DNA from: Marinobacter caseinilyticus
GTDB lineage: Bacteria > Pseudomonadota > Gammaproteobacteria > Pseudomonadales > Oleiphilaceae
Length of the DNA stretch: 64,000 nt
Assembly (NCBI RefSeq): GCF_011074955.1
Contig: NZ_WUQJ01000031.1
Location: 62,001 to 126,000, forward strand
Direction of reading: 5' to 3'
The notes below the pieces were generated by a model. The model searched no databases. It worked only from the letters and a program-made list of their open reading frames with translations, and was not told where the DNA came from. Of this stretch, positions 1 through 64,000 are shown piece after piece. The position numbers and the translations under genes were made by a program. Each line of letters begins with the position of its first letter. The first letter of the stretch is position 1.

Positions 1-55
1 GCTCGACTCGCTATTTCTAAGTCTGTGGTTTTTTCTGTGGGGTGTGGCGCAGATA

Positions 56-1504
56 TCAGCGACGCCAGAACGCCGGGGTCAGCAAAACCAGTAGGGTAAA
101 GACTTCCAGCCGGCCCAGCAGCATGGCAAAGCACAGCACCCATTTGGCTACGTCGTTCAGATCGCCGTAATGGTAGGTGACCTCCCCCAAGCCGGGGCCG
201 AGATTGTTGATGGCGGAGCCGACGGCGGTCCAGGCGGTGACCTGATCAAGCCCGGTCGCCAGCAGGATCAACAGCATCAGCAGGAACATCACCATATACA
301 CGGAGAAAAATCCCCACACCGCCTGCAGCACCCGATCAGAAACCGGCCGGTTACCCAGCTTGACCGGGATGACCGCGTTCGGGTGCAGCAGGCGCTTGAT
401 TTCCCGGGAGCCCTGGCGGTAGATCAGCAGGATCCGGACCACCTTCATGCCGCCTCCCGTGGAGGCTGCGCACCCCCCCATAAATGCCATGATGAACAGC
501 AGGAACGGCAGCATACTGGGCCACTGGGAAAAGTCGGAGGTCACGAACCCGGTGGTTGTGGCAATGGAGACAACCTGGAACATGCCCTTGGTGATGGCGG
601 TGAACGGATCGAGCGTGGAGGTGACCACCAGGATCGTTATGGTGATGATGCTGACCGTCGACAGCGCCGCGACGTAAAAGCGGAATTCCGGGTCCTGCCA
701 GTACAGCAGCGGATTGCGTTGGCGGAAGGCCATGAAATGCAGGGCGAAGTTGGCGCCGCTGAGAAACATGAAGACGACCGCAATCATCTCAATGGCGGCG
801 TTGTCGAAATACCCAATACTGGCGTCGTGGGTGGAAAACCCCCCGATGGCGACCGTGGAAAAACTGTGTCCGATGGCGTCGAACCAACTCATGCCGGCAA
901 GCCAGTAGGCCGAGGCACACACCAGGGTCAGGGCAACGTAGATGTACCAGAGCGCTTTCGCGGTCTCGGCAATGCGGGGTGTGAGTTTGTTGTCCTTGAC
1001 GGGGCCGGGCACTTCCGCCCGGTACAGCTGCATCCCCCCGATGCCCAGCATGGGCAGGATCGCCACCGCCAATACGATGATGCCCATGCCACCCAGCCAC
1101 TGCAGCTGCTGGCGATACCAGAGGATGGATTCCGGCAGCGAGTCGATACCGGTGATGACGGTGGCACCGGTGGTGGTCAGGCCGGAGACTGCTTCAAACA
1201 GCGAATCCACAAAGGTATAGGGGGCGTTGTTGCTTAGATAGAACGGAATCGAGCCCGCCATACTGAGCACCACCCAGAACAACGTGGTGACCAGGAAGCC
1301 GTCCCGTACCCGTAAGTCGCCGGCCACGTTGCGAAAGGGCAACCAGACAATCAGACCACTGACCGCGACGATGCCGAGGGCGTCAAGAAACCGCAGCCAC
1401 TGGCCGTCGTCGAACAGCAATGAGATGCCCAGGGGCGGCAGCATGGTGATGCTGAACAGCATCATCAGAATACCCAATATTTTGGCGATGACCGGCAAGC
1501 GCAT
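56..1504 (-). CDS. trkH: Trk potassium uptake system, membrane subunit TrkH
   Basis: Potassium-translocating inner-membrane subunit of the Trk system, which works with the NAD-binding TrkA encoded just upstream. The 482-residue protein has the usual length. It shows the four pore-loop signatures of the TrkH/KtrB superfamily: TTTGATVI at residues 110-117, AIGGFST near 220, TTTGFVTS near 317 and NNLGPGLG near 435. Many hydrophobic helices lie between them. It starts at an ATG 17 bases after the trkA stop, so the two are very likely co-transcribed. The stop lies only 55 bases from the window edge. TrkH and TrkG are not distinguishable from sequence alone; TrkH is the safer name. Confidence 0.95.
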   Translation of the reverse strand: MRLPVIAKILGILMMLFSITMLPPLGISLLFDDGQWLRFLDALGIVAVSGLIVWLPFRNVAGDLRVRDGFLVTTLFWVVLSMAGSIPFYLSNNAPYTFVDSLFEAVSGLTTTGATVITGIDSLPESILWYRQQLQWLGGMGIIVLAVAILPMLGIGGMQLYRAEVPGPVKDNKLTPRIAETAKALWYIYVALTLVCASAYWLAGMSWFDAIGHSFSTVAIGGFSTHDASIGYFDNAAIEMIAVVFMFLSGANFALHFMAFRQRNPLLYWQDPEFRFYVAALSTVSIITITILVVTSTLDPFTAITKGMFQVVSIATTTGFVTSDFSQWPSMLPFLLFIMAFMGGCAASTGGGMKVVRILLIYRQGSREIKRLLHPNAVIPVKLGNRPVSDRVLQAVWGFFSVYMVMFLLMLLILLATGLDQVTAWTAVGSAINNLGPGLGEVTYHYGDLNDVAKWVLCFAMLLGRLEVFTLLVLLTPAFWRR

Positions 1505-1521
1505 GAATCAGACAGCCCTGA

Positions 1522-2895
1522 TCAAAAGAAGGTCAATCCGACCTGGAACAACCGTTCAACTTCCCGGATTCGGGACTTGTCCACCAGGAACAGAATCACA
1601 TGGTCATCGGGTTGGACCCGGATGTGGTCATGGGCAATCAATACTTCGTTATGCCGGACAATGGCCCCGATGGTGGTGCCTTCCGGCAAGGTGATCTCAT
1701 CCAACCGCTTGCCGACCACTTTTGAGGAGCGATGATCGCCGTGGGCGATCGCCTCGATCGCCTCAGCGGCGCCCCGGCGCAGGGAGTGAACATTGACTAC
1801 GTCACCCTTGCGCACGTGGGTCAGTAGACTACCGATGGTGGTCTGCTGGGGTGAAATCGCGACATCAATCTCGCCCCCCTGAATCAGGTCCACGTAGTCG
1901 GGGTTGTTGATCAGGGTCAGGACTTTCCGGGCGCCCAGCCGTTTCGCCAGCAGGGACGCCATGATGTTGGCTTCGTCGTCGTTGGTGACGGCGCAAAAGA
2001 CATCGGTACTTTCGATGTTTTCTTCCAGCAGGATGTCTTTGTTGGCGGCGTTGCCTTCCAGCACGATGGTTTTGCGCAGACTCTCCGAGAGCATCACGCA
2101 GCGTTCCCGGTTGCGCTCAATCAATTTGACCTGGAAGCGGCCTTCCAAACGGTGTGCCAGTCGCTGGCCGATGTTGCCGCCGCCGCAGATAAACACCCGT
2201 TTGTAAGGTTTTTCCAGTGGTTGCAGCTCGCTCATGACCGAACGGATGTGGTCGGCCCCAGCGATAAAGAAGACTTCGTCACCGTCCTCGATCACGGTGT
2301 CGCCCTGGGGAATAATGGGCCTGTCCTTGCGGAAGATCGCAGCCACCCGAGTTTCGGTCTTGGGCATGTGGGAGCGCAGGAATGACAGTTCGTGACCGAC
2401 CAGTGGCCCGCCCTTGGTGGCGCGAATGGCCACCAGCCGCACCATACCCTTGGAAAACTCGAGTACCTGCAAGGCGCCGGGGTATTCGATCAGCCGGGTA
2501 ATGTGTTGGGTGACTACTTGCTCAGGACTGATCAGTACGTCGACTGGAAAACCACCGGATCCGAACAGCTCTTTGCGGGCGAGATAAGCGTTGGCACGCA
2601 CCCTGCTGATTTTGGTGGGGGTTTTAAACAGCGAGTAGGCGACCTGACAAGCGACCATATTGGTCTCATCGCTGTTGGTGACCGCGATCAGCATGTCCGC
2701 ATCTTCCGCACCGGCCTGTCGCAGCACCGTTGGGTAAGAGCCCCGGCCCTGGACCGTGCGAATATCGAGCCGGTCCTGAAGTTCCCTCAGGCGAACACCG
2801 TCGCTGTCGATGATGGTGATGTCGTTGGCTTCGTTGGCGAGATTTTCCGCCAGCGTGCCGCCGACCTGGCCGGCACCGAGAATGATGATTTTCAT
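1522..2895 (-). CDS. trkA: Trk system potassium uptake regulatory protein TrkA
   Basis: Cytoplasmic nucleotide-binding regulator that gates TrkH. The 457 residues form two tandem RCK units. The first Rossmann motif is [13 protein letters not shown] from residue 7 and the second is [14 protein letters not shown] near 238, and each is followed by a TrkA_C-type domain. The length and the double architecture match bacterial TrkA rather than the single-RCK KtrA. It precedes trkH and follows rsmB (40-base gap), the order seen in Pseudomonas and relatives. An AGGT ribosome-binding site lies just upstream of the ATG. Confidence 0.96.
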
Positions 2896-2935
2896 GTCGC
2901 AACTACCTGATTGGACGAGAACATGATCGATCCCT

Positions 2936-4237
2936 TCATTCGTCTACACGCTCAAGGCACGCATAGAAAAAGCCGTCGTGAGATTCGGCGTCCGGCAGCA
3001 GCTGCCGGCCAAAACCGGTATCGATGCCCCAACTGAGCACCGGTTCCAACAGGCGGGCATCGGCCTGTTGTTTGAGAAACCGCTGGATTATACGGTGATT
3101 CTCCTGGGGGAAGACAGAGCAGGTGGCATACACCAGTCGCCCACCCGGTTTCAGGGTTTGCCACAGCGCCGACAGAATGCTCAGCTGCAATCCTGCCAAG
3201 GGCGTGATATCGGCCTCCCGGCGCAACAGTTTAATGTCCGGATGGCGGCGGATAACGCCACTGGCACTGCAGGGCACATCGGCCAGAATACGATCAAACG
3301 GTGTCCGGTCCCACCACTGTGAGGTATCGGCGGCGTCGGCCTCTTTCAGTGTGGCGTAAAGTCCCAGCCGGTCAAGGTTCTCCTGCACCCTGGGCAACCG
3401 ATCGGCAGACTGGTCAATCGCCGTCACCGCCGCCAGGTCCGGGCACTGCTCCAGAATGGCACAGGTTTTCCCGCCCGGGGCGGCGCAGGCATCCAGCACA
3501 TGCTGCCCCGGGGCCAGGTCCAGCAGCGTGGTGCAGAGTTGGGCGGCTTCATCCTGAACACTTACCGCACCATCGGCGAAACCCGGCAACCGGTCTACAC
3601 CGCAGGGTTTGGTGAGCTGAATACCGTAGGGAGCATAACGGGTCGGCGTGGCCTCCAGGCCGGCGTCCTGCAACCACTGCAGATAGTCGTCACGGCTGAT
3701 CTGGCTGGCATTCACCCGCAGGGTCATGGGCGCTTGCGCGTTGTTCGCCGTTAGTATCTGTTGCCAGGTATCGGGCCAGTTGTGGCGAAGCTTCTCCACC
3801 ATCCAGTCGGGATGGCTGTATTGGGCAGCGGGGCCGGACACTGCCGGCTCGCCTTCCCGCTCGGCGGCTCGCAATACGCCGTTGACCAGGCCGGTCAGGT
3901 GCGGTTTGTCGAGTGCCCGGCAGGCCTCGACCGTTTCGTTCAGGATGGCGTAGTGAGCGTGTTGGCTGTGACGCAACTGAAACAACGCCACCAGCATCAG
4001 ATGGTGCACCACGCGGTCGGGCTTGCGCAGCGGTTTTTTCATCCGTTGCTGCAATTCCGCATCGAGACGGTGAAACCAGCGACAGGTGCCATAGCACAGG
4101 GCCTGCAATTCCGGGCGTTCGCTTGGGGCCACGCCGGCCAGGCGAGGCGGCAGGCACTGAGACAGTGACTGACCATTCTCAACCGCCAGCAAAATCTCGG
4201 CGGCCAGGGCGCGAACGGGAAGATCAACGTGCGTCAT
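2936..4237 (-). CDS. rsmB: 16S rRNA (cytosine(967)-C(5))-methyltransferase RsmB
   Basis: S-adenosylmethionine-dependent methylation of C967 of 16S rRNA. The 433-residue protein has an N-terminal NusB-like RNA-binding domain (about 1-140). The Rossmann methyltransferase domain follows, with the SAM motif [10 protein letters not shown], the PCSASG motif carrying one catalytic cysteine and the YATCSVF motif carrying the nucleophilic cysteine. I start it at the ATG at 4237 ([11 protein letters not shown]). A TTG two codons upstream (4243) overlaps the fmt stop as TTGA and sits well behind an AGGAG, so it is a real alternative. It is translationally coupled to fmt. Confidence 0.95.
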
Positions 4238-4239
4238 AC

Positions 4240-5175
4240 TCAACGTAACTCCTGGCCAGGCATGAGTAATGGCTTACCGCCATTGATCAGATCGCTGACC
4301 GACTGCGCACGACTCCCCGGCAGTTGGAGTTGTTCAATTCGCAGGCTGCCCTCACCGCAGGCAATATCGATGCCTTGGCGTGCCCGGGCGATGACGGTGC
4401 CAGGCAGCTTGCCACTGGTGTCGGCAAGCACGGAGGCCTGATGGATACGGAGGCGGTCCTCTCCGAGGTCGGCGTAAGTGCCGGGCCAGGGGTGAAAGGC
4501 TCGAATCTGGCGGTCAATATCGGTTGCCGACCGGGACCAGTCGATGTGCCCGTCCACTTTGGTGAGCTTGTGGGCGTAGCAGGCCAGGCCGTCATCTTGC
4601 GGTTCTGGGCTCAACGCACCTGCCTCCAGACCCGCCAAGGCTTGCAGGATGGCATCACCGCCAAGGTCAGACAGCCGGTCATGAAGACGGCCGCCGGTAT
4701 CATCGGGCCAGATTGGCGTGGCTATTTTGACCAGCATGTCACCGGTATCGAGACCTTCAGCCATTTGCATGATGGTAATGCCGGTTTCGGCGTCTCCGGC
4801 GGCAATCGCACGTTGGATCGGGGCGGCCCCGCGCCAGCGTGGCAACAGGGAGGCATGGATGTTCAGGCAACCCAGGCGTGGTATGTCCAGCACCGCTCGC
4901 GGCAGGATCAGGCCATAGGCGGCGACAATCATGAGGTCTGGCTGTAATGCCGCCAGTTCGGCCTGGGCCTCGTCTGACTTCAGTCCTTCGGGTTGAAACA
5001 CAGGCAGGTTAGCTTGCAGCGCGACTTGTTTGACCGGGCTGGGGCTTAATTTGCGTCCGCGACCCGAAGGCCGGTCCGGTTGCGAGTAGACCCCGACAAT
5101 CTGGTGGTTATGCGCAAGCAATGCCTGCAAAGCGGTGGCAGCGAAGTCGGGCGTTCCGGCAAAAACAATGCGCAC
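4240..5175 (-). CDS. fmt: Methionyl-tRNA formyltransferase
   Basis: Transfers a formyl group from 10-formyl-THF to initiator Met-tRNA. The 311 residues match the family. The N-terminal hydrolase-fold domain carries the catalytic stretch LNIHASLLPRWRGAAPIQRA (Asn and His) and the later Asp in GLDTGDML. The C-terminal OB-like domain follows from about residue 205. It is upstream of rsmB with overlapping ends, the classical fmt-rsmB(sun) pairing. Def lies 144 bases upstream but is separated by a hairpin with the features of a terminator, so fmt may have its own promoter here rather than the usual def-fmt operon. Confidence 0.96.
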   Translation of the reverse strand: MRIVFAGTPDFAATALQALLAHNHQIVGVYSQPDRPSGRGRKLSPSPVKQVALQANLPVFQPEGLKSDEAQAELAALQPDLMIVAAYGLILPRAVLDIPRLGCLNIHASLLPRWRGAAPIQRAIAAGDAETGITIMQMAEGLDTGDMLVKIATPIWPDDTGGRLHDRLSDLGGDAILQALAGLEAGALSPEPQDDGLACYAHKLTKVDGHIDWSRSATDIDRQIRAFHPWPGTYADLGEDRLRIHQASVLADTSGKLPGTVIARARQGIDIACGEGSLRIEQLQLPGSRAQSVSDLINGGKPLLMPGQELR

Positions 5176-5262
5176 GGTCGTGGATCCTGTCTGAATGATT
5201 GAGTCGGTTGCGCCTGTAAAGATGGGTAAACCCCGTGTTGGTCGCTGTGGCCGGATACGAAA

Positions 5263-5284
5263 AGACCGGGCGTCCGCCCGGTCT
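5263..5284 (-). terminator. Rho-independent terminator after def
   Basis: A perfect 10-base inverted repeat (AGACCGGGCG ... CGCCCGGTCT) is followed on the minus strand by a short T-rich tail (TTTTCG). It lies 35 bases past the def stop and before the fmt start, so it would end def transcription and uncouple it from fmt. Confidence 0.7.
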
Positions 5285-5319
5285 GAGACTCGTTGTTTGA
5301 ATACCGTGTTGAATCGGCG

Positions 5320-5823
5320 TCAGGCGCGAATCTTGTGCTGCTTTTCCAGCTTCTTTCGGATACGGGTCCGTTTCAGCGGGCTGAGATAGTCAACAAACAG
5401 CTTGCCTTTGAGGTGGTCCATCTCGTGCTGGATGCACACCGCAAGCAAGCCGGTGACTTCTCGCTCGTAGGGTACGCCGTCCAGCCCCAGAGCCTTGAGG
5501 CGAACGTGGTCAATGCGCGTGACCTCCTCGTAGAAACCCGGGACAGACAGACAACCTTCCTGCATTTCCTGATAGTCGCCGGCCAGTACTTCCACTTCCG
5601 GGTTGATCAGCACCAGTTGTTCGCTACGGTCTTCCGACAAATCGATAACGATCACCTGTTTGTGCACGTTCACCTGCGTGGCGGCCAGGCCAATGCCCGG
5701 CGCATCGTACAAGGTCTCAAACATATCGTCGACGAGCTTGAGGATATCGTCCGTTACCGTTTCTACCGGCTTGGCGACGGTGCGCAACCTGGGATCCGGG
5801 AATTCAAGAATGTCTAAAATCAT
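5320..5823 (-). CDS. def: Peptide deformylase
   Basis: Metal-dependent removal of the N-formyl group from nascent proteins. The 167 residues carry all three family motifs: GIGLAATQV (motif I), EGCLSVPG with the metal-ligand cysteine (motif II) and QHEMDHLKG, the HExxH-type motif with two histidine ligands and the catalytic glutamate (motif III). It is of the usual type 1 length. It is transcribed divergently from the LysM gene, and a terminator-like hairpin follows it. Confidence 0.97.
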
Positions 5824-6141
5824 GGCTCATCTGGTCTTAATCGGGTTTCGGTATCATCACTGAAATGCGACGGTGTACTGCGCATTTTCCCTGCGTCGTA
5901 ACTATGATGGTCGGGACGAGAGAAAAATATTCAAGTGAGTTCTCAACGCTATACTTCTATTATCCCTTATCTTGGCCATTGAGTACAAACTGAGCAGTTA
6001 TAGATAGAATTTACTGGAAGAACAAAAGATAACATCACAATTTGCCAGACTTCTTCTATAGTAGAGTAATAATTCCGTTTAAACGGTCTGGATGCAGAGA
6101 CAGAACCGTACGATAAAGGCACGCGATCAAGGACTTAGACA
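5824..6141. other. Intergenic region between divergent def and LysM gene
   Basis: 318 bases, markedly more AT-rich than the flanking genes. It must hold the promoters of both divergent units. I see no -35/-10 pair that I would assign with confidence and no small reading frame with a good ribosome-binding site. Confidence 0.5.
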
Positions 6142-7161
6142 ATGAGGAAACTGCTGTACGCTCTGGCGGCAACTATGCTGCTGATAACTACCTGGGCGCA
6201 GGCGGCCGGCCCTGAATTCCGGTCCGACCACCCCGAGCGGTACACCGTCGTAAAAGGTGACACGCTTTGGGATATTTCATCCCGGTTTCTGAACAATCCC
6301 TGGTATTGGCCGGAAATCTGGCACGTGAACCCCCAGGTCAGTAACCCCCATTTGATTTATCCCGGCGATGAACTGGCGCTGGTCTATATCGGTGGTAAGC
6401 AACGAATCACCAAGGTGGCCAGTAACGGGGTCGTGAAACTGTCCCCGCAGGTGCGCTCGCAACCTATTGATACGCCCATTCCTGCGATCCCTCTGGATGC
6501 CATCAGCAGCTTCCTGACGGATACCCGTATTGTGACCGCGGAACTGCTGGAAGGTGCCCCTTATGTCTTGGAGGGTGAAGACGGCCGTATCGTGACCGGG
6601 GCCGGCGACAAGATCTACGCCCGGGGTGACAAACCTGCCAATAAAGTGGGTGTGTTCCGTCGCAGCAACGTGTACACGGACCCCGAGACCAATGAGTTTC
6701 TCGGTCTTGAAGCCCGTGCCATTGCCCAAGGTGATGTGACCGCTGACAGTGGCGAGGTACTGACCGTCCTGCTCAAGCGTTCAAGCGAGGAAGTCCGCAT
6801 TGGCGACCGCCTGCTGGTGAGCGAAGACCGTGCTATCAATACCACGTTCACCCCAAGCGCACCGGAAAACGACGTTGAAGGTGAGATGATTTCGGTCGAT
6901 GGCGGTGTCACTCAGATCGGCCAGTACGATGTGGTGGTGATCAACCGCGGTACCCGTGAAGGTCTGGATGTGGGCAATGTGCTGGCGGTGTTCCGCAGTG
7001 GCAACCTGGTCCGCGATCCGGTGACGGGTGAGACCATCGAGTTGCCCGCCGAACGGGCGGGTCTGTTGATGGTCTTTCAGACCTATGAAAAGCTCAGCTA
7101 CGGCTTGGTGCTGAAAGCATCCCGGCCACTGACCATTGGTGACCAGGTACGCAACCCCTGA
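6142..7161 (+). CDS. LysM peptidoglycan-binding domain protein, secreted
   Basis: A 339-residue exported protein. It begins with a signal peptide (MRKLLYALAATMLLITTWAQAA). A LysM domain follows at about 34-80 (YTVVKGDTLWDISSRFLNNP...YPGDELAL), which binds peptidoglycan glycan strands. The remaining roughly 250 residues are a conserved domain of unknown function with no enzymatic motif I recognise. A protein of this type sits between def and dprA in Pseudomonas and many other gammaproteobacteria, so the context is typical. An AAGGA ribosome-binding site precedes the ATG. A strong terminator follows, so it is probably monocistronic. Confidence 0.9.
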   Translation: MRKLLYALAATMLLITTWAQAAGPEFRSDHPERYTVVKGDTLWDISSRFLNNPWYWPEIWHVNPQVSNPHLIYPGDELALVYIGGKQRITKVASNGVVKLSPQVRSQPIDTPIPAIPLDAISSFLTDTRIVTAELLEGAPYVLEGEDGRIVTGAGDKIYARGDKPANKVGVFRRSNVYTDPETNEFLGLEARAIAQGDVTADSGEVLTVLLKRSSEEVRIGDRLLVSEDRAINTTFTPSAPENDVEGEMISVDGGVTQIGQYDVVVINRGTREGLDVGNVLAVFRSGNLVRDPVTGETIELPAERAGLLMVFQTYEKLSYGLVLKASRPLTIGDQVRNP

Positions 7162-7209
7162 GCGTTTGCCCCCAGCGGCGGTGAGTGAGGCTTTGCAAGC
7201 AACAGAATA

Positions 7210-7243
7210 AGCGGTAGTCGGGTCACCGGCTGCCGCTTTTTTA
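7210..7243 (+). terminator. Rho-independent terminator after the LysM gene
   Basis: A 12-base stem (7210-7221 with 7226-7237, two G-U pairs) encloses a GTCA loop and runs straight into six T residues. It separates the LysM gene from dprA. Confidence 0.85.
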
Positions 7244-7300
7244 TGACCGGCCCCGACCGGTCGAACGCCAGGATGGCCCCCGACGATCAAAGGACAGATC

Positions 7301-8614
7301 ATGCCCCGACCCGAATCCATCGACAGCGTTCCTGCTGTTGCCTCATTGTTTGACGACCCGCAGGCGCCCTGGCTGGTGCTCTCCCGACTGCCCCGGATGG
7401 GCGTGCGGCGTTGGCAGGCGGTACGTGACCATCTGGACTCGCCCCAAGAGCTGCTGAGCATAGGCTACGCCACACTCAAAGCCCTGAATCTGGACCCGGC
7501 GACGTGTGACATGATTGCCGCGTGGCAAGCTCGTGATGCATGCCATGCCGGACTGGCCCGGGTGGCGAGCATCTGGCAGCAATGTCGGCGTGACGCCATT
7601 GAGTTGGTGACCTGGGGGTGTGCCACGTATCCGGATGCCTTGCGGGTGATCCACGACGCCCCACTTGCACTCTATGTGAAGGGTGACTCGGGCTTGCTCA
7701 ACCGTCCGCAACTCGGCATGGTTGGGAGTCGAAACGCCACTCGTGGGGGGCTGGATCATGCCCGCCACTTCGCCGCCGCACTGAGCCAGCAGGGTTATCT
7801 GGTGACCAGTGGGCTGGCGCTCGGCATCGACGGCGCGGCGCACGCTGGCGCGCTGGATGCGGGCTACCCGACCGTGGCGGTCATTGGCACCGGGGTGGAT
7901 GTGATTTACCCGAGACAACACGGTGCCCTCACCGCTCGGATCGCGGACCACGGCGCCATTGTGTCTGACCTGCCACCGGGGACGCCGCCCAAAGCCGCCT
8001 ACTTTCCCCAGCGTAACCGGATCATCAGTGGCTTGAGTCGCGGGGTGCTGGTGGTTGAGGCCAGTCCGAAAAGCGGGTCACTGATTACCGCCCGACTGGC
8101 ACTGGAGCAGGGGCGTGAAGTGTTTGCCATTCCCGGGTCGATTCACAACCCGCTGGCGCGTGGCTGTCATCAATTGATTCGCCAGGGCGCCAAGCTGGTT
8201 GAGTCGGTGCAGGATATCGAAGAGGAGCTTACAGCCTGGTGGTCCCACGACCGGACCGAGAATGCCCCCAATTCGCCGGTTAAACAAACTCTGAAGGACC
8301 CGCCGAAACACGGGTTCAGCGCGCGTGTGTTCCCGAGGTCTCCGGCGTCGGGCGGGATCGGGCCGGGATCGGGTGAAGCCGCGGCAGTAACGGTCCCGGG
8401 GCCGGCCAGTACGGACCCGGATCAACGCCTGTCAACCCATCTCGATGATCGCGAAATCGCGGTCCTAAAGGCATTAGGGTATGATCCGGTTTCGACGGAT
8501 GCGCTGTGTGTATTGACCGGCCTGCCCGCCGATCAATTGATGCAATCCCTACTGCTGCTTGAGGTCGAAGGCCTGGTGGATTCCGCTCCCGGGGGCTTTT
8601 TGAGGGCTGTCTGA
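7301..8614 (+). CDS. dprA: DNA-processing protein DprA
   Basis: Loads RecA onto incoming single-stranded DNA during natural transformation. The 437-residue protein has a SAM-like N-terminal region. The extended Rossmann fold carries the signatures MVGSRNATRGG, GLALGIDGAAHAGAL, YFPQRNRIISGLS and SGSLITARLALEQG. A C-terminal winged-helix domain occupies about the last 55 residues. It is longer than typical DprA (about 360-380) because of a Pro/Gly/Ala-rich linker of some 60 residues before the winged helix. It is followed by tsaC at 3 bases, so the two are probably one operon. Confidence 0.95.
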   Translation: MPRPESIDSVPAVASLFDDPQAPWLVLSRLPRMGVRRWQAVRDHLDSPQELLSIGYATLKALNLDPATCDMIAAWQARDACHAGLARVASIWQQCRRDAIELVTWGCATYPDALRVIHDAPLALYVKGDSGLLNRPQLGMVGSRNATRGGLDHARHFAAALSQQGYLVTSGLALGIDGAAHAGALDAGYPTVAVIGTGVDVIYPRQHGALTARIADHGAIVSDLPPGTPPKAAYFPQRNRIISGLSRGVLVVEASPKSGSLITARLALEQGREVFAIPGSIHNPLARGCHQLIRQGAKLVESVQDIEEELTAWWSHDRTENAPNSPVKQTLKDPPKHGFSARVFPRSPASGGIGPGSGEAAAVTVPGPASTDPDQRLSTHLDDREIAVLKALGYDPVSTDALCVLTGLPADQLMQSLLLLEVEGLVDSAPGGFLRAV

Positions 8615-8617
8615 ACC

Positions 8618-9220
8618 ATGCAACTCAACGAAAATGATGAGCCGATGAACCGTACGACAACCGTTTTATCTCCTTGGCGCCAGCGCCAGCTCCGGCACAC
8701 GATCAAGGCCGGAGGTGTGATTGCTTACCCCACCGAAGGGGTCTGGGGCTTGGGCTGTGATCCCTGGAACCCGGCGGCAGTGGAGCGGCTGCTGGCGCTG
8801 AAGCAGCGTCCCGAGCATAAGGGCTTGATTCTGGTGGCCGCCTCCGTGCAACAAATTCAGTTTTTATTGACCCCGCTCAATGACGCCCAACGCAACCAGG
8901 CTATACAGTACTGGCCCGGACCGGTGACCTGCCTGCTGCCAGACGTGGCAGGCCAGATACCGGCCCAAGTCCGCGGCGCCCATTCGTCCATTGCCGTACG
9001 GGTCAGTGCCCACCCGCTGGTGCAGGCGTTGTGTGATGCGGTGGGACACCCACTGGTCTCCACTTCCTGCAACCCTGCCGGCCGCCAGCCGGCTCGTCAT
9101 CCGTGGCAGGTGCGCGGGTATTTTGGCGCCGGCATCGACCAGTTGATTGCCGGGGCGTTGGGCGGACAGAATAAACCCAGCCAGATCGTCGATATTGCCA
9201 CCGGCCGCTGGCTTCGTTAG
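8618..9220 (+). CDS. tsaC: Threonylcarbamoyl-AMP synthase TsaC (YrdC domain)
   Basis: Makes threonylcarbamoyl-adenylate from threonine, bicarbonate and ATP, the first step of t6A37 modification of tRNA. The YrdC fold is recognised by [44 protein letters not shown] and [16 protein letters not shown]. At 200 residues it is slightly longer than the family because I take the first ATG. An internal ATG at 8645 ([11 protein letters not shown]) would give 191 residues and is equally possible. The place between dprA and hemF matches other gammaproteobacteria. Confidence 0.94.
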
Positions 9221-9230
9221 GAGATTTCCA

Positions 9231-10157
9231 ATGGCATTACCCGACATCGAAGCGGTTCGTCAGTATTTACTGACCCTGCAGGACACGATCTGTGAGCGTC
9301 TATCCGCAGTGGATCAGCGTAAGACGTTTGAAAAGGAATCCTGGACCCGGCCCGAAGGTGGTGGGGGCATCAGTTGTGTGATCACGGATGGCGCGGTGTT
9401 CGAAAAAGGCGGCGTCAACTACTCGCATGTCATGGGGGCCACCATGCCGCCGTCGGCAACCGCCCACCGGCCGCACTTGGCGGGGGCGCCCTGGCAAGCC
9501 ATGGGGGTATCGTTGGTGATGCACCCAACGAACCCTTACGCGCCGACCGCGCACGCCAATGTGCGTTTTTTCGTGGCGACCCCCCCGGACAGTGAGCCGG
9601 TCTGGTGGTTTGGCGGTGGCTACGACCTGACGCCCTACTATGGGTTTGATGCCGATTGCGCGCACTGGCACAAGACCGCCAAAAATGCCTGTGACCCGTT
9701 TGGTGAGCAGGTGTATCGGGATTACAAACGTTGGTGTGACGAGTATTTTTACCTTCGCCATCGGGAAGAGCCCCGGGGTATCGGAGGGTTGTTTTTTGAT
9801 GATCACAACAGTGGCGACTTTGATCGGGATTTTGCCCTGATGCGGGCGGTAGGCAGCAGTTTTATTGAGGCCTATGAACCCATTGTGATGCGCCGCAAGG
9901 ACCACCCTTACGGTGACCGGGAGCGGGATTTCCAACTTTACCGGCGTGGGCGCTACGTCGAGTTCAACCTGGTGTATGACCGCGGCACGTTATTCGGTTT
10001 GCAGTCCGGCGGCCGCACCGAGTCGATTCTGATGTCACTGCCGCCGCTGGTGCGCTGGGACTACAACCGGGCGCCTGAACCGGGCAGCGAAGAGGCCCGG
10101 CTAACGGAACACTTCCTGACCGCCCGCGATTGGCTGGAGGCAGACCATGGCGAATGA
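9231..10157 (+). CDS. hemF: Oxygen-dependent coproporphyrinogen-III oxidase
   Basis: Oxidative decarboxylation of coproporphyrinogen III to protoporphyrinogen IX using O2. The 308 residues contain the family signatures [41 protein letters not shown] and the long C-terminal block [20 protein letters not shown]. The frame is open further upstream to 9147, overlapping tsaC. The ATG at 9231 with TTAGGAG just before it gives the normal N-terminus. It overlaps aroE by 11 bases, so hemF and aroE are translationally coupled. Confidence 0.96.
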
Positions 10158-10980
10158 TATCTACGCCGTGGTGGGCCACCCGATCAGCCACAGCAAATCT
10201 CCCCGCATTCACAGCCTGTTCGCCGAGCAGACCGGCGAGGCGGTGGAGTACACGGCCATTCAGGCGCCGTTGGACGGGTTCGAGAGCACGGTTACGACCT
10301 TTTTCAGTCAGGGTGGGCGAGGCCTCAATGTCACCGTGCCCTTCAAGGAGCAGGCGTGGCGAATGGCGGCCCGACGCACCTGGCGCGCCGAGAAGGCGGG
10401 CGCGGCCAATACGCTCTATCTGGACAGCGAAGGCGTGCTGACGGCGGACAACACCGACGGTGCCGGACTGGTCCGGGACTTGCGGCATAATCATCAGCTC
10501 CCGTTGGCGGGCCAGCGTATTCTGGTACTGGGTGCCGGGGGTGCGGTGCGGGGTGTATTGGGGCCGTTGCTGGCGGAGCGGCCTGCGGCCGTGGTGATTG
10601 CCAACCGCACCGCTGCGAAAGCTCAGGCCTTGGCGGATCTGTTTGCGGCAGACCGAGCTGACACTGAACTTACAGGTTGCGGGTTTGACGGTCCGGACAG
10701 CGCATTTGATTTGATTATCAATGGCACCAGTGCGAGCTTGCAGGGTGACGTACCGCCCATTGCCCCGGCGGTTGTTGGCCCGGACACCACGGTGTACGAC
10801 ATGATGTATGCGCCGACGTTGACGGCGTTCAACCGCTGGGCTCTGGAGGCGGGCGCGGCCCGGGCCCTGGACGGTTTTGGTATGCTGATTGAGCAGGCCG
10901 CTGAATCCTTCCAGGCGTGGCGTGGCGTGCGGCCCGATACGGCGCCGGTGATGGCAGCGTTGCGAGATACGGTGGGCTGA
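10147..10980 (+). CDS. aroE: Shikimate dehydrogenase (NADP+)
   Basis: Reduces 3-dehydroshikimate to shikimate in the aromatic amino acid pathway. The 277 residues show the substrate-site motifs [10 protein letters not shown] and NVTVPFKE (with the catalytic lysine) and DNTDGAG. The NADP-binding GAGGAVRG loop and NRT motif follow. The start lies inside the end of hemF, with a GGAGG-type site (TGGCTGGAGG) upstream. It is the last gene of the dprA-tsaC-hemF-aroE series before the stator genes. Confidence 0.96.
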
Positions 10981-11039
10981 TTTAGCTCACATAGGCTACG
11001 CTTTAGCGGATGTTTCCCGTTGAGAGGTAAGGCTTACCC

Positions 11040-11813
11040 ATGGATATATTGACCCTGGTCGGGTTAGTCGCTGGTGTGGTCATCGTAATACTGGCGATGC
11101 TGGCCAATGCCTCGCTGTTAACGTTCCTCAACCTGCCCGGGTTGGCGATCGTGCTGGGCGGCACGTTTGCGGTGACCCTGGTGAAGTTTCGCCTGCCTTC
11201 GGTGTTGGGGGCTTTTCGCCTCGCCTTCGCCACCGCCTTTACCGACCGTATGGAAAGCCCTACCCGATTGATTCAGGAAGTCAGCGCCCTGGCGCGGTTG
11301 GTTCGCAAAGAGGGGATTCTGGGGCTCGAAAGCCACCTGACCAAGAACGCGTTCCTGCAAAAGGGCATCAACCTGTGTGTTGACGGCCATCCTCCGGAAC
11401 TTATTGAGGAGGCCATGGCCCAGGATATCCAGCAAACCATGGAACGCTACGAAGTCGCCGAACGAGTGTTCCGCGGCATCGGTGAGTCGGCGCCGGCCAT
11501 CGGCATGCTGGGCACGTTGGTGGGGCTGGTCCAGATGCTGAACACCCTGGACGACCCTGCTTCGATCGGTCCTGCAATGGCGATTGCGCTGCTGACCACC
11601 CTGTATGGCGCATTCATCGCCCAGTTAATTGCGCTGCCCCTGGCGGACAAACTGCAATTGAAAGCGGAAGACGAACAGCGCAATCGTTTGTTGGTGGCGA
11701 CCAGCATCCAGAACATCATGCAGGGGCAGAATCCACGGGTCATGACCGAGTTGTTGTCGTCGTTCGTCACTCCGGACCAGCGGGCAGCGCTGGCCGGAGA
11801 GCGGGAGGTATAA
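11040..11813 (+). CDS. pomA: Flagellar motor stator protein PomA/MotA
   Basis: Channel-forming subunit of the flagellar stator in the inner membrane. The 257 residues contain four hydrophobic segments: two near the N-terminus (about 3-22 and 28-50) and two around 150-200, the latter with the conserved GIGESAPAIGMLGTLVGLVQML region. The cytoplasmic loop carries charged residues that contact FliG. The sequence resembles the sodium-type PomA/MotC group more than proton-type MotA; that is inferred mainly from the partner gene. It is followed 4 bases later by motB/pomB. Confidence 0.9.
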   Translation: MDILTLVGLVAGVVIVILAMLANASLLTFLNLPGLAIVLGGTFAVTLVKFRLPSVLGAFRLAFATAFTDRMESPTRLIQEVSALARLVRKEGILGLESHLTKNAFLQKGINLCVDGHPPELIEEAMAQDIQQTMERYEVAERVFRGIGESAPAIGMLGTLVGLVQMLNTLDDPASIGPAMAIALLTTLYGAFIAQLIALPLADKLQLKAEDEQRNRLLVATSIQNIMQGQNPRVMTELLSSFVTPDQRAALAGEREV

Positions 11814-11817
11814 GCGG

Positions 11818-12651
11818 GTGGCCGCACTCCGACCGCCCCGTCGTCGGAAAGCGGGAAACGGCACGCCGGCGTGGATTGTGACGTTTGCCGATCTGGCCAC
11901 GTTGCTGCTGACCTTTTTTATACTGTTATTGTCTTTTGCCGAGATGGATATTGAGAAATACCGTGCCATGGCCGGCTCGATGGCGGTGGCGTTCGGTAGC
12001 AGCAACGTACTGGATCCAAGCCTCGGTGGGTCACCTATTACCCTGATTGAAAGCGACACGGTGTCACTGCCCGAACCCTCGCCGGCGACGGTTGAAGTAC
12101 CGGAATTCATTGATGAGCGCAGCGAGTTGGATGCACCTACGGAAGTGCCCGGAGGGATCGTCGATCTTGCTTCCCGGTTGATCAGCGAGTTGGAGCCGGA
12201 GGTTGCCGCCGATGCGCTGACCGTTAATTACGATACCGAGAAGGTGGTGATCCGGTTTTCCGAAGGCGCCACTTTCAGGTCTGGCCAGGCCACCATCAAA
12301 GACGGCATGATCCCGATTATTGAACGCGTCGTGAGCGTGTTGGCCAGTTGCACCGGTGAGGTGATGGTGGCGGGCTATACCGATGACCGGCCGATCGTGA
12401 GCAGCCGCTACCGGTCCAACTGGGATCTGTCGGCCGCCCGCGCCGTGTCTGTGGTCCATGAACTGGTGCTGAACCGTCAGGTATCGGCCGATCGGGTGAC
12501 GGCGGCCGGTCGCGCTGAGACCAACCCCCTGGTCCCCAACGACAGCATTGAGAACCGGTCACGCAACCGTCGGGTCGAGATAGCGATTCGTGATCCGGCC
12601 TGTGACCCGGCCACCTCCAGCAGCCAGTTACCGGTCGAGATCCTGCCTTAG
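11818..12651 (+). CDS. pomB: Flagellar motor stator protein PomB/MotB (OmpA-like C-terminus)
   Basis: The second stator subunit. It has one transmembrane helix and a peptidoglycan-binding OmpA-like domain. The 277 residues start at a GTG four bases after the pomA stop; no nearby ATG fits. The helix WIVTFADLATLLLTFFILLLSFAEMD contains the ion-binding aspartate at residue 25. The sequence right after it (EKYRAMAGSMAVAFG) matches PomB. The OmpA-like domain occupies about 135-260, with the motif SNWDLSAARAVSVVHEL and C-terminal NRSRNRRVEI. A sodium-driven motor is inferred from similarity and the marine character of the window. Confidence 0.9.
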   Translation: MAALRPPRRRKAGNGTPAWIVTFADLATLLLTFFILLLSFAEMDIEKYRAMAGSMAVAFGSSNVLDPSLGGSPITLIESDTVSLPEPSPATVEVPEFIDERSELDAPTEVPGGIVDLASRLISELEPEVAADALTVNYDTEKVVIRFSEGATFRSGQATIKDGMIPIIERVVSVLASCTGEVMVAGYTDDRPIVSSRYRSNWDLSAARAVSVVHELVLNRQVSADRVTAAGRAETNPLVPNDSIENRSRNRRVEIAIRDPACDPATSSSQLPVEILP

Positions 12652-12768
12652 CCCCCGCTGGGCTTATGACCTCTGGTATGCTCCTCATAGGCAATTCGTA
12701 TAAACAAAACGCTGTCGGGTCGGTATACTGTCGCCCCTTTGAATGACACGCAGACTAAGAGTGACACC

Positions 12769-13086
12769 ATGAGCGGACCGGAAAAACCAAAAGTAATCGG
12801 CGAAGAATGGAGCGATGAGCGGGTCAAAGGTTTCCTGTTTCTCAGCCCTTATGACGCCCGCATCAATCCGGATTTCCACGTCCTGATCAAGGCATATCAA
12901 GCCATGCGAGCGGGGGATTTTGAGCGCTTCATCGGTTTCTTTACCGCCGCCGGGCGTGATTTGAATGGCACCAACGAAAACGGTGAAACCATTCTTGACC
13001 ATATTCTGCAGCACCGCCGCAGTGTGGAATACGCCAAGGCGTTGCAAGCCGCCGGTGCAAAGACGGCCGCAGAAGCCGGGCAGTAA
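12769..13086 (+). CDS. PA4642-family conserved small protein
   Basis: A 105-residue soluble protein. It resembles the small conserved family typified by Pseudomonas PA4642, whose function is not known to me. Visible features are the N-terminal stretch KVIGEEWSDERVKGFL and a middle part with ankyrin-like character (AGRDLNGTNENGETILDHILQHRRSVEYAKALQAAGA). The ATG at 12769 gives the family N-terminus. A TTG at 12739 extends it by ten unlikely residues. The stop codon lies in the loop of a GCCGGG/CCCGGC hairpin that may end transcription from both sides, since hsp20 converges on it. Confidence 0.75.
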   Translation: MSGPEKPKVIGEEWSDERVKGFLFLSPYDARINPDFHVLIKAYQAMRAGDFERFIGFFTAAGRDLNGTNENGETILDHILQHRRSVEYAKALQAAGAKTAAEAGQ

Positions 13087-13111
13087 ACCCGGCTTCGCGG
13101 TTGCCATCAGG

Positions 13112-13567
13112 TCAGTGAACTTCGACCTCGATGGCTTTGGGCTGGACGGGTTCGGCCTTTTTCAGGGACAGTGACAGCAAACCGTCCTTGAAGTGGGCCT
13201 GAATGCTGGATTCGTCGATATTGTCCGGCAACGTAAAGCGGCGCAAGAAGCTGCCATACAAGCGTTCGGTCCGATGCAGCTTCTCATCGGATTGTGCTTC
13301 CACTTGATGGCGTTCGCCCTCAATGCTGAGCACACCCTCGTGCACGGTCACCTTCACGTCTTTCTTGGTCAGCCCTGGCAATTCCGCTTCGATAACAAAG
13401 AGGTCCTTACCTTCCCGGATATCAACGGCGGGCGCCCAATCACTGCGGCGAATAAGGTCCCTGCCCTCGCGTTCGCCATTCGTGCGGGCCAAACCGAACT
13501 GACGATTATAGCGATCCAGCAAATCCTCGAATTCGCCGATTGGGTTCCAACGTGTGAATGTGGTCAT
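13112..13567 (-). CDS. Small heat-shock protein, Hsp20/alpha-crystallin family
   Basis: ATP-independent holdase that keeps unfolding proteins soluble. The 151-residue protein has the alpha-crystallin domain at about 43-140. Its signature (ELPGLTKKDVKVTVHEGVLSIEGER) and the A-x-x-x-n-G-v-L end motif (AHFKDGLLSLSLKKAEP) are both visible, followed by a short C-terminal tail. A strong GGAGGAATT ribosome-binding site precedes the ATG. A sigma-32-like promoter lies about 115 bases upstream, which fits heat induction. Confidence 0.94.
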   Translation of the reverse strand: MTTFTRWNPIGEFEDLLDRYNRQFGLARTNGEREGRDLIRRSDWAPAVDIREGKDLFVIEAELPGLTKKDVKVTVHEGVLSIEGERHQVEAQSDEKLHRTERLYGSFLRRFTLPDNIDESSIQAHFKDGLLSLSLKKAEPVQPKAIEVEVH

Positions 13568-13681
13568 GAGAAATTCCTCCTACGAACCTGAGATCATGGT
13601 TTGATTTCAGCTTCGCTCCCGGAACGTCCCATCTCAGTGGCGCCTACTGGACGGTCTGTCCGTGAACTCTGCTTATTCTCG

Positions 13682-13710
13682 ACAATAGGACCACGGAAAA
13701 GAATTTCAAG
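13682..13710 (-). promoter_or_regulatory. Possible sigma-32 (heat-shock) promoter of hsp20
   Basis: On the minus strand a perfect CTTGAAA -35 element (complement of 13704-13710) is followed after about 13 bases by TCCTATTG. That partly matches the CCCCATNT -10 of sigma-32. It points at hsp20, which belongs to a classically heat-inducible family. Confidence 0.5.
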
Positions 13711-13720
13711 GGTGGGAAAT

Positions 13721-13756
13721 GAGGCCGTGGACAACTCAGGCGTTAGCCACGACCTC
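13721..13756 (-). terminator. Hairpin downstream of the TerC-family gene
   Basis: A 10-base inverted repeat (13721-13730 with 13747-13756, one G-U pair) lies just past the stop of the TerC-family gene. On the minus strand it is followed by ATTTCCC. The T-run is poor, so termination is only probable. Confidence 0.4.
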
Positions 13757-13763
13757 ATTGACG

Positions 13764-14531
13764 CTATGAAACGGACCCGTCGTCCGCCAATTTTCGACGC
13801 AGGTGAACCTTGTCGGCGGCTTTTTTGCGGGTGCGCAGATTGAGAATCTCGACCCCGAACGAGAACGCCATGGCGAAATAGATGTAGCCTTTCGGAATGT
13901 GCATATCAAAGCCTTCACCCAACAACGCCACGCCGACCAGTATCAGAAAACTCAGGGCCAGCATCTTGATGGTGGGGTGATCGTCGACGAATTCTCCGAT
14001 GGGTTTGGCCGCCACCATCATCACCCCAACGGCCACCATCACCGCGATGACCATCACCGCAATATCGTCGGCCATGCCGACGGCGGTGATCACCGAGTCC
14101 AGACTGAAGACAATGTCGATAACCGCAATCTGCGCCAGGATAGCGGCCATGCTGGCGGTCGCCCGGCCGGCGCCGCCGTGTTCCTCCTCGCCCTCCAGAC
14201 TGTTGTGGATCTCATGCACACTTTTACCCAATAGAAACAGCCCGCCCAGAATCAGGATCACGTCCCGGCCTGAGATCGCCTGCGCCAGAACCGTAAACAA
14301 CGGGGCGGTCAGGGTCATGACCCAGGCCAGCGAAAACAGCAGCATGACGCGGGTGATCATGGCGAGCCCAAGGCCAATCAGGCGGGCTTTATTGCGCTGG
14401 TGGGCCGACAAACGGGCAACCAGGATGGAGATGAAAATAATGTTGTCGATGCCGAGCACGATTTCCAAGGCAATCAGCGTCGCCAGGGCGACCCAGGCTT
14501 CCGGGTTGTTGATCCACGTGAACCATTCCAT
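13764..14531 (-). CDS. TerC-family integral membrane protein
   Basis: A 255-residue membrane protein of the TerC/Alx superfamily (YgdQ/YoaE-like). It has about seven hydrophobic helices. The acidic intramembrane signatures are ALIALEIVLGIDNIIFISILV near the N-terminus and AQIAVIDIVFSLDSVITAVGMADDIAVM in the second half. These paired D/N motifs are the ones implicated in metal (manganese) handling in the superfamily. Members are often annotated as tellurium-resistance proteins, but no tellurite operon is present, so I would not assign that role. An AGGA site precedes the ATG. Confidence 0.88.
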   Translation of the reverse strand: MEWFTWINNPEAWVALATLIALEIVLGIDNIIFISILVARLSAHQRNKARLIGLGLAMITRVMLLFSLAWVMTLTAPLFTVLAQAISGRDVILILGGLFLLGKSVHEIHNSLEGEEEHGGAGRATASMAAILAQIAVIDIVFSLDSVITAVGMADDIAVMVIAVMVAVGVMMVAAKPIGEFVDDHPTIKMLALSFLILVGVALLGEGFDMHIPKGYIYFAMAFSFGVEILNLRTRKKAADKVHLRRKLADDGSVS

Positions 14532-14553
14532 GAAGACAGCTTCCTGTGTAAGT

Positions 14554-15087
14554 TTAGTCTGAAAGATAATCGTTTTTGAGGCGTACGTAATTGGCCGCAG
14601 TGTAAGTGAAAAACCCGCGTTCGTCGTCGCTCAGGGCGCGTGCCTGTTTACACGGGCTGCCAACGTAGAGGTGGCCGGACTCGAGGGTTTTACCGGGGGG
14701 CACCAGGCAACCGGCGGCCACGATAACGTCGTCTTCGACGACGGCGCCGTCCATGATGATACTGCCCATGCCCACCAGTACCCGGTTGCCGATGGTGCAG
14801 CCATGGAGCAGGGCTTTGTGGCCGACGGTGACATCGTCGCCCAGGGTGAGTGGCCAGCCACCGGGATTGAAATCGCTGGCGTGGGTAATGTGGAGTACCG
14901 AGCCATCCTGAATACTGCACCGAGACCCGATACGGATGCGGTGCATGTCGCCCCGGATCACCGTCATCGGCCAGACGGAGCAGTCCTCCCCGAGTATGAC
15001 ATCGCCAATGATTACGGCACTGGGGTCAACCCAGGTGCGCGAACCAAAATTTGGCGTGGTACCCTTGTGAGATCGAACATTCGCCAT
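14554..15087 (-). CDS. Gamma-carbonic anhydrase family protein (YrdA-like)
   Basis: A left-handed beta-helix protein of the gamma-carbonic anhydrase / YrdA-CaiE group, 177 residues. Hexapeptide repeats run through most of the length (VIIGDVILGEDCSVWPMTVIRGD and following). The zinc-type histidines are in HITHASDF and GHKALLHGC. Catalytic activity of YrdA-type members is uncertain. The ATG at 15087 (MANVRSHKG) has an AAGGG upstream and is preferred to a start eight codons earlier. The gene lies 22 bases upstream of the TerC-family gene on the same strand, so the two may be co-transcribed. Confidence 0.9.
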   Translation of the reverse strand: MANVRSHKGTTPNFGSRTWVDPSAVIIGDVILGEDCSVWPMTVIRGDMHRIRIGSRCSIQDGSVLHITHASDFNPGGWPLTLGDDVTVGHKALLHGCTIGNRVLVGMGSIIMDGAVVEDDVIVAAGCLVPPGKTLESGHLYVGSPCKQARALSDDERGFFTYTAANYVRLKNDYLSD

Positions 15088-15238
15088 TACATATACCCTT
15101 GTATCGCACATGAATCGATACCTTGAATGTATCGAAGGGAGTTTCTGGCAAGGTGCTGTCCCATCAATATTAGGTGATTGGCCGCTTGCCAGAGATTCTC
15201 TAAATTACCTGACATCCTAAATACTGAGAAGGGGTCCT

Positions 15239-17284
15239 ATGAACAATCCGCTGCTGACCAACGAGCTTCTGCCACGCTTTGACCATGTCAGAACCGAGCA
15301 CATGGAGTCGGCGATTGACCAGATTCTCAGCGATAATCGTATGCAGATCCAGAACCTGGCCAGTCAGCCGGACCCCACCTGGGATACTCTGGCGCAGCCC
15401 ATGCAAGGCCTGGAGGATCGTCTGAACAATGCCTGGTCGGTGATTTCTCACCTCAATGGCGTGATGAACAGCGACGAGCTGCGCACGGTTTACAAAAATT
15501 GTCTGGAAAAGCTGACCGAATACAGCACTGAGCTGAGCCAGAACACCGAGCTGTGCAATGCGTACAAAAAACTGGCGGACCGCGATGACTTTAGCGGGCT
15601 TGATGAAGCCCAGCAGAAAGCCATTAACAATACCCTGAGGGACTTTCACCTCGGGGGTGTGGACCTGCCCCCGGAGCAAAAAACCCGCTACGCCGATCTC
15701 AAACGCGAACTGGCGGAACTTTCCAATCGATTCAGCGACAACGTGCTGGACGCCACTCAGCATTGGCAGCGGCATATTACCGACGCCAGCGAACTGGCGG
15801 GGTTGCCGGAAACGGCGCTGGCGGGTGCCGCCCAGGCGGCAAAGCAGCGTGACCTGGAGGGTTACCTGATTACCCTGGACTTCCCCAGCTTTTACCCGGT
15901 GATGACCTACTGCGACAACCGTGCGTTGCGTCGTGACGTCTACGAAGCCTTTGTGACCCGGGCCTCGGACATGGGCCCGGATGCTGGCACCTGGGATAAC
16001 ACCCCGGTCATGGCGGAAATTCTCAAGCGCCGTCATGCCCTGGCCCAACTGTTGGGTTTCAAACACTACGCCGAGCGCTCGCTGGCCACCAAGATGGCCC
16101 GCAGTGAGGACGAGGTGCTCGGTTTTCTCAACGAGCTGGCGAAAAAATCCAAGCCCATTGCCGAGCAGGACATGGCAGACTTGCAGGCGTTTGCCCGCGA
16201 GACCCATGGTGTTGAGGAATTGGAAGCGTGGGACATCGGGTATTACAGCGAAAAACTGAGTCAGCAGCGCTACGATATTTCGCCTGAGGCGCTGCGACCA
16301 TGGTTCCCGGTCGACCGCGTGGTGCCTGGCCTGTTTGCCGTTGTTGAGCGTCTGTTCGGGGTTCAGATCGAGGCTCAACCGGAGGTCGAAACCTGGCATC
16401 CGGATGTCACTGCCTACTGCATCAAGCGTGATGATGAGACGGTGGCCTGGTTCTACTTCGACCTGTTTGCCCGTCAGGGTAAGCGCGGCGGCGCCTGGAT
16501 GGCGGATTGCCGGGTGCGCTGGCGCGACATGCGGGGCCACCTGCAATTACCGGTCGCGTTTCTGACCTGTAATTTCACTCCGCCGGTGGACGGGAAGCCC
16601 TCATTGCTGACTCACGATGAGGTAACCACACTGTTTCACGAGTTCGGCCACGGGTTGCACCACATGCTGACTCAGGTCGAGGTTGCCGAGGTATCCGGTA
16701 TCAACGGTGTGGCCTGGGATGCGGTGGAGTTACCCAGTCAGTTTCTGGAAAACTGGTGCTGGGATCCGGCGTCGTTGGCGTTGATCGCGCAGCACCATGA
16801 AACCGGGGAGCCGTTGCCGGAAGACATGCTGAACAAACTGCTGGCGGCCAAGAACTTCCAGTCGGGCATGCAGATGGTCAGACAGCTTGAATTCTCGTTG
16901 TTCGACTTCCGCCTGCACGCTGAGTTTGAAGACACCGCGCCCACCAACCCGCTCGACATGCACCGTCAGGTGCGCGATGAGATTGCGGTGGTCAAGGCAC
17001 CGGCGTTCAACCGCTTCCCGAACAGTTTCTCCCACATTTTTGCCGGCGGTTATGCGGCCGGTTACTACAGCTACAAGTGGGCGGAAGTGTTGGCAGCGGA
17101 TGCGTTCTCGTTGTTCGAGGAACGGGGCATTTTTGACCCCGAAACCGGCAAGGCGTTCCTGCACAACATTCTGGAACGGGGCGGTTCACAAGAACCCATG
17201 GAGCTGTTTAAGGCGTTTCGGGGCCGCGAGCCCAGGGTTGATGCCTTGCTTCGGCATACCGGGATCACCCCGCAAGCAGCCTGA
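15239..17284 (+). CDS. prlC: Oligopeptidase A
   Basis: Cytoplasmic M3-family zinc metallopeptidase that degrades oligopeptides and cleaved signal peptides. The 681-residue length matches E. coli OpdA/PrlC. The zinc motif HEFGHGLHH begins at residue 467, giving the HExxH pair, and a glutamate ligand follows in the VELPSQFLENW region. The start has the typical N-terminus NNPLLTNELLPRFD. It is followed 70 bases later by yheV, a gene often next to prlC in this class. Confidence 0.96.
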   Translation: MNNPLLTNELLPRFDHVRTEHMESAIDQILSDNRMQIQNLASQPDPTWDTLAQPMQGLEDRLNNAWSVISHLNGVMNSDELRTVYKNCLEKLTEYSTELSQNTELCNAYKKLADRDDFSGLDEAQQKAINNTLRDFHLGGVDLPPEQKTRYADLKRELAELSNRFSDNVLDATQHWQRHITDASELAGLPETALAGAAQAAKQRDLEGYLITLDFPSFYPVMTYCDNRALRRDVYEAFVTRASDMGPDAGTWDNTPVMAEILKRRHALAQLLGFKHYAERSLATKMARSEDEVLGFLNELAKKSKPIAEQDMADLQAFARETHGVEELEAWDIGYYSEKLSQQRYDISPEALRPWFPVDRVVPGLFAVVERLFGVQIEAQPEVETWHPDVTAYCIKRDDETVAWFYFDLFARQGKRGGAWMADCRVRWRDMRGHLQLPVAFLTCNFTPPVDGKPSLLTHDEVTTLFHEFGHGLHHMLTQVEVAEVSGINGVAWDAVELPSQFLENWCWDPASLALIAQHHETGEPLPEDMLNKLLAAKNFQSGMQMVRQLEFSLFDFRLHAEFEDTAPTNPLDMHRQVRDEIAVVKAPAFNRFPNSFSHIFAGGYAAGYYSYKWAEVLAADAFSLFEERGIFDPETGKAFLHNILERGGSQEPMELFKAFRGREPRVDALLRHTGITPQAA

Positions 17285-17354
17285 GCCGAACATACGTGGG
17301 CACTGCACACTGCCAGTAGCGGTGCCCGCAGTGTTGTCACCAAGAGGTTAGTGT

Positions 17355-17615
17355 ATGAGCAGTCCAAAACGCTTCATTGCCGGAGCCGTATGCCCCCGTT
17401 GTGCGGAGATGGACAAGATCATGATGTTCACCAACGACGAAGGTCAGTTCCGGGAATGCGTCGCGTGCGGGTTCAGCGACCAGAAATCCGAACTGGATGA
17501 GTCGGCTGCGGAGATCGAGACTCGGGTCAACAAGCGAAAAAATGAAGAGGACCATACGGTCAAACAGGTGGTTTTTTTCAAGGCCGGGGCCGACGAAGAC
17601 AATACCGATGAATGA
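17355..17615 (+). CDS. yheV: YheV-family putative zinc ribbon protein
   Basis: A small 86-residue protein. It has a CxxC pair near residue 13 (CPRCAEMDKI) and a second pair near 36 (ECVACGFSDQ), a zinc-ribbon arrangement, followed by an acidic, charged tail. It matches the conserved YheV family, whose function is unknown. An AGAGG ribosome-binding site lies before the ATG. Position after prlC is the usual one. Confidence 0.85.
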   Translation: MSSPKRFIAGAVCPRCAEMDKIMMFTNDEGQFRECVACGFSDQKSELDESAAEIETRVNKRKNEEDHTVKQVVFFKAGADEDNTDE

Positions 17616-17905
17616 GGGTTCTGACCGGGCATCCATGCACCGCGCCGATTGACGCCAGATGTCGGGAGCGTGCGCCCCCTGCCCCGGTGCCAGAGTGTCC
17701 GTAAGGTGGCCTGCCCAAAGGCCGCACCGATCCGCGCACGCGGCGGATTTTGCATCCCCTCAGTGACGCACCCGCTTTCTCCCACCAGTCGACGGCACCA
17801 CTCCGGTGTTGCTGGCAGACAATTCACAAGTACGGGCAGGCTTGAGGCGGACCATGCCGGGTGATGGGGATACACGGACGCAGGCAACCGTAAGCCCGGT
17901 TGACC

Positions 17906-18127
17906 TTATTCGTTGCCAAGGTACGAAAATCGCGGCACCTGCTCACCGGCCACTTCCACCGTCTCGCAGAACATAGCGAGAGGGCGAACCCAAAGACTGA
18001 AATCACCGTACAGGCAGCGGTAAACCACCATGGGCTCCTCGGTCTCACTGTGCCGTGCGACTCCGATCACGTCATACTTCTGACCTTTATAATGTCGGTA
18101 GTGCCCGGGTTTGACTGTTGTTGACAT
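17906..18127 (-). CDS. DUF1653 domain protein
   Basis: A 73-residue protein that is almost entirely a DUF1653 domain: GHYRHYKGQKYDVIGVARHSETEEPMVVYRCL, then FSLWVRPLAMFCETV. This is a small SH3-like fold of unknown role, sometimes found fused to other domains. The ATG at 18127 follows GGAGAACCCT and is preferred to a start six codons upstream. The 290 bases on its downstream side, to the end of yheV, show no gene I can support. Confidence 0.85.
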   Translation of the reverse strand: MSTTVKPGHYRHYKGQKYDVIGVARHSETEEPMVVYRCLYGDFSLWVRPLAMFCETVEVAGEQVPRFSYLGNE

Positions 18128-18293
18128 AGGGTTCTCCAGCTCCATTCCCTAGTGTGACCGTATCAAAGATGCCAGCGACGACGCGGCACTGGAGGACTAT
18201 ACTCCCAGACAAGCGCCTGAACAGCACAATCCCACATGCCCACCCGTGTCATCGACAGGTATTTTAAATCATCGTAGCAAGACAGGATGAATT

Positions 18294-20141
18294 TTGAGTC
18301 AATTTTATACCTCCGATTCTTCGCCACGAACATTGTCGGGTGTTTGGCGGCTGCTGACTCTGGTGGCGATGGCCTGGACGCTGGCAACCCCGGCCCATGG
18401 CGCCGCCCGTCAACCTCCTGCTTCGATCATTGAATGGGTGATGACCGACCCGGCTATCAGCAGCCTTGAGGCGCTTCAAACGGCGACGCCGGACCTGAAT
18501 TGGCAGCGTTTTGATCCGTCACAGACCCTGAATTTTGGCCTCACCAGCGACGTGGTCTGGCTGCGGGTCACGGTTCCACCGGTCGCAGCTAACCGGGTAC
18601 TTGAGGTCGCCTACCCGGTACTTGACCATGTGGACGTGTACTGGGTTTTTAATCAGAACGTCATTGTGGACTACCATACCGGCGATCAGCGGCCGTTCAC
18701 CGACCGGCCTATTTACCACCGGCACTTCGTCTTTGCGGTTCCCCGAGAGGATGGCCCGGTGACCGGTTATGTGCGGATACAGACCGATGGCGCATTGCAG
18801 GTCCCGGTGGAAGTCACCAGCAGCGCCGAATTCCTCCGCGACGACCAGGGTTCGTACGGCTGGCAGATGCTGTTTGCCGGTATCATGATCGCCTTAACAC
18901 TGTTTAACACGCTGATTTTCTTAGTGGTCCGGGATTCAGCTTACCTGTGGTATGTGCTCAGCATTGTAACCAACAGCCTCAGCCTGCTGAGTATTCATGG
19001 CCTGACGTTTCAGTGGTTGTGGCCAAACCAACCGGCTTGGAACAACCCGCTGCTGGTGACGCTGCTAGCGCTTAACCTGATAACCGTGTCGGGCTTCACA
19101 CAACGGTTTTTACGTCTGCACATGACCGGTGGCTGGCCGTTGAGGGCGTGCCGAATCATCATGGCCGTGGGCGCCCTGAACTGTGTGATGATTCCTTTTT
19201 TCCCTTACAACCTGACCCTATACATGGTGATTGTGTCGGCCTTTGTGGCGTCACCAGTGATGCTGGCCATTGGTGTGTTCAACTGGTATCGCGGGGATAT
19301 TCTCGCTCGCTTTTACACGCCTGCGCTGGCGTTGCTGTTGCTGGGGTACACCGCCCAGACCCTGAGCAAGTTGGCATTGCTGCCGCGTATTCCGTTGTTT
19401 GAATATGGCTCACAGGTAGGGTTGGTGTTTGAAGTCATCTTGCTGTCGGTTGCACTCGCTTACCGTATCAACCTTGAGCGGCGACGCCGTCAACTGGCTC
19501 AGGAAGACGCACTTCGGATAGAACATGAGGCCAACCGGACCCTGGAGGCGAGCGTGGCCGAGCGTACGGACGCCCTGACACTCGCCAATGAGCGCCTGAA
19601 GGCTATGTCGCTGACCGATGGGCTCACGGGGATCGCCAACCGACGCCGGTTTGATGAGAAGCTGGCGGCCGAGTGGCGCCGCGCCGTGCGTCAACGCGCG
19701 CCGTTGAGCTTATTGATCCTGGATATTGATTACTTCAAGAAGGTCAATGATGAACTGGGGCATCTGAGTGGTGATGCCTGCCTGGTCGAATTGGCCCGCC
19801 TGTGCGAGACCGGGGTCGGTCGGGAAGGCGACCTGGTGGCGCGTTACGGCGGTGAGGAATTTGCCGTTCTGTTGCCGCACACGGAGTTGTACGGTGCCGA
19901 GAAAGTCGCCGAACGCTTGCGGGACAAGGTGTCTAACACGCCCATCGAGCTGCCGGAGCAGACGCGCCGGGTGCAGCTTCACATCAGTGTGGGTGTTGCC
20001 AGTCTCATTCCCGACGCTAACCTGGCGCCGGACAGGCTCATTCAATGGGCGGATGAGGCACTGTACGAAGCGAAGGCCAGCGGAAGAAACCGGGTCATGA
20101 CTTACCGCCATGACACCGTTTCGCCGCAGACAGGAGGCTAG
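18294..20141 (+). CDS. 7TMR-DISM diguanylate cyclase
   Basis: A membrane sensor predicted to make cyclic di-GMP. The 615 residues begin at TTG behind AGGATG. A signal sequence ending near ATPAHGA is followed by a 7TMR-DISM extracellular beta-sandwich domain (about 45-180) that may bind a ligand. Seven transmembrane helices (about 190-390), a short coiled coil and a GGDEF domain follow. GGEEF lies at 519-523, and an RxxD product-inhibition site (R510-D513) sits exactly five residues before it, so an active, feedback-inhibited cyclase is predicted. Its stop overlaps that of the convergent doxX-like gene (CTAG). Confidence 0.92.
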
Positions 20142-20524
20142 TTTTTCAGTTTGTAACGCCCGGGCCCGAGGAACATCAGCGCGAGAGCTGTAAACAGGAA
20201 GAACCCCTGCAGTTCGAGTGCCCAACCGCCGCTACTTTTCAGCGTCATCAGTTCATTGCTGTGCACCAGTGCCAATGCCACCAGCATGTTGAAGACAATC
20301 AGCAGGGCGCCAATTCGGGTTTGGTAGCCCAGAACGATCATGATTGGGGCAATGACCTCACCAACAAACACACCGTAGGCAAACACAGCGGGAATGCCAT
20401 GACCGGCCAACAGCCCCTCAATAAAGCCGACGCCATGAAACAGCTTGGCAATGCCGTGAAACAGCAGGAGTCCGCCGAGGGTCAAGCGAATGATGAGCTT
20501 ACCAAGATCAGCGTTTTCCAACAT
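20138..20524 (-). CDS. DoxX family membrane protein
   Basis: A 128-residue four-helix membrane protein of the DoxX/DoxD superfamily. Signatures are [25 protein letters not shown] at the N-terminus and [22 protein letters not shown] in the middle. The frame is open 37 codons further upstream, but the ATG at 20524 follows a textbook AAAAAGGAG site and gives the family N-terminus. It lies 67 bases after the globin gene on the same strand and is the last gene of the proposed five-gene operon. Family members are linked to redox or thiol chemistry at the membrane; the role here is unknown. Confidence 0.88.
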
Positions 20525-20591
20525 CGGGGTCTCCTTTTTGTCAGGCATTGGTTGGCGTGTGTTCCAGCGTCTGTCGCACCAGATTACCAGG

Positions 20592-21026
20592 TTATAAGTT
20601 GCGCACCTCTGAATGCAACGGTGCCAACCGGGCAAGCAGGCGGTTCTGGGCGCTGGTCGAAATCCGGTTCTTTTCCATCGCCAGAATCAGGTTTTCGGTC
20701 AGTGCATTGAACTGGGTGGCCGTGATATTCATATCTTTGTGAGCCTCTCGCATGTCCCTGCCACTGTAAGTGCACGGGCCGCCGCTGAGCTGACAGATAT
20801 GGTCGGTCAGGCCCTGATGAAGCTCCACGATGTCTACGCCTTTGAACTGGAAGGCGATGCGAGTGTCATCCACCACCCCGTACAGCATATCTTCGATGAT
20901 TTGGGCAATGCCAGCACGCTGGCCTAAATCTTCGTACAGACTGTCCGGTTCCGGTTGATTCAGGCTTTGGCAGCCGACCGCGAAGAGCAACACAGCCATC
21001 ACCATCAGATGTTTAAAGGAGGTCAT
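20592..21026 (-). CDS. Lipidated group 1 truncated hemoglobin
   Basis: A 144-residue protein with a lipoprotein signal peptide (lipobox FAVGC, Cys19) followed by a truncated-globin domain. Diagnostic are SLYEDLGQRAGIAQIIEDMLYGVVDD and the F-helix block GGPCTYSGRDMREAHKDMNIT, with the proximal heme histidine at residue 96. Truncated globins bind O2 or NO and are usually cytoplasmic, so a membrane-anchored periplasmic form is notable. The longer open frame (to 21179) is rejected because the ATG at 21026 follows AGGGAA and opens a normal signal peptide. It lies 20 bases after the DUF3034 gene. Confidence 0.85.
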   Translation of the reverse strand: MTSFKHLMVMAVLLFAVGCQSLNQPEPDSLYEDLGQRAGIAQIIEDMLYGVVDDTRIAFQFKGVDIVELHQGLTDHICQLSGGPCTYSGRDMREAHKDMNITATQFNALTENLILAMEKNRISTSAQNRLLARLAPLHSEVRNL

Positions 21027-21046
21027 AGTCGAGTTCCCTGCATTGA

Positions 21047-21904
21047 TTAAAAGCTGCCTTGAAGCGACAGATAGGCACCTTGCTGGTCTTTCAGGCCGGC
21101 GATGTCTCCCAGATTCACCCAGGCTGCGGTAATGGCCAGGTGGCGATTGGGAACCCAGGCGACAAATACATCCCACCAATCACTTTCACGGGCGAAACTC
21201 AGGTTGTCGGGTTTCTGGCGATACTCCACGCCGGTTAGCCAGCGTCGGTCAAGAAACACGCCAACGCTCGATTCAAGCTGCATATCGTAGCGATCGCCTT
21301 GGTCGCCGCCAAAGCCCAGCAAGCCACCCTGGTTGGCCTTGGTGCCGCGGAGGGTGGCATTGACCAGCACGTTGCGATCGAAGGCCGCCGCGAAGAATAA
21401 TTTGCTGCCCGCAAGGTAGAGGTCGGTGCCGGTCTCGTCCCGCGCCCCTACCGCAGACGGAATCGTAAATTCACGGTTACGCTTGTGCTGGATGCCCACG
21501 GCCCACTGGCCGTAGGGGCTGTACAGCACGTCACCCCAGAGCCGGACCTTGACGCCAAAGATATCTTGCGTGAGTTCATCCTCGTTGAGCGCGGCGCCGA
21601 GGGTATCCAGGTCCAGGGTTTGACGACCGACACTGAGTTCGACGCGATTGTGCCAGTTGATCGACGCTCCGGTGAAACTCACGGTGTAGTCATCCACGCT
21701 GGCCTGGGACAGTGCCAGCGTGCCACTCCATTCCTGGTCGCTGGCGTACCCGCTGAGCAACGCCCACGGCACCAGACCGCCGCCGGCGCTGCCTTCTATG
21801 GAGGTGACCCCCCCGGTTGCCCAGAGCCGACTCCCGGGTGCCGCCAGCGCGTGTCCGGTGGTCAGCAGCGCCAGGGTGATCCACGCCAGCAAAAGTCTTT
21901 TCAT
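21047..21904 (-). CDS. DUF3034 family exported protein, probable outer-membrane beta-barrel
   Basis: 285 residues. A signal peptide (MKRLLLAWITLALLTTGHALA) is followed by alternating hydrophobic/polar strands rich in aromatic residues and an aromatic C-terminal residue (LSLQGSF). Both are the look of a small outer-membrane beta-barrel. It matches DUF3034, which has no known function. A start at 21925 overlaps the upstream stop as ATGA, but the ATG at 21904 has GGGAG at good spacing and begins the signal peptide. It belongs to the operon with the GGDEF/EAL protein. Confidence 0.82.
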   Translation of the reverse strand: MKRLLLAWITLALLTTGHALAAPGSRLWATGGVTSIEGSAGGGLVPWALLSGYASDQEWSGTLALSQASVDDYTVSFTGASINWHNRVELSVGRQTLDLDTLGAALNEDELTQDIFGVKVRLWGDVLYSPYGQWAVGIQHKRNREFTIPSAVGARDETGTDLYLAGSKLFFAAAFDRNVLVNATLRGTKANQGGLLGFGGDQGDRYDMQLESSVGVFLDRRWLTGVEYRQKPDNLSFARESDWWDVFVAWVPNRHLAITAAWVNLGDIAGLKDQQGAYLSLQGSF

Positions 21905-21921
21905 TACTGCTCCCACCAGTC

Positions 21922-24291
21922 TCATGTTGATGAATTCGCACTCGCCTGCTCGACAGTCAACTCAGCGGCGCGGGTCTCAAATGTCTGCGCCCAGGCCGTC
22001 AGGTCTGTCGACACCATCGGCCGGCCCAAAAAGAACCCTTGCGCCAGATCGCAGCCCCAGCCCTGCAAAAGCTGCCAGCTCTCGACATTCTCAATGCCTT
22101 CCGCCACCACGCTCAGGCCCAGACCGTGGGCCATGTCGATCGTGGATTTGACGATCAATTGATCCTGAGGTTGGCTGCCGAGGTTGAGCACAAAGGACTT
22201 GTCGATCTTCAGTTCGTGTACGGGCAATTGGCGCAATTGGGCCAATGACGAATAACCGGTCCCGAAGTCGTCCACTGATAACCTGACGCCCAACGACCGC
22301 AGCTGCTCCAGGACTTGGGTGGCGACGCCCGCATCCGCCATGACGGCACTTTCCGTAATCTCAAAGGTGAGTTTGTTCATACGACCGTGCCAGCCCTTGA
22401 ATACGGTGTGGATCTCGTCAGCCAGATTTCGGTTGGTTAAATCCAGTGCCGACAGGTTGATGGCCACCCCAATATCCAGACCGTTCTTATGCCAATCCGC
22501 GGTATCCCGTGCAATACGACGCAGGATAAAGCCGGTTAGCTCCTGAATCTGACCGGAACGCTCGGCCAACCGGATAAATTCCTCTGGATTGATAAAGCCC
22601 AGCTCCGGGTGTCGCCACCGAATCAAGGCTTCGACTTGTGTAAACGTAGCCGAGCCAAACCTGACTTTAGGCTGATAATTCATGTACATATGCCCATCGT
22701 TCAGGGCGTTGGGCAGATCGCGTATCAGGCGTAGTTCCTTCAGGTGATCTTCATCACCGCCCGGGCGGTAGAACGCCATGTGGTTTTCAGCGTGAGCTGC
22801 CCGCCCCAGGGTCAGGCTCAACCGGCGCCGAACTTCATCCGACGTGCTGGCATCGGCAGGCAGTTCCAGAATGGCCATGTGCAGTTTGAGATTAATGGGG
22901 GTATCGCTGATCACCGCGGGCAGCTCGGCGTGGCTTCTCAGGCGGGCCAGCAATGAGCGTAACGACGATTCATCCTCGACCGGTAACAGCGCAATGAACT
23001 CATTGCCGCCGGTACGGCCGAAGATACAGTTTATCGGCAACTGACCACGCAGTCGAAGCCCGATGGCGAGCAGAGCCTGATCGCCAAAACTGTAACCCAA
23101 GGTCTCATTCAATGCCTTGAAATCGGTCAGCGAAATGCCCACCAGATAGCCCTTGCGGTGCTCTGAAAACCAGTCACGCAGTTCGGACTCAATGGCCTTG
23201 CGATTTGGCAATCCGCTGAGGTCGTCGTGAATCGCGTCGTGCCTGATCCGGTGTTCCCGTTCGCGGATTCGAAGCAACATGTCATTGAGCGCTTTGCTCA
23301 GAGTTCTGAGCTCGCCCCCGGTACGCAGATCTGGGGGCTGAACGGAGCGGCCCTCACCAATGGCCGCGGCAAAGTTGGCCAGTTGCAATACCGGACGCCC
23401 CAGCGCTCTGGCCGTCAGCACCACCAAAACGCCGGCGATGAACAGCGCGGTCAATACCAGCAGCAGCATTTCAAGCGCGAGTTGGTAGTAGGTCTCCAGT
23501 GCTTTGGCCCGATCGCTTAATAACAGTGCGTGGATGGACCCGTCGGACCCTGACTTGAGGTTCAGGGACTGGATAAAATAGCGATTACTATCCACCAGCT
23601 CTGCCCCATTCAGCTTGTTGAACTGGGACAACAATTCCTGATCCAGGGCGCGTTGTGGCAGGCTACTGGCAAGGATCATGGCCTCACCACCCTGGCGTCG
23701 CTCAAATACGACCTGAGTGCCGGTCAGATCGCCAATAAACTCCGCAAACGCATTGTTCAAAGGAAAACCGGCCGCCAGCCAGGCCCGCAGGCCAGGGCCC
23801 TGAATTGGCACGATCAGAATCTGGTAAGCTCGATTTTGCCAGCTCACAATTTCGGCGGCCGAGCCCGATTCCTGTGCTGAGGCGAGCAGGTTGGCAAAGG
23901 GTAATGGTGTGCCATTCTCCAGTCCCTGCAGGTTGGCAATCAACGTGCCGCTGTTGTCTGCCAGCATGGCCAGGCCGGTTCCGGCGCGGGCACTGTGGTT
24001 AGCCAGAACGCTGGTGATGGTGGGGGTATCACGGGTTGCGATGGCGGATTTGAATCCGAAATCGTCGGCAACGATTCGCAAGTTTGAGATCAACAACTCG
24101 GTCCGCCGATCAATCACTTCCATCGCAATGCCTTCGGCAATGGACAGCTGTTTGGCGGCGCGGGTTTCTTCTTCTTCGAACAGATAAAACATCATGACCC
24201 CAGCAATACTGATGCTGGTGATGACAACCGACGAGAGCATCGCCAACATCAGGCGGCCTCTAAAACCCGGAGTCGGAAACCATGTCTTCAT
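21922..24291 (-). CDS. Membrane GGDEF/EAL protein, predicted c-di-GMP phosphodiesterase
   Basis: 789 residues. Transmembrane helices lie at about 18-36 and 271-293 and enclose a periplasmic sensor region of some 230 residues. A HAMP-like region (294-345), a GGDEF domain from about 352 and an EAL domain from about 525 follow. The GGDEF motif is degenerate (GGNEF, 428-432). The EAL motif is intact (EALIRW from 554) together with DDFGTGYSSL and the KIDKSFV lysine, so c-di-GMP hydrolysis is the likely output. The layout resembles LapD, but the EAL residues are conserved here. It overlaps the upstream cupredoxin gene by one base. Confidence 0.9.
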   Translation of the reverse strand: MKTWFPTPGFRGRLMLAMLSSVVITSISIAGVMMFYLFEEEETRAAKQLSIAEGIAMEVIDRRTELLISNLRIVADDFGFKSAIATRDTPTITSVLANHSARAGTGLAMLADNSGTLIANLQGLENGTPLPFANLLASAQESGSAAEIVSWQNRAYQILIVPIQGPGLRAWLAAGFPLNNAFAEFIGDLTGTQVVFERRQGGEAMILASSLPQRALDQELLSQFNKLNGAELVDSNRYFIQSLNLKSGSDGSIHALLLSDRAKALETYYQLALEMLLLVLTALFIAGVLVVLTARALGRPVLQLANFAAAIGEGRSVQPPDLRTGGELRTLSKALNDMLLRIREREHRIRHDAIHDDLSGLPNRKAIESELRDWFSEHRKGYLVGISLTDFKALNETLGYSFGDQALLAIGLRLRGQLPINCIFGRTGGNEFIALLPVEDESSLRSLLARLRSHAELPAVISDTPINLKLHMAILELPADASTSDEVRRRLSLTLGRAAHAENHMAFYRPGGDEDHLKELRLIRDLPNALNDGHMYMNYQPKVRFGSATFTQVEALIRWRHPELGFINPEEFIRLAERSGQIQELTGFILRRIARDTADWHKNGLDIGVAINLSALDLTNRNLADEIHTVFKGWHGRMNKLTFEITESAVMADAGVATQVLEQLRSLGVRLSVDDFGTGYSSLAQLRQLPVHELKIDKSFVLNLGSQPQDQLIVKSTIDMAHGLGLSVVAEGIENVESWQLLQGWGCDLAQGFFLGRPMVSTDLTAWAQTFETRAAELTVEQASANSST

Positions 24292-24956
24292 TAGAGATCA
24301 CGGAAGCGCTTTTGCAGGCCTTCCAGGCCAGAACGGGGCGCTTTCTCAGGCATAACATCCAATGTTAGCGTTTGTGTGATTGGAAATGGTCCCGTCAGCG
24401 TAATGAATTGACTGGTGGTATTGTTGCGCAATCTCGGGTGCCAGATTTCAACATTCAGGCCGCCCTCCAGGCTATCGTCTGGCAACTCAAACTGACTTAT
24501 GCCGTCATCTCCAGAACGGCTCGCCTGGCTTTTGTCGGTCACCACAATAAAACCCTGCATGTTGTCGTGAATATTGCAGCCGAGCTCAACGATGCCGGTT
24601 TTATCAAATCGAATGGGCGCCTCGGGCTGACCGGCGTATAGCTCAATGTTCAGCGGCTTGGGCTTCGAGAAGGAATACACATGATGTTGGGTGTTGTCCC
24701 GGTTTGGAAACGACACCGTTGTGTCTTGCGGGATAATCAGCACATGGGGGGCGAACGCACGCTGCTGCTGCGCCATCTCAGCAGTGGCTGGTGAGGGTGT
24801 CATACCGTTGTCAGCAGTCACCACCACACCAGGCAGCGGCTTGCCGGTGGATTGATCGTAAAATTCAAGCGAGACAGAGCCTGCGAAACTCTGCAACGGC
24901 GTTCCGAGCGCCAGAATAAAAGCGGCAAGCAAACCAAAGTGACCATTAGACAGCAT
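24291..24956 (-). CDS. Periplasmic cupredoxin-like protein (annotated elsewhere as methylamine utilization protein)
   Basis: 221 residues with a signal peptide (cleavage near LQSFAG). A carboxypeptidase-regulatory-like beta segment is followed by a cupredoxin fold. Type-1 copper-type ligands are visible: H91/H92 in NTQHHVYSF, then C127, H130 and M133 in GCNIHDNMQGF. Homologues are often labelled methylamine utilization protein, but no methylamine dehydrogenase genes are here, so the label should not be taken literally. It is the first gene of the operon and overlaps the GGDEF/EAL gene by one base (TAATG). Confidence 0.8.
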   Translation of the reverse strand: MLSNGHFGLLAAFILALGTPLQSFAGSVSLEFYDQSTGKPLPGVVVTADNGMTPSPATAEMAQQQRAFAPHVLIIPQDTTVSFPNRDNTQHHVYSFSKPKPLNIELYAGQPEAPIRFDKTGIVELGCNIHDNMQGFIVVTDKSQASRSGDDGISQFELPDDSLEGGLNVEIWHPRLRNNTTSQFITLTGPFPITQTLTLDVMPEKAPRSGLEGLQKRFRDL

Positions 24957-25082
24957 GTAAGGTTCCGTGCTTTTTTAAGTGACTAGGCTAACTCGGCTGG
25001 TGTGCAAAGTCGAAAATTACGACAGGCAGGTGACGCCCTCACGAGTGTAAACCCTATCAAGGAGCTTGCCGGTTGAATGCCC

Positions 25083-25769
25083 TCATGGTTTTGGTCCCAG
25101 CATAAAGTGAATATGGTTTCGAATCAGCAGGTTTTCCCAATATTCACGCATCCAGTCCCAAGCGGCGTGCTTTACCTCGGATACAAAGGGATCAAGATTC
25201 AGTTCGTAGTAATCCGGCGATCCGGCAATCTGAACCACGGTGATGGTAATGGACTGGTCCAGCTCATTGGCAAAAGGTTCGCCAATGAGCTGATGGGCAA
25301 GCAGGTTTGCCTGGGTGGCCTCAACATCCACCAGTTGGCTGCTCCGGGTGGAGCGGTTGTTCTCGTACATCTCTTCCATCAGTCGATGACACAGGTACGC
25401 CTTGATGAGCAGGCCATCAAGGCCATCGTAGCGCGCCAGCAGTATGGAGGGTTGAGTAAAATAGCGGGTGGCGGCGCGAATAAACGGGGCGAACAGCGCT
25501 GATTTGCCGGCTTGCTTGGCACAGGCGTCGACGCACTCGATCAAGCGGGGCGCCATTTCAATGTATTCAACCGCGAACTGAAAGAGGCACGTGGCCGGTT
25601 GATAGCCTTCCACTGTAATACTGTCCGGTAGGCTTGCAGCCCGGCTTCGCATTTGTCGCAAAAACTCACCGGACCGTGCTTCCTGCCGGCGGGCCTGGGC
25701 GATGATGTTTAATACAGCCGCTGGTGTCATGTCAGGGGATGCCGAAGTATGCACTGAATAGGGTCGCAA
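25083..25769 (-). CDS. Conserved hypothetical protein, unrecognised
   Basis: A 228-residue soluble protein that I do not recognise. It is mostly helical in look. It has an N-terminal segment with alternating charge (AQARRQEARSGEFLRQMRSRAASL) and a middle part rich in hydrophobic and aromatic residues (CLFQFAVEYIEMAPRLIECVDACAKQAG). The C-terminus ends WMREYWENLLIRNHIHFMLGPKP. There is no signal peptide, no transmembrane helix and no metal-binding pattern. It is alone on the minus strand, 126 bases upstream of the cupredoxin operon. Coding is supported by length, codon use like its neighbours and the absence of a competing frame. Confidence 0.6.
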   Translation of the reverse strand: MRPYSVHTSASPDMTPAAVLNIIAQARRQEARSGEFLRQMRSRAASLPDSITVEGYQPATCLFQFAVEYIEMAPRLIECVDACAKQAGKSALFAPFIRAATRYFTQPSILLARYDGLDGLLIKAYLCHRLMEEMYENNRSTRSSQLVDVEATQANLLAHQLIGEPFANELDQSITITVVQIAGSPDYYELNLDPFVSEVKHAAWDWMREYWENLLIRNHIHFMLGPKP

Positions 25770-25893
25770 GGCGCCTCCCGCTATCCGTCAGCAATCGTTA
25801 GTCACGCAAGCAGGTACGGGCTGGCTACCACGTAATGCCTGCCGTTTCCGATTAGTGTAGTTGAGATTCTACGGCCTGCCTGAGTGTAATGCC

Positions 25894-27228
25894 TTAAGCG
25901 AACCAGGTACCCCGCCGCGTGTGTTTGAAAAACAACCAGCCCATGCTGGCTGCTCTGGCTAACATGAGGAAAATCAAAGAGAACCAAAGGCCATGGTTGC
26001 CCCAGGCGGTGGTCAGCCACCAGACCGGGAGAAACACCAGCACAGCGGAGGCCAGCATCGAGTTTTGCATGTCCCGGGTGCGGGTGGCGCCGATAAAGAT
26101 GCCGTCCAGTAAAAATCCCCACACGGCGGCCAGAGGCAGTGTCCAGAGCCAGGGCAGGTAAGCGTGGGCGACGATCCGAACGTCTTCTATGCTCGTCAGC
26201 AGGTGGATAAGTGTCTCCCCGGCCAGCACAAACAGCAGGGTAAACAGACCGGCACCCCATAAGGACCAACGCGTAGCGGAGCGGCAAACCATCTTGAACT
26301 GGTGGCGGTTTTTTTGCCCGACGGCTTCACCAACCAGGGCCTCGGCGGCGTTGGCAAACCCATCAAGGCCATTGGAAATCACCAGCAGGAAGGTGATCAG
26401 GACAGCGTTGGCCGCCAGAACAATATCACCCTGGCGTGCGCCCTGGGCGGTAAAAAAAGCCAGCACCAGCAACAGGGTCACCGTGCGAACCATGATGTAA
26501 CGGTTGACGTTCAGCAGCCTGAGGTAGTCTGACAGGGAACCCAGCAGAGCATGGTTAAACCGAACCTCCGTCGGCAATCGACGGAGTACGAGCCAAAACC
26601 CCACGCCTGCTGCAGAGTACTCGGCCAACACGGTGGCTAAGGCGACGCCCTGGCTGTTCCAGCCCAAACCGGTCACAAACGTGACATCCAGGACAATATT
26701 GAGGCCATTGGCCGCAATGAGCATGAGCATGGGGCCACGGGGGTTCTGGGTTCCGATCAGCCAGCCCACCAGGGTGTATTGGCACAGTACCGCCGGCGCA
26801 CTCCAGATCCGGATCGCGGCGTAATCGCCAGCAAGCCTTGCGACGTCCTCACTGGGGTTCATCAGCGCCAGCCCAAAGTCAATCAACGGTTGATGAAAGC
26901 CAATCAGTAACAGGCCGATAACCACTGCGAGAATAACCGAGCGTGCGAGCAAGGCGATTTGGCCAAAACCATCCTGGCGACCATAGGCCTGAGCGGCCAA
27001 ACCGGTGGTCCCCATTCGCATAAATCCGAAGGTCCAGAACAGAATTGTGAACAAATTGGCGCCAATCGCGACAGCACCCAGGTATTCCGGACGCTCAAGA
27101 TGGCCAAGAACGGCAGTGTCCACAAGTCCCAGTAGCGGCACGGTCAGGTTGGTCAACATCAATGGCCATGCCAGGGCCCAGAGGCGCTGATCCGTAGGGG
27201 ACACAGACCATTGTGCGGGTGTGTTCAT
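25894..27228 (-). CDS. MATE family efflux transporter
   Basis: Twelve-helix cation/drug antiporter of the multidrug and toxin extrusion family, DinF-like branch. From the ATG at 27228 (MNTPAQWSVSPTDQRLWALAWPLM) it has 444 residues, the family size. The two homologous six-helix halves are visible; each begins with a conserved pattern (LTNLTVPLLGLVDTAVLGHL in the first, ISNGLDGFANAAEALVGEAVG in the second). The longer frame to 27444 adds 72 residues without family character and is rejected. It is divergent from the cytochrome oxidase operon. Confidence 0.92.
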   Translation of the reverse strand: MNTPAQWSVSPTDQRLWALAWPLMLTNLTVPLLGLVDTAVLGHLERPEYLGAVAIGANLFTILFWTFGFMRMGTTGLAAQAYGRQDGFGQIALLARSVILAVVIGLLLIGFHQPLIDFGLALMNPSEDVARLAGDYAAIRIWSAPAVLCQYTLVGWLIGTQNPRGPMLMLIAANGLNIVLDVTFVTGLGWNSQGVALATVLAEYSAAGVGFWLVLRRLPTEVRFNHALLGSLSDYLRLLNVNRYIMVRTVTLLLVLAFFTAQGARQGDIVLAANAVLITFLLVISNGLDGFANAAEALVGEAVGQKNRHQFKMVCRSATRWSLWGAGLFTLLFVLAGETLIHLLTSIEDVRIVAHAYLPWLWTLPLAAVWGFLLDGIFIGATRTRDMQNSMLASAVLVFLPVWWLTTAWGNHGLWFSLIFLMLARAASMGWLFFKHTRRGTWFA

Positions 27229-27579
27229 CAAGTTTTGGGGCTCCGTCGGGATGCGACAAAAGTATTGTATAGGCGCTTTAGTTATAAGCAGGCGGTTTGA
27301 AAGGCAGTTAAATTTTAACCAATGTTTTGAGACTTTGTCCCACCTCTGTCTATACTGGGCCTCGATTAATTCGTGAAAAGACTTCCGCTCCTCGTCAGTT
27401 GAGTGTGTGCGAGCACTCATCGGGCAATAGGGATCGGGAAGCAATACTTCCTGAAGTAGGAAGTGTCACGCAGAACATACGGACACGCCAGCCGACCTTC
27501 GGGCGATAGCTGTTTTCCCGGCTGCCTGATGACGGGTTGTTGCTGTCATGACAAGAACAATACTCTGTGGAGACACGTT
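27229..27579 (+). promoter_or_regulatory. Promoter region of the cytochrome oxidase operon
   Basis: 351 bases between the divergent MATE gene and coxB. TTGAGA (27327-27332) and TATACT (27351-27356) are separated by 18 bases and form a plausible sigma-70 promoter for coxB. Downstream are two short inverted repeats: GAGTG/CACTC at 27401-27418 and ACTTCC/GGAAGT at 27446-27464. They could be operators or leader hairpins. No small gene is supported here. Confidence 0.45.
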
Positions 27580-28704
27580 ATGCGTGTGCACGCAAAGCGG
27601 GCAGGCGCCCTTCTGGGCGCGAGTCTGGTATCCAGCCAGGCAATGGCGGACTGGACGTTAAACATGGCGCCGGGGGTAACCGGCACCAGTAATGAGATTT
27701 ATGGTCTGCACATGACGATCCTGTGGATCTGCGTTGCTATTGGCATCGTAGTCTTCGGCGTGATGTTCTGGTCCATCTTTGCCCATCGCAAGTCGAAAGG
27801 CAGCAAGCCTGCACATTTTCATGAAAACACGGTGGTGGAGATCCTCTGGACCATCATACCATTCGTGATCCTCGTGCTCATGTGTATCCCCGCCACAGCG
27901 ACCCTCATGGATATGTACGACAGCGAAGAGTCGGACATTGACATCAAGGTGACCGGCTACCAGTGGAAGTGGAAGTACGATTACATCAATGAGGAATTTG
28001 GTTACTTTTCCAACACTACAACGCCTCAGGATGAAATCTACAACCGCGTGGAGAAGAACGAACATTACCTGCGGGAAGTGGACAACCCGATGGTGGTGCC
28101 GGTGGATAAGAAAATCCGCTTCCTGGTGACCGCCAACGATGTCATTCACTCTTGGTGGGTGCCTGCCTTCGGGGTCAAGAAAGACGCCATCCCGGGCTTT
28201 ATCAACGAAACCTGGACCCGCATCGACGAGCCGGGCATCTACCGCGGTCAGTGCACAGAGCTCTGTGGTCGCCTTCACGGGTTCATGCCGGTGGTGGTCA
28301 AAGCAGTGCCGCAGGACGAATACGATGCCTGGGTTGCGGAACAGGTGGCCAGCGCCGAGCGTGAGCGCGAACTGACCAGCAAAGACTGGACCCTGGCTGA
28401 GCTGATGGAGCGGGGCGAAGGTGTATACAACACCAACTGCGCAGCCTGTCATCAGGCCAATGGTGAGGGCATGCCACCGACTTTCCCGGCGCTGAAAGGC
28501 AGTCGCATTGCCATCGAAGATATGAACGCCCACCTGGATGTGGTGGTCAACGGGGTGTCTGGCTCGCCCATGCAGGCTTTTGGTGAACAGCTCAGCGAAG
28601 CGGATTTGGCCGCGGTTATTACCTATGAGCGGAATGCGTGGGGTAATGACACCGGTGAAATGGTCACACCGAAAGAAGTGTTCGATTACAAAAATAAGGA
28701 GTAA
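27580..28704 (+). CDS. coxB: Cytochrome c oxidase subunit II with fused cytochrome c domain
   Basis: Electron-entry subunit of the aa3-type oxidase. 374 residues from the ATG at 27580, behind a GGAG. A signal peptide is followed by two transmembrane helices, then the CuA cupredoxin domain with C225-TEL-C229, H233 and M236. A C-terminal cytochrome c domain has the heme motif C287-A-A-C290-H291, so the enzyme is of the caa3 kind. The longer frame from 27463 is rejected because it would put an unlikely cysteine-rich leader before the signal peptide. It is the first gene of the cox operon. Confidence 0.96.
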   Translation: MRVHAKRAGALLGASLVSSQAMADWTLNMAPGVTGTSNEIYGLHMTILWICVAIGIVVFGVMFWSIFAHRKSKGSKPAHFHENTVVEILWTIIPFVILVLMCIPATATLMDMYDSEESDIDIKVTGYQWKWKYDYINEEFGYFSNTTTPQDEIYNRVEKNEHYLREVDNPMVVPVDKKIRFLVTANDVIHSWWVPAFGVKKDAIPGFINETWTRIDEPGIYRGQCTELCGRLHGFMPVVVKAVPQDEYDAWVAEQVASAERERELTSKDWTLAELMERGEGVYNTNCAACHQANGEGMPPTFPALKGSRIAIEDMNAHLDVVVNGVSGSPMQAFGEQLSEADLAAVITYERNAWGNDTGEMVTPKEVFDYKNKE

Positions 28705-28808
28705 CGCTGCTGGGAGCCGGATGAACGTCATCCTGGCTCCCATTGACGTCTTCTCCAGCTACTATAAACAGCGCCGACAAGCTTCATCAGGCGGCTAGGG
28801 GGTTCTTC

Positions 28809-30392
28809 ATGAGTGCGGTCATCGATACCCACGCCCAGGATCATCATCACGGTCCTGCCAAGGGCTTTACCAGATGGTTGTATACCACCAACCATAAAGA
28901 CATCGGGTCCATGTACCTGATCTTCAGCTTCGCCATGTTCCTGCTGGGTGGCACGATGGCGATGGTCATCCGCGCCGAGTTGTTCCAGCCCGGACTGCAG
29001 ATTGTGGAGCCGGAATTCTTCAACCAGATGACCACCATGCATGGTTTGATCATGGTGTTCGGTGCTGTGATGCCAGCCTTCGTGGGCTTGGCCAACTGGA
29101 TGATTCCCATGATGATTGGCGCGCCTGACATGGCGCTGCCACGGATGAACAACTGGAGTTTCTGGCTGCTGCCGGCGGCGTTCCTGATTCTTATCTCGAC
29201 GCTCTTTATGCCGGGAGGCGCGCCTAACTTCGGCTGGACCTTCTACGCGCCACTGTCGACCACCTACGGACCACCGAGCACCACGTTCTTCATTTTCGCG
29301 GTGCACATCATGGGTGTGTCCTCGATCATGGGTGCCATCAACGTCATCGCTACCATCCTGAACCTGCGGGCGCCGGGCATGACGCTGATGAAAATGCCAC
29401 TGTTCGTCTGGACCTGGCTGATTACCGCCTTTTTGCTGATCGCCGTTATGCCGGTATTGGCCGGGGTGGTCACCATGATGCTGATGGACATCAACTTCGG
29501 TACCAGCTTCTTTAACGCTGCCGGTGGTGGTGACCCGGTGCTGTTCCAGCACGTGTTCTGGTTCTTTGGTCATCCTGAAGTCTACATCATGATCCTGCCG
29601 GCCTTCGGTGCGGTCTCGGAAATCATCCCGGCGTTCTCCCGCAAGCCACTGTTCGGGTATGCCTCAATGGTGTATGCGGTGGGCGCCATCGCGCTGCTGT
29701 CCTTTGTGGTATGGGCGCACCACATGTTCACGGTCGGCATACCCCTGGCCGGTGAGTTGTTCTTCATGTACGCCACCATGCTGATTGCGGTGCCCACGGG
29801 TGTGAAGGTGTTCAACTGGGTTGCCACCATGTTCCGTGGCGCGCTGAGCTTCGAGGCGCCGATGCTGTTTGCGGTGGCGTTCGTTATCCTGTTCACCATT
29901 GGTGGCTTTTCCGGCTTGATGCTGGCTGTTGCACCAGCGGACTTCCAGTATCACGACACCTACTTTGTAGTGGCGCACTTCCACTATGTGCTGGTACCGG
30001 GTGCAATCTTTGGCATCTTCGCGTCGGCCTACTACTGGCTGCCGAAGTGGACCGGCCACATGTACGATGAAACCCTGGCGCAGACGCATTTCTGGCTGTC
30101 GTTCGTGGGCATGAATCTGGCGTTCTTCCCCATGCACTTCCTGGGCCTTGCCGGCATGCCGCGACGAATCCCGGACTACGCGCTGCAATTTGCCGATTTC
30201 AATATGGTGTCCAGCATTGGAGCCTTCATGTTCGGCGCCACGCAGCTGCTGTTCCTGTTTATCGTGGTCAAGTGTGTACGCGGTGGCGAAAAAGCGGCGG
30301 CCAAGCCTTGGGAGGGCGCGGAAGGTCTGGAATGGACGTTGCCGTCACCAGCGCCTTACCACACCTTTGCCACACCGCCGGAAATTAAATAG
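28809..30392 (+). CDS. coxA: Cytochrome c oxidase subunit I
   Basis: Catalytic heme a / heme a3-CuB subunit in the inner membrane. 527 residues with twelve helices. The CuB region WFFGHPEVYI contains H255 and the cross-linked Y259. The histidine pair in WAHHMFTVG and the heme ligands in VVAHFHYVLVPG are present. I start it at the ATG at 28809 (MSAVIDTHAQDHHHG), which has AGGGGG upstream; a start 22 codons earlier lacks a ribosome-binding site. It is 104 bases after coxB and followed by ctaG. Confidence 0.97.
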   Translation: MSAVIDTHAQDHHHGPAKGFTRWLYTTNHKDIGSMYLIFSFAMFLLGGTMAMVIRAELFQPGLQIVEPEFFNQMTTMHGLIMVFGAVMPAFVGLANWMIPMMIGAPDMALPRMNNWSFWLLPAAFLILISTLFMPGGAPNFGWTFYAPLSTTYGPPSTTFFIFAVHIMGVSSIMGAINVIATILNLRAPGMTLMKMPLFVWTWLITAFLLIAVMPVLAGVVTMMLMDINFGTSFFNAAGGGDPVLFQHVFWFFGHPEVYIMILPAFGAVSEIIPAFSRKPLFGYASMVYAVGAIALLSFVVWAHHMFTVGIPLAGELFFMYATMLIAVPTGVKVFNWVATMFRGALSFEAPMLFAVAFVILFTIGGFSGLMLAVAPADFQYHDTYFVVAHFHYVLVPGAIFGIFASAYYWLPKWTGHMYDETLAQTHFWLSFVGMNLAFFPMHFLGLAGMPRRIPDYALQFADFNMVSSIGAFMFGATQLLFLFIVVKCVRGGEKAAAKPWEGAEGLEWTLPSPAPYHTFATPPEIK

Positions 30393-30406
30393 CCGGGAGC
30401 GCCATC

Positions 30407-30988
30407 ATGACTGAACAGCGACGTTCCAATGCTCGGGTTGTGGGCTGGTGTCTAGCCAGCGTGGTGGGTATGTTCGCGTTCGGTTTTGCATTGGTGCCAC
30501 TGTACGACGTGTTCTGTGAGGCCCTGGGAATTAATGGCAAAACCCAGGGCCGTTACGAGAGCACGACGGTATTGGAACGGGATGACAATCGCACCATCAC
30601 CGTCCAGTTTGTGGCCCAGAATGGCCCTGAGATGCCTTGGGAATTTCGTCCGGTGGTGACCAGCGTGAAGGTCCATCCGGGAGAGCCCACCACGGTCAAT
30701 TTCTTCGCCAGGAATCCTACCGGCCTGGCCATGACCGCACAGGCTGTCCCCAGCTTGTCACCGTCCGAGGGCACGCTTTATTTCCACAAGACGGAGTGCT
30801 TTTGCTTTAACCAGCAGAAACTGGAGGCGGGCGAATCGGTCAATATGCCACTGGTCTTCATCGTGGATGCCGCGATACCCGCAGAAATCCATAAATTGAC
30901 CCTGTCCTACACGCTGTACGACCAGAGCGATCCAGCGGCCGTGTCGGCAGCGGAACAGACCCAGATAACAACAAACGATAACGGATAA
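30407..30988 (+). CDS. ctaG: Cytochrome c oxidase assembly protein CtaG/Cox11
   Basis: Copper chaperone that inserts CuB into subunit I. 193 residues with one N-terminal transmembrane helix (about 9-31, VVGWCLASVVGMFAFGFALVPLYDVFC). The Cox11 beta domain contains the copper-binding motif C131-F-C133 in TECFCFNQQ. GGGAG precedes the ATG. It lies between coxA and coxC, the standard place in this class. Confidence 0.96.
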   Translation: MTEQRRSNARVVGWCLASVVGMFAFGFALVPLYDVFCEALGINGKTQGRYESTTVLERDDNRTITVQFVAQNGPEMPWEFRPVVTSVKVHPGEPTTVNFFARNPTGLAMTAQAVPSLSPSEGTLYFHKTECFCFNQQKLEAGESVNMPLVFIVDAAIPAEIHKLTLSYTLYDQSDPAAVSAAEQTQITTNDNG

Positions 30989-31004
30989 GCCGTCGGAGAC
31001 TGTC

Positions 31005-31892
31005 ATGGCGACAAACCAGACTTACTATGTACCCGAACAGAGCAAATGGCCGATCATCGCCACCGTCGGGCTTGCGACCACCCTGTATGGGGTAGCGTCT
31101 ATCATGGTGAATGGCTCTCAGGGGGAATCGACCTCCGGGGCCTGGATCACTTTTGGAATCGGCAGCCTGATCATGGCTTACATGCTGTTTGGCTGGTTCG
31201 GCACTGTCATCAGCGAGAGCCGCTCCGGACTCTATAGCCCTCAGATGGATCGGTCGTTTCGCTGGGGTATGAGCTGGTTCATTTTTTCTGAAGTGATGTT
31301 CTTTGCGGCCTTCTTTGGGGCCTTATTCTATGCCCGGGTATTTGCAGTGCCCTGGCTTGGTGGCGAAGGTGACCGAGGCAGCAGTAACATGCTCTGGGAA
31401 GGCTTCCAGGCGACCTGGCCATTGCTGAATAATCCGGACCCGGAAGCCTTTCCGGCACCCGAGAAAATAATCGACCCATGGCACCTGCCACTGATCAACA
31501 CCATTTTGCTGGTATCGTCATCCTTCACTGTGACCGTGGCGCATCACGCCCTGAAACATGAAAACCGGGCCAAGGTAAAAATCTGGCTGGCAGCCACCAT
31601 CGCGCTGGCGCTGATCTTTGTCGCGGTTCAGGCCTATGAATACTTTGAGGCTTACGCCCATCTCAACCTGACCCTGCGGTCTGGCATCTATGGCAGCACG
31701 TTCTTCATGCTGACCGGTTTCCATGGCGCGCACGTCATTCTGGGAACCCTGATGCTGACGATCATGCTCATCCGTATCATGAAAGGCCATTTCACGCCGG
31801 AACAGCACTTTGGCTTTGAAGCGGCCAGTTGGTATTGGCATTTTGTGGATGTGGTCTGGCTGGGCCTGTTTGTGTTTGTCTACGTCCTGTAA
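31005..31892 (+). CDS. coxC: Cytochrome c oxidase subunit III
   Basis: Seven-helix non-catalytic core subunit. 295 residues. Family signatures include FGWFGTVISESRSGLYSPQMDRSFRWGMSWFIFSEVMFFAAFFGALFYAR, the STFFMLTGFHGAHVILGTLML helix and the C-terminal WYWHFVDVVWLGLFVFVYV. A GGAGA site precedes the ATG. It converges on the small DUF2909 gene. Confidence 0.96.
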   Translation: MATNQTYYVPEQSKWPIIATVGLATTLYGVASIMVNGSQGESTSGAWITFGIGSLIMAYMLFGWFGTVISESRSGLYSPQMDRSFRWGMSWFIFSEVMFFAAFFGALFYARVFAVPWLGGEGDRGSSNMLWEGFQATWPLLNNPDPEAFPAPEKIIDPWHLPLINTILLVSSSFTVTVAHHALKHENRAKVKIWLAATIALALIFVAVQAYEYFEAYAHLNLTLRSGIYGSTFFMLTGFHGAHVILGTLMLTIMLIRIMKGHFTPEQHFGFEAASWYWHFVDVVWLGLFVFVYVL

Positions 31893-31901
31893 GCGGCTTG
31901 G

Positions 31902-32105
31902 CTAAGGCGTGGGGTTCAACGACAGATCCCCATGCCACAGAGCAACCAGAATCAGTGCGAGCAACAGCAGGCTCAGGCAAACCCGGACCGCGAGTGAATT
32001 GACGACGCGCTGGGTTTTGCCGCCATCCTTGATCAAAAACACCAGCCCACTAAACAGACTGACGATAACCGCTAACATCAGAATCACAATTGCGACTTTA
32101 AGCAT
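31902..32105 (-). CDS. DUF2909 twin-transmembrane protein
   Basis: A 67-residue protein with two hydrophobic helices (MLKVAIVILMLAVIVSLFSGLVFLI and VRVCLSLLLLALILVALWHGDL). It matches the DUF2909 twin-transmembrane family. It is encoded against the direction of the cox operon, between coxC and surf1, an arrangement also known in Pseudomonas. The function is unknown; the location suggests a part in oxidase assembly or regulation. I take the ATG at 32105; a start 11 codons upstream is less likely. Confidence 0.8.
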   Translation of the reverse strand: MLKVAIVILMLAVIVSLFSGLVFLIKDGGKTQRVVNSLAVRVCLSLLLLALILVALWHGDLSLNPTP

Positions 32106-32156
32106 GAACGAGTCTCCGGTTCGGGTTAGCCGTATCAAAGGTCACTATAGCAGAGC

Positions 32157-32873
32157 ATGACCATCCAGAAATCGAAAACGCATCGCCGTTGGGTCTGGGA
32201 CTGGCGACTGCTGGTCTTTACCGGAATTTTGCTACCCGTGCTGCTGGGATTGGGGCGCTGGCAACTGGACCGGGCCTCGGAAAAACAGGCGTTGCTGGAC
32301 CGTTGGCAACAGCAGTCGCAGACGCTCAGCTGGGCCGAGCATCTGCAACAAGGCCTTCAGATCGACCAGCCGGTCGCACTGGTCGGGCAGTATTCGCAAC
32401 GCTATCACTGGCTATTGGATAATCGGACCCGGGAAGGTGTGCCCGGGTATGAAGTGCTGAGTGTGTTTTACCCTGAGCAAGGCCCGCCGGTTGTTGTCAA
32501 CCGTGGTTGGCTGCCAGGCAAGCAGCGCCGGAGTGAACTACCCGAGTTCTCAACGCCAACCGGGCTGGTCAGCCTGCAGGGGCGTATCGGTGCATTCCCG
32601 GAACCGCCGGTGTTGGCGGAACGCGCAGAACAACACCAGTGGCCGAAACGCGTTCAGTCGCTGTCCACCGCTCAGGCAAGGGCCGAGGAAGAAGATCTCG
32701 CCGACGGTTTGGTGCGCTTGTCGGGACGCGAGCAACCCGGCGCTTTTGTGGCGGATTGGGCGCCGGATGTGATGGGCCCGCAGACACATTACGGCTATGC
32801 TGTGCAGTGGTTTTCACTGGCGATGGCACTGATCATACTGACGCTGGTTGCCAGTTTTCGAAAAATGACGTAG
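32157..32873 (+). CDS. SURF1 family protein (cytochrome oxidase biogenesis)
   Basis: Inner-membrane assembly factor associated with heme a insertion into subunit I. 238 residues with two transmembrane helices at the ends (LLVFTGILLPVLLGLGRWQLDRA at about 18-40 and WFSLAMALIILTLVASF near the C-terminus). The periplasmic domain between them carries the family motifs GQYSQRYHWLLDNRTREGVPGYEV and VVVNRGWLPG. It is followed 15 bases later by a Sco-like gene. Confidence 0.93.
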   Translation: MTIQKSKTHRRWVWDWRLLVFTGILLPVLLGLGRWQLDRASEKQALLDRWQQQSQTLSWAEHLQQGLQIDQPVALVGQYSQRYHWLLDNRTREGVPGYEVLSVFYPEQGPPVVVNRGWLPGKQRRSELPEFSTPTGLVSLQGRIGAFPEPPVLAERAEQHQWPKRVQSLSTAQARAEEEDLADGLVRLSGREQPGAFVADWAPDVMGPQTHYGYAVQWFSLAMALIILTLVASFRKMT

Positions 32874-32888
32874 GACCTGAGACATTCC

Positions 32889-33509
32889 ATGGCTGAAAAA
32901 AACAGTACACCACCGTCACCGGAACAAATACGCCGGGGACGAAAAATCGCACTGTTGCTGTTCGCCGTCGGCTTCGGACCGATGCTGCTGGCAACCGTTA
33001 TGTACTACACCGGCTGGTTTAACCCGACCGATTACAGCAATAACGGGCAATTGATCCAGCCGGCGGTGCCGGTGGCTCAACTCGGGCTGATCAGCGCTAA
33101 CGGGAGTCCCCTGGCGGCTCGGTTTGGTCCTGAGCGTGAAAACGCCGAATGGTTAATGCTGGTCGCCGCTCAAGACTGCAAGGCCGATTGCGAGAAACTG
33201 CTGTACTTGGCACGCCAGGTCAATATCGCCCTGGGTAAAAACGCCGATCGCATGAACCGTGCAGCGTATCTGGAGCAAATGCCGGCAGAGTTACAAGCCC
33301 GTTGGCCGAGTGAATACGCGACGATGGAGCGCCTGACGAGCGACGGTCAAGCGCCGGCCTGGTCCAGTGAGGTCCGGCCGAACCGGGCGCCTGTGCTGTT
33401 ACTGGTGGACCCGTTTGGTAATGTCATGATGCGATACGACAGCCGTCACTCGGGTAAAGATATGCTGAAAGATTTAAAACACTTGATGAAACTGTCACAG
33501 ATAGGCTAA
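32889..33509 (+). CDS. Membrane-anchored Sco-like thioredoxin-fold protein
   Basis: 206 residues. A transmembrane helix at about 19-41 is followed by a periplasmic domain with a C97-KAD-C101 pair, the CxxxC spacing used by Sco copper chaperones. A DPFGNVMMRYD strand and a C-terminal helix GKDMLKDLKHLMKL fit a thioredoxin fold. It lacks the classic Sco histidine motif, so copper binding is not assured. It is always found between surf1 and ctaA in related genomes as far as I recall. Role inferred: oxidase metallation or CuA cysteine reduction. Confidence 0.75.
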   Translation: MAEKNSTPPSPEQIRRGRKIALLLFAVGFGPMLLATVMYYTGWFNPTDYSNNGQLIQPAVPVAQLGLISANGSPLAARFGPERENAEWLMLVAAQDCKADCEKLLYLARQVNIALGKNADRMNRAAYLEQMPAELQARWPSEYATMERLTSDGQAPAWSSEVRPNRAPVLLLVDPFGNVMMRYDSRHSGKDMLKDLKHLMKLSQIG

Positions 33510-33534
33510 CGCCTGACTAACCTGAGGCTGACCG

Positions 33535-34623
33535 GTGAACAATAGACACGCACATCCAACCGACTGCTTTCACCTGATGGGCCGTGGGGCTCTTATTGCC
33601 ACCCTGCTGGCGGTCGTTGTGGTCATGCTTGGGGCCTGGACACGGCTGGTGGATGCCGGTCTGGGCTGTCCGGACTGGCCAGGCTGCTATGGCTTTCTCT
33701 CCGTGCCTCAGACCGATGCTCATATTGCCATCGCCGAGGCCCGCTTTCCGGAATCCCCGGTGGATGTGGCGAAGGGTTGGCCGGAAATGATTCATCGCTA
33801 TGCCGCCGGCACCCTCGGACTGCTGGTATTTGCGCTGGCCGGGTACGGTATTCGGCATCGAAAAGCCGGACTGCCGGTCAAATTGCCGCTATTCCTCGCC
33901 GGGTTTATCATGCTGCAGGGCGCATTTGGCATGTGGACGGTGACCTTGAAGCTTTGGCCACAAGTGGTGGCGCTGCACCTGTTGGGTGGTTTCACGACAC
34001 TGAGCCTGTTGACCTTGTTAACGTTGCGGTTGCGGGCCAGGCGACCGGCGCCGGACCCGGCCAATGGGGCCGCGCTGACGCGGCTGCGGCCATGGATTTA
34101 TGGTGGCCTGGTATTGGTTATCATGCAGATCGCCCTGGGGGCCTGGACGGCCTCCAATTACGCGGCGGTCGCCTGCCCGGAGCTGCCAACCTGTCAGGGT
34201 GAATGGTGGCCTGAAATGGATTTTCAACACGGGTTCGATGTGACCCAGGCGGTCGGGCCCAACTATTTGGGCGGGCAACTGATGGCTGACGGCCGGGTGG
34301 CGATTCACATCAGCCATCGGGTAGGTGCCATGATCGTATTGGTTTACTTTATCGCCCTGCTTGCGGCATTGTGGCGGAGCCTCGGCGATACGCCGTACCG
34401 ACCTGCGATTGTTTTGATTGGGCTGGCGCTCACGGCCCAGATCCTGCTTGGACTGGCCAATGTGGCCTTTCACCTGCCGCTGGCGGTCGCGGTGGCCCAC
34501 AATGCCATGGGTGCAGGGCTGTTATTGAGCATTATCAATTTACTTTGGCGATTGCATGGCTGGCGCTACACCGGCGCGATCAGAACCAACACAACAACAA
34601 TAACTCAGGAGGCCACTGCATGA
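33535..34623 (+). CDS. ctaA: Heme A synthase (COX15/CtaA family)
   Basis: Oxidises the C8 methyl of heme O to a formyl group, giving heme A. 362 residues with eight helices in two four-helix halves. Heme-ligand histidines are visible in WPEMIHRYAAG, VALHLLGG, IHISHRVGAM and VAHNAMG. Cysteine pairs lie in the periplasmic loops (GLGCPDWPGCYG and AACPELPTCQG). It starts at a GTG behind CTGAGG. It ends with the overlap ATGA into ctaB, so translation is coupled. Confidence 0.94.
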   Translation: MNNRHAHPTDCFHLMGRGALIATLLAVVVVMLGAWTRLVDAGLGCPDWPGCYGFLSVPQTDAHIAIAEARFPESPVDVAKGWPEMIHRYAAGTLGLLVFALAGYGIRHRKAGLPVKLPLFLAGFIMLQGAFGMWTVTLKLWPQVVALHLLGGFTTLSLLTLLTLRLRARRPAPDPANGAALTRLRPWIYGGLVLVIMQIALGAWTASNYAAVACPELPTCQGEWWPEMDFQHGFDVTQAVGPNYLGGQLMADGRVAIHISHRVGAMIVLVYFIALLAALWRSLGDTPYRPAIVLIGLALTAQILLGLANVAFHLPLAVAVAHNAMGAGLLLSIINLLWRLHGWRYTGAIRTNTTTITQEATA

Positions 34624-35531
34624 GTGAGCAAGCCCACACCGTTGCCCTCGAAGATAACCCCACAAAGCGGGTTTCCTGGCGGGATTTTCTGGAGCTGACC
34701 AAACCCCGCGTCGTGGCATTAATGATGCTGACCGCCGTGATCGGGATGTTACTGGCGGCACCGGGTGTGCCCCACTGGTCGGTTTTGGTGTTTGGCAACA
34801 TGGGCATTGCCCTGCTTGCCGGCGCAGCCGCCGTCATTAACCATGTTGTGGATCAGAAAATCGACACCGTGATGGCCCGCACCCGCAAACGACCGGTGGC
34901 AACGGGTAAAATCAGCCCCTTCGACGCGCTGGTGTTTGCCACGTCGTTAGCCCTGGCGGGTATGCTGGTGCTGGTGTGGCAGGTTAATGTTCTGACCGCC
35001 TGGCTGACGCTGGCGTCGCTGGTCGGTTATGCCGGTGTTTACACTCTGTTCCTGAAACGGGCGACCCCCCAAAACATCGTTATTGGCGGGCTGGCAGGCG
35101 CCATGCCGCCGCTGCTGGGCTGGACGGCGGTGACCGGTCAGATTGATGGACACGCATTGTTGCTGGTGCTGATCATCTTTGCCTGGACGCCCCCCCATTT
35201 CTGGGCGCTGGCGATCCACCGGAAGGAAGAATACGCCAAGGCGGGCATTCCGATGTTGCCGGTCACCCACGGCAATCGCTACACCGAATTGCACATCCTG
35301 CTCTACACCCTGATGATGCTTGCCGTCAGTCTGTTGCCATTTGTTACGGGCATGTCCGGACCGATCTACCTGGTGGGGGCGCTGGCGCTGGGGTTGCGCT
35401 TTTTGCAGTATTCTGTGCGTTTGCTCCGCGGCGATGACCGTAAAGTGGCGATGGCAACCTTCAAGTATTCGATCACCTATCTGATGCTGCTGTTTGTATT
35501 CTTGCTGGTCGATCATTTCATTTTTTTCTAA
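34620..35531 (+). CDS. ctaB: Protoheme IX farnesyltransferase (heme O synthase)
   Basis: Transfers a farnesyl group to heme B to form heme O, the substrate of CtaA. 303 residues with about nine helices. UbiA-family aspartate motifs are visible: NHVVDQKIDTVMARTRKRPVATG and WAIHRKEEYAKAGIPM. The ATG at 34620 overlaps the ctaA stop; the 83-codon extension in frame is rejected. It also goes by cyoE. Confidence 0.96.
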   Translation: MSEQAHTVALEDNPTKRVSWRDFLELTKPRVVALMMLTAVIGMLLAAPGVPHWSVLVFGNMGIALLAGAAAVINHVVDQKIDTVMARTRKRPVATGKISPFDALVFATSLALAGMLVLVWQVNVLTAWLTLASLVGYAGVYTLFLKRATPQNIVIGGLAGAMPPLLGWTAVTGQIDGHALLLVLIIFAWTPPHFWALAIHRKEEYAKAGIPMLPVTHGNRYTELHILLYTLMMLAVSLLPFVTGMSGPIYLVGALALGLRFLQYSVRLLRGDDRKVAMATFKYSITYLMLLFVFLLVDHFIFF

Positions 35532-35542
35532 CCGGAGACACC

Positions 35543-36205
35543 ATGAGCAGCCCGATCCAACGCACGGTCATAGCCCTGATCCTCCTAGTGGTCACTATAT
35601 TCGGGTTTGTGGTCGCCCAGCAGGTCATGAAGGCGTCAGACCAGGAGCCCGTACCTGCGCCGGATCTCAGTGCCATGAATACGTTCGTTTACGACAAGGG
35701 GCGACCGGTTACACCCTTCCAGCTCACCGACGAAACCGGTAAGGCGGCAACCGAAGCGGATCTGACGGGTCACTGGACCTTTGCCTTCATCGGGTACACC
35801 AATTGCCCGGATATTTGCCCTGCCACCATGGCGATGCTGCGGCAAACCGATGCCTTGATTCCGGCTGACCTGCCGCAGCCGGAATATCTGTTGATCAGCG
35901 CCGATCCCGCCAACGACAGCCCAGACAAGCTTCGGGATTACCTGAATTTCTTCGGTGAGGACTTCCACGGCCTGACCGGGGACCTGGAAGCACTGCGGGC
36001 TCTGGCCAAGAGTCTCAATGCGGTGTTCGTCCACCGGGAAAGCGATGGCGTCACTTATGTCGACCACAGCGGGCACCTCGCGCTGATTGGCCCGGACGGC
36101 AATATGGTTGCGGTTCTACAGCCGCCGCATAATCCCAAAGCGGTCGCCGAAGCCTTTGAGCGTATTTATCAGTGGCGCAAGTCGCAGCACCCCAGAGCGA
36201 AGTGA
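35543..36205 (+). CDS. SCO1/SenC family copper chaperone
   Basis: Delivers copper to the CuA centre of subunit II. 220 residues with one N-terminal membrane anchor (about 7-27). The thioredoxin-like domain has the copper ligands C88-PDI-C92 and H175 (VDHSGH). GGAGAC lies just before the ATG. It is the last gene of the cox locus, 11 bases after ctaB. Confidence 0.95.
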   Translation: MSSPIQRTVIALILLVVTIFGFVVAQQVMKASDQEPVPAPDLSAMNTFVYDKGRPVTPFQLTDETGKAATEADLTGHWTFAFIGYTNCPDICPATMAMLRQTDALIPADLPQPEYLLISADPANDSPDKLRDYLNFFGEDFHGLTGDLEALRALAKSLNAVFVHRESDGVTYVDHSGHLALIGPDGNMVAVLQPPHNPKAVAEAFERIYQWRKSQHPRAK

Positions 36206-36313
36206 AGGTATGCCACGACCGGCGTCCGTATCGCTGGTTTGCCCCCCCCCACTGCGCCAAAGCAGCACCGGCCCCGGTACGTCAAACCACAGCCCTGCGA
36301 TCGGTCAGCCCCC

Positions 36314-38791
36314 ATGTTGCCTATTGATGCCCTGATTCCGGACCTGATATCCACATTGGACCACCACACCACGGTGTTGTTGCAGGCTCCGCCGGGTGCG
36401 GGTAAAACCACCCGTGTGCCGCCCGCATTGCTGGGCACGGGCTGGCGCCAACAGAAAAAAATCCTGATGCTGGAACCCCGCCGCCTGGCCGCACGGTCGG
36501 CGGCGCGCTTCATGGCGCGGCAACTGGGCGAGCAGCCCGGCGACACCATCGGTTATCGAACTCGGCTCGACTCCCGTACCTCACCCCATACCCAAATCGA
36601 AGTGGTGACCGAAGGCATTCTGACGCGGATGATTCAGGCCGACCCTGCCCTGGAGGATTACGCGGCGGTGGTGTTCGATGAATTTCATGAGCGCTCGCTG
36701 CAGGCCGATCTTGGGCTGGCGCTGGTGCGGGAATGCCAGCAAGCCTTGCGCGATGATCTCCGGGTGGTGGTTATGTCGGCCACCCTCAACACCGCACCCC
36801 TCGCCCGGTTGCTGGACGATGCCCCAGTGCTTAGCAGTGATGGCCGGGCGTATCCGGTCACGACCTATTATCAACCGGTTGCGAACCCCCGGCGACTATT
36901 GGACGCGGTTGCAGCCTGTATTTTAACAACGCTGGGTTCGGAAACCGGCTCGGTACTGGTGTTTTTGCCGGGTGTTGCCGAGATCCGCCGGGTCGAGCAG
37001 ACCCTGCGTGGCCAATTGCCAACCGACTGCCGGCTCGCGCCACTGTATGGCAACCTGAGTGCGGCGGATCAGGACCGGGCGATTGCGCCGGCGCCGGACG
37101 GCGAGCGCAAGGTGGTGCTGGCGACGGCGATTGCGGAAACCAGTTTGACCATCGAAGGGATTCGCGTGGTGATCGACAGCGGTCAGCAGCGCCGGGCAAT
37201 CTTTGATGCCAACAGCGGCATGACACGGCTGGTCACCAAACGGTTGTCGAAAGCCGCCGCCGACCAGCGCAAGGGGCGCGCCGGGCGAACCGAAGCCGGA
37301 GCGTGTTACCGGCTGTGGAGTGACGCCGATCAGTTCAGTCTGGCGGATTTCACCGTGCCGGAAATACTGGAGGCCGATTTAACCCCCCTGGTGCTGGAGT
37401 TGGCGCAATGGGGCGCCCGCTCCCCCGAGGCGCTGACCTGGATTGATTTGCCCCCGCAAGCCCACTGGCAGCAAGCGGTCGCTTTATTGCAGTGGCTCGG
37501 GCTCCTGGATGCTGATGGCGCGATCACGGCGTCGGGGAAAGCCGCCCGTCGGCTGGGTTGCCACCCGCGCCTGGCCCACATGATTCTGTGCGGTCGTGAC
37601 CTGGGCTGGCCTCATCTGGCGGCCGAGTTGGCGGCTTTGCTGGAAGAGCGTGATATTTTGGGTCGTTCCCACGGTGCGGACATGCACCAGCGCGTCCGCG
37701 TACTGCGGAACGAGGAGCCGGCCCCCCAGGTGGATGCCGGACGCCTGAAATCAATTCGGCGAGCCGCCGCCCGGTGGCGCCCGGCCAATCAACAAGACCG
37801 CTCGGCGGTTGTTTCCGCTGACGAGGTGGGGCGTCTGTTAGCACTTGCTTACCCCGATCGGATCGCCTGTAAAAGACCGGGAGAGGCGCCCCGATACCGG
37901 CTCAGCAATGGCCGCGGCGCGGTTTTGCGAGATGACGATAGCCTGGCGCGCTTTGACTGGCTCGCCACGGCGGAACTGGACGGTCAGGCCCGGGAGGCGA
38001 CGGTTTACCTGGCCGCGCCGGTGTCCCTGGCGGTACTGCAACAGGACCTGGGTCATCGCATCGAGACGGTGGAAGAGGCGGTTTGGGATGACAGCCGAGG
38101 TACGGTGGTGGCTCGTCGACAGCAAAGGTTGGGGCAACTGGTGCTATCGGAAACGGTGTTGCCAACCCTGAGCGCAGCCCAGGTTGAGCGGGGACTGCTG
38201 ACGGCGGTCCGGCACAAGGGCTTGTGCAGCCTGCCTTGGACGCCAGTGACCATCCAGTGGCGGTCCAGGGTGACGTTGATCGGTCACCATCAGCCGAATC
38301 ACTGGCCGGAGGTTGGCGACACTGAATTGTTGGCGACCCTCGAGCACTGGCTGCTGCCGTTTCTGGCGGGCATGACACGCTGGAGTCAGGTACAGCAAAT
38401 GGACTTACTTCCAGCACTGACCAGTCTGCTCGACTACGATCAGCAGCAGCGCCTTGCCCAGTTGGCACCGGCCTCGCTCACCATCCCGACCGGCGACTCC
38501 CGGCCCGTCGATTACACGGCCGACGGTGGCCCGGTCTTGGCCGCCAAGCTGCAATCGCTGTTTGGCTGGCAGCACACACCTTGTGTGATCAATGGCACCG
38601 TGCCGGTGGTAATCCATTTGCTATCGCCGGCCCGGCGCCCGCTGGCGGTGACCGCCGACCTCGCCAGCTTCTGGCAAAACGGTTATCCCGGTGTGCGCAA
38701 GGACACCCGCGGCCGCTATCCCAAGCACCCCTGGCCGGAAGACCCGCTCAGTGCGGAGGCAACGCGAGGCACCAAAAAGCAGGGCGTTTGA
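36314..38791 (+). CDS. hrpB: ATP-dependent helicase HrpB (DEAH-box)
   Basis: Superfamily 2 RNA-helicase-like protein. 825 residues, typical for HrpB. Visible motifs in order are QAPPGAGKTTRVP (Walker A, near residue 28), DEFHERS (motif II, a DEAH variant usual for HrpB), SATL (motif III), ATAIAETSLTIEG and QRKGRAGRTEAG (motif VI). The HA2 domain and the HrpB-specific C-terminal domain follow. The ATG at 36314 (MLPIDALIPDL) is preferred to an upstream TTG that would translate a Pro-rich leader next to a run of nine C residues. The cellular role of HrpB is poorly defined. Confidence 0.94.
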   Translation: MLPIDALIPDLISTLDHHTTVLLQAPPGAGKTTRVPPALLGTGWRQQKKILMLEPRRLAARSAARFMARQLGEQPGDTIGYRTRLDSRTSPHTQIEVVTEGILTRMIQADPALEDYAAVVFDEFHERSLQADLGLALVRECQQALRDDLRVVVMSATLNTAPLARLLDDAPVLSSDGRAYPVTTYYQPVANPRRLLDAVAACILTTLGSETGSVLVFLPGVAEIRRVEQTLRGQLPTDCRLAPLYGNLSAADQDRAIAPAPDGERKVVLATAIAETSLTIEGIRVVIDSGQQRRAIFDANSGMTRLVTKRLSKAAADQRKGRAGRTEAGACYRLWSDADQFSLADFTVPEILEADLTPLVLELAQWGARSPEALTWIDLPPQAHWQQAVALLQWLGLLDADGAITASGKAARRLGCHPRLAHMILCGRDLGWPHLAAELAALLEERDILGRSHGADMHQRVRVLRNEEPAPQVDAGRLKSIRRAAARWRPANQQDRSAVVSADEVGRLLALAYPDRIACKRPGEAPRYRLSNGRGAVLRDDDSLARFDWLATAELDGQAREATVYLAAPVSLAVLQQDLGHRIETVEEAVWDDSRGTVVARRQQRLGQLVLSETVLPTLSAAQVERGLLTAVRHKGLCSLPWTPVTIQWRSRVTLIGHHQPNHWPEVGDTELLATLEHWLLPFLAGMTRWSQVQQMDLLPALTSLLDYDQQQRLAQLAPASLTIPTGDSRPVDYTADGGPVLAAKLQSLFGWQHTPCVINGTVPVVIHLLSPARRPLAVTADLASFWQNGYPGVRKDTRGRYPKHPWPEDPLSAEATRGTKKQGV

Positions 38792-39033
38792 TCCGGATCA
38801 CTGAACCGGATCGGAACGCGGACCCTGGGGGCAGCACCGATATCCCTGTCAATAAATCCAGGGGCTGTGCCTGGGCGCTTTTAGGGTGATTCGCAAACGC
38901 TGACAGCGTGCTGTCGGAGGTCGGGGCCGGGCCGATCGGGCCGATCATGGCTCAAGCCGCGGCGTTGCTATACTGTGGCGACGGCATTTTCGATACACGA
39001 CCCGGCAATGGGGAGAAAGGGTTGAACGCTACA

Positions 39034-39813
39034 ATGAAGCGGATACGGTTATGTTGGTTGGTGTTGTGCATTGCGTGTGTTCCGGTCAGCGTCTTGGCCG
39101 CCGACAACCATTTGCAGGTCAGTGTCGGTGACTGGCCACCGTTCATCGCCCAGAACCAGAAGCACCATGGCTTCATCGCCCACCTCATCAGCGATATTTT
39201 TGCCGCCGAAGGCTACATAGTCAGTTTTCATTTTCTGCCCTGGAACCGGGCCTACCGCGAAGCTGCGAAGGTTCAGCGGGACGCGACAGCGGTCTGGATG
39301 TACAAGGCGGAAAGGGAAAACGATTTCTATTACAGCGACCCGGTGCTGAAAGAACAGTTCGTGTTTTTTCACCGAAAGGGTGATGGCTTCCATTGGCAAC
39401 ATTACGGTGACCTTGTGGGTCTGACCATCGGCGGCGGTCTTGGTTACAGCTACGGTCCGGAGTTTGACGCCGCGGCGGAGGCGGAATTATTCAAGCTCGA
39501 ACGGGTTGCCTCGGATGAGCAGAATTTCCTGCGCTTGCTGATTGGTCGCATTGATGTATTTCCCGAAGAGATCAACGTTGGCTATTTTACCCTGCGCCGG
39601 GACCTGAAGCCCGAGCAAGTTGCCCAAATCACCCATCACCCCAAACCGGTACTGGAAAACGAGAGTTTTATGCTGTTTCCGCGAAAGGGACCAGACAGCC
39701 TCGCCCTGGTGAAAAAATTCAACAAGCGCCTGCGACAGTTCCAGGACAGCGGGCGTTACCAGACCTACTTTGCTGCCTTTGAACGCGGTGAGTACGAGGT
39801 CGCCGGCGACTGA
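39034..39813 (+). CDS. Periplasmic solute-binding protein (SBP_bac_3-like), solitary
   Basis: 259 residues. A signal peptide (MKRIRLCWLVLCIACVPVSVLAA) is followed by a two-lobed type-2 periplasmic-binding fold. It begins LQVSVGDWPPFIAQNQKHHGFIAHLISDIFAAEGY and has FHFLPWNRAYREAAKVQRDATAVWMYKAERENDFYYSDPVL, the pattern of amino-acid-binding-like domains. No permease or ATPase gene is adjacent, so it may be an orphan receptor or serve a distant transporter. A TTG at 39022 is closer to GGGAGAAAGG and is an alternative start four codons upstream. Confidence 0.8.
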   Translation: MKRIRLCWLVLCIACVPVSVLAADNHLQVSVGDWPPFIAQNQKHHGFIAHLISDIFAAEGYIVSFHFLPWNRAYREAAKVQRDATAVWMYKAERENDFYYSDPVLKEQFVFFHRKGDGFHWQHYGDLVGLTIGGGLGYSYGPEFDAAAEAELFKLERVASDEQNFLRLLIGRIDVFPEEINVGYFTLRRDLKPEQVAQITHHPKPVLENESFMLFPRKGPDSLALVKKFNKRLRQFQDSGRYQTYFAAFERGEYEVAGD

Positions 39814-40160
39814 CCTCGCCATTGCTCAATACGCCCCAAAAATCCAGCCAGTTTCATGCCATGGTCAGCCCCCCTAAGGTCGCCTGGGATGGGTAGATAT
39901 GCGCATATCCTGGCGCCCGGAAAAGCCCTAAATTCGCGCCATAACGGGGTGTCCCCACTGAGGGAACCTCCGATTAAGTCTATGGCCGATTCTGCAAGCG
40001 TTGAGCTTTCTTGAAAGGCAACCAACCAGCCAGCCCGCAAAGTTCGCCCTGATTCCGGCTTTCAGGGTGAGCCGGATGCGCTAATAGACTTAATCAGAGG
40101 TTCCTTAGGTGAGTCGCCTCTATTTTTGGTTCATTTTTTCTTGGCAGGAACCCACCCTTC
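39814..40160. other. Intergenic region carrying an inverted-repeat element
   Basis: 347 bases between the binding-protein gene and the decarboxylase gene. The central 142 bases form the MITE-like element listed separately. The remainder must contain the decarboxylase promoter. I see no additional gene. Confidence 0.6.
39963..40104. repeat. MITE-like element with 21-bp terminal inverted repeats
   Basis: The outer 21 bases at each end (39963-39983 and 40084-40104) are inverted copies with a single mismatch, beginning GGAACCTC and including GATTAAGTCTAT. The 142-base body has no reading frame. It contains an internal hairpin (CCGGCT 40055-40060 with AGCCGG 40070-40075). The right flank TTAG fits the YTAR target of IS5-group elements, while the left flank is TGAG, so any target duplication is imperfect. 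Best read as a non-autonomous transposon remnant. Confidence 0.7.
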
Positions 40161-41336
40161 ATGACCGACCAGACATCCATCAAGATTTCTGACTACTACG
40201 ATTCGGCCACCTTTAGCCGCATCAAAGCACTGGCAGACACCAAAGATACCCCGTTTGTGGTGATCGATACCGCGACCATTGACCGTCAGTACGATGAGCT
40301 GGTGGAAGGCTTTCCCTACGCCAGCGTCTATTACGCCGTCAAAGCGAATCCGGCGCCGGAAATTCTGACCATGCTGCGGGATAAAGGGTCTAATTTCGAC
40401 ATCGCCTCGGTCTATGAGTTGGAAAAGGTCCTGGCCCACGATGTCACCCCGGACCGCATCAGCTTTGGCAATACGATTAAAAAGAGCAAGGACATCCGGA
40501 CCTTCTTTGAGAAGGGTGTGCGCCTGTTCGCCACCGACTCGGAAGCGGACCTGCGCAATATTGCCAAGGCCGCGCCCGGCGCCAAGATCTACGTGCGCAT
40601 ACTGACCGAGGGTACCCTGACCGCGGACTGGCCGCTGTCCCGCAAATTTGGTTGCCAGACCGACATGGCCATGGACCTGCTGATCCTGGCGCGTGACCTG
40701 GGCCTGGTGCCCTACGGTGTGTCCTTCCACGTGGGTTCGCAACAACGTGAAATCGGCGCGTGGGATGCCGCTTTGGGTAAAGTGAAAGTGATCTTCGAGC
40801 GGTTGAAAGATGAAGACGGCATTGAGCTGAAGATGATCAATATGGGCGGTGGATTTCCGGCCAATTACATCACCCGGACCAATGACCTGAAGACTTATGC
40901 GGAAGAGATTGAGCGTTTTATCCGGGAAGATTTCGGCACTGACTTTCCCGAAATCATCATTGAACCCGGTCGGTCACTGATTTCAAACGCGGGCATACTG
41001 GTCAGCGAAGTGGTGCTGATTTCCCGCAAATCGCGGACCGCATTGCACCGTTGGGTGTATACCGATGTGGGCAAGTTTTCCGGTTTGATCGAGACCCTGG
41101 ACGAGTCGATCAAGTTTCCGATCTTTGTCGAGAAATCCGGAGAGCTGGAAGACGTGGTGATTGCCGGCCCGACCTGTGACAGTGCCGATATCATGTACGA
41201 AAACTACAAGTACGGCCTGCCACTTAATCTGGCCATTGGTGACCGCATGTACTGGCTTTCCACCGGTGCCTACACCACCACCTACAGTGCCATCGAGTTC
41301 AACGGTTTTCCGCCACTGAAAGACTATTACGTCTGA
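40161..41336 (+). CDS. speC: Fold-III PLP-dependent decarboxylase, probable ornithine decarboxylase
   Basis: Decarboxylates ornithine (possibly lysine) to a diamine. 391 residues of the alanine-racemase-like fold. The PLP lysine is K61 in YYAVKANP. The phosphate-binding glycine loop is MINMGGGFPA and EPGRSLIS is present. The catalytic cysteine is C339 in GPTCDSADIMYENY. The N-terminus SDYYDSATFSRIKALADTKDTPFVVIDT closely resembles Pseudomonas SpeC. Diaminopimelate decarboxylase (LysA) is excluded by the GPTCDS and specificity-helix regions. The MITE-like element lies in its upstream region. Confidence 0.88.
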   Translation: MTDQTSIKISDYYDSATFSRIKALADTKDTPFVVIDTATIDRQYDELVEGFPYASVYYAVKANPAPEILTMLRDKGSNFDIASVYELEKVLAHDVTPDRISFGNTIKKSKDIRTFFEKGVRLFATDSEADLRNIAKAAPGAKIYVRILTEGTLTADWPLSRKFGCQTDMAMDLLILARDLGLVPYGVSFHVGSQQREIGAWDAALGKVKVIFERLKDEDGIELKMINMGGGFPANYITRTNDLKTYAEEIERFIREDFGTDFPEIIIEPGRSLISNAGILVSEVVLISRKSRTALHRWVYTDVGKFSGLIETLDESIKFPIFVEKSGELEDVVIAGPTCDSADIMYENYKYGLPLNLAIGDRMYWLSTGAYTTTYSAIEFNGFPPLKDYYV

Positions 41337-41509
41337 AACTGTCCGGCTGACCCGGGGCACTGTGGGAGAGCGTCCCGGCCTTAACCGTTGCATAACCGTT
41401 TGCTTTTTCGTACCGGTGAGCCTTTTCCGCGGACGGCTGTGAGGCGCGGGGCTTGAAGTCGACGGGCGATTGTGAAGATCGATGACCGGCGGATGCGTCG
41501 GGCAATCCA

Positions 41510-42751
41510 TCAGCCTTCGGGGATGTCTGCAGGCTGGGTGCTGGCTTGGTTTGAGGTTGCTGTCGGAGTGTCAGGCGGGCGACGAATGTTCAGGGTCCAG
41601 GCGATGGGCAGCACCAGCACGCCATAGAGTAGCATGGTGGCTAAGGCGTAGCGGGTATCCCCGGCGGCATCGGCTACCAGACCGCCCACCATAGGGATCC
41701 CGAACGACAGGGTATAACCCACCGTGAAGTTACCGGCCGATAATCGTCCGGTGTCCTTGCTGGCGACCAGCAACGGTGGCAGGGCCACCAGCAGGATCAG
41801 CATCATCCCGGCGGTAAAGCTCATACTGACGGCCAGCGCAATACTGAGCCAGCCCGAGGTCAGAATGACGCCCAGCAGGGCGGTCAGACTGGCGACACTC
41901 ATGAACACAATCATCGCTTTACGGCCCACCCACCGCCGAGCCATGCGTAACATCACCATGGAGGCGGCAACCTGGGCGAAGTTGAACCAGAACAGCCCGT
42001 CGTCGAGTCGGCCCAGTTCACTGCGCTGGGCCAGCAAGTTCCCCATATAGGCGTTGACCCCGAAAAACAGCGAGCCCGAGCTGCCGAGTAAAAGGCCCAG
42101 TCGCAGGGTCAAAGGATTGCTCCAGTCCGGCAGCCACTCGGGTCGGTTGAGTGGGCGGTTCAGCTCCCGGATCGGTAAAAACAACAAGGCCGCCACAATC
42201 AAGGCGGGTAACGACCAGGCCAGCAATGTCATCCGCCAGCTGTTCTCCAGCAACGGCATGACGATGGGCAGGGTGATTCCGGCACCGATAAATTCTCCCA
42301 TCAGCATGCCGTTCATATAAACAGCGGTGCCTAATGCCAGATGTTGGGGTTGGAGCCAGCGGGTAAGCAAGGCTGGCAGGGCAGGCTGCATCATGGCGAT
42401 GCCCAGCCCCATGACCGTACTGGTGAGCATCAACACGACCGTGTTGGGGGCCAGGCCTCGACTGGCGGAGCCAACGGCCACGATGACCAGTGCCAGCGCC
42501 AGGGTATTGCGAGGACCAATACGGGAGATGGCGAGCGAGCCTGGCATCGCCCCAATGGCCAGCATGAGCACCGGCAGCGTGGTCAGGGCGCCGGTCAGGG
42601 CCTGGGTAAGGGCCAACTCATCGGCGACATAAGGCGCCAGGGCCGGGGCCACCAGCATGGGAATGCGGAGGTACAAACCGGTCAGCCACAACAACAGAGC
42701 CACCAGCAGTAAGCTGGTGGTCTGAGGCTGAGCCGGTGTGGAATTACTCAA
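41510..42751 (-). CDS. MFS transporter, CynX/NimT-like
   Basis: 413 residues with about twelve helices. It belongs to the major facilitator group that includes cyanate transporter CynX and nitroimidazole transporter NimT. Recognisable features are the N-terminal LTGLYLRIPMLVAPALAPYVADELALTQA, the MLAIGAMPGSLAISRIGPRNTLALAL loop and PALPALLTRWLQPQHLALGTAVYMNGML. It appears to start at a TTG, with GGGAA seven to eight bases upstream; the first ATG is 32 codons in and would cut helix 1. It follows ectC by 42 bases on the same strand, so the substrate may relate to ectoine chemistry; that is inference only. Confidence 0.85.
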   Translation of the reverse strand: MSNSTPAQPQTTSLLLVALLLWLTGLYLRIPMLVAPALAPYVADELALTQALTGALTTLPVLMLAIGAMPGSLAISRIGPRNTLALALVIVAVGSASRGLAPNTVVLMLTSTVMGLGIAMMQPALPALLTRWLQPQHLALGTAVYMNGMLMGEFIGAGITLPIVMPLLENSWRMTLLAWSLPALIVAALLFLPIRELNRPLNRPEWLPDWSNPLTLRLGLLLGSSGSLFFGVNAYMGNLLAQRSELGRLDDGLFWFNFAQVAASMVMLRMARRWVGRKAMIVFMSVASLTALLGVILTSGWLSIALAVSMSFTAGMMLILLVALPPLLVASKDTGRLSAGNFTVGYTLSFGIPMVGGLVADAAGDTRYALATMLLYGVLVLPIAWTLNIRRPPDTPTATSNQASTQPADIPEG

Positions 42752-42793
42752 GGCAGATTCCCGCAGGTTGTGTCGGGAACCTGATTGGAAGGA

Positions 42794-43183
42794 TCAGTCT
42801 TCTGACAGATTGTAAGAGCCATCGGCATCGTGTGATTCACGGCCGGTGACCGGAGGGTTAAAGGAGCAGATCAGACGCATGTCCTCAGTGCCGCCTCGCA
42901 GGGTGTGGCGGTCGTGCTTATCGAGGGCATACAGCGTGCCATCGGTAATCTCGTGGGTTTCACCGGTGGCGAGATCGGTGATGGAGCCGTTACCAGAGAC
43001 GCAGTAAACGGCTTCAAGGTGGTTCTTGTACCAGAGATTCAGTTCGGCACCTGCCGGAATGATGGTCTCGTGGAAGGAAAAGCCCATACCGTCTTTTTTC
43101 AGCAATAACCGCCGGCTGGTCCAGCCTGGTCCTTCAACTTCCCGTTCTGTACCAATAATGTCCTGTACTCTGACTATTTTCAT
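42794..43183 (-). CDS. ectC: Ectoine synthase, solitary EctC
   Basis: Cyclises N-gamma-acetyl-diaminobutyrate to the compatible solute ectoine. The 129-residue cupin starts with the family N-terminus [42 protein letters not shown]. It has the metal and substrate region [26 protein letters not shown] and [13 protein letters not shown]. An ATG four codons upstream is possible, but GGGGA is well placed for 43183. No ectA, ectB or ectD lies in the window, so it is either a solitary ectC or one separated from the other genes. It leads into an MFS transporter gene. Confidence 0.93.
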
Positions 43184-43233
43184 GGTATTCCCCATTCTTT
43201 GGAGTGGCTAGCGCTTCAGTATAAACATTCCTG

Positions 43234-44664
43234 TTAGGCACTGTTCAACCGCCAATCGTCGTAGGCGGCGAAAGCGGCTTCAATGGCGTGTCTTAACCGT
43301 TGCCGGATCTCATCATCCAGGTTATTGTTTTTACGACATTTATCAAAAAATCGCTGCAGTGTATTGCGGCTGTCACGGTCAAGCTGTTCCAGCCAGTGGG
43401 ATTCGGTCGGTGCCAGATCCAGCAGCTCGCGCCCGGCGTGATTGCGGCGACTGATGTGCCACCAGTGATCGATGGCCCGACCCAGTACAATGTAACCAAA
43501 CTGGCTGTCCTGTACGGGACCAAAACTGGCGGTCTGCAGGCCGTCGCGCAGGGGGCCGATTTTCAGCGCCGACAAAGTCAGCCGGTCACCGTAAAAGTAG
43601 CTGCCGGCGGCGCCAATCAACCCACCTATCAGTGCCCCGGTGCCGAACGAGGCGCCAAAAGTCAGGGCATCAATTCCAACGCCGCCAAGAGCGCCGGCGC
43701 CAAATCCGGCCGTGGTCAGGTAGGTACGGCTCACCCCCCAGACCTGCCGACTGTTTTCGCTAAACAGATCGTGGTCGCTGTGCCAGGTCAGTTCGGCTTC
43801 CTGGCGCTGAATGCGGTTGTGTTGATACAGGTGCTCAATGGTCAGGCGCAGGCTTTGCTCGCGCTGGCGTTGGTGAAGGTACCAGCGTTCGCGGAGACTG
43901 TTGACGAGCGCATCTTTGCTTTGATCCGTCGCCTGAGTGGCCGTCAGGATACGTTGCTCCTGCCAGAGCATCATGTCTTCCAGGGCCGTGGCGATCAGAC
44001 CGGAGGCCTGCTCACTGCGACGCAGGCGTTGCTCCTGAAGGTGTTGGACGGCTCGCTCCAGGGGTTGCTCCCAGCGGGGCTCAAGCTGACCAAAGGCTTT
44101 TAACAGACTCAGGTGCTGATCAAACGGCGCCCGCACGGCGTCGAAACGACGCACGACCTGGAAAAACTGACCCAAAGCCGCTTGCCAGGTGTCGCTGTAG
44201 TCGTCCGGACCAATGCTGTTGATCAGCGCCAGGCTGGGCTGACCAGTCCAGCGCAGGATGGTCATTTCCGCCTCGTTCTCGGCGCTGTAAGGCACGGAGC
44301 CGTCCACCACATAAATAATACCGGCACCCTCCAGCACAGGCGCCAGCAATTCACATTCGTCGTGGAAATCATCATGGCCACGGTGCTGGGTCACAAAGGC
44401 CGCGACGGTTTCCGCTCGATCCGAGGCCGTCAGGCTGTGTGCTTCAAGCCACGCCAGCACCCGGCGTGGACGCTGAAAGCCGGGCGTGTCGACCAGCGTG
44501 TAGAGGGTGTCCCCGTCCACGGTCAGCGGGTAGGTCTGACGGTGCCGGGTGGTGCCGGGTTCCAACGCGATGGCGATGGCATCGTTTTGAGACAGGGTCG
44601 CCACGACACTGGATTTGCCCTTGTTCGGGTGGCCGACCGCGGCGAAAACAGGCGCTGCGCTCAT
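43234..44664 (-). CDS. DUF3482 family GTPase
   Basis: 476 residues. An N-terminal TRAFAC GTPase domain has the P-loop GHPNKGKSS (G1), a GTTRHRQTYPL switch and DTPGFQRP (G3); a canonical NKxD is not obvious. A long helical region follows, then a glycine-zipper membrane stretch (GAGALGGVGIDALTFGASFGTGALIGGLIGAAGSYF, about 320-360). The C-terminal domain matches DUF3482. The start overlaps the DUF2868 stop as ATGA. Function unknown; a membrane-associated GTPase working with the partner gene is the natural reading. The extension to 44778 is rejected. Confidence 0.85.
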   Translation of the reverse strand: MSAAPVFAAVGHPNKGKSSVVATLSQNDAIAIALEPGTTRHRQTYPLTVDGDTLYTLVDTPGFQRPRRVLAWLEAHSLTASDRAETVAAFVTQHRGHDDFHDECELLAPVLEGAGIIYVVDGSVPYSAENEAEMTILRWTGQPSLALINSIGPDDYSDTWQAALGQFFQVVRRFDAVRAPFDQHLSLLKAFGQLEPRWEQPLERAVQHLQEQRLRRSEQASGLIATALEDMMLWQEQRILTATQATDQSKDALVNSLRERWYLHQRQREQSLRLTIEHLYQHNRIQRQEAELTWHSDHDLFSENSRQVWGVSRTYLTTAGFGAGALGGVGIDALTFGASFGTGALIGGLIGAAGSYFYGDRLTLSALKIGPLRDGLQTASFGPVQDSQFGYIVLGRAIDHWWHISRRNHAGRELLDLAPTESHWLEQLDRDSRNTLQRFFDKCRKNNNLDDEIRQRLRHAIEAAFAAYDDWRLNSA

Positions 44665-46112
44665 TGCACTTCCCCGGCGGTATGTCCGGTGGCATCGCAA
44701 TGCCCCGGCGCTGCGGGGGCATGCGCGGAACACACGTAAATCAATGGGTCCTGTTGTCGCTCGGCGAACCTCAACCACTGCGACAGCTGGTGCTGGGGAG
44801 GCTGGCCAGTCGGATCGACGCTGGCGGGTAACAGCGCCAACCGCACGCCTTGCGGCCAGCTCTGTCGGGCTTCAGCCAGAAAATCGGCCAACTCCCCCGT
44901 TGGCGGCTCCCAGGCCCGGGTGACCACCAGCACCGCCTTGCGGGGGTCCGACGACAGCTGCAACCCTGCCCTGCGCAACGTTTGGCGGTCGTCAACCAGG
45001 GAGGCCGAGCCACCGGCCGTGAGGTTGAGGGCGGGCTCGGGATGTGTCTCGGAATGGGACCATGGCGCCGTATCGGCGCCTGCATGCGCCCAGCGGATGA
45101 TCACGCAGGCGCTGGGCACTGGGTGAACGGCGGCGGTGGTGGCCAGATCGGGTTGGTCCTTGGCGTCGGAATAAGCGTTGCCAGTGTCCAGGGCGGGTGT
45201 TTCCATGCGGTACTGCAGCGCCGCCAAGCCCGGGTGGCGTGCCAATTGACGCCGCGCCCGGGCGCCAAGGTGCCCGTTCGCGAAGGCCAGCAGCAGCAGA
45301 CGCGGAAGCACCAGATAACACAGCCAGGTCATCACAATAAACGGCCACCATTCGCCCCAGCGGGCCGGTGCAGTTTCAACGCTGCCTTCTGTGATGCGGA
45401 AAAACCGCGAGTCTGCCACCAGATCCAGTGACGGTGATGCGGTCGGCCATAAGTCCTGCCAGGGAAGCGCGATGAACCGGATGAAACGATGAAAGGCTTC
45501 GGGCGATGTGTTCAGCGTGGTGCTCCAGCCAAACGCCAGATCCTGAACAACGACCAGCACGATCAAGGTCAGCACACCGGTGATGCCGAACGCGAGCCCG
45601 CCGGTGTGTGCGGCGCGGGCCATCAGTTGTGGTTGCAACGAATGCAGAGCGGAGCCCGTTGCAGGAGAATAACCCAGCCGGCTGCTGATGCGCTCCATCA
45701 GCAGCCCCCAGGGTTGCCAGCCCATCAGGGCCTGGACACTGGTTAACAGCGCCAATAACAGCTGCAGAGCCGCGAAGGCCAGCATCACCGTGATGTTGAT
45801 TTGGTTGGTACCATCGTAGAACAACAACCCGACCATGGTGATCACGCCCAGCATCGCCCCCACCGCCGCGAATCCAACAGTGCAGCGGTGCCAGAATGTC
45901 AGCCGGGCGTCATTGCGACGAGTGGGGCTGGGACGGGCGGTAACGGCATTGACGTAACGAAGCCAGGCCCGGGGGCTGGGGCGCTGCCCTTCGGCCTGAC
46001 AGGCCAGGGCAAATTTGCGATCCCGGCGATGCAGAAACGCCGCCGGCTGCGCTTGATCTTTGCGAACCTGGTCATCGAAATCCAGTAGTAATGTCAGTAA
46101 ATCCTTAGGCAT
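44661..46112 (-). CDS. DUF2868 family membrane protein
   Basis: 483 residues from the ATG at 46112 (MPKDLLTLLLDFDDQVRKDQAQ), which has AGGAC upstream. Four or so transmembrane helices lie at about 95-150, 195-225 and 280-305. The C-terminal soluble part (about 330-483) holds alternating strands and helices, including VLVVTRAWEPPTGELADFLAEARQSWPQGVRLALLP, and may contact the GTPase. It matches DUF2868, which in Pseudomonas and relatives is paired with the DUF3482 GTPase; the pair is translationally coupled here. Confidence 0.85.
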   Translation of the reverse strand: MPKDLLTLLLDFDDQVRKDQAQPAAFLHRRDRKFALACQAEGQRPSPRAWLRYVNAVTARPSPTRRNDARLTFWHRCTVGFAAVGAMLGVITMVGLLFYDGTNQINITVMLAFAALQLLLALLTSVQALMGWQPWGLLMERISSRLGYSPATGSALHSLQPQLMARAAHTGGLAFGITGVLTLIVLVVVQDLAFGWSTTLNTSPEAFHRFIRFIALPWQDLWPTASPSLDLVADSRFFRITEGSVETAPARWGEWWPFIVMTWLCYLVLPRLLLLAFANGHLGARARRQLARHPGLAALQYRMETPALDTGNAYSDAKDQPDLATTAAVHPVPSACVIIRWAHAGADTAPWSHSETHPEPALNLTAGGSASLVDDRQTLRRAGLQLSSDPRKAVLVVTRAWEPPTGELADFLAEARQSWPQGVRLALLPASVDPTGQPPQHQLSQWLRFAERQQDPLIYVCSAHAPAAPGHCDATGHTAGEVQ

Positions 46113-46233
46113 GAAGGGTCCTGAGCATGGGTCGTCTTCAAGAGTGTAACCTGATCCATCGTCGGCCCGCCAAGCCAATGGGATGGGTAAATGCTAGGAT
46201 AAAGAACACCTTTACGCGACGTCCGATCTGCCT

Positions 46234-46593
46234 ATGCCTCACCACCTGATGAATCTCCGACATGTGCCCGATGATGAGGCGGATGAAATCCGTGACCTGT
46301 TCGAGGCCCATGACGTGCCCTACTATGAAACACCTCCGAGCCGCTGGGGCATCAGCATGGGCGGTTTTTGGGTGCATGATCCGGACCAGGCGGAACGGGC
46401 CAGAGCGCTGTTGGCCGAGTATCAGCGCGAACGCCAGCACACCCAGCGCCAGGCGTACGCGCAGGCCCGACACGCGGGACGTGTCGTCGGGGTCTGGCAA
46501 CGATTTCGGCAGCGCCCAGTCACAATGCTGGCGGTTTGTCTGGCTGTTGTGGTGATTGCGGCCCTGACCCTCGCTCCCTACCTGACGCTGTAG
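46234..46593 (+). CDS. DUF6164-like small membrane protein
   Basis: 119 residues. The N-terminal part (LMNLRHVPDDEADEIRDLFEAHDVPYYETPPSRWGISMGGFWVHDPDQAERARALLAEYQRERQ) resembles DUF2007/DUF6164 putative signal-transducing domains, small alpha/beta folds with an exposed sheet. One C-terminal transmembrane helix follows (MLAVCLAVVVIAALTLAPYL). It is divergent from the DUF2868 gene. No function can be assigned. The 241 bases after it, to the Crp/Fnr gene end, show no gene. Confidence 0.75.
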   Translation: MPHHLMNLRHVPDDEADEIRDLFEAHDVPYYETPPSRWGISMGGFWVHDPDQAERARALLAEYQRERQHTQRQAYAQARHAGRVVGVWQRFRQRPVTMLAVCLAVVVIAALTLAPYLTL

Positions 46594-46834
46594 TGAAAAC
46601 AGTGACGAGCTGCAGTGGTGATCTTAGGCGACAAGCCATGGCGCAATGATGTCGTGCTCTTCGCACGGCCTCACCACGGGTCGGGAAACGGCTGAAACGA
46701 ATAGCCACAGTCCCGATTTGCAGACAAGGAACCGACGCGAGGGTGCACCGGCCAGAGGGACTTGAGTGCGGCCAGCGGGGGCGATCACAACAGGCGTGCC
46801 TGCCGTTGTCCCAACAGACGGGGCGTGAGTGGGT

Positions 46835-47539
46835 TCAGTCTTTGTGCTTGAGCCGCGAGAAGGTGGCCGGTGCCACCCCGAGCCAGGCCGCGAGCAGAAA
46901 GTCGGGTACGCGTCGGATCAGTTCCGGGTAGTCCTGTACCAGCATGTCATACCGGTCCTGGGCGGGCAGGGTTTGTTTGTGGAATTCCCGCATGGTGGAC
47001 AGTTCGGCGAGTTCCTCGGTCAGCGCCAGTGCGAAGCGTGCCCAGCGGCCCTCGCTGTAGGAACGAATGGTCGATCGAAAAGTGCTGAAATCCGCCACCC
47101 ATAGGGTACAAGGCGTCACGGGTGTCAGGCAGAGGGTGTTCCGGGCGGTCCGACTGCGCCCGAAAACCGGCCAGATCATATCGCCCTCGGTAAAAAAATG
47201 ATGAATGGCGACTTTACCCGCTGGAGACTCGCGGAACAGTCGCAATACCCCGTGCTGTACCAGATAGACCTGCCGCCAGGGGCGCTCATGTTTTTCCAGA
47301 ACCGTTTCCGCGTCCATGGCGGATTTGCTGAACAGGTCCGCGACTTCAGCCAGAAATCGATTATTGAGATTCTGTGGGTCGTCAGTCAACCGCAGGCCAA
47401 AAACCCGGCTCAGGCTATTGAGTAAAACCAGGCTTTCAGGCGAGGTGGCTGCTGGCATGGCCGCATTGTCTTCCTGGCCAAGCAAACACGGAGCAGACGC
47501 CAGCGGGTTGGCCTTGTGGTGGGTATCAGTCATGGGCAT
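46835..47539 (-). CDS. Crp/Fnr family transcriptional regulator
   Basis: 234 residues. A cyclic-nucleotide-binding-type beta-roll lies at about 55-150 (VYLVQHGVLRLFRESPAGKVAIHHFFTEGDMIWPVFG). The long dimerisation helix follows, then a C-terminal helix-turn-helix (FLLAAWLGVAPATFSRLKHKD) that ends right after the recognition helix. It lacks the cysteine cluster of FNR. The cAMP-contact residues of CRP are not conserved, so the effector is unknown. An ATG 27 codons in (MPAATSPESL) is an alternative start. A CRP-geometry palindrome lies 64 bases upstream. Confidence 0.85.
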   Translation of the reverse strand: MPMTDTHHKANPLASAPCLLGQEDNAAMPAATSPESLVLLNSLSRVFGLRLTDDPQNLNNRFLAEVADLFSKSAMDAETVLEKHERPWRQVYLVQHGVLRLFRESPAGKVAIHHFFTEGDMIWPVFGRSRTARNTLCLTPVTPCTLWVADFSTFRSTIRSYSEGRWARFALALTEELAELSTMREFHKQTLPAQDRYDMLVQDYPELIRRVPDFLLAAWLGVAPATFSRLKHKD

Positions 47540-48044
47540 GCGGCATATTGGGCGAACGCTGAATTGGTTGGCCTGTGATTATTCCATGATCACCCCAAGC
47601 CTCAAAATGACTTATATCATTTTGGCCAAGCGATAAAATCGATAAGCCGCTCGGCAACCACGCCAGTCTTGGCGCTGGCCTTGCCTGGAGGCATCGTTAG
47701 CATGCGCTTCATTGCCTCGGCAGCGTCTGTACTCTTATTGCCACGATTGCCGAGTTTAACGGCTGACCGAACTTGAGCCTCCAGGCCCAGGTATGTGGGG
47801 GTGTATACTTTTTTTACCCGCAACCCACGCCTCGAGTGCGGGCAGCCATTGCCCCGACAGGGTATCGAACCGGTGGCAATGAGATATGCGGCGGCATCAA
47901 CTGGTAACATCCAGCGCCCCCCGAGGGTTGGCCGGCGCGCGCTCCCGTAACGACGGTATTTGTGCGACACTGAGTCCAGGCTGTAAAAATTTGAATTCGG
48001 GGGCAGCCACCTGTGTGTGCCCTGAGTGACGCTTGAGGGTTTCC
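47540..48044. other. Gene-poor region between the Crp/Fnr gene and the next plus-strand gene
   Basis: 505 bases. It contains the palindrome at 47603-47624. A 117-codon minus-strand frame (47617-47970) has no recognisable family and no good ribosome-binding site, and it runs into the palindrome. An inverted repeat CATTGCC/GGCAATG (47847-47853 and 47875-47881) encloses a TATCGAACCGG stretch that recalls a tRNA T-loop but does not fold as one. I find no gene that I can support. Confidence 0.5.
47603..47624. promoter_or_regulatory. Putative Crp/Fnr-type operator
   Basis: A perfect palindrome, CAAAATGA-CTTATA-TCATTTTG, with 8-base arms and a 6-base centre. The AATGA-N6-TCATT core has the geometry of CRP sites (TGTGA-N6-TCACA). 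It is 64 bases upstream of the Crp/Fnr-type gene, so autoregulation is the simplest reading. Confidence 0.5.
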
Positions 48045-48710
48045 ATGGAACTGGATCCGTTATCCGCTTTTTTCAGTCAACAATACAGTGCCCTTATCCT
48101 GCTGGGTGTCATCGTCGTCATCGTTGTCGCGCTGGTGCTGGTGGTGCGGATGAACCTGCTGACTCGCTCCGATCAGGAGGTACAAAAAAAGCGCCTGGAT
48201 ACACTCTGGCGGGAATTGGGTGATGCGCGGGTGCAACCGCCTGACGGCGTCAAGGTTCCCCCCACGCTGGACAACCCCATCCTGACGGAGCAGTTTTTGC
48301 TCGAAAAAGACGCCTGCGAAAAAATCTGGCCCCTGGTCTGGACCCTGCACGAAAAACTGGGTGTTTTCCTGCTCGCGGTTGAAAGCAATGAGCCTCCCGG
48401 CGAAACCCGGCTGTCATCACGGAACGCCGCCCTGGATGCGCGATCGAAGATCAATGAACTGCGCCCGTTTTACGACGAGGAAATTGACAGCCTGCTGACA
48501 CGGCTGATTGATACCGAAATCAAGGCACACCTGGCGGGCTGCCAGTACCTGGACCATAAACCCGAGGATTTATCTGGCCCCGGCGACGATGACGGTGCGC
48601 GGCGAGCATTCCAGCAAAAATTTCGTCACCTGCATGATGCCGAAGCCCGGGAGTTATTGAGTCATCTGATTCATGTGATGCGACGGCGCCTTGTCCGTCG
48701 CCACGATTGA
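48045..48710 (+). CDS. Hypothetical single-pass membrane protein
   Basis: A 221-residue protein that I do not recognise. An N-terminal transmembrane helix (about 16-35, LILLGVIVVIVVALVLVVRM) is followed by a soluble, charged helical domain with a Pro-rich entry (ARVQPPDGVKVPPTLDNPILTEQFLLEKDACEKIWPLVWTLHEKLGVFLLAVESNEPPGE). The basic C-terminus ends MRRRLVRRHD. The ATG at 48045 follows GAGGG. Downstream lies the promoter region of the 3HB-oligomer hydrolase. It may be unrelated to that pathway. Confidence 0.65.
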   Translation: MELDPLSAFFSQQYSALILLGVIVVIVVALVLVVRMNLLTRSDQEVQKKRLDTLWRELGDARVQPPDGVKVPPTLDNPILTEQFLLEKDACEKIWPLVWTLHEKLGVFLLAVESNEPPGETRLSSRNAALDARSKINELRPFYDEEIDSLLTRLIDTEIKAHLAGCQYLDHKPEDLSGPGDDDGARRAFQQKFRHLHDAEARELLSHLIHVMRRRLVRRHD

Positions 48711-48727
48711 ATCGTTCATCCGGCGAT

Positions 48728-48857
48728 CGTCCGGATTGCGGGACGATGTCCGTAATGTCGGACAGTCTCGTTTTCTGCCTGTGAGGCTTGTACTTGCACG
48801 GTTACTGTTACTGCTATTCGACGTGTTCGTGGTTGCGGCTGTCCGGATCTCCGGACG
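48728..48857 (+). promoter_or_regulatory. Enhancer-like dyad cluster upstream of the 3HB-oligomer hydrolase gene
   Basis: Three 18-base dyads of the form YGTCC-N8-GGACR are present. Site 1 (48728-48745) has CGTCC/GGACG arms. Site 2 (48747-48764) is TGTCCG-TAATGT-CGGACA, a perfect 6-base dyad. Site 3 (48840-48857) is TGTCCGGATCTCCGGACG. They lie 60-190 bases upstream of a -24/-12 promoter. They match sites upstream of dctP, so they are likely binding sites for the sigma-54 activator encoded between the two units. Confidence 0.6.
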
Positions 48858-48918
48858 GCGACTTGTGGCTGTCAGCGTGAATACCCCTAACTAAATGGTT
48901 TTAAACAAGTAATTAAGT

Positions 48919-48934
48919 TGGCACAAGAGCCGCA
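48919..48934 (+). promoter_or_regulatory. Sigma-54 (-24/-12) promoter of the 3HB-oligomer hydrolase gene
   Basis: TGGCAC at 48919-48924, five bases, then CCGCA at 48930-48934. The invariant GG and GC are 12 bases apart, as required. Only the two pyrimidines before the GC differ from the TTGCA consensus. Predicted transcription start is about 48945, some 84 bases before the ATG. Confidence 0.6.
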
Positions 48935-49028
48935 TAGGTAGTTTCCCAGGTGCACTGTCTGCACGATGTTTGATTGCAGTCACAAGTTGCCTGATTCCAA
49001 CAAAAACAATGACAGGAAGGAAGCCACC

Positions 49029-51155
49029 ATGACGATCCGAGCCCCGCTCGCGATCTTGGCTGGGACGTGTGTCGCGCTCAGTCTGACCGCCTGCAACGAT
49101 AGCAACAATAACGACGACCCTACGCTGAATCAGCGTCCCGATTTTGTCATGGGAGCGATTCAGGCCCGCCAGCACCCCGTTGATGCCAACGATCTACTGA
49201 CCGGTGGCTCAGGCGCCACAGGATTGGCCAGTGGGACTCCGCCGGCGTTTGCCGATGCCCTCAACCCGACGGTGGATGAACTGCGGACACTGGCCATTTA
49301 CAACAATTACCGAGCCCTGGTGGATACCTCTGCGGGCGGGGGATACGGCACGTTGTTTGGTCCGCAAGTGGGCGCCGCTGACGCCGAAGGTCGCATTGGG
49401 GGAGGCGAGTTCCTGGCCTTTATCGATGGTGGTTCGGTGCCGTTATCGGTGATGGTTCAGATCCCGGACACCTTTGATCCTCAGTTCGCCTGCATGGTCA
49501 CCGCACCATCGTCCGGCTCCCGCGGTATATACGGCGCCATTGGCACCGCCGGTGAATGGGGCCTGAAAAAAGGCTGTGCAGTGGTCTACACCGACAAAGG
49601 CACCGGTACCGGGTCACACAATCTGGCCACCAATACCGCGCAAACGCTTGCCGGCCAGCTCAGTAACGACGAGAGTGTGGCGACTCAGTTCCGGGCGGAT
49701 CTTACGACGGCTGAACGCACCGAATTCAACAATCTGTACCCGGACCGTCTGGCGTTCAAGCATGCGCATTCCCAAGCCAACCCGGAAGCGGATTGGGGTT
49801 TGCACGTGTTGCGATCCATTGAATTTGGTTTGTACATTCTCAATGAGCAATTCGGCACTGCGTCGGATCGGGGCCGGATCATCACCCTGGTGCCGGAGAA
49901 CACGTTGGTCATCGCCTCCAGCGTATCAAACGGTGGCGGCGCGTCGATTCGCGCTGCGGAACAGGATACCCGCGGACTGATCGATGGGGTTGCGGTGTCG
50001 GAACCGAACGTCAATCCGGTGGTGGACACCGGCTTTACCATCCGCCAGGGCGCGGGTCCGGTCATCACCGAGCACAGCCGCAGTCTGTTTGATTACACCA
50101 CTGCGCTGGCGGTGTATCAGGGCTGCGCCAATCGGGCACCCTCGGTGCGCGACGATGCCCCGTTCAACAGTATCCTCAACAACGTCACCATCAATGAAAA
50201 CGCCTGTAGCAGCCTTGCGGCCCAGGGCCTGGTGACCGGGGCCGATCTGGATGCCCGGGCCGCGGATGCCCTTCGCATTCTGGAGCAGGAGGTGGGGATC
50301 CAGCCGGAACAGAATTTGTTGGCGCCCAGCCACTTCGGCTTGGCGGTGGCTCAGAGCATATCCATGACCTACGCCAATGCCTATGGGCGCTTCGGTGTGG
50401 ACGCGCGAGTCTGCGATCTAAGTCTGGCGGCCAGTGGCGCGGGAGGCGCAGTGGTGCCCTTGCCTGCGACCCAGGAAGCCGCTCTGTTTGCCACCAGCAA
50501 CGGTATTCCCCCAACGGGAGGCGTCAGCCTGATTTATGACAACGCCGCGGGAGGTGTTCCGACCGATCTTAAAGTCAGCACCTCGGCCGGCAGCGGCTTG
50601 CAGGATTACGGGCTTGATGCGTTGCTGTGCCTGCGGTCACTGGCGTTGGGGCAGGACGCGGCCAGCGGTGACGATCTGATTGGCGTCGCCGCGACCCAGT
50701 CAGACCGAATTGCGGACGGCATTGAGGCAATTCGGGCCACCGGCGATCTGGGCGGTAAGCCAGCTATCATTGTGACAGGACGCGCCGATGCCATCTTGCC
50801 GATCAACCATACTTCGCGTCCGTACTTCGGACTGAACCGGCGGGTCGAGGGTGCCGACAGTGGCTTGCGATACTATGAAGTTCTGAACGCTCACCATCTC
50901 GACGTTCTGAATGGTCTGGGGGGCTTTAACGAACGATATATACCGCTGCATCGCTACTATTTTCAGGCACTTGACCTGATGTATGGGCACTTGACCGAGC
51001 AAACCCCCTTGCCGCCCAGTCAAGTGATCCGCACCACGCCACGGGGTGCCGGTGCGCCTCCTCTCACCACGGCGCAGGTCCCGGACATTCCAGCCCTGCC
51101 GGATACCGCCGACCGGATAGAGTTTGCAGACAATCAGGTACGTATTCCGGACTAA
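49029..51155 (+). CDS. D-(-)-3-hydroxybutyrate oligomer hydrolase, lipoprotein form
   Basis: Hydrolyses 3-hydroxybutyrate oligomers, products of poly-3-hydroxybutyrate depolymerase, to monomers. 708 residues. A lipoprotein signal peptide with lipobox LTAC (Cys22) is followed by the conserved family body, including [61 protein letters not shown] and the likely nucleophile S300 in [11 protein letters not shown]. His in [18 protein letters not shown] is a triad candidate. The ATG at 49029 has AGGAAGG upstream. The lipobox suggests action at the membrane or cell surface. It stands alone behind its sigma-54 promoter. Confidence 0.9.
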
Positions 51156-51174
51156 TCGAGCCGCCGCAGAACAA

Positions 51175-51203
51175 CAGGATCAGGGCAGACCGTCCTGATC
51201 TTG
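51175..51203 (+). terminator. Weak hairpin after the hydrolase gene
   Basis: GATCAGG (51178-51184) and CCTGATC (51194-51200) form a 7-base stem shortly after the stop. The following TTG is not a real T-run, so termination is only possible. Confidence 0.3.
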
Positions 51204-51396
51204 CCGTTTGGAGGGCGGTTGCCCCGTTTCGGGTAACGGCCGGTGGGTGACTGTCGGTTATGGTAGTGTGACGAGCCACCGGGCAGGCGTCGGCGGTAAC
51301 GCGCGAGGCCTGCCGTGTTTGCCCAAACCGACAGGCCCCTTATACTGCCTGCAACAGTCATCCATTGTGTCGGGTAACCATCGCAGAGTCAGACCC

Positions 51397-52845
51397 ATGA
51401 AACATTCAACGCCAGACGGTAAGCGACCCACTATGCAGCCTTTCTTGATCAATCACCGCAGCGGTCTGACCCGGGATCTGATAGAGGCGCTGTTTCCGAT
51501 GTTTGAGAAGGCCAGTGCCGGCGCCATCGCAGTGGACCAGGCGTCACGGATTACCTGGATCAACGCCAGCTACGCCGCGTTGCTTGGAATCAAGGATCCG
51601 GACTCGGTCATTGGCCAGCCCATTCAACCGGTGATCCCGCACACCCGTATGCCTGAGGTGGTGGCAACCGGCAACCCGCTGTTGCTGGATATCATGGAGC
51701 ATGAAACCCAGCAGCTGGTGGTGACACGGTTGCCCTTTTTTGATGATCAGGGTGAGGTGATCGGAGCGGTTGCGTTCGTGTTGTACGACGACTTGCAGCC
51801 ACTGACCCCACTGGTGAGTAAATACCGTCGCTTACATCAGGACCTGGCTGCGGCGCGCAAGGCGCTGGCCCGGCACGCTCGCGGTACTCGCTACAGCCTG
51901 GGCGATTTCGTGGGCGCGAGTCCGGCCGCACTGGAGGTAAAGCGGCAAGCCCGGTTGGCGGCGGGTCGAGACATGCCAGTATTGCTCTTGGGTGAGACGG
52001 GTACCGGTAAGGAGGTGCTGGCCCAGGCCATTCATTCCATCTCCGGCCGGGCGGACCGGCCGTTTGTCGGGGTTAACGTGGCTGCGGTACCCGAGAATCT
52101 GCTGGAAGCCGAATTTTTTGGTGTGGCACCTGGCGCCTACACCGGTGCGGATCGACGTACCCGCGATGGCAAATTCCAGCTGGCCAATGGCGGTACCCTG
52201 TTTCTCGACGAAGTCGGAGACATGCCGTTGACCCTGCAGGCCAAATTGCTCAGGGCATTGCAGGAGGGTGAAATTGAGCCCCTGGGCTCCAACAAAGTTC
52301 AGCAGGTGGATGTCCGGGTCATTGCCGCCACCAGTCGCAATCTCGAAGCCATGATGGCCGAAGGCAGTTTTCGGTCCGATCTATATTATCGGCTCAATGT
52401 CCTTGAAATCCCCATCCCGCCGTTGCGTGATCGCCTACAGGACCTGGGTATCCTCTGTGAAGCCATACTCGAGGCGGTGTGCGAGGGTCTGGATCTGCGC
52501 GGTGAAATCACCGACGCTGCGGTGGCCGCACTCAGTACCTATGACTGGCCAGGCAATATCCGGGAGCTTCGTAATGTACTGGAGCGCGCGCTGACCATGG
52601 GCGAGGACCTTGGCATTCTGGATGCGGATGCTATTTTCAAGGTTTTGCCCCGCAGTGGCAGCCGGTCCGTCTCGTCGTTGGCGCCCCGACAAGTGCGGCT
52701 TCTATCCCAGACCATGGCCGCGGCGGAAGCCCAGGCCATTGAGGATGCCTTGATAACGTGTCGGGGTAATCGCACGCGCGCGGCCAAGATGCTGGGCATT
52801 TCCCGGTCCGTTTTCTACGAAAAACTCGCCAAGATGTCCGGTTAA
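51397..52845 (+). CDS. Sigma-54-dependent transcriptional activator with PAS-like sensor
   Basis: 482 residues. A PAS-like N-terminal domain (about 30-150, KASAGAIAVDQASRITWINASYAALLGI) is followed by an AAA+ domain with Walker A GETGTGKE (199-206), the sigma-54 contact loop GAYTGA (246-251, Tyr for the usual Phe) and Walker B TLFLDEVGDM. A C-terminal Fis-type helix-turn-helix (GNRTRAAKMLGISRSVFYEKL) completes it. It is flanked by 3HB genes carrying -24/-12 promoters and shared dyads, so it most likely activates them in response to 3HB or a metabolite. Pseudomonas has a comparable sigma-54 regulator for 3HB use. An ATG at 51433 is an alternative start. Confidence 0.9.
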   Translation: MKHSTPDGKRPTMQPFLINHRSGLTRDLIEALFPMFEKASAGAIAVDQASRITWINASYAALLGIKDPDSVIGQPIQPVIPHTRMPEVVATGNPLLLDIMEHETQQLVVTRLPFFDDQGEVIGAVAFVLYDDLQPLTPLVSKYRRLHQDLAAARKALARHARGTRYSLGDFVGASPAALEVKRQARLAAGRDMPVLLLGETGTGKEVLAQAIHSISGRADRPFVGVNVAAVPENLLEAEFFGVAPGAYTGADRRTRDGKFQLANGGTLFLDEVGDMPLTLQAKLLRALQEGEIEPLGSNKVQQVDVRVIAATSRNLEAMMAEGSFRSDLYYRLNVLEIPIPPLRDRLQDLGILCEAILEAVCEGLDLRGEITDAAVAALSTYDWPGNIRELRNVLERALTMGEDLGILDADAIFKVLPRSGSRSVSSLAPRQVRLLSQTMAAAEAQAIEDALITCRGNRTRAAKMLGISRSVFYEKLAKMSG

Positions 52846-52915
52846 CCGGACGCATGTCCGGGTATTAGTACAATCCCTTACGACCTATGTCTGAATGTGT
52901 CCGGATAACAGTACA
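52835..52915 (+). promoter_or_regulatory. Enhancer-like dyad cluster upstream of dctP
   Basis: Three 18-base sites share TGTCCGG: TGTCCGGTTAACCGGACG (52835-52852), TGTCCGGGTATTAGTACA (52855-52872) and TGTCCGGATAACAGTACA (52898-52915). Start-to-start distances are 20 and 43 bases, about two and four helical turns, so all face the same side of the DNA. The first overlaps the stop codon of the activator gene. They lie 64-145 bases upstream of a -24/-12 promoter. Confidence 0.65.
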
Positions 52916-52978
52916 AATTCGATTGCTTAAATAATAGAAAAAAATTCATCTTGTTGATAAATATAAAAAAAATATGTC

Positions 52979-52994
52979 TGGCACGGGGTCTGCA
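52979..52994 (+). promoter_or_regulatory. Sigma-54 (-24/-12) promoter of the dctPQM-bdh-acetoacetyl-CoA synthetase operon
   Basis: TGGCAC at 52979-52984, five bases, then CTGCA at 52990-52994: one mismatch to TGGCAC-N5-TTGCA, with GG and GC 12 bases apart. The predicted start near 53005 leaves an unusually long leader of about 300 bases before the dctP ATG. I see no small gene and no better promoter in that leader. Confidence 0.65.
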
Positions 52995-53306
52995 TTGTCC
53001 AGATCGCAAGACGTCGGAACAACGCAGACAACAAGCCTGACGCAAGCGATCGGATTTATTAAACCTTTGAATAACAGCCTGATGTGGTTGAGTTCCCAGA
53101 CATGCGGTACGTGGCATACAGCCCCGATAGGTGGCTTTCTCGAATACCGTGTAATGGGGTGATTTGCGGCCACAGTCGTGTCTTCAAGGGTCTGTTAATT
53201 CCACGTCGATTTGGTTTCCTGCGTTGCCGGACTAAACTCAGATCAGGCCTGTTATGTCACGGGTCGGTGGTCTGTATACAACAACAATACTTAGGGGACT
53301 TAACCA

Positions 53307-54374
53307 ATGAAACTCGTCAAAACTCTCACCGGGATCGCGACCGCGGTTGCGCTTACCACAGGATCGGCAGTCGCCGAAGATTTACGCTGGAAAATGCCAG
53401 TTGCTTTTGCCACCAATTTGCCAGGCCTGGGCTCACCGGCAGCCTGGGTGGCGGATAACCTCACCACCGCCTCAGACGGCAGCATCGAGGTTCGGGTCTA
53501 CGAGCCGGGCAAGCTGGTGCCACCGTTCGACATCCTGCAGTCCGTATCGGATGGCAAAGTGTCTGCTGGCTATACCTGGATTGGCTATGACCAGGGCAAG
53601 GTCCCAGCGGTTCCGTTGTTCGCGGCCGTGCCGTTTGGCATGAAGCCGTGGGCGTACATCGGTTGGTACTACTACGGTGGCGGTCACGAGATGCTGCAGG
53701 AAGTCTATGCCAACAAGGGCTACAAGGTTTATGCCCAGTTGTGCGGCATCATCGGCCCCGAAACTGCCGGTTGGTATGCCAACAAGATCGAAACCCTCGA
53801 AGACTACAAGGGCATGAAGATCCGTTTCGCCGGCCTCGGCGGCAAGGTACTTGAGCGGTTGGGTGCCTCGGTCACCATGATGCCAGGCGGAGAGCTTTAT
53901 CAGGCACTGGAGAAGGGCACCATCGACGCCACGGAATTCTCCATGCCCGCCATCGATCAGATCCTCGGATTTGACCAGATCGTCAAATACAACCTCTTCC
54001 CCGGTTGGCACCAGCAGTTTACGGCCCAGTACATGCTGATCAACAAGGGCGAGTGGGACAGGGCTACCAAGGCACAAAAAGCGCTGGTTGAAGCCTCCTG
54101 TACGGCGGCTACCACTCGCGGTCTGGCGGAAGGCGAGTATAAAAACGGTGCCGTACTGGCGGGTTTCCAGGCCAGGGGTGTTCAAGCCGATCAGATCCCC
54201 ATGGATGTGTTGCGTCAGCTGAAAGCGGTGACCGACGAAGTGCTTGAAGAAGAAGCCTCCAAGGACAAGGATTTCAAACGAGCCTATGAAAGCCAGCAGG
54301 CGTTCATGGAGTCTTACAAGGTCTGGGACAGCCGTGCCTACCTGCCAAGCGATCTGGGCGAAGCGGATAAATAA
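53307..54374 (+). CDS. dctP: TRAP transporter substrate-binding protein (DctP family)
   Basis: Periplasmic binding protein of a tripartite ATP-independent transporter. 355 residues. A signal peptide (MKLVKTLTGIATAVALTTGSAVA) is followed by the DctP fold, beginning EDLRWKMPVAFATNLPGLGSPAAWVADNL. It includes the conserved helix-hinge region KIRFAGLGGKVLERLGASVTMMPGGELYQALEKGTIDATEF, whose arginine normally binds the substrate carboxylate. The sequence resembles the 2-oxo-acid/hydroxy-acid binding branch. With the 3HB enzymes downstream, 3-hydroxybutyrate (or acetoacetate) is the likely substrate. TTAGGGGAC precedes the ATG. Confidence 0.93.
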   Translation: MKLVKTLTGIATAVALTTGSAVAEDLRWKMPVAFATNLPGLGSPAAWVADNLTTASDGSIEVRVYEPGKLVPPFDILQSVSDGKVSAGYTWIGYDQGKVPAVPLFAAVPFGMKPWAYIGWYYYGGGHEMLQEVYANKGYKVYAQLCGIIGPETAGWYANKIETLEDYKGMKIRFAGLGGKVLERLGASVTMMPGGELYQALEKGTIDATEFSMPAIDQILGFDQIVKYNLFPGWHQQFTAQYMLINKGEWDRATKAQKALVEASCTAATTRGLAEGEYKNGAVLAGFQARGVQADQIPMDVLRQLKAVTDEVLEEEASKDKDFKRAYESQQAFMESYKVWDSRAYLPSDLGEADK

Positions 54375-54415
54375 GCTCGCCGTACTGGCACCATCGCCGG
54401 TACACCAGTGACCTG

Positions 54416-54447
54416 TGCTGATGGTCCTTCGGGGCCATCAGCATTTT
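54416..54447 (+). terminator. Intra-operon terminator/attenuator between dctP and dctQ
   Basis: A 12-base stem (54416-54427 with 54432-54443, one G-U pair) is closed by a TTCG tetraloop and followed by TTTTG. It lies 41 bases after dctP and 33 bases before dctQ. Partial termination here would give more binding protein than membrane subunits. Confidence 0.75.
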
Positions 54448-54480
54448 GTAATAATGGCTTGCCAGGCGAGGAGCACATCC

Positions 54481-55113
54481 ATGGCGGTGTCTGATCAAAG
54501 TTCGTCGGAACATGGGCGTAGGTCCCTGCCCGACGCAGACGAATTAATTCATCATCACACTAAATTACCACAGACGAGGTTGAGCCAGCTTATCGACGGG
54601 CTGCTGTCCGCCATTGGCAAGGGCGCATCCTGGCTCTGGATGGTCGTGACCGGCATTATCATCTGGGCCGTTGTCGGCCGGTATGCCTTCGGCCAGGGTT
54701 CGGTGATGCTGGAGGAGCTGCAATGGCATTTGGCCGGGGCCGGCTGGCTGCTGGGCTTGGCCTATACCCTGGTGGTGGATGACCATGTCCGGGTTGACGT
54801 GATCCACGAGCGGCTCAGCCTCAGAAGCCAGGGCTGGGTCGAGCTGTTGGGTATTCTGCTACTGTTGCTGCCGTTCTTGGCCATCTGCATCTACGAAATG
54901 GTGCCCTACGCCATGCGCGCCTTTGAAGTTGGCGAAACCAGTCCGGCGCCCGCCGGCTTGTCCGACCGATGGGTGCTCAAGGCGGTACTGGCGCTGTCAT
55001 TTATTATGCTGGCCCTGGCGGCGTTGTCCCGTCTGCTTAAGGTCACCGCACTGTTGTTTGGATTCCCGAAGCCGGTTATCCCCGACACTGACTCGAAAGG
55101 GAACGCTGCCTGA
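54481..55113 (+). CDS. dctQ: TRAP transporter small permease subunit (DctQ)
   Basis: Four-helix small membrane subunit of the TRAP transporter. 210 residues with an unusually long hydrophilic N-terminus (about 40 residues). The helices follow, with the conserved WAVVGRYAFGQGSVMLEELQWHLAGAGWLLGLAYTLVVDDHVRVDV region. The ATG at 54481 follows GAGGAG; the 22-codon upstream extension crosses the terminator hairpin and is rejected. It overlaps dctM by one base (TGATG). Confidence 0.9.
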   Translation: MAVSDQSSSEHGRRSLPDADELIHHHTKLPQTRLSQLIDGLLSAIGKGASWLWMVVTGIIIWAVVGRYAFGQGSVMLEELQWHLAGAGWLLGLAYTLVVDDHVRVDVIHERLSLRSQGWVELLGILLLLLPFLAICIYEMVPYAMRAFEVGETSPAPAGLSDRWVLKAVLALSFIMLALAALSRLLKVTALLFGFPKPVIPDTDSKGNAA

Positions 55114-56477
55114 TGGAACTTGAAACCCTCTTTGTAATTGGCATGTTTATGACCTTCGGGGCATTGCTGATAACCGGGTTCCCCGTGGCCTGGGTGCTTG
55201 GCGGTACTGCAGTGGTCTGGACGCTGGTGGGTGTTATCGCGGTTGAAAATTTCGGTGCCAGCCTCTGGTTTGACTACTCCTCATCCATGGGTCTTGCACC
55301 CGAACGGATCTGGGGCATTGTTAACAGCGACACCCTGGTGGCCCTGCCGATGTTCATTTTCATGGGCATCATGCTGGACCAATCCGGTGTCGCCGAGCGA
55401 CTGATGAAAAGCATGGTGCAGCTGTTTGGTGCCGTCCGGGGCGGTCTGGCCGTCACGGTAATCGTCATTGGCGTGCTGCTGGCGGCCACCACGGGCATCA
55501 TCGGCGCCTCCGTGGTGCTGCTGGGGATGTTGTCGCTGCCGGTGATGCTGGAAAACAAGTACGACAAAGGCTTCGCGGTCGGTACCGCGTGTGCCACGGG
55601 CACCCTCGGAATTCTGATTCCGCCCTCAATCATGCTGGTGTTGATGGCAGACCGGCTGGCTGTGCCAGAGGCCTCGGTGGGCGATCTGTTCATGGGTGCC
55701 TTCCTGCCGGGCCTGATGCTGGGCGCGATGTACGTCCTGTATGCCATTCTGCGGCCGTTGTTTCAGCCACACATTGCGCCGGTTCCGGAGGGGCTGGCGA
55801 AAGTGAGTCCCAGCGTGATCTGGGACGTTTTCAAGGCCGTGCTTCCCACAGCTGCGCTGATCCTGGGCGTGCTCGGCTCGATTTTCGCTGGTCTCGCGAC
55901 GCCGACCGAGGCCTCCGGTGTGGGCGCTCTGGGTGCGCTGTTGCTGGCCCTACTGTCGGGCCGTCTGACGCTGGCGGTGATCAAGGACTCACTGTACCAG
56001 ACCACCCGGACCTCGGCCTTTATCTTCGCGATTTTCCTCGGGGCGACGGCGTTCTCCGTGGTCCTGCGGGGGCTGGGCGGCGATCAGGTCATTGAGGGTG
56101 CCCTGTTGGGACTGCCCTTCGGCCCATACGGAGTCGTCCTGACTATCTTGCTGGCGGTGTTTTTCCTGGGTTTCTTCCTGGATTGGGTGGAAATCACCCT
56201 GATTATCCTGCCACTGGTGGCGCCAGTGGTGCAGCAACTTGGCTTTGACCTGGTGTGGTTTACGATTCTGTTTGCCATGTGCCTGCAAACGTCTTTCCTG
56301 ACACCTCCGGTCGGTTTTGCGTTGTTCTACATCAAAGGTGTGGCGCCGCCCGAAATCAAGGTGACCGATATCTACCGGGGCGTTGTGCCATTCATCATTA
56401 TTCAGCTGGTCGCACTTGTGACGGTGTTTCTGATACCAGAGATCGCAACCTGGCTGCCCAGCGTTGCGTATGACTGA
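55113..56477 (+). CDS. dctM: TRAP transporter large permease subunit (DctM)
   Basis: Main transport channel subunit. 454 residues with about twelve to thirteen helices. Signatures include [50 protein letters not shown] and [24 protein letters not shown], as well as the C-terminal [19 protein letters not shown]. Sodium-driven symport is known for the family. It is coupled to dctQ and lies 14 bases before the dehydrogenase gene. Confidence 0.94.
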
Positions 56478-56491
56478 GGAGACTAAATATC

Positions 56492-57271
56492 ATGCGTCTT
56501 GAAAATCGCATTGCACTGATCACCGGCGCCGGCCGGGGCATTGGCCGGGCCATTGCCGAACGTTACGCCCGCGAGGGCGCTCTGGTGGCAGTCGCAGACC
56601 TGGACCGGGCCAGCGCCGATGACGCCGTGGCGGCTATCCAAGCCACCGGCGGCACGGCCATGGCTGTGGTCATGGATGTCACGGATGAACAGGCGGTGGA
56701 GGCCGGAGTGGCGTCCGTTGTGAACAACTGGGGAGGTCTCGATATTGCTCTGGCCAACGCCGGGGTCCAGCACATTGACCCGGTCCATAAGCTGGCCTAC
56801 AGCGATTGGCGCAAGGTGCTCGACGTGCACCTGAACGGCGCCTTTCTGCTGACCCGTGCCGCGCTTGGTCAGATGTATCAACGCGGCGGGGGTAGTATGC
56901 TGTATATGGGCTCGGTCCACTCCATGGAAGCATCGCCTTTAAAGTCACCTTATGTAACGGCCAAGCATGGCCTGCTCGGCCTGTGCCGGGCGGTGGCAAA
57001 AGAGGGTGCGGAACACCGGGTGACGAGCAACATCATTTGTCCCGGTTTTGTCCGCACCCCGCTGGTGGAAAAGCAGATTCCAGAGCAGGCGCGGGAACTG
57101 GGCATTTCTGAAGACGCTGTGATCCGCGACGTGATGCTGAAACACACGGTTGATGGTGAATTTACGACACTCGACGATGTCGCAGAGCTGGCCGTCCACC
57201 TGGCCGCGTTTCCGTCGGCAGCACTGACCGGGCAGTCCGTCGTGGTCAGCCACGGCTGGCACATGCAATAG
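56492..57271 (+). CDS. 3-hydroxybutyrate dehydrogenase (SDR family)
   Basis: Oxidises D-3-hydroxybutyrate to acetoacetate with NAD+. 259 residues of the short-chain dehydrogenase family. The cofactor motif is [15 protein letters not shown], and [14 protein letters not shown] is present. The catalytic S141 lies in GSVHS and Y154-x3-K158 in YVTAKHG. The substrate-loop region [18 protein letters not shown], typical of 3HB dehydrogenases, settles the specificity better than the SDR motifs alone. GAGGAGA precedes the ATG. Position between the TRAP genes and acetoacetyl-CoA synthetase supports the call. Confidence 0.92.
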
Positions 57272-57279
57272 GAGTTTTC

Positions 57280-59271
57280 ATGGACAACGCACAAAGCCAG
57301 GTGGTCTGGACACCCACAGAGACCACCCTGAAGCACTGCCAGATGGGACAGTATATGGCATGGCTGGAGCAGCAGGGTTATGGCTCATTTGCCGATTTCC
57401 ACGCCCTTCATGCCTGGTCTGTCAGCGAGCTGGAGTTGTTCTGGCAGAGCATTTGGGACTATTGCCAACTGCGCTGCGATACCCCCGCCCAGCGTGTTCT
57501 GGGCAAGCGTGGCATGCCCGGTGCAGAGTGGTTTCCGGGTATGCGGCTTAATTTTGCGGCAAACCTGCTGCGATTGGCCGACGGCGAGCAGGCGGATCAG
57601 GAAGCCGTGGTCGCCCATTGTGAGACACGCCCGGTATTGCGGCGCAGCTACCGGCAGCTCAAGGCCGACGTCGGCGCGCTGGAATCCTTCTTGCGGGCGC
57701 AGGGCGTGGTGACCGGAGATCGTGTCGCCGGTGTGGTGACCAACGGTTACGAAGCCATGGTCGGCATGCTGGCGACGACGAGCCTGGGTGCGATCTGGAG
57801 TTCGGCATCACCGGATTTCGGCGTGGGCGCCATTCTGGACCGTTTTGGCCAGATCGAGCCGACGGCGTTGATCGTGGTGAATGGCTACGGCTACGGCGGC
57901 AAGGTGTTTGCGCGGCAGGATGAGTTTGCCGATCTGGTTGCGGGTCTGGACAGCCTGAAATGCGTGGTCAGCATCCAGCAGTTGCCGGCACAGCCGCCGC
58001 TCGCCGGGGCCAAGGTAACGACCTGGGAAGCCGCACTGGCTCAGGGTGACGGTGATCAACCGTCGTTCACCCCGCTGCCGCCGGACCACCCGGTGTACAT
58101 CCTGTATTCCTCGGGCACCACCGGCAAACCCAAGTGCATTGTTCACGGCGCGGCGGGCCTGCTGGTCAACCACGCCAAAGAGCTGATGCTGCATGGTGAT
58201 GTCGGCCCTGGCGATCGGTTTCTCTACTTCACCACCTGTGGCTGGATGATGTGGAACTGGCAGGCGTCTGCGCTGTTGACCGGCGCCACCGTGGTGACGG
58301 TCGACGGCTCACCGGGATACCCGGACCTGAGCAGTCTGTGGCAGCGGGTGGCCGATGAGCGGGTCACCCACTTTGGCACCAGCGCCCGATTCCTGGCGGG
58401 TTGCCGTAAGGCCGAGCTGGCGCCGGCAACGGACCTGGATCTGTCCCCTCTGCGGGTACTGTTCTCGACCGGTTCGCCGCTATTGCCGGAAGACTACGAC
58501 TGGGTCTACCGCCAGGGAGCCCCGAAGGTCCTGCTCGGCTCCATTGCGGGCGGCACCGATATCTGTGGCTGCTTTGTGGGCTGTACGCCCCTGCTGCCGG
58601 TGCGCCGTGGTGAAATCCAGTGCCGGTTGCTGGGCGTGGATGCGGTTGCCTACAGCGAGGACGGCCATGCCCTGGACCACGGTCGTGGCGAGTTGGTGTG
58701 TCGCCAACCATTGCCGTCAATGCCGGTCGGTTTCTGGGATGACCCGGAGGGCACCCGTTACCACGAGGCCTATTTTGATACCTTCCCGGGGGTATGGGCC
58801 CACGGCGACTTCATTGAATTCACCGAACATGGCGGCGCCATCATCTATGGCCGGTCCGATGCCACGTTGAACCCCGGCGGCGTCCGTATTGGCACCGCGG
58901 AAATCTACCGTCAGGTCGAAACCGAAGCGGCCGTGAAGGACAGTCTGGTGGTAGGGCGTCAGATCGAAGGCGACGTTGAGGTGGTGTTGCTGGTCGTCCC
59001 TGCAAACGGCGACGACTTGAGCGACGACGTAATCAAACGTCTGAAAACCCGTATTCGTGAAGGGGCGAGTCCGCGGCATGTGCCGCGCCATATCGTGGCC
59101 GTAACCGATATTCCCTACACCCGAAGTGGCAAAAAAGTTGAACTCGCCGTGGCACGGCTGCTGAATGGCGCTGCCCGCAGCGATAACCGTGATGCGCTGG
59201 CCAACCCGGAAGCGCTCGACGCCATTCGCGACCGGTTGGCGGAGACGGGCTTGTTGCCGGCCAGCCAATGA
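57280..59271 (+). CDS. Acetoacetyl-CoA synthetase
   Basis: ATP-dependent activation of acetoacetate to acetoacetyl-CoA. 663 residues of the adenylate-forming family. The P-loop motif is YSSGTTGKPKCIVHGAAG. The W-x-x-x-C-G-W-M-M-W-N stretch (YFTTCGWMMWNWQ), GSIAGGTDICGCF and the C-terminal acetylatable lysine region PYTRSGKKVELAV are present. The long form with the N-terminal MPGAEWFPGMRLNFAANLL segment is specific for the acetoacetate branch rather than acetyl-CoA synthetase. It is 8 bases after the dehydrogenase gene and the last gene of the operon; thiolase must be encoded elsewhere. Confidence 0.94.
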   Translation: MDNAQSQVVWTPTETTLKHCQMGQYMAWLEQQGYGSFADFHALHAWSVSELELFWQSIWDYCQLRCDTPAQRVLGKRGMPGAEWFPGMRLNFAANLLRLADGEQADQEAVVAHCETRPVLRRSYRQLKADVGALESFLRAQGVVTGDRVAGVVTNGYEAMVGMLATTSLGAIWSSASPDFGVGAILDRFGQIEPTALIVVNGYGYGGKVFARQDEFADLVAGLDSLKCVVSIQQLPAQPPLAGAKVTTWEAALAQGDGDQPSFTPLPPDHPVYILYSSGTTGKPKCIVHGAAGLLVNHAKELMLHGDVGPGDRFLYFTTCGWMMWNWQASALLTGATVVTVDGSPGYPDLSSLWQRVADERVTHFGTSARFLAGCRKAELAPATDLDLSPLRVLFSTGSPLLPEDYDWVYRQGAPKVLLGSIAGGTDICGCFVGCTPLLPVRRGEIQCRLLGVDAVAYSEDGHALDHGRGELVCRQPLPSMPVGFWDDPEGTRYHEAYFDTFPGVWAHGDFIEFTEHGGAIIYGRSDATLNPGGVRIGTAEIYRQVETEAAVKDSLVVGRQIEGDVEVVLLVVPANGDDLSDDVIKRLKTRIREGASPRHVPRHIVAVTDIPYTRSGKKVELAVARLLNGAARSDNRDALANPEALDAIRDRLAETGLLPASQ

Positions 59272-59595
59272 CGGAAGGGGGTGGCATAACCAATCCCGCA
59301 GACTTTTTGCCACCCGCTGATCTCCTCCCGCCAACCTCGGGGCCGGCGGTCATGGAGGTGCCGTTCGCCCGCTCGGTTGAGGGCCGCACAATTGGGCCGC
59401 CGACGTTTGTTTGGTGGTGGGATTCGTAACATTCCACGCTGATTAGACTAAAATCCTAATCAAAAGGATTCAAAAACTGGTATCTTTACAGCCTTCTCAT
59501 AAGTTCGTAATCAGTCTTTGCTTTACTCTGATGTTCACAAGACGCCAGAGATTGCCCTGACCGTCCTGAACTGACACATTTGCCTGAGGACGAAA
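59272..59595. other. Intergenic region between acetoacetyl-CoA synthetase gene and icd
   Basis: 324 bases. Near the start GGGTGGCA (59279-59286) and TGCCACCC (59308-59315) could pair and end the upstream operon, but no T-run follows. GATTAG-N9-CTAATC (59441-59461) is a dyad that may be an operator for icd. The last 150 bases are AT-richer and should hold the icd promoter, which I cannot place exactly. Confidence 0.45.
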
Positions 59596-61839
59596 ATGAC
59601 CACATCAAAATCCAAAATTATTTACACCCTGACCGATGAGGCGCCGGCACTGGCGACCCGGTCACTCCTCCCTATTCTGGAAGCCTACGCTAAGCCGGCC
59701 GGTATTGAATTTGAAACCAGTGATATCTCGCTGGCGGCGCGCATTCTGGCGACTTTCCCGGAATACCTGGACGAGAATCAGCGGGTTCCCGATTCATTGG
59801 CAGAGCTGGGTGAATACACCAAGAACCCTGAAGCCAACATCATTAAGTTGCCAAACATCAGCGCCTCGATTCCTCAATTGCGGGCCGCGATCAAAGAATT
59901 GCAGTCCCAGGGCTATAACGTTCCTGACTATAAGGAAAGCCCGGAGACCGACAAAGAAAAAGACGCCAAGGACCGATACGCCAAAACCTTGGGCAGTGCG
60001 GTTAACCCGGTATTGCGCGAAGGCAACTCCGATCGCAGGGCGCCGGCCGCGGTCAAAGCGTTTGCGCGCAAGTACCCACATTCCATGGGTGAGTGGAGCC
60101 CCGCATCGCGTACCCACGTTGCCCACATGAAGGGCGGGGATTTCTACTCCAGTGAGCAGTCCATCACGTTGGACAAAGCCACCAACGCCCGTATCGTTTT
60201 TGAAAACACCAAGGGCCAGCAAACGGTTCTGAAATCAGAGCTGCCACTGCAGGAAGGCGAAGTACTCGACGGCATGTTTATGAGCTGCAAGGCTCTGCGG
60301 AAGTTCTTTGAAGACGCCCTGGAAGATTGTCAGAACACCGGTGTGATGTTCTCGCTGCACGTCAAAGCCACCATGATGAAGATCTCACACCCCATCGTGT
60401 TTGGTCATGCAGTGAAGATCTTCTACAAAGAGCTGTTTGACAAGTACGGTGAGCTGTTCGATGAACTCGGGGTCAATGCCAACAACGGCCTCTCCAGTGT
60501 CATGGAGAAAATCAAGGCATTGCCGGAATCGAAACAGGAAGAAATTCAGGAAGACCTGCATGCCTGTTACGAACACCGCCCCGAAATGGCGATGGTGGAT
60601 TCGGTGAAAGGCATCACCAACCTGCACGTACCCAGCGATGTGATCGTGGATGCCTCGATGCCGGCGATGATCCGCAACTCCGGTAAAATGTGGGCGCGTG
60701 ATGGCAAGTTAAAAGACACCAAAGCGGTTATGCCGGAGAGCACGTACGCCACCATTTACCAGGAAGTCATCAACTTCTGCAAAACCCACGGTGCGTTTGA
60801 TCCCACCACGATGGGAACCGTCCCGAACGTCGGTCTGATGGCACAGAAAGCCGAAGAGTATGGCTCTCACGACAAGACCTTTGAAATTCCGGAAGACGGC
60901 ATCGTCCGCATTCTCGACGCAGACGGCCGCACCCTGACCGAGCACAAGGTGGAGAAAGGCGATATCTGGCGCGCGTGCCAGACCAAGGATCTGCCGATTC
61001 GCGACTGGGTCAAGCTGGCGGTCAACCGTGCGCGTGCATCGGGTATGCCCGCGCTGTTCTGGCTGGATGACGAACGCGCCCACGATGCCGAACTGATCAA
61101 GAAAGTACAGATGTACCTCAAGGACCACGACACCGAGGGCCTGGAAATCCTGATCAAGTCCCCGGTTCGCGCGATCCGTTGGACCATGGAGCGCTTGATT
61201 CGCGGTTTGGATACCATCTCCGTCACCGGCAATGTGCTGCGGGATTACCTCACCGATCTGTTCCCGATTCTGGAGCTTGGCACCAGTGCCAAAATGCTTT
61301 CCGTGGTACCGTTGCTGAACGGTGGCGGCCTGTATGAAACCGGTGCGGGCGGTTCTGCTCCGAAACACGTACAGCAGCTGTTGCAGGAAAACCACCTGCG
61401 CTGGGACTCCCTCGGCGAGTTCCTGGCCATTGCGGTATCGCTGGAAGAGCTGGGTGAGAAACAGGGTAATTTGCGCGCCCGACTGCTGGGACAGACTCTG
61501 GATAACGCGACCGGCCGTCTGCTGGAAAATAACCAATCGCCTTCGCGGGTGACCGGTGAGCTGGACAACCGAGGCAGTCACTTCCATCTTGCGCGCTATT
61601 GGGCGGAAGAGTTGGCTCACCAGGACGAAGACCAGGACCTGAAGGCCTTCTTCGGCAAGTTGTCGGAGGAGCTGGAGAGCCACAAGGACCAGGTCCTGGA
61701 AGAGCTGAGCGTGATTCAGGGCAGCCCTGCGGACATTGGTGGCTACTATCACCCCGCATCGGAAAAGGTCTGTGAAGTGATGCAGCCGAGCAAAACGCTG
61801 AACAGAATTTTGGCGGAAGCTCGCGCTCAGGTGAAGTAA
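59596..61839 (+). CDS. icd: Isocitrate dehydrogenase (NADP+), monomeric type
   Basis: Oxidative decarboxylation of isocitrate to 2-oxoglutarate in the TCA cycle. 747 residues identify the large monomeric class (Idh of Azotobacter/Corynebacterium type) rather than the 45-kDa dimeric enzyme. Family stretches include [52 protein letters not shown], the metal/substrate region [13 protein letters not shown] and [34 protein letters not shown] site precedes the ATG. A strong terminator follows. Confidence 0.97.
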
Positions 61840-61862
61840 CAGGCTTCTTCACCTGAGCCCAA

Positions 61863-61897
61863 AACCCGGGTGGCAGTCATGCCCTCCGGGTTTTTTT
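61863..61897. terminator. Bidirectional terminator between icd and ybaK
   Basis: AACCCGG and CCGGGTT arms (61863-61892, with an inner GGCA/TGCC pairing) are followed by seven T residues on the plus strand. On the minus strand four T residues follow. It serves the convergent icd and YbaK genes. Confidence 0.85.
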
Positions 61898-61906
61898 GTG
61901 GGTTAG

Positions 61907-62377
61907 TTATGGCTGCTGCACGTCGGCGAATTGCCCTCGCGTCAGGTTGGCCAAGGCTCCCGGAGCCAGTTCGATCTCCAGTCCCCGGCGACCGGCGCTG
62001 ACAAACACCGTGTCAAACGATTGGGCAGTCACGTCGATGACAGTCGTGAGTGGTTTCTTTTGCCCCAGTGGGCTGATCCCGCCCAATACATATCCGGATG
62101 AGCGCTGAACGGCAGCCTTTTCCGCCATAACCGCCTTCTTGCCCCCGACGGCCTTGGCGATGAGCTTCATGCTTAACATGGCCGACACCGGCAACACCGC
62201 CACGACCAGGGAGCTACCGTCCACCGACACCACCAGCGTTTTGAATACCTGCCGGGGATCCAGGTTCAGTTTTTCAGCCGCCTCCAGGCCATAAGATTCG
62301 CTGGCGACATCGTGCTGGTATTCGTGGACGGTGTGGGCAATTTGGGCCTTTTTTGCGGCGTTGATAGCGGGCGTCAT
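61907..62377 (-). CDS. ybaK: Cys-tRNA(Pro)/Cys-tRNA(Cys) deacylase YbaK/EbsC
   Basis: Trans-editing enzyme that hydrolyses mischarged Cys-tRNA(Pro). 156 residues with the YbaK fold. Visible are the AQIAHTVHEYQHD N-terminus, FKTLVVSVDGSSLVVAVLPVSAMLSMKLIAKAVGGKKAVMA with the substrate lysine region, and the SSGYVLGGISPLGQKKPL loop with the Gly-Gly motif that distinguishes YbaK from ProX. It converges on icd. Confidence 0.93.
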   Translation of the reverse strand: MTPAINAAKKAQIAHTVHEYQHDVASESYGLEAAEKLNLDPRQVFKTLVVSVDGSSLVVAVLPVSAMLSMKLIAKAVGGKKAVMAEKAAVQRSSGYVLGGISPLGQKKPLTTVIDVTAQSFDTVFVSAGRRGLEIELAPGALANLTRGQFADVQQP

Positions 62378-62589
62378 GGATAGGCGACTCGTTGTGTGGG
62401 ACCGGTAATAGGATAGTACGATAACGCCAGTGCCGGAATCGACCGCCGGCCAGCCTGTGGTTGCGCTTTACGCTCGACTAACGCCCTTTTGCTGGCTATG
62501 GTTCTGTTAGGAAATGACGTCACTTCACTGTTGCAGCCCCCCCCGCGCCCTGCATCGGCAACAACTTATGTGCTCAGAGAATACAATGG

Positions 62590-64000
62590 ATGGATAAGAG
62601 TAAAGATCGCTCGCCACTGAAAAGATCAATGTGGATTGTCCTGGCCTACCTGATTGCCGGCGTCATCTGGATCACTTTCTCCGACGCAATGGTTAAAGCC
62701 TGGTTTACCGACCCGGACTTACTCACTCGTGTGCAAACCTATAAAGGGCTGGCCTTCGTGGTCGCCACCGCAGTGGTGTTGCTGTTTGTGTTGTTGCCCC
62801 AGTTCAGACAGGAACAGAAGCGCTCCTTGAATCACCAGCATCAGCGCGAGGAAATTCGCCTCCTCAGCCAGTTCCAGCAAAACGTTATTGATAACGCCAG
62901 TGTCTGGATCAACGTGCTCGACCCGCAGGCGCATGTGCTGTTGTGGAACAAGGCGGCTGAAAAAATCAGCGGTTATCCGAGTCATGAAGTGATTGGCGGC
63001 GACGATATATGGGCCTGGCTATACCCCGATGAGTCCTATCGCGCCGAAATCACTGCGCTGGCGGGCGCCATTCTGACGGACAATCAGGAGGTGGAGGACT
63101 ATGAAACCCGCATCGTCACCCGTGAAGGCTTAACGCGAATTATATCCTGGAATTCGAGATGTATTTTTGACGCAGAGGGGGTGCTGGTGGGGTCCATTGC
63201 CATTGGCATGGATGTGACCGACAAGCATGAAGCCCAGTCCGGGCTAAAAGCCCGCGAGCGTCAACTGACCACGTTGATGGATAATCTGCCAGGTATGGCC
63301 TATCGCTGCCTGTATGATGAGTTCTGGACCATGAAATTCATCTCCAGTGGGTGCCTTGAGTTAACGGGGTACGAGCCGAAAGAGCTGCTCGACAATCGGG
63401 ACAAAGCCTTTGTCGACTTGATTTTCAGCGAGGACAACGCTGAGGTGATTCGGGCGGTAGAAGAGGCGATTGCGGGTGCGGAATCGTTTTCACTGGAGTA
63501 TCGCTTGATCCGCAAGGACGGCCGGCTGGTATGGGTTTGGGAGCGGGGCCGGGCCGTCGAAGACAATGGCGAACTGGTGCTGGAAGGCATCATCCTTGAT
63601 ATGTCGGAACGCAAGGCGCTGGAACAGGAGCTATCCCGGCTGGCCACCCACGACACCTTGACCGGACTTTACAACCGCCGGGAGATGACGCGCCTGCTGC
63701 AGGAAGAAGTGAGCCGATCGGCTCGTTACCACCGACACCTTGCTCTGCTGTGGATCGATATTGACCATTTTAAAGCGGTCAATGATGACTACGGTCATGC
63801 GGTGGGTGATCAGGTGCTGACAGACATCTGTAAGCGGTTGGCCAGCAGCATCAGAAGTGTCGATGCGATTGGCCGCTACGGCGGCGAGGAGTTCGTTGTA
63901 TTGTTGCCGGAAATGGAGTTGCCGGAGGCGCTGGAGACCGCTGAGCGGTTGCGGGCCCTGGTGGCGCAACAAACCATTGTCTTAGGGGGCGACACCACAC
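62590..64000 (+). CDS. PAS-domain diguanylate cyclase, membrane-bound (partial, cut by window end)
   Basis: At least 470 residues; no stop before the end of the window. Two transmembrane helices lie at about 14-34 and 52-72. A first PAS/PAC domain (about 95-215, FQQNVIDNASVWINVLDPQAHVLLWNKAAEKISGY) and a second PAS (about 225-350, LTTLMDNLPGMAYRCLYDEFWTMKFISSGCLELTGY) follow. The GGDEF domain starts near 355, with GGEEF at 431-435 and an RxxD inhibitory site five residues before it. Active c-di-GMP synthesis is predicted. An ATG four bases upstream is out of frame and stops after three codons. Confidence 0.88.
   Translation, partial: MDKSKDRSPLKRSMWIVLAYLIAGVIWITFSDAMVKAWFTDPDLLTRVQTYKGLAFVVATAVVLLFVLLPQFRQEQKRSLNHQHQREEIRLLSQFQQNVIDNASVWINVLDPQAHVLLWNKAAEKISGYPSHEVIGGDDIWAWLYPDESYRAEITALAGAILTDNQEVEDYETRIVTREGLTRIISWNSRCIFDAEGVLVGSIAIGMDVTDKHEAQSGLKARERQLTTLMDNLPGMAYRCLYDEFWTMKFISSGCLELTGYEPKELLDNRDKAFVDLIFSEDNAEVIRAVEEAIAGAESFSLEYRLIRKDGRLVWVWERGRAVEDNGELVLEGIILDMSERKALEQELSRLATHDTLTGLYNRREMTRLLQEEVSRSARYHRHLALLWIDIDHFKAVNDDYGHAVGDQVLTDICKRLASSIRSVDAIGRYGGEEFVVLLPEMELPEALETAERLRALVAQQTIVLGGDTT

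What the first reader, a model, noticed from the sequence alone, without database searches (positions are those of the whole stretch)
20138..24956. Five-gene operon linking periplasmic copper and heme proteins to c-di-GMP turnover
Genes run head to tail with one-base overlap or short gaps: a cupredoxin-like protein with C/H/M ligands, a membrane GGDEF/EAL protein with intact EAL and degenerate GGDEF, a DUF3034 barrel-like protein, a lipidated truncated globin and a DoxX protein. The first three occur together in other bacteria as far as I recall. The globin and DoxX additions suggest a periplasmic redox or gas (NO/O2/copper) signal that lowers c-di-GMP. A 7TMR-DISM cyclase faces the operon, offering an opposing output.
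Basis: partly seen in the sequence, partly recalled or inferred. Interest (0 to 1): 0.68.

Follow-up and report, generated by a model that had tools for sequence, protein, structure and literature searches.

The report
Copper-protein sensor cassette driving c-di-GMP breakdown
In this marine bacterium a secreted copper protein, an outer-membrane barrel and a secreted haem globin are encoded beside a membrane receptor that should destroy the signal molecule c-di-GMP; relatives pair the same copper protein with receptors of quite different outputs, which points to a portable sensor of the cell envelope whose trigger is unknown.

Summary
The five-gene operon is real at 20138-24956 (minus strand), and its core is widely conserved. 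In 89 DUF3034 loci (86 distinct) the secreted globin adjoins DUF3034 in 89, the cupredoxin is present in 80 and the GGDEF/EAL receptor in 77. DoxX and the facing 7TMR cyclase are lineage-bound.

New here: in 133 of 149 distinct cupredoxin loci the next gene downstream is a dCache_3-type HAMP receptor, but its output varies: EAL (100), Ser/Thr kinase (24), class III cyclase (3), hybrid histidine kinase (3). All four predicted copper ligands are kept in 149 of 149. DUF3034 models as a 12-strand outer-membrane barrel. The globin is a group 1 truncated haemoglobin with a Cys pair and an apolar distal pocket.

Most likely: the cupredoxin is the periplasmic input subunit of a portable transmembrane receptor, here with an intact EAL phosphodiesterase; barrel and globin deliver or condition the signal. 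Signal identity (copper, redox, NO/CO) and physical contact are inferred. NirS shows no positive link, and this genome lacks full-length NirS. No paper describing the module turned up in the searches made.

The parts
24291..24956 (-). Secreted cupredoxin (221 aa): cupredoxin domain about residues 56-140, with predicted type 1 copper ligands H91, C127, H130, M133 in an amicyanin-like CxxHxxM loop, and further beta-strands after residue 141
   Evidence: the four ligands are kept in 149 of 149 loci
21922..24291 (-). Membrane receptor (789 aa): periplasmic dCache_3, HAMP, degenerate GGDEF (GGNEF), intact EAL; predicted c-di-GMP phosphodiesterase
   Evidence: ten EAL active-site positions identical in 74 of 74 relatives, GGDEF motif literal in 12 of 74
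21047..21904 (-). DUF3034 outer-membrane beta-barrel (285 aa), modelled with 12 long strands, N-terminal Gly-rich segment of low confidence
   Evidence: Pfam 5.9e-107; AlphaFold2 mean pLDDT 85; FapF 5o65 Z 19.9, rmsd 3.0 over 220; COG4313 channel 4rl8 Z 18.1, rmsd 3.2 over 219
20592..21026 (-). Lipoprotein group 1 truncated haemoglobin (144 aa) with proximal His96, Cys78-Cys85 pair and apolar distal pocket (L48 at B10, L69 at E7, L73 at E11)
20138..20524 (-). DoxX-family membrane protein (128 aa); accessory, lineage-bound
   Evidence: Pfam 1.2e-17; HvfX-family model 27 bits, below its cut-off of 80; distribution

Best explanation
An envelope-spanning sensory cassette. SHOWN by sequence: a secreted cupredoxin with fully conserved copper ligands is encoded directly upstream, often with overlapping reading frames, of a transmembrane receptor with a Cache-type periplasmic domain and HAMP; the receptor's cytoplasmic output is swapped between lineages while the cupredoxin stays; a DUF3034 outer-membrane barrel and a secreted, Cys-paired, apolar-pocket truncated globin form a second pair, together in every DUF3034 locus read, that joins it in many loci. 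INFERRED: the cupredoxin is the input subunit. Its metal or redox state sets its contact with the dCache_3 domain, HAMP passes the change on, and in this genome the EAL phosphodiesterase then lowers c-di-GMP (the degenerate GGDEF being at most regulatory). The barrel lets the stimulus through the outer membrane, and the globin at that membrane binds a diatomic ligand or exchanges electrons and so conditions the copper protein. The stimulus is most likely copper or redox state, possibly modulated by NO or CO, which an apolar distal pocket tends to favour over O2. DoxX is an optional redox-side accessory in Marinobacter relatives.
For: In 133 of 149 distinct cupredoxin loci (136 of 152 with three duplicates) a receptor matching the dCache_3-HAMP profile lies directly downstream on the same strand, most often overlapping by 4 bases or 1 base (starts taken as the first start codon). 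Output differs: EAL 100 (by full-length profile over 300 bits), Ser/Thr kinase 24, class III cyclase 3, hybrid histidine kinase 3. Ligands kept 149 of 149. In this genome one dCache_3 protein (E <= 0.001) and one cupredoxin of the family (E <= 1e-8) were found, and they are neighbours. Phylum sample of 398 genomes: cupredoxin at 100 bits or more in 38 of 39 DUF3034 genomes against 15 of 359 others; module-type globin at 140 bits or more in 39 of 39 against 2 of 359. EAL sites intact 74 of 74 while the GGDEF motif is literal in 12 of 74. DUF3034 with globin also occurs beside kinase-type receptors (L185, L187, L199).
Against: No physical contact, metal content, ligand binding or enzyme activity was tested. 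Sixteen of 149 cupredoxin genes have no profile-matching receptor downstream (of these, L154 is cut by a contig end, L211 and L214 have a small membrane protein there, L210 a CHASE4 protein with a kinase remnant). L153, L155, L159 and L160 pair the cupredoxin with a ~410-aa putative barrel and no receptor, and L073, L096, L114 and L144 have cupredoxin, DUF3034 and globin without receptor, which fits transport or redox chemistry as well as sensing. Seven DUF3034-globin loci lack both cupredoxin and EAL receptor (L016, L074, L076, L079, L081, L094, L123), besides the decayed copy L089; in four of their genomes (G389, G225, G261, G213) a cupredoxin with its EAL receptor lies elsewhere. L111 has the receptor while its genome's cupredoxin lies elsewhere without one (L146). 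The NO reading gets no help from NirS: 14 of 38 DUF3034 genomes against 13 of 23 without, and none full-length in this genome.
Confidence: 0.55

Rival explanations
1. A periplasmic and outer-membrane metal or redox system (copper or haem-ligand acquisition or detoxification): the barrel admits the substrate, cupredoxin and globin bind or convert it, and the receptor merely senses the same substrate on its own and does not touch the cupredoxin.
For: Cupredoxin without receptor but with a putative ~410-aa barrel (L153, L155, L159, L160) or with DUF3034 and globin (L073, L096, L114, L144); DUF3034 and globin without cupredoxin or receptor in seven loci. The barrel fold resembles channels.
Against: The cupredoxin follows the receptor (133 of 149 loci) more closely than it follows DUF3034 (92 of 149 within 6 kb), often with overlapping reading frames and across several output types.
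Confidence: 0.25
2. A periplasmic NO (or O2) defence unit: cupredoxin passes electrons to the secreted globin, which removes NO, and the EAL receptor couples the same stress to biofilm dispersal.
For: Group 1 truncated globin related to HbN; conserved haem-binding His 86 of 86; apolar pocket; copper protein plus haem protein side by side.
Against: The Tyr at B10 and Gln at E11 found in HbN are replaced by aliphatic or aromatic residues, so NO dioxygenation by stabilised bound O2 is unlikely; no positive link with NirS; many loci keep the cupredoxin-receptor pair with no DUF3034-globin pair beside it (48 of the 136 receptor-bearing loci held).
Confidence: 0.12
3. Operon hitch-hiking: unrelated envelope genes kept together by shared expression only.
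For: No biochemical link has been shown.
Against: Association recurs in changed orders and orientations: cupredoxin and EAL divergent from DUF3034 and globin in six loci (L075, L077, L078, L080, L104, L110), order inverted in L102, and with swapped outputs.
Confidence: 0.08

Closest known systems
NspS-MbaA polyamine receptor (Vibrio cholerae; abstract of PMC8967002 read)
   Same: Two-part receptor that sets c-di-GMP in answer to an outside signal; that NspS is the periplasmic binding protein is in the abstract start of PMC5646818 listed
   Different: NspS binds polyamines and is not a copper protein; the abstract calls the receptor bifunctional, whereas here GGDEF is degenerate; the barrel, the globin and the swapping of output domains seen here are not described in that abstract
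YfiBNR (recalled, not searched)
   Same: Outer-membrane, periplasmic and inner-membrane parts feeding one c-di-GMP enzyme
   Different: The enzyme is a cyclase; no copper or haem protein
NbdA and MucR with MHYT domains (recalled, not searched)
   Same: Proposed copper or NO input to an EAL phosphodiesterase
   Different: There the copper site is proposed within the membrane part of the enzyme itself; here it is a separate secreted protein
Amicyanin and related type 1 copper proteins
   Same: Cupredoxin fold (2gb2 Z 11.3, rmsd 1.7 over 83) and CxxHxxM loop (amicyanin's loop spacing recalled)
   Different: Extra strands outside the cupredoxin domain; the neighbours scanned are not methylamine dehydrogenase genes
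Group 1 truncated haemoglobin HbN (1idr)
   Same: Profile match 2.8e-25, proximal His
   Different: Secreted or lipidated, conserved Cys pair, apolar distal pocket
FapF and COG4313 outer-membrane channels (5o65, 4rl8)
   Same: Barrel fold
   Different: No sequence relation shown; function of DUF3034 unknown

Membership tests
c-di-GMP phosphodiesterase (EAL) | EAL fold with complete catalytic residues | tested here: met
   E554, L556, R558, N612, E644, D674, D675, K695, E731, Q751 identical in 74 of 74; which residues are catalytic is recalled
c-di-GMP phosphodiesterase (EAL) | Hydrolysis of c-di-GMP | not testable with these tools
   Needs an enzyme assay
Diguanylate cyclase (GGDEF) activity of the same protein | GG[DE]EF signature | tested here: not met
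   Window reads GGNEF; literal GGDEF in 12 of 74 relatives
Type 1 copper protein (cupredoxin) | Cupredoxin fold | tested here: met
   Model pLDDT 92; 4hcf Z 12.1, rmsd 1.7 over 83; 6hbe Z 12.0, rmsd 2.2 over 91
Type 1 copper protein (cupredoxin) | His-Cys-His-Met ligand set | tested here: met
   149 of 149 loci
Type 1 copper protein (cupredoxin) | Bound copper, blue absorption | not testable with these tools
   Needs purified protein
Amicyanin of the mau system | Neighbouring methylamine dehydrogenase genes | tested here: inconclusive
   None among the seven window proteins scanned with Pfam; the rest of the genome was not searched for them
Group 1 truncated haemoglobin | Sequence family and proximal His | tested here: met
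   (His 86 of 86)
Group 1 truncated haemoglobin | Polar distal pocket (Tyr B10, Gln E11 as in HbN) | tested here: not met
   B10 L/V/I/M in 84 of 85, E11 L/F in 84 of 85; canonical residues and helix names recalled, placed on the alignment. A variable feature of the family, so the family name is kept
Outer-membrane beta-barrel | Signal peptide and closed barrel of amphipathic strands | tested here: met
   Model with N-terminal helix 2-18 and 12 strands of 8 or more residues, matching solved barrels; location itself not tested
dCache_3 receptor | dCache_3 plus HAMP | tested here: met
   42.7 and 27.3 bits, both above Pfam's cut-offs; the only dCache_3 match at E <= 0.001 in this genome
Two-part receptor with a periplasmic partner protein (NspS-MbaA kind) | Physical contact of the secreted partner with the receptor's periplasmic domain | not testable with these tools
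   Only gene linkage shown
HvfX-type DoxX | Score over the NCBIfam cut-off | tested here: not met
   27 bits against 80

The most novel reading that the evidence does not exclude
A portable copper-protein co-receptor: one cupredoxin family serves as detachable input subunit for Cache-HAMP receptors with at least four output types (c-di-GMP phosphodiesterase, Ser/Thr kinase, class III nucleotide cyclase, histidine kinase), in many lineages fed by an outer-membrane barrel and a secreted haem globin, so that copper or redox state outside the inner membrane is read by a blue-copper protein used for signalling rather than electron transport.
Probability: 0.42. Interest if true: 0.82.

Novelty: new variant of a known kind. 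Interest (0 to 1): 0.64.

Why it matters
Blue copper proteins are known as electron carriers; a family kept beside transmembrane receptors with changing outputs would make one of them a sensory subunit and give a handle on how bacteria read copper, redox state or NO outside the cytoplasm. It also gives DUF3034 (unknown function) a predicted fold and constant partners, and defines a secreted branch of truncated globins with an unusual haem pocket. The four genes are few, conserved and testable in harmless marine strains.

Tried and rejected
NO link through own denitrification: NirS test not supportive (full-length taken as E at or below 1e-100). Anti-phage defence: five window proteins, no PADLOC match. 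HvfX copper-peptide maturation for DoxX: below cut-off. DUF3034 by sequence against solved structures: two weak matches, not credible, hence the fold search. Promoter and terminator scan: counts near the shuffle means, not used. A tree of 149 cupredoxins was a quick tree with many weak forks; it needs at least 7 changes among output types (loci without receptor left out) and 14 of DUF3034 presence, used only as a hint that modules were reassembled more than once; in it L212 was labelled 'receptor without output' although its next gene is a pyruvate dehydrogenase subunit, and L183, L190 and L207 were unlabelled (L190 and L207 were found to be kinases later). A crude regular expression for a motif in the receptors was too loose to be used. 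Papers: ten searches, none describing the module; one search was run to find the NspS-MbaA comparison; the five papers were seen as a listing only. Of the two papers that name DUF3034 I saw a passage of one (PMC12548924: a retron figure legend that elsewhere says DUF3037) and only the listing of the other (PMC4255298). For PMC11976967 I saw passages; for PMC8967002 the abstract and section list. Held back from view in no count: the cupredoxin rows under 84 bits, 31 of 71 places and one place (G703) were not fetched.
Full report
WHAT IS THERE. The finding is correct in its coordinates and gene order. Minus strand: cupredoxin 24291-24956, receptor 21922-24291, DUF3034 21047-21904, globin 20592-21026, DoxX 20138-20524; the + strand 7TMR-DISM cyclase 18294-20141 converges on DoxX. 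The window is G000:C25:62001-126000. It is a Marinobacter or close relative: the nearest named loci are Marinobacter (DUF3034 up to 77% identity), and genome G447, rated the same genus, has a contig of the same length as one of M. algicola DG893 (inference).

HOW CONSTANT IS IT. In 398 Pseudomonadota genomes DUF3034 occurs in 39, and in 38 of 61 of the window's family. I read 88 loci plus the window (89; three are duplicate contigs, L008/L085, L010/L128, L013/L133). The globin adjoins DUF3034 in 89 of 89, the cupredoxin is found in 80 of 89 and the EAL receptor in 77 of 89. In the phylum sample alone the counts are 39 of 39 for the globin, 33 of 39 for the cupredoxin, 31 of 39 for the EAL receptor and 30 of 39 for all four; in the family sample 37 of 38 for the cupredoxin and 36 of 38 for the EAL receptor. 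Five more DUF3034 genomes of the phylum sample carry the cupredoxin elsewhere, and one (G078) has none. From, cupredoxin at 100 bits or more is in 38 of 39 DUF3034 genomes and 15 of 359 others; the module's globin at 140 bits or more is in 39 of 39 and 2 of 359 (G154, G328). Fifteen further DUF3034 loci met later (L175-L180, L185, L187, L197, L199, L211-L215) also all hold the globin. DoxX is adjacent in 18 of 38 of the family sample and in 4 of 39 of the phylum sample, all the same genus; the facing 7TMR cyclase above 500 bits in 11 of 38 of the family sample. Order and orientation vary: in six loci (L075, L077, L078, L080, L104, L110) the cupredoxin-EAL pair diverges from DUF3034-globin, in L102 the order is DUF3034, globin, cupredoxin, EAL. 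This argues against simple inheritance of one frozen operon.

THE PARTS. Receptor: dCache_3, HAMP, GGDEF reading GGNEF, complete EAL. Ten EAL active-site positions are identical in 74 of 74 relatives; the GGDEF motif is literal in 12 of 74. So a phosphodiesterase is predicted and cyclase activity is not. Cupredoxin: model with pLDDT 92, residues about 56-140 a cupredoxin (4hcf Z 12.1, 6hbe Z 12.0, amicyanin 2gb2 Z 11.3), with the predicted ligands H91, C127, H130, M133. Neither Pfam nor NCBIfam names this family over a cut-off for the window protein. DUF3034: model with pLDDT 85 and twelve long strands, closest to FapF (Z 19.9) and a COG4313 channel (Z 18.1); fold likeness only. Globin: group 1 truncated haemoglobin (HbN 2.8e-25), lipobox-like signal in 72 of 86 and a hydrophobic leader in all others but the fragment L089. 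Its proximal His is kept in 86 of 86, CD1 Phe in 85 of 85, two Cys in 85 of 85 (likely a disulphide), and the distal positions B10, E7 and E11 are apolar in 84, 85 and 84 of 85. Helix labels are recalled and set by the alignment.

THE WIDER PATTERN. Counting all 152 loci with a cupredoxin at 90 bits or more (149 distinct), a dCache_3-HAMP profile match lies directly downstream on the same strand in 136 (133 distinct), most often overlapping by 4 bases or 1 base; starts are the first start codon, so overlaps are approximate. By Pfam or, for EAL, a full-length profile over 300 bits, the outputs of the 149 are: EAL 100; Ser/Thr kinase 24 (22 and two, L190 and L207); class III cyclase 3 (L151, L156, L219); hybrid histidine kinase 3 (L169, L173, L203; a di-haem peroxidase of the MauG type stands beside L169 and L173); receptor-like protein without recognised output 4 (L197, L213, L211, L214, the last two without a clear profile match); truncated at a contig end 1 (L183); no profile-matching receptor 14 (among them L154, cut by a contig end, and L210, with a CHASE4 protein and kinase remnant). 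These loci are not a random sample: 77 distinct ones were reached through DUF3034 and 72 through cupredoxin searches, 40 of the 72 from one order (I fetched 40 of its 71 listed places, and 6 of the 8 places, one of the other two, G147, being held already). The four copper ligands are kept in 149 of 149 regardless of output, whereas the neighbour residue H92 is N in all 25 kinase-type or then unassigned rows and D131 also differs by output type. DUF3034 and globin accompany kinase-type receptors too (L185, L187, L199). In another set (L148, L158, L163-L167) a different ~410-aa protein takes the place of DUF3034 and globin behind cupredoxin and EAL; of five proteins of that size scanned, two matched a porin family weakly. 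In this genome one dCache_3 protein (E <= 0.001) and one cupredoxin of this family (E <= 1e-8) were found, and they are neighbours.

HOW IT MOST LIKELY WORKS. What stays together through output exchange is cupredoxin plus Cache-type sensor. The simplest reading is that the copper protein is the sensor's periplasmic input subunit, as NspS is for MbaA (abstract of PMC8967002; listing). Here the output is c-di-GMP breakdown. The barrel and the globin are fixed to each other and often join; I infer that they bring or condition the stimulus at the outer membrane. The globin's apolar pocket should disfavour stable O2 binding and leave NO or CO, or pure redox chemistry, as candidates; this is inference from haem-protein chemistry, not a test. 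A test of own NO production gave no support: NirS, full length, in 14 of 38 DUF3034 genomes against 13 of 23 without, and absent from this genome.

WHAT SPEAKS AGAINST. Seven DUF3034-globin loci have neither cupredoxin nor EAL receptor beside them, although in four of their genomes a cupredoxin with its EAL receptor lies elsewhere (L147, L150, L152, L162); four (L073, L096, L114, L144) have the cupredoxin without a receptor, L111 has the receptor without the cupredoxin, and 14 of 149 cupredoxin loci have no profile-matching receptor and no receptor-like membrane protein behind them other than the two noted. Transport or redox chemistry with a bystander receptor remains possible (rival 1). How many dCache_3 receptors elsewhere lack a cupredoxin was not surveyed. 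Nothing here shows contact, metal, haem or enzyme activity. The cupredoxin tree is weakly resolved.

LITERATURE. Ten searches of the open-access library found no paper on DUF3034 with EAL, on cupredoxin with a Cache domain, or on 'methylamine utilization protein' with GGDEF. Most subscription journals and all bioRxiv preprints are not covered. Truncated-globin domains fused to periplasmic multihaem cytochromes are described in cable bacteria (passages of PMC11976967), a different setting.

VERDICT. New variant of a known kind (receptors with a periplasmic partner protein), with an unusual input protein.

Noticed in passing
window 25083-25769 (-): A 228-aa protein with no match in Pfam, NCBIfam or PADLOC lies upstream of the cupredoxin; relatives stand at the same place in 36 of the 89 DUF3034 loci, so it may be a lineage-specific neighbour of the module.
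   Followed up: partly
L169 4940-5950 and L173 6549-6884: A MauG-type di-haem peroxidase stands between a distant cupredoxin of this family and a hybrid histidine kinase, so again copper and haem proteins flank a receptor.
   Followed up: partly
L166 2372-3610, L163 8983-10218 and similar: A ~410-aa protein, weakly porin-like in some, follows cupredoxin and EAL where DUF3034 and globin are missing; in L153, L155, L159 and L160 a protein of that size follows the cupredoxin with no receptor.
   Followed up: partly
L009 (Marinobacter salarius R9SW1): The EAL receptor reading frame is split into three fragments, and the facing 7TMR frame into two, while the cupredoxin, DUF3034, globin and DoxX frames look whole.
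   Followed up: no
L089 (G078:C3): A second DUF3034-globin copy is decayed, with a stop codon inside each of the two genes, as if the pair had lost its use together.
   Followed up: no
L197 6504-7430, L213 6513-7595, L211 6507-7520: Receptor-like membrane proteins behind the cupredoxin that end without any recognised output domain.
   Followed up: partly
PMC12548924, figure 5 legend: The only DUF3034 mention in that paper appears to be a slip for DUF3037, which the same legend uses otherwise.
   Followed up: yes
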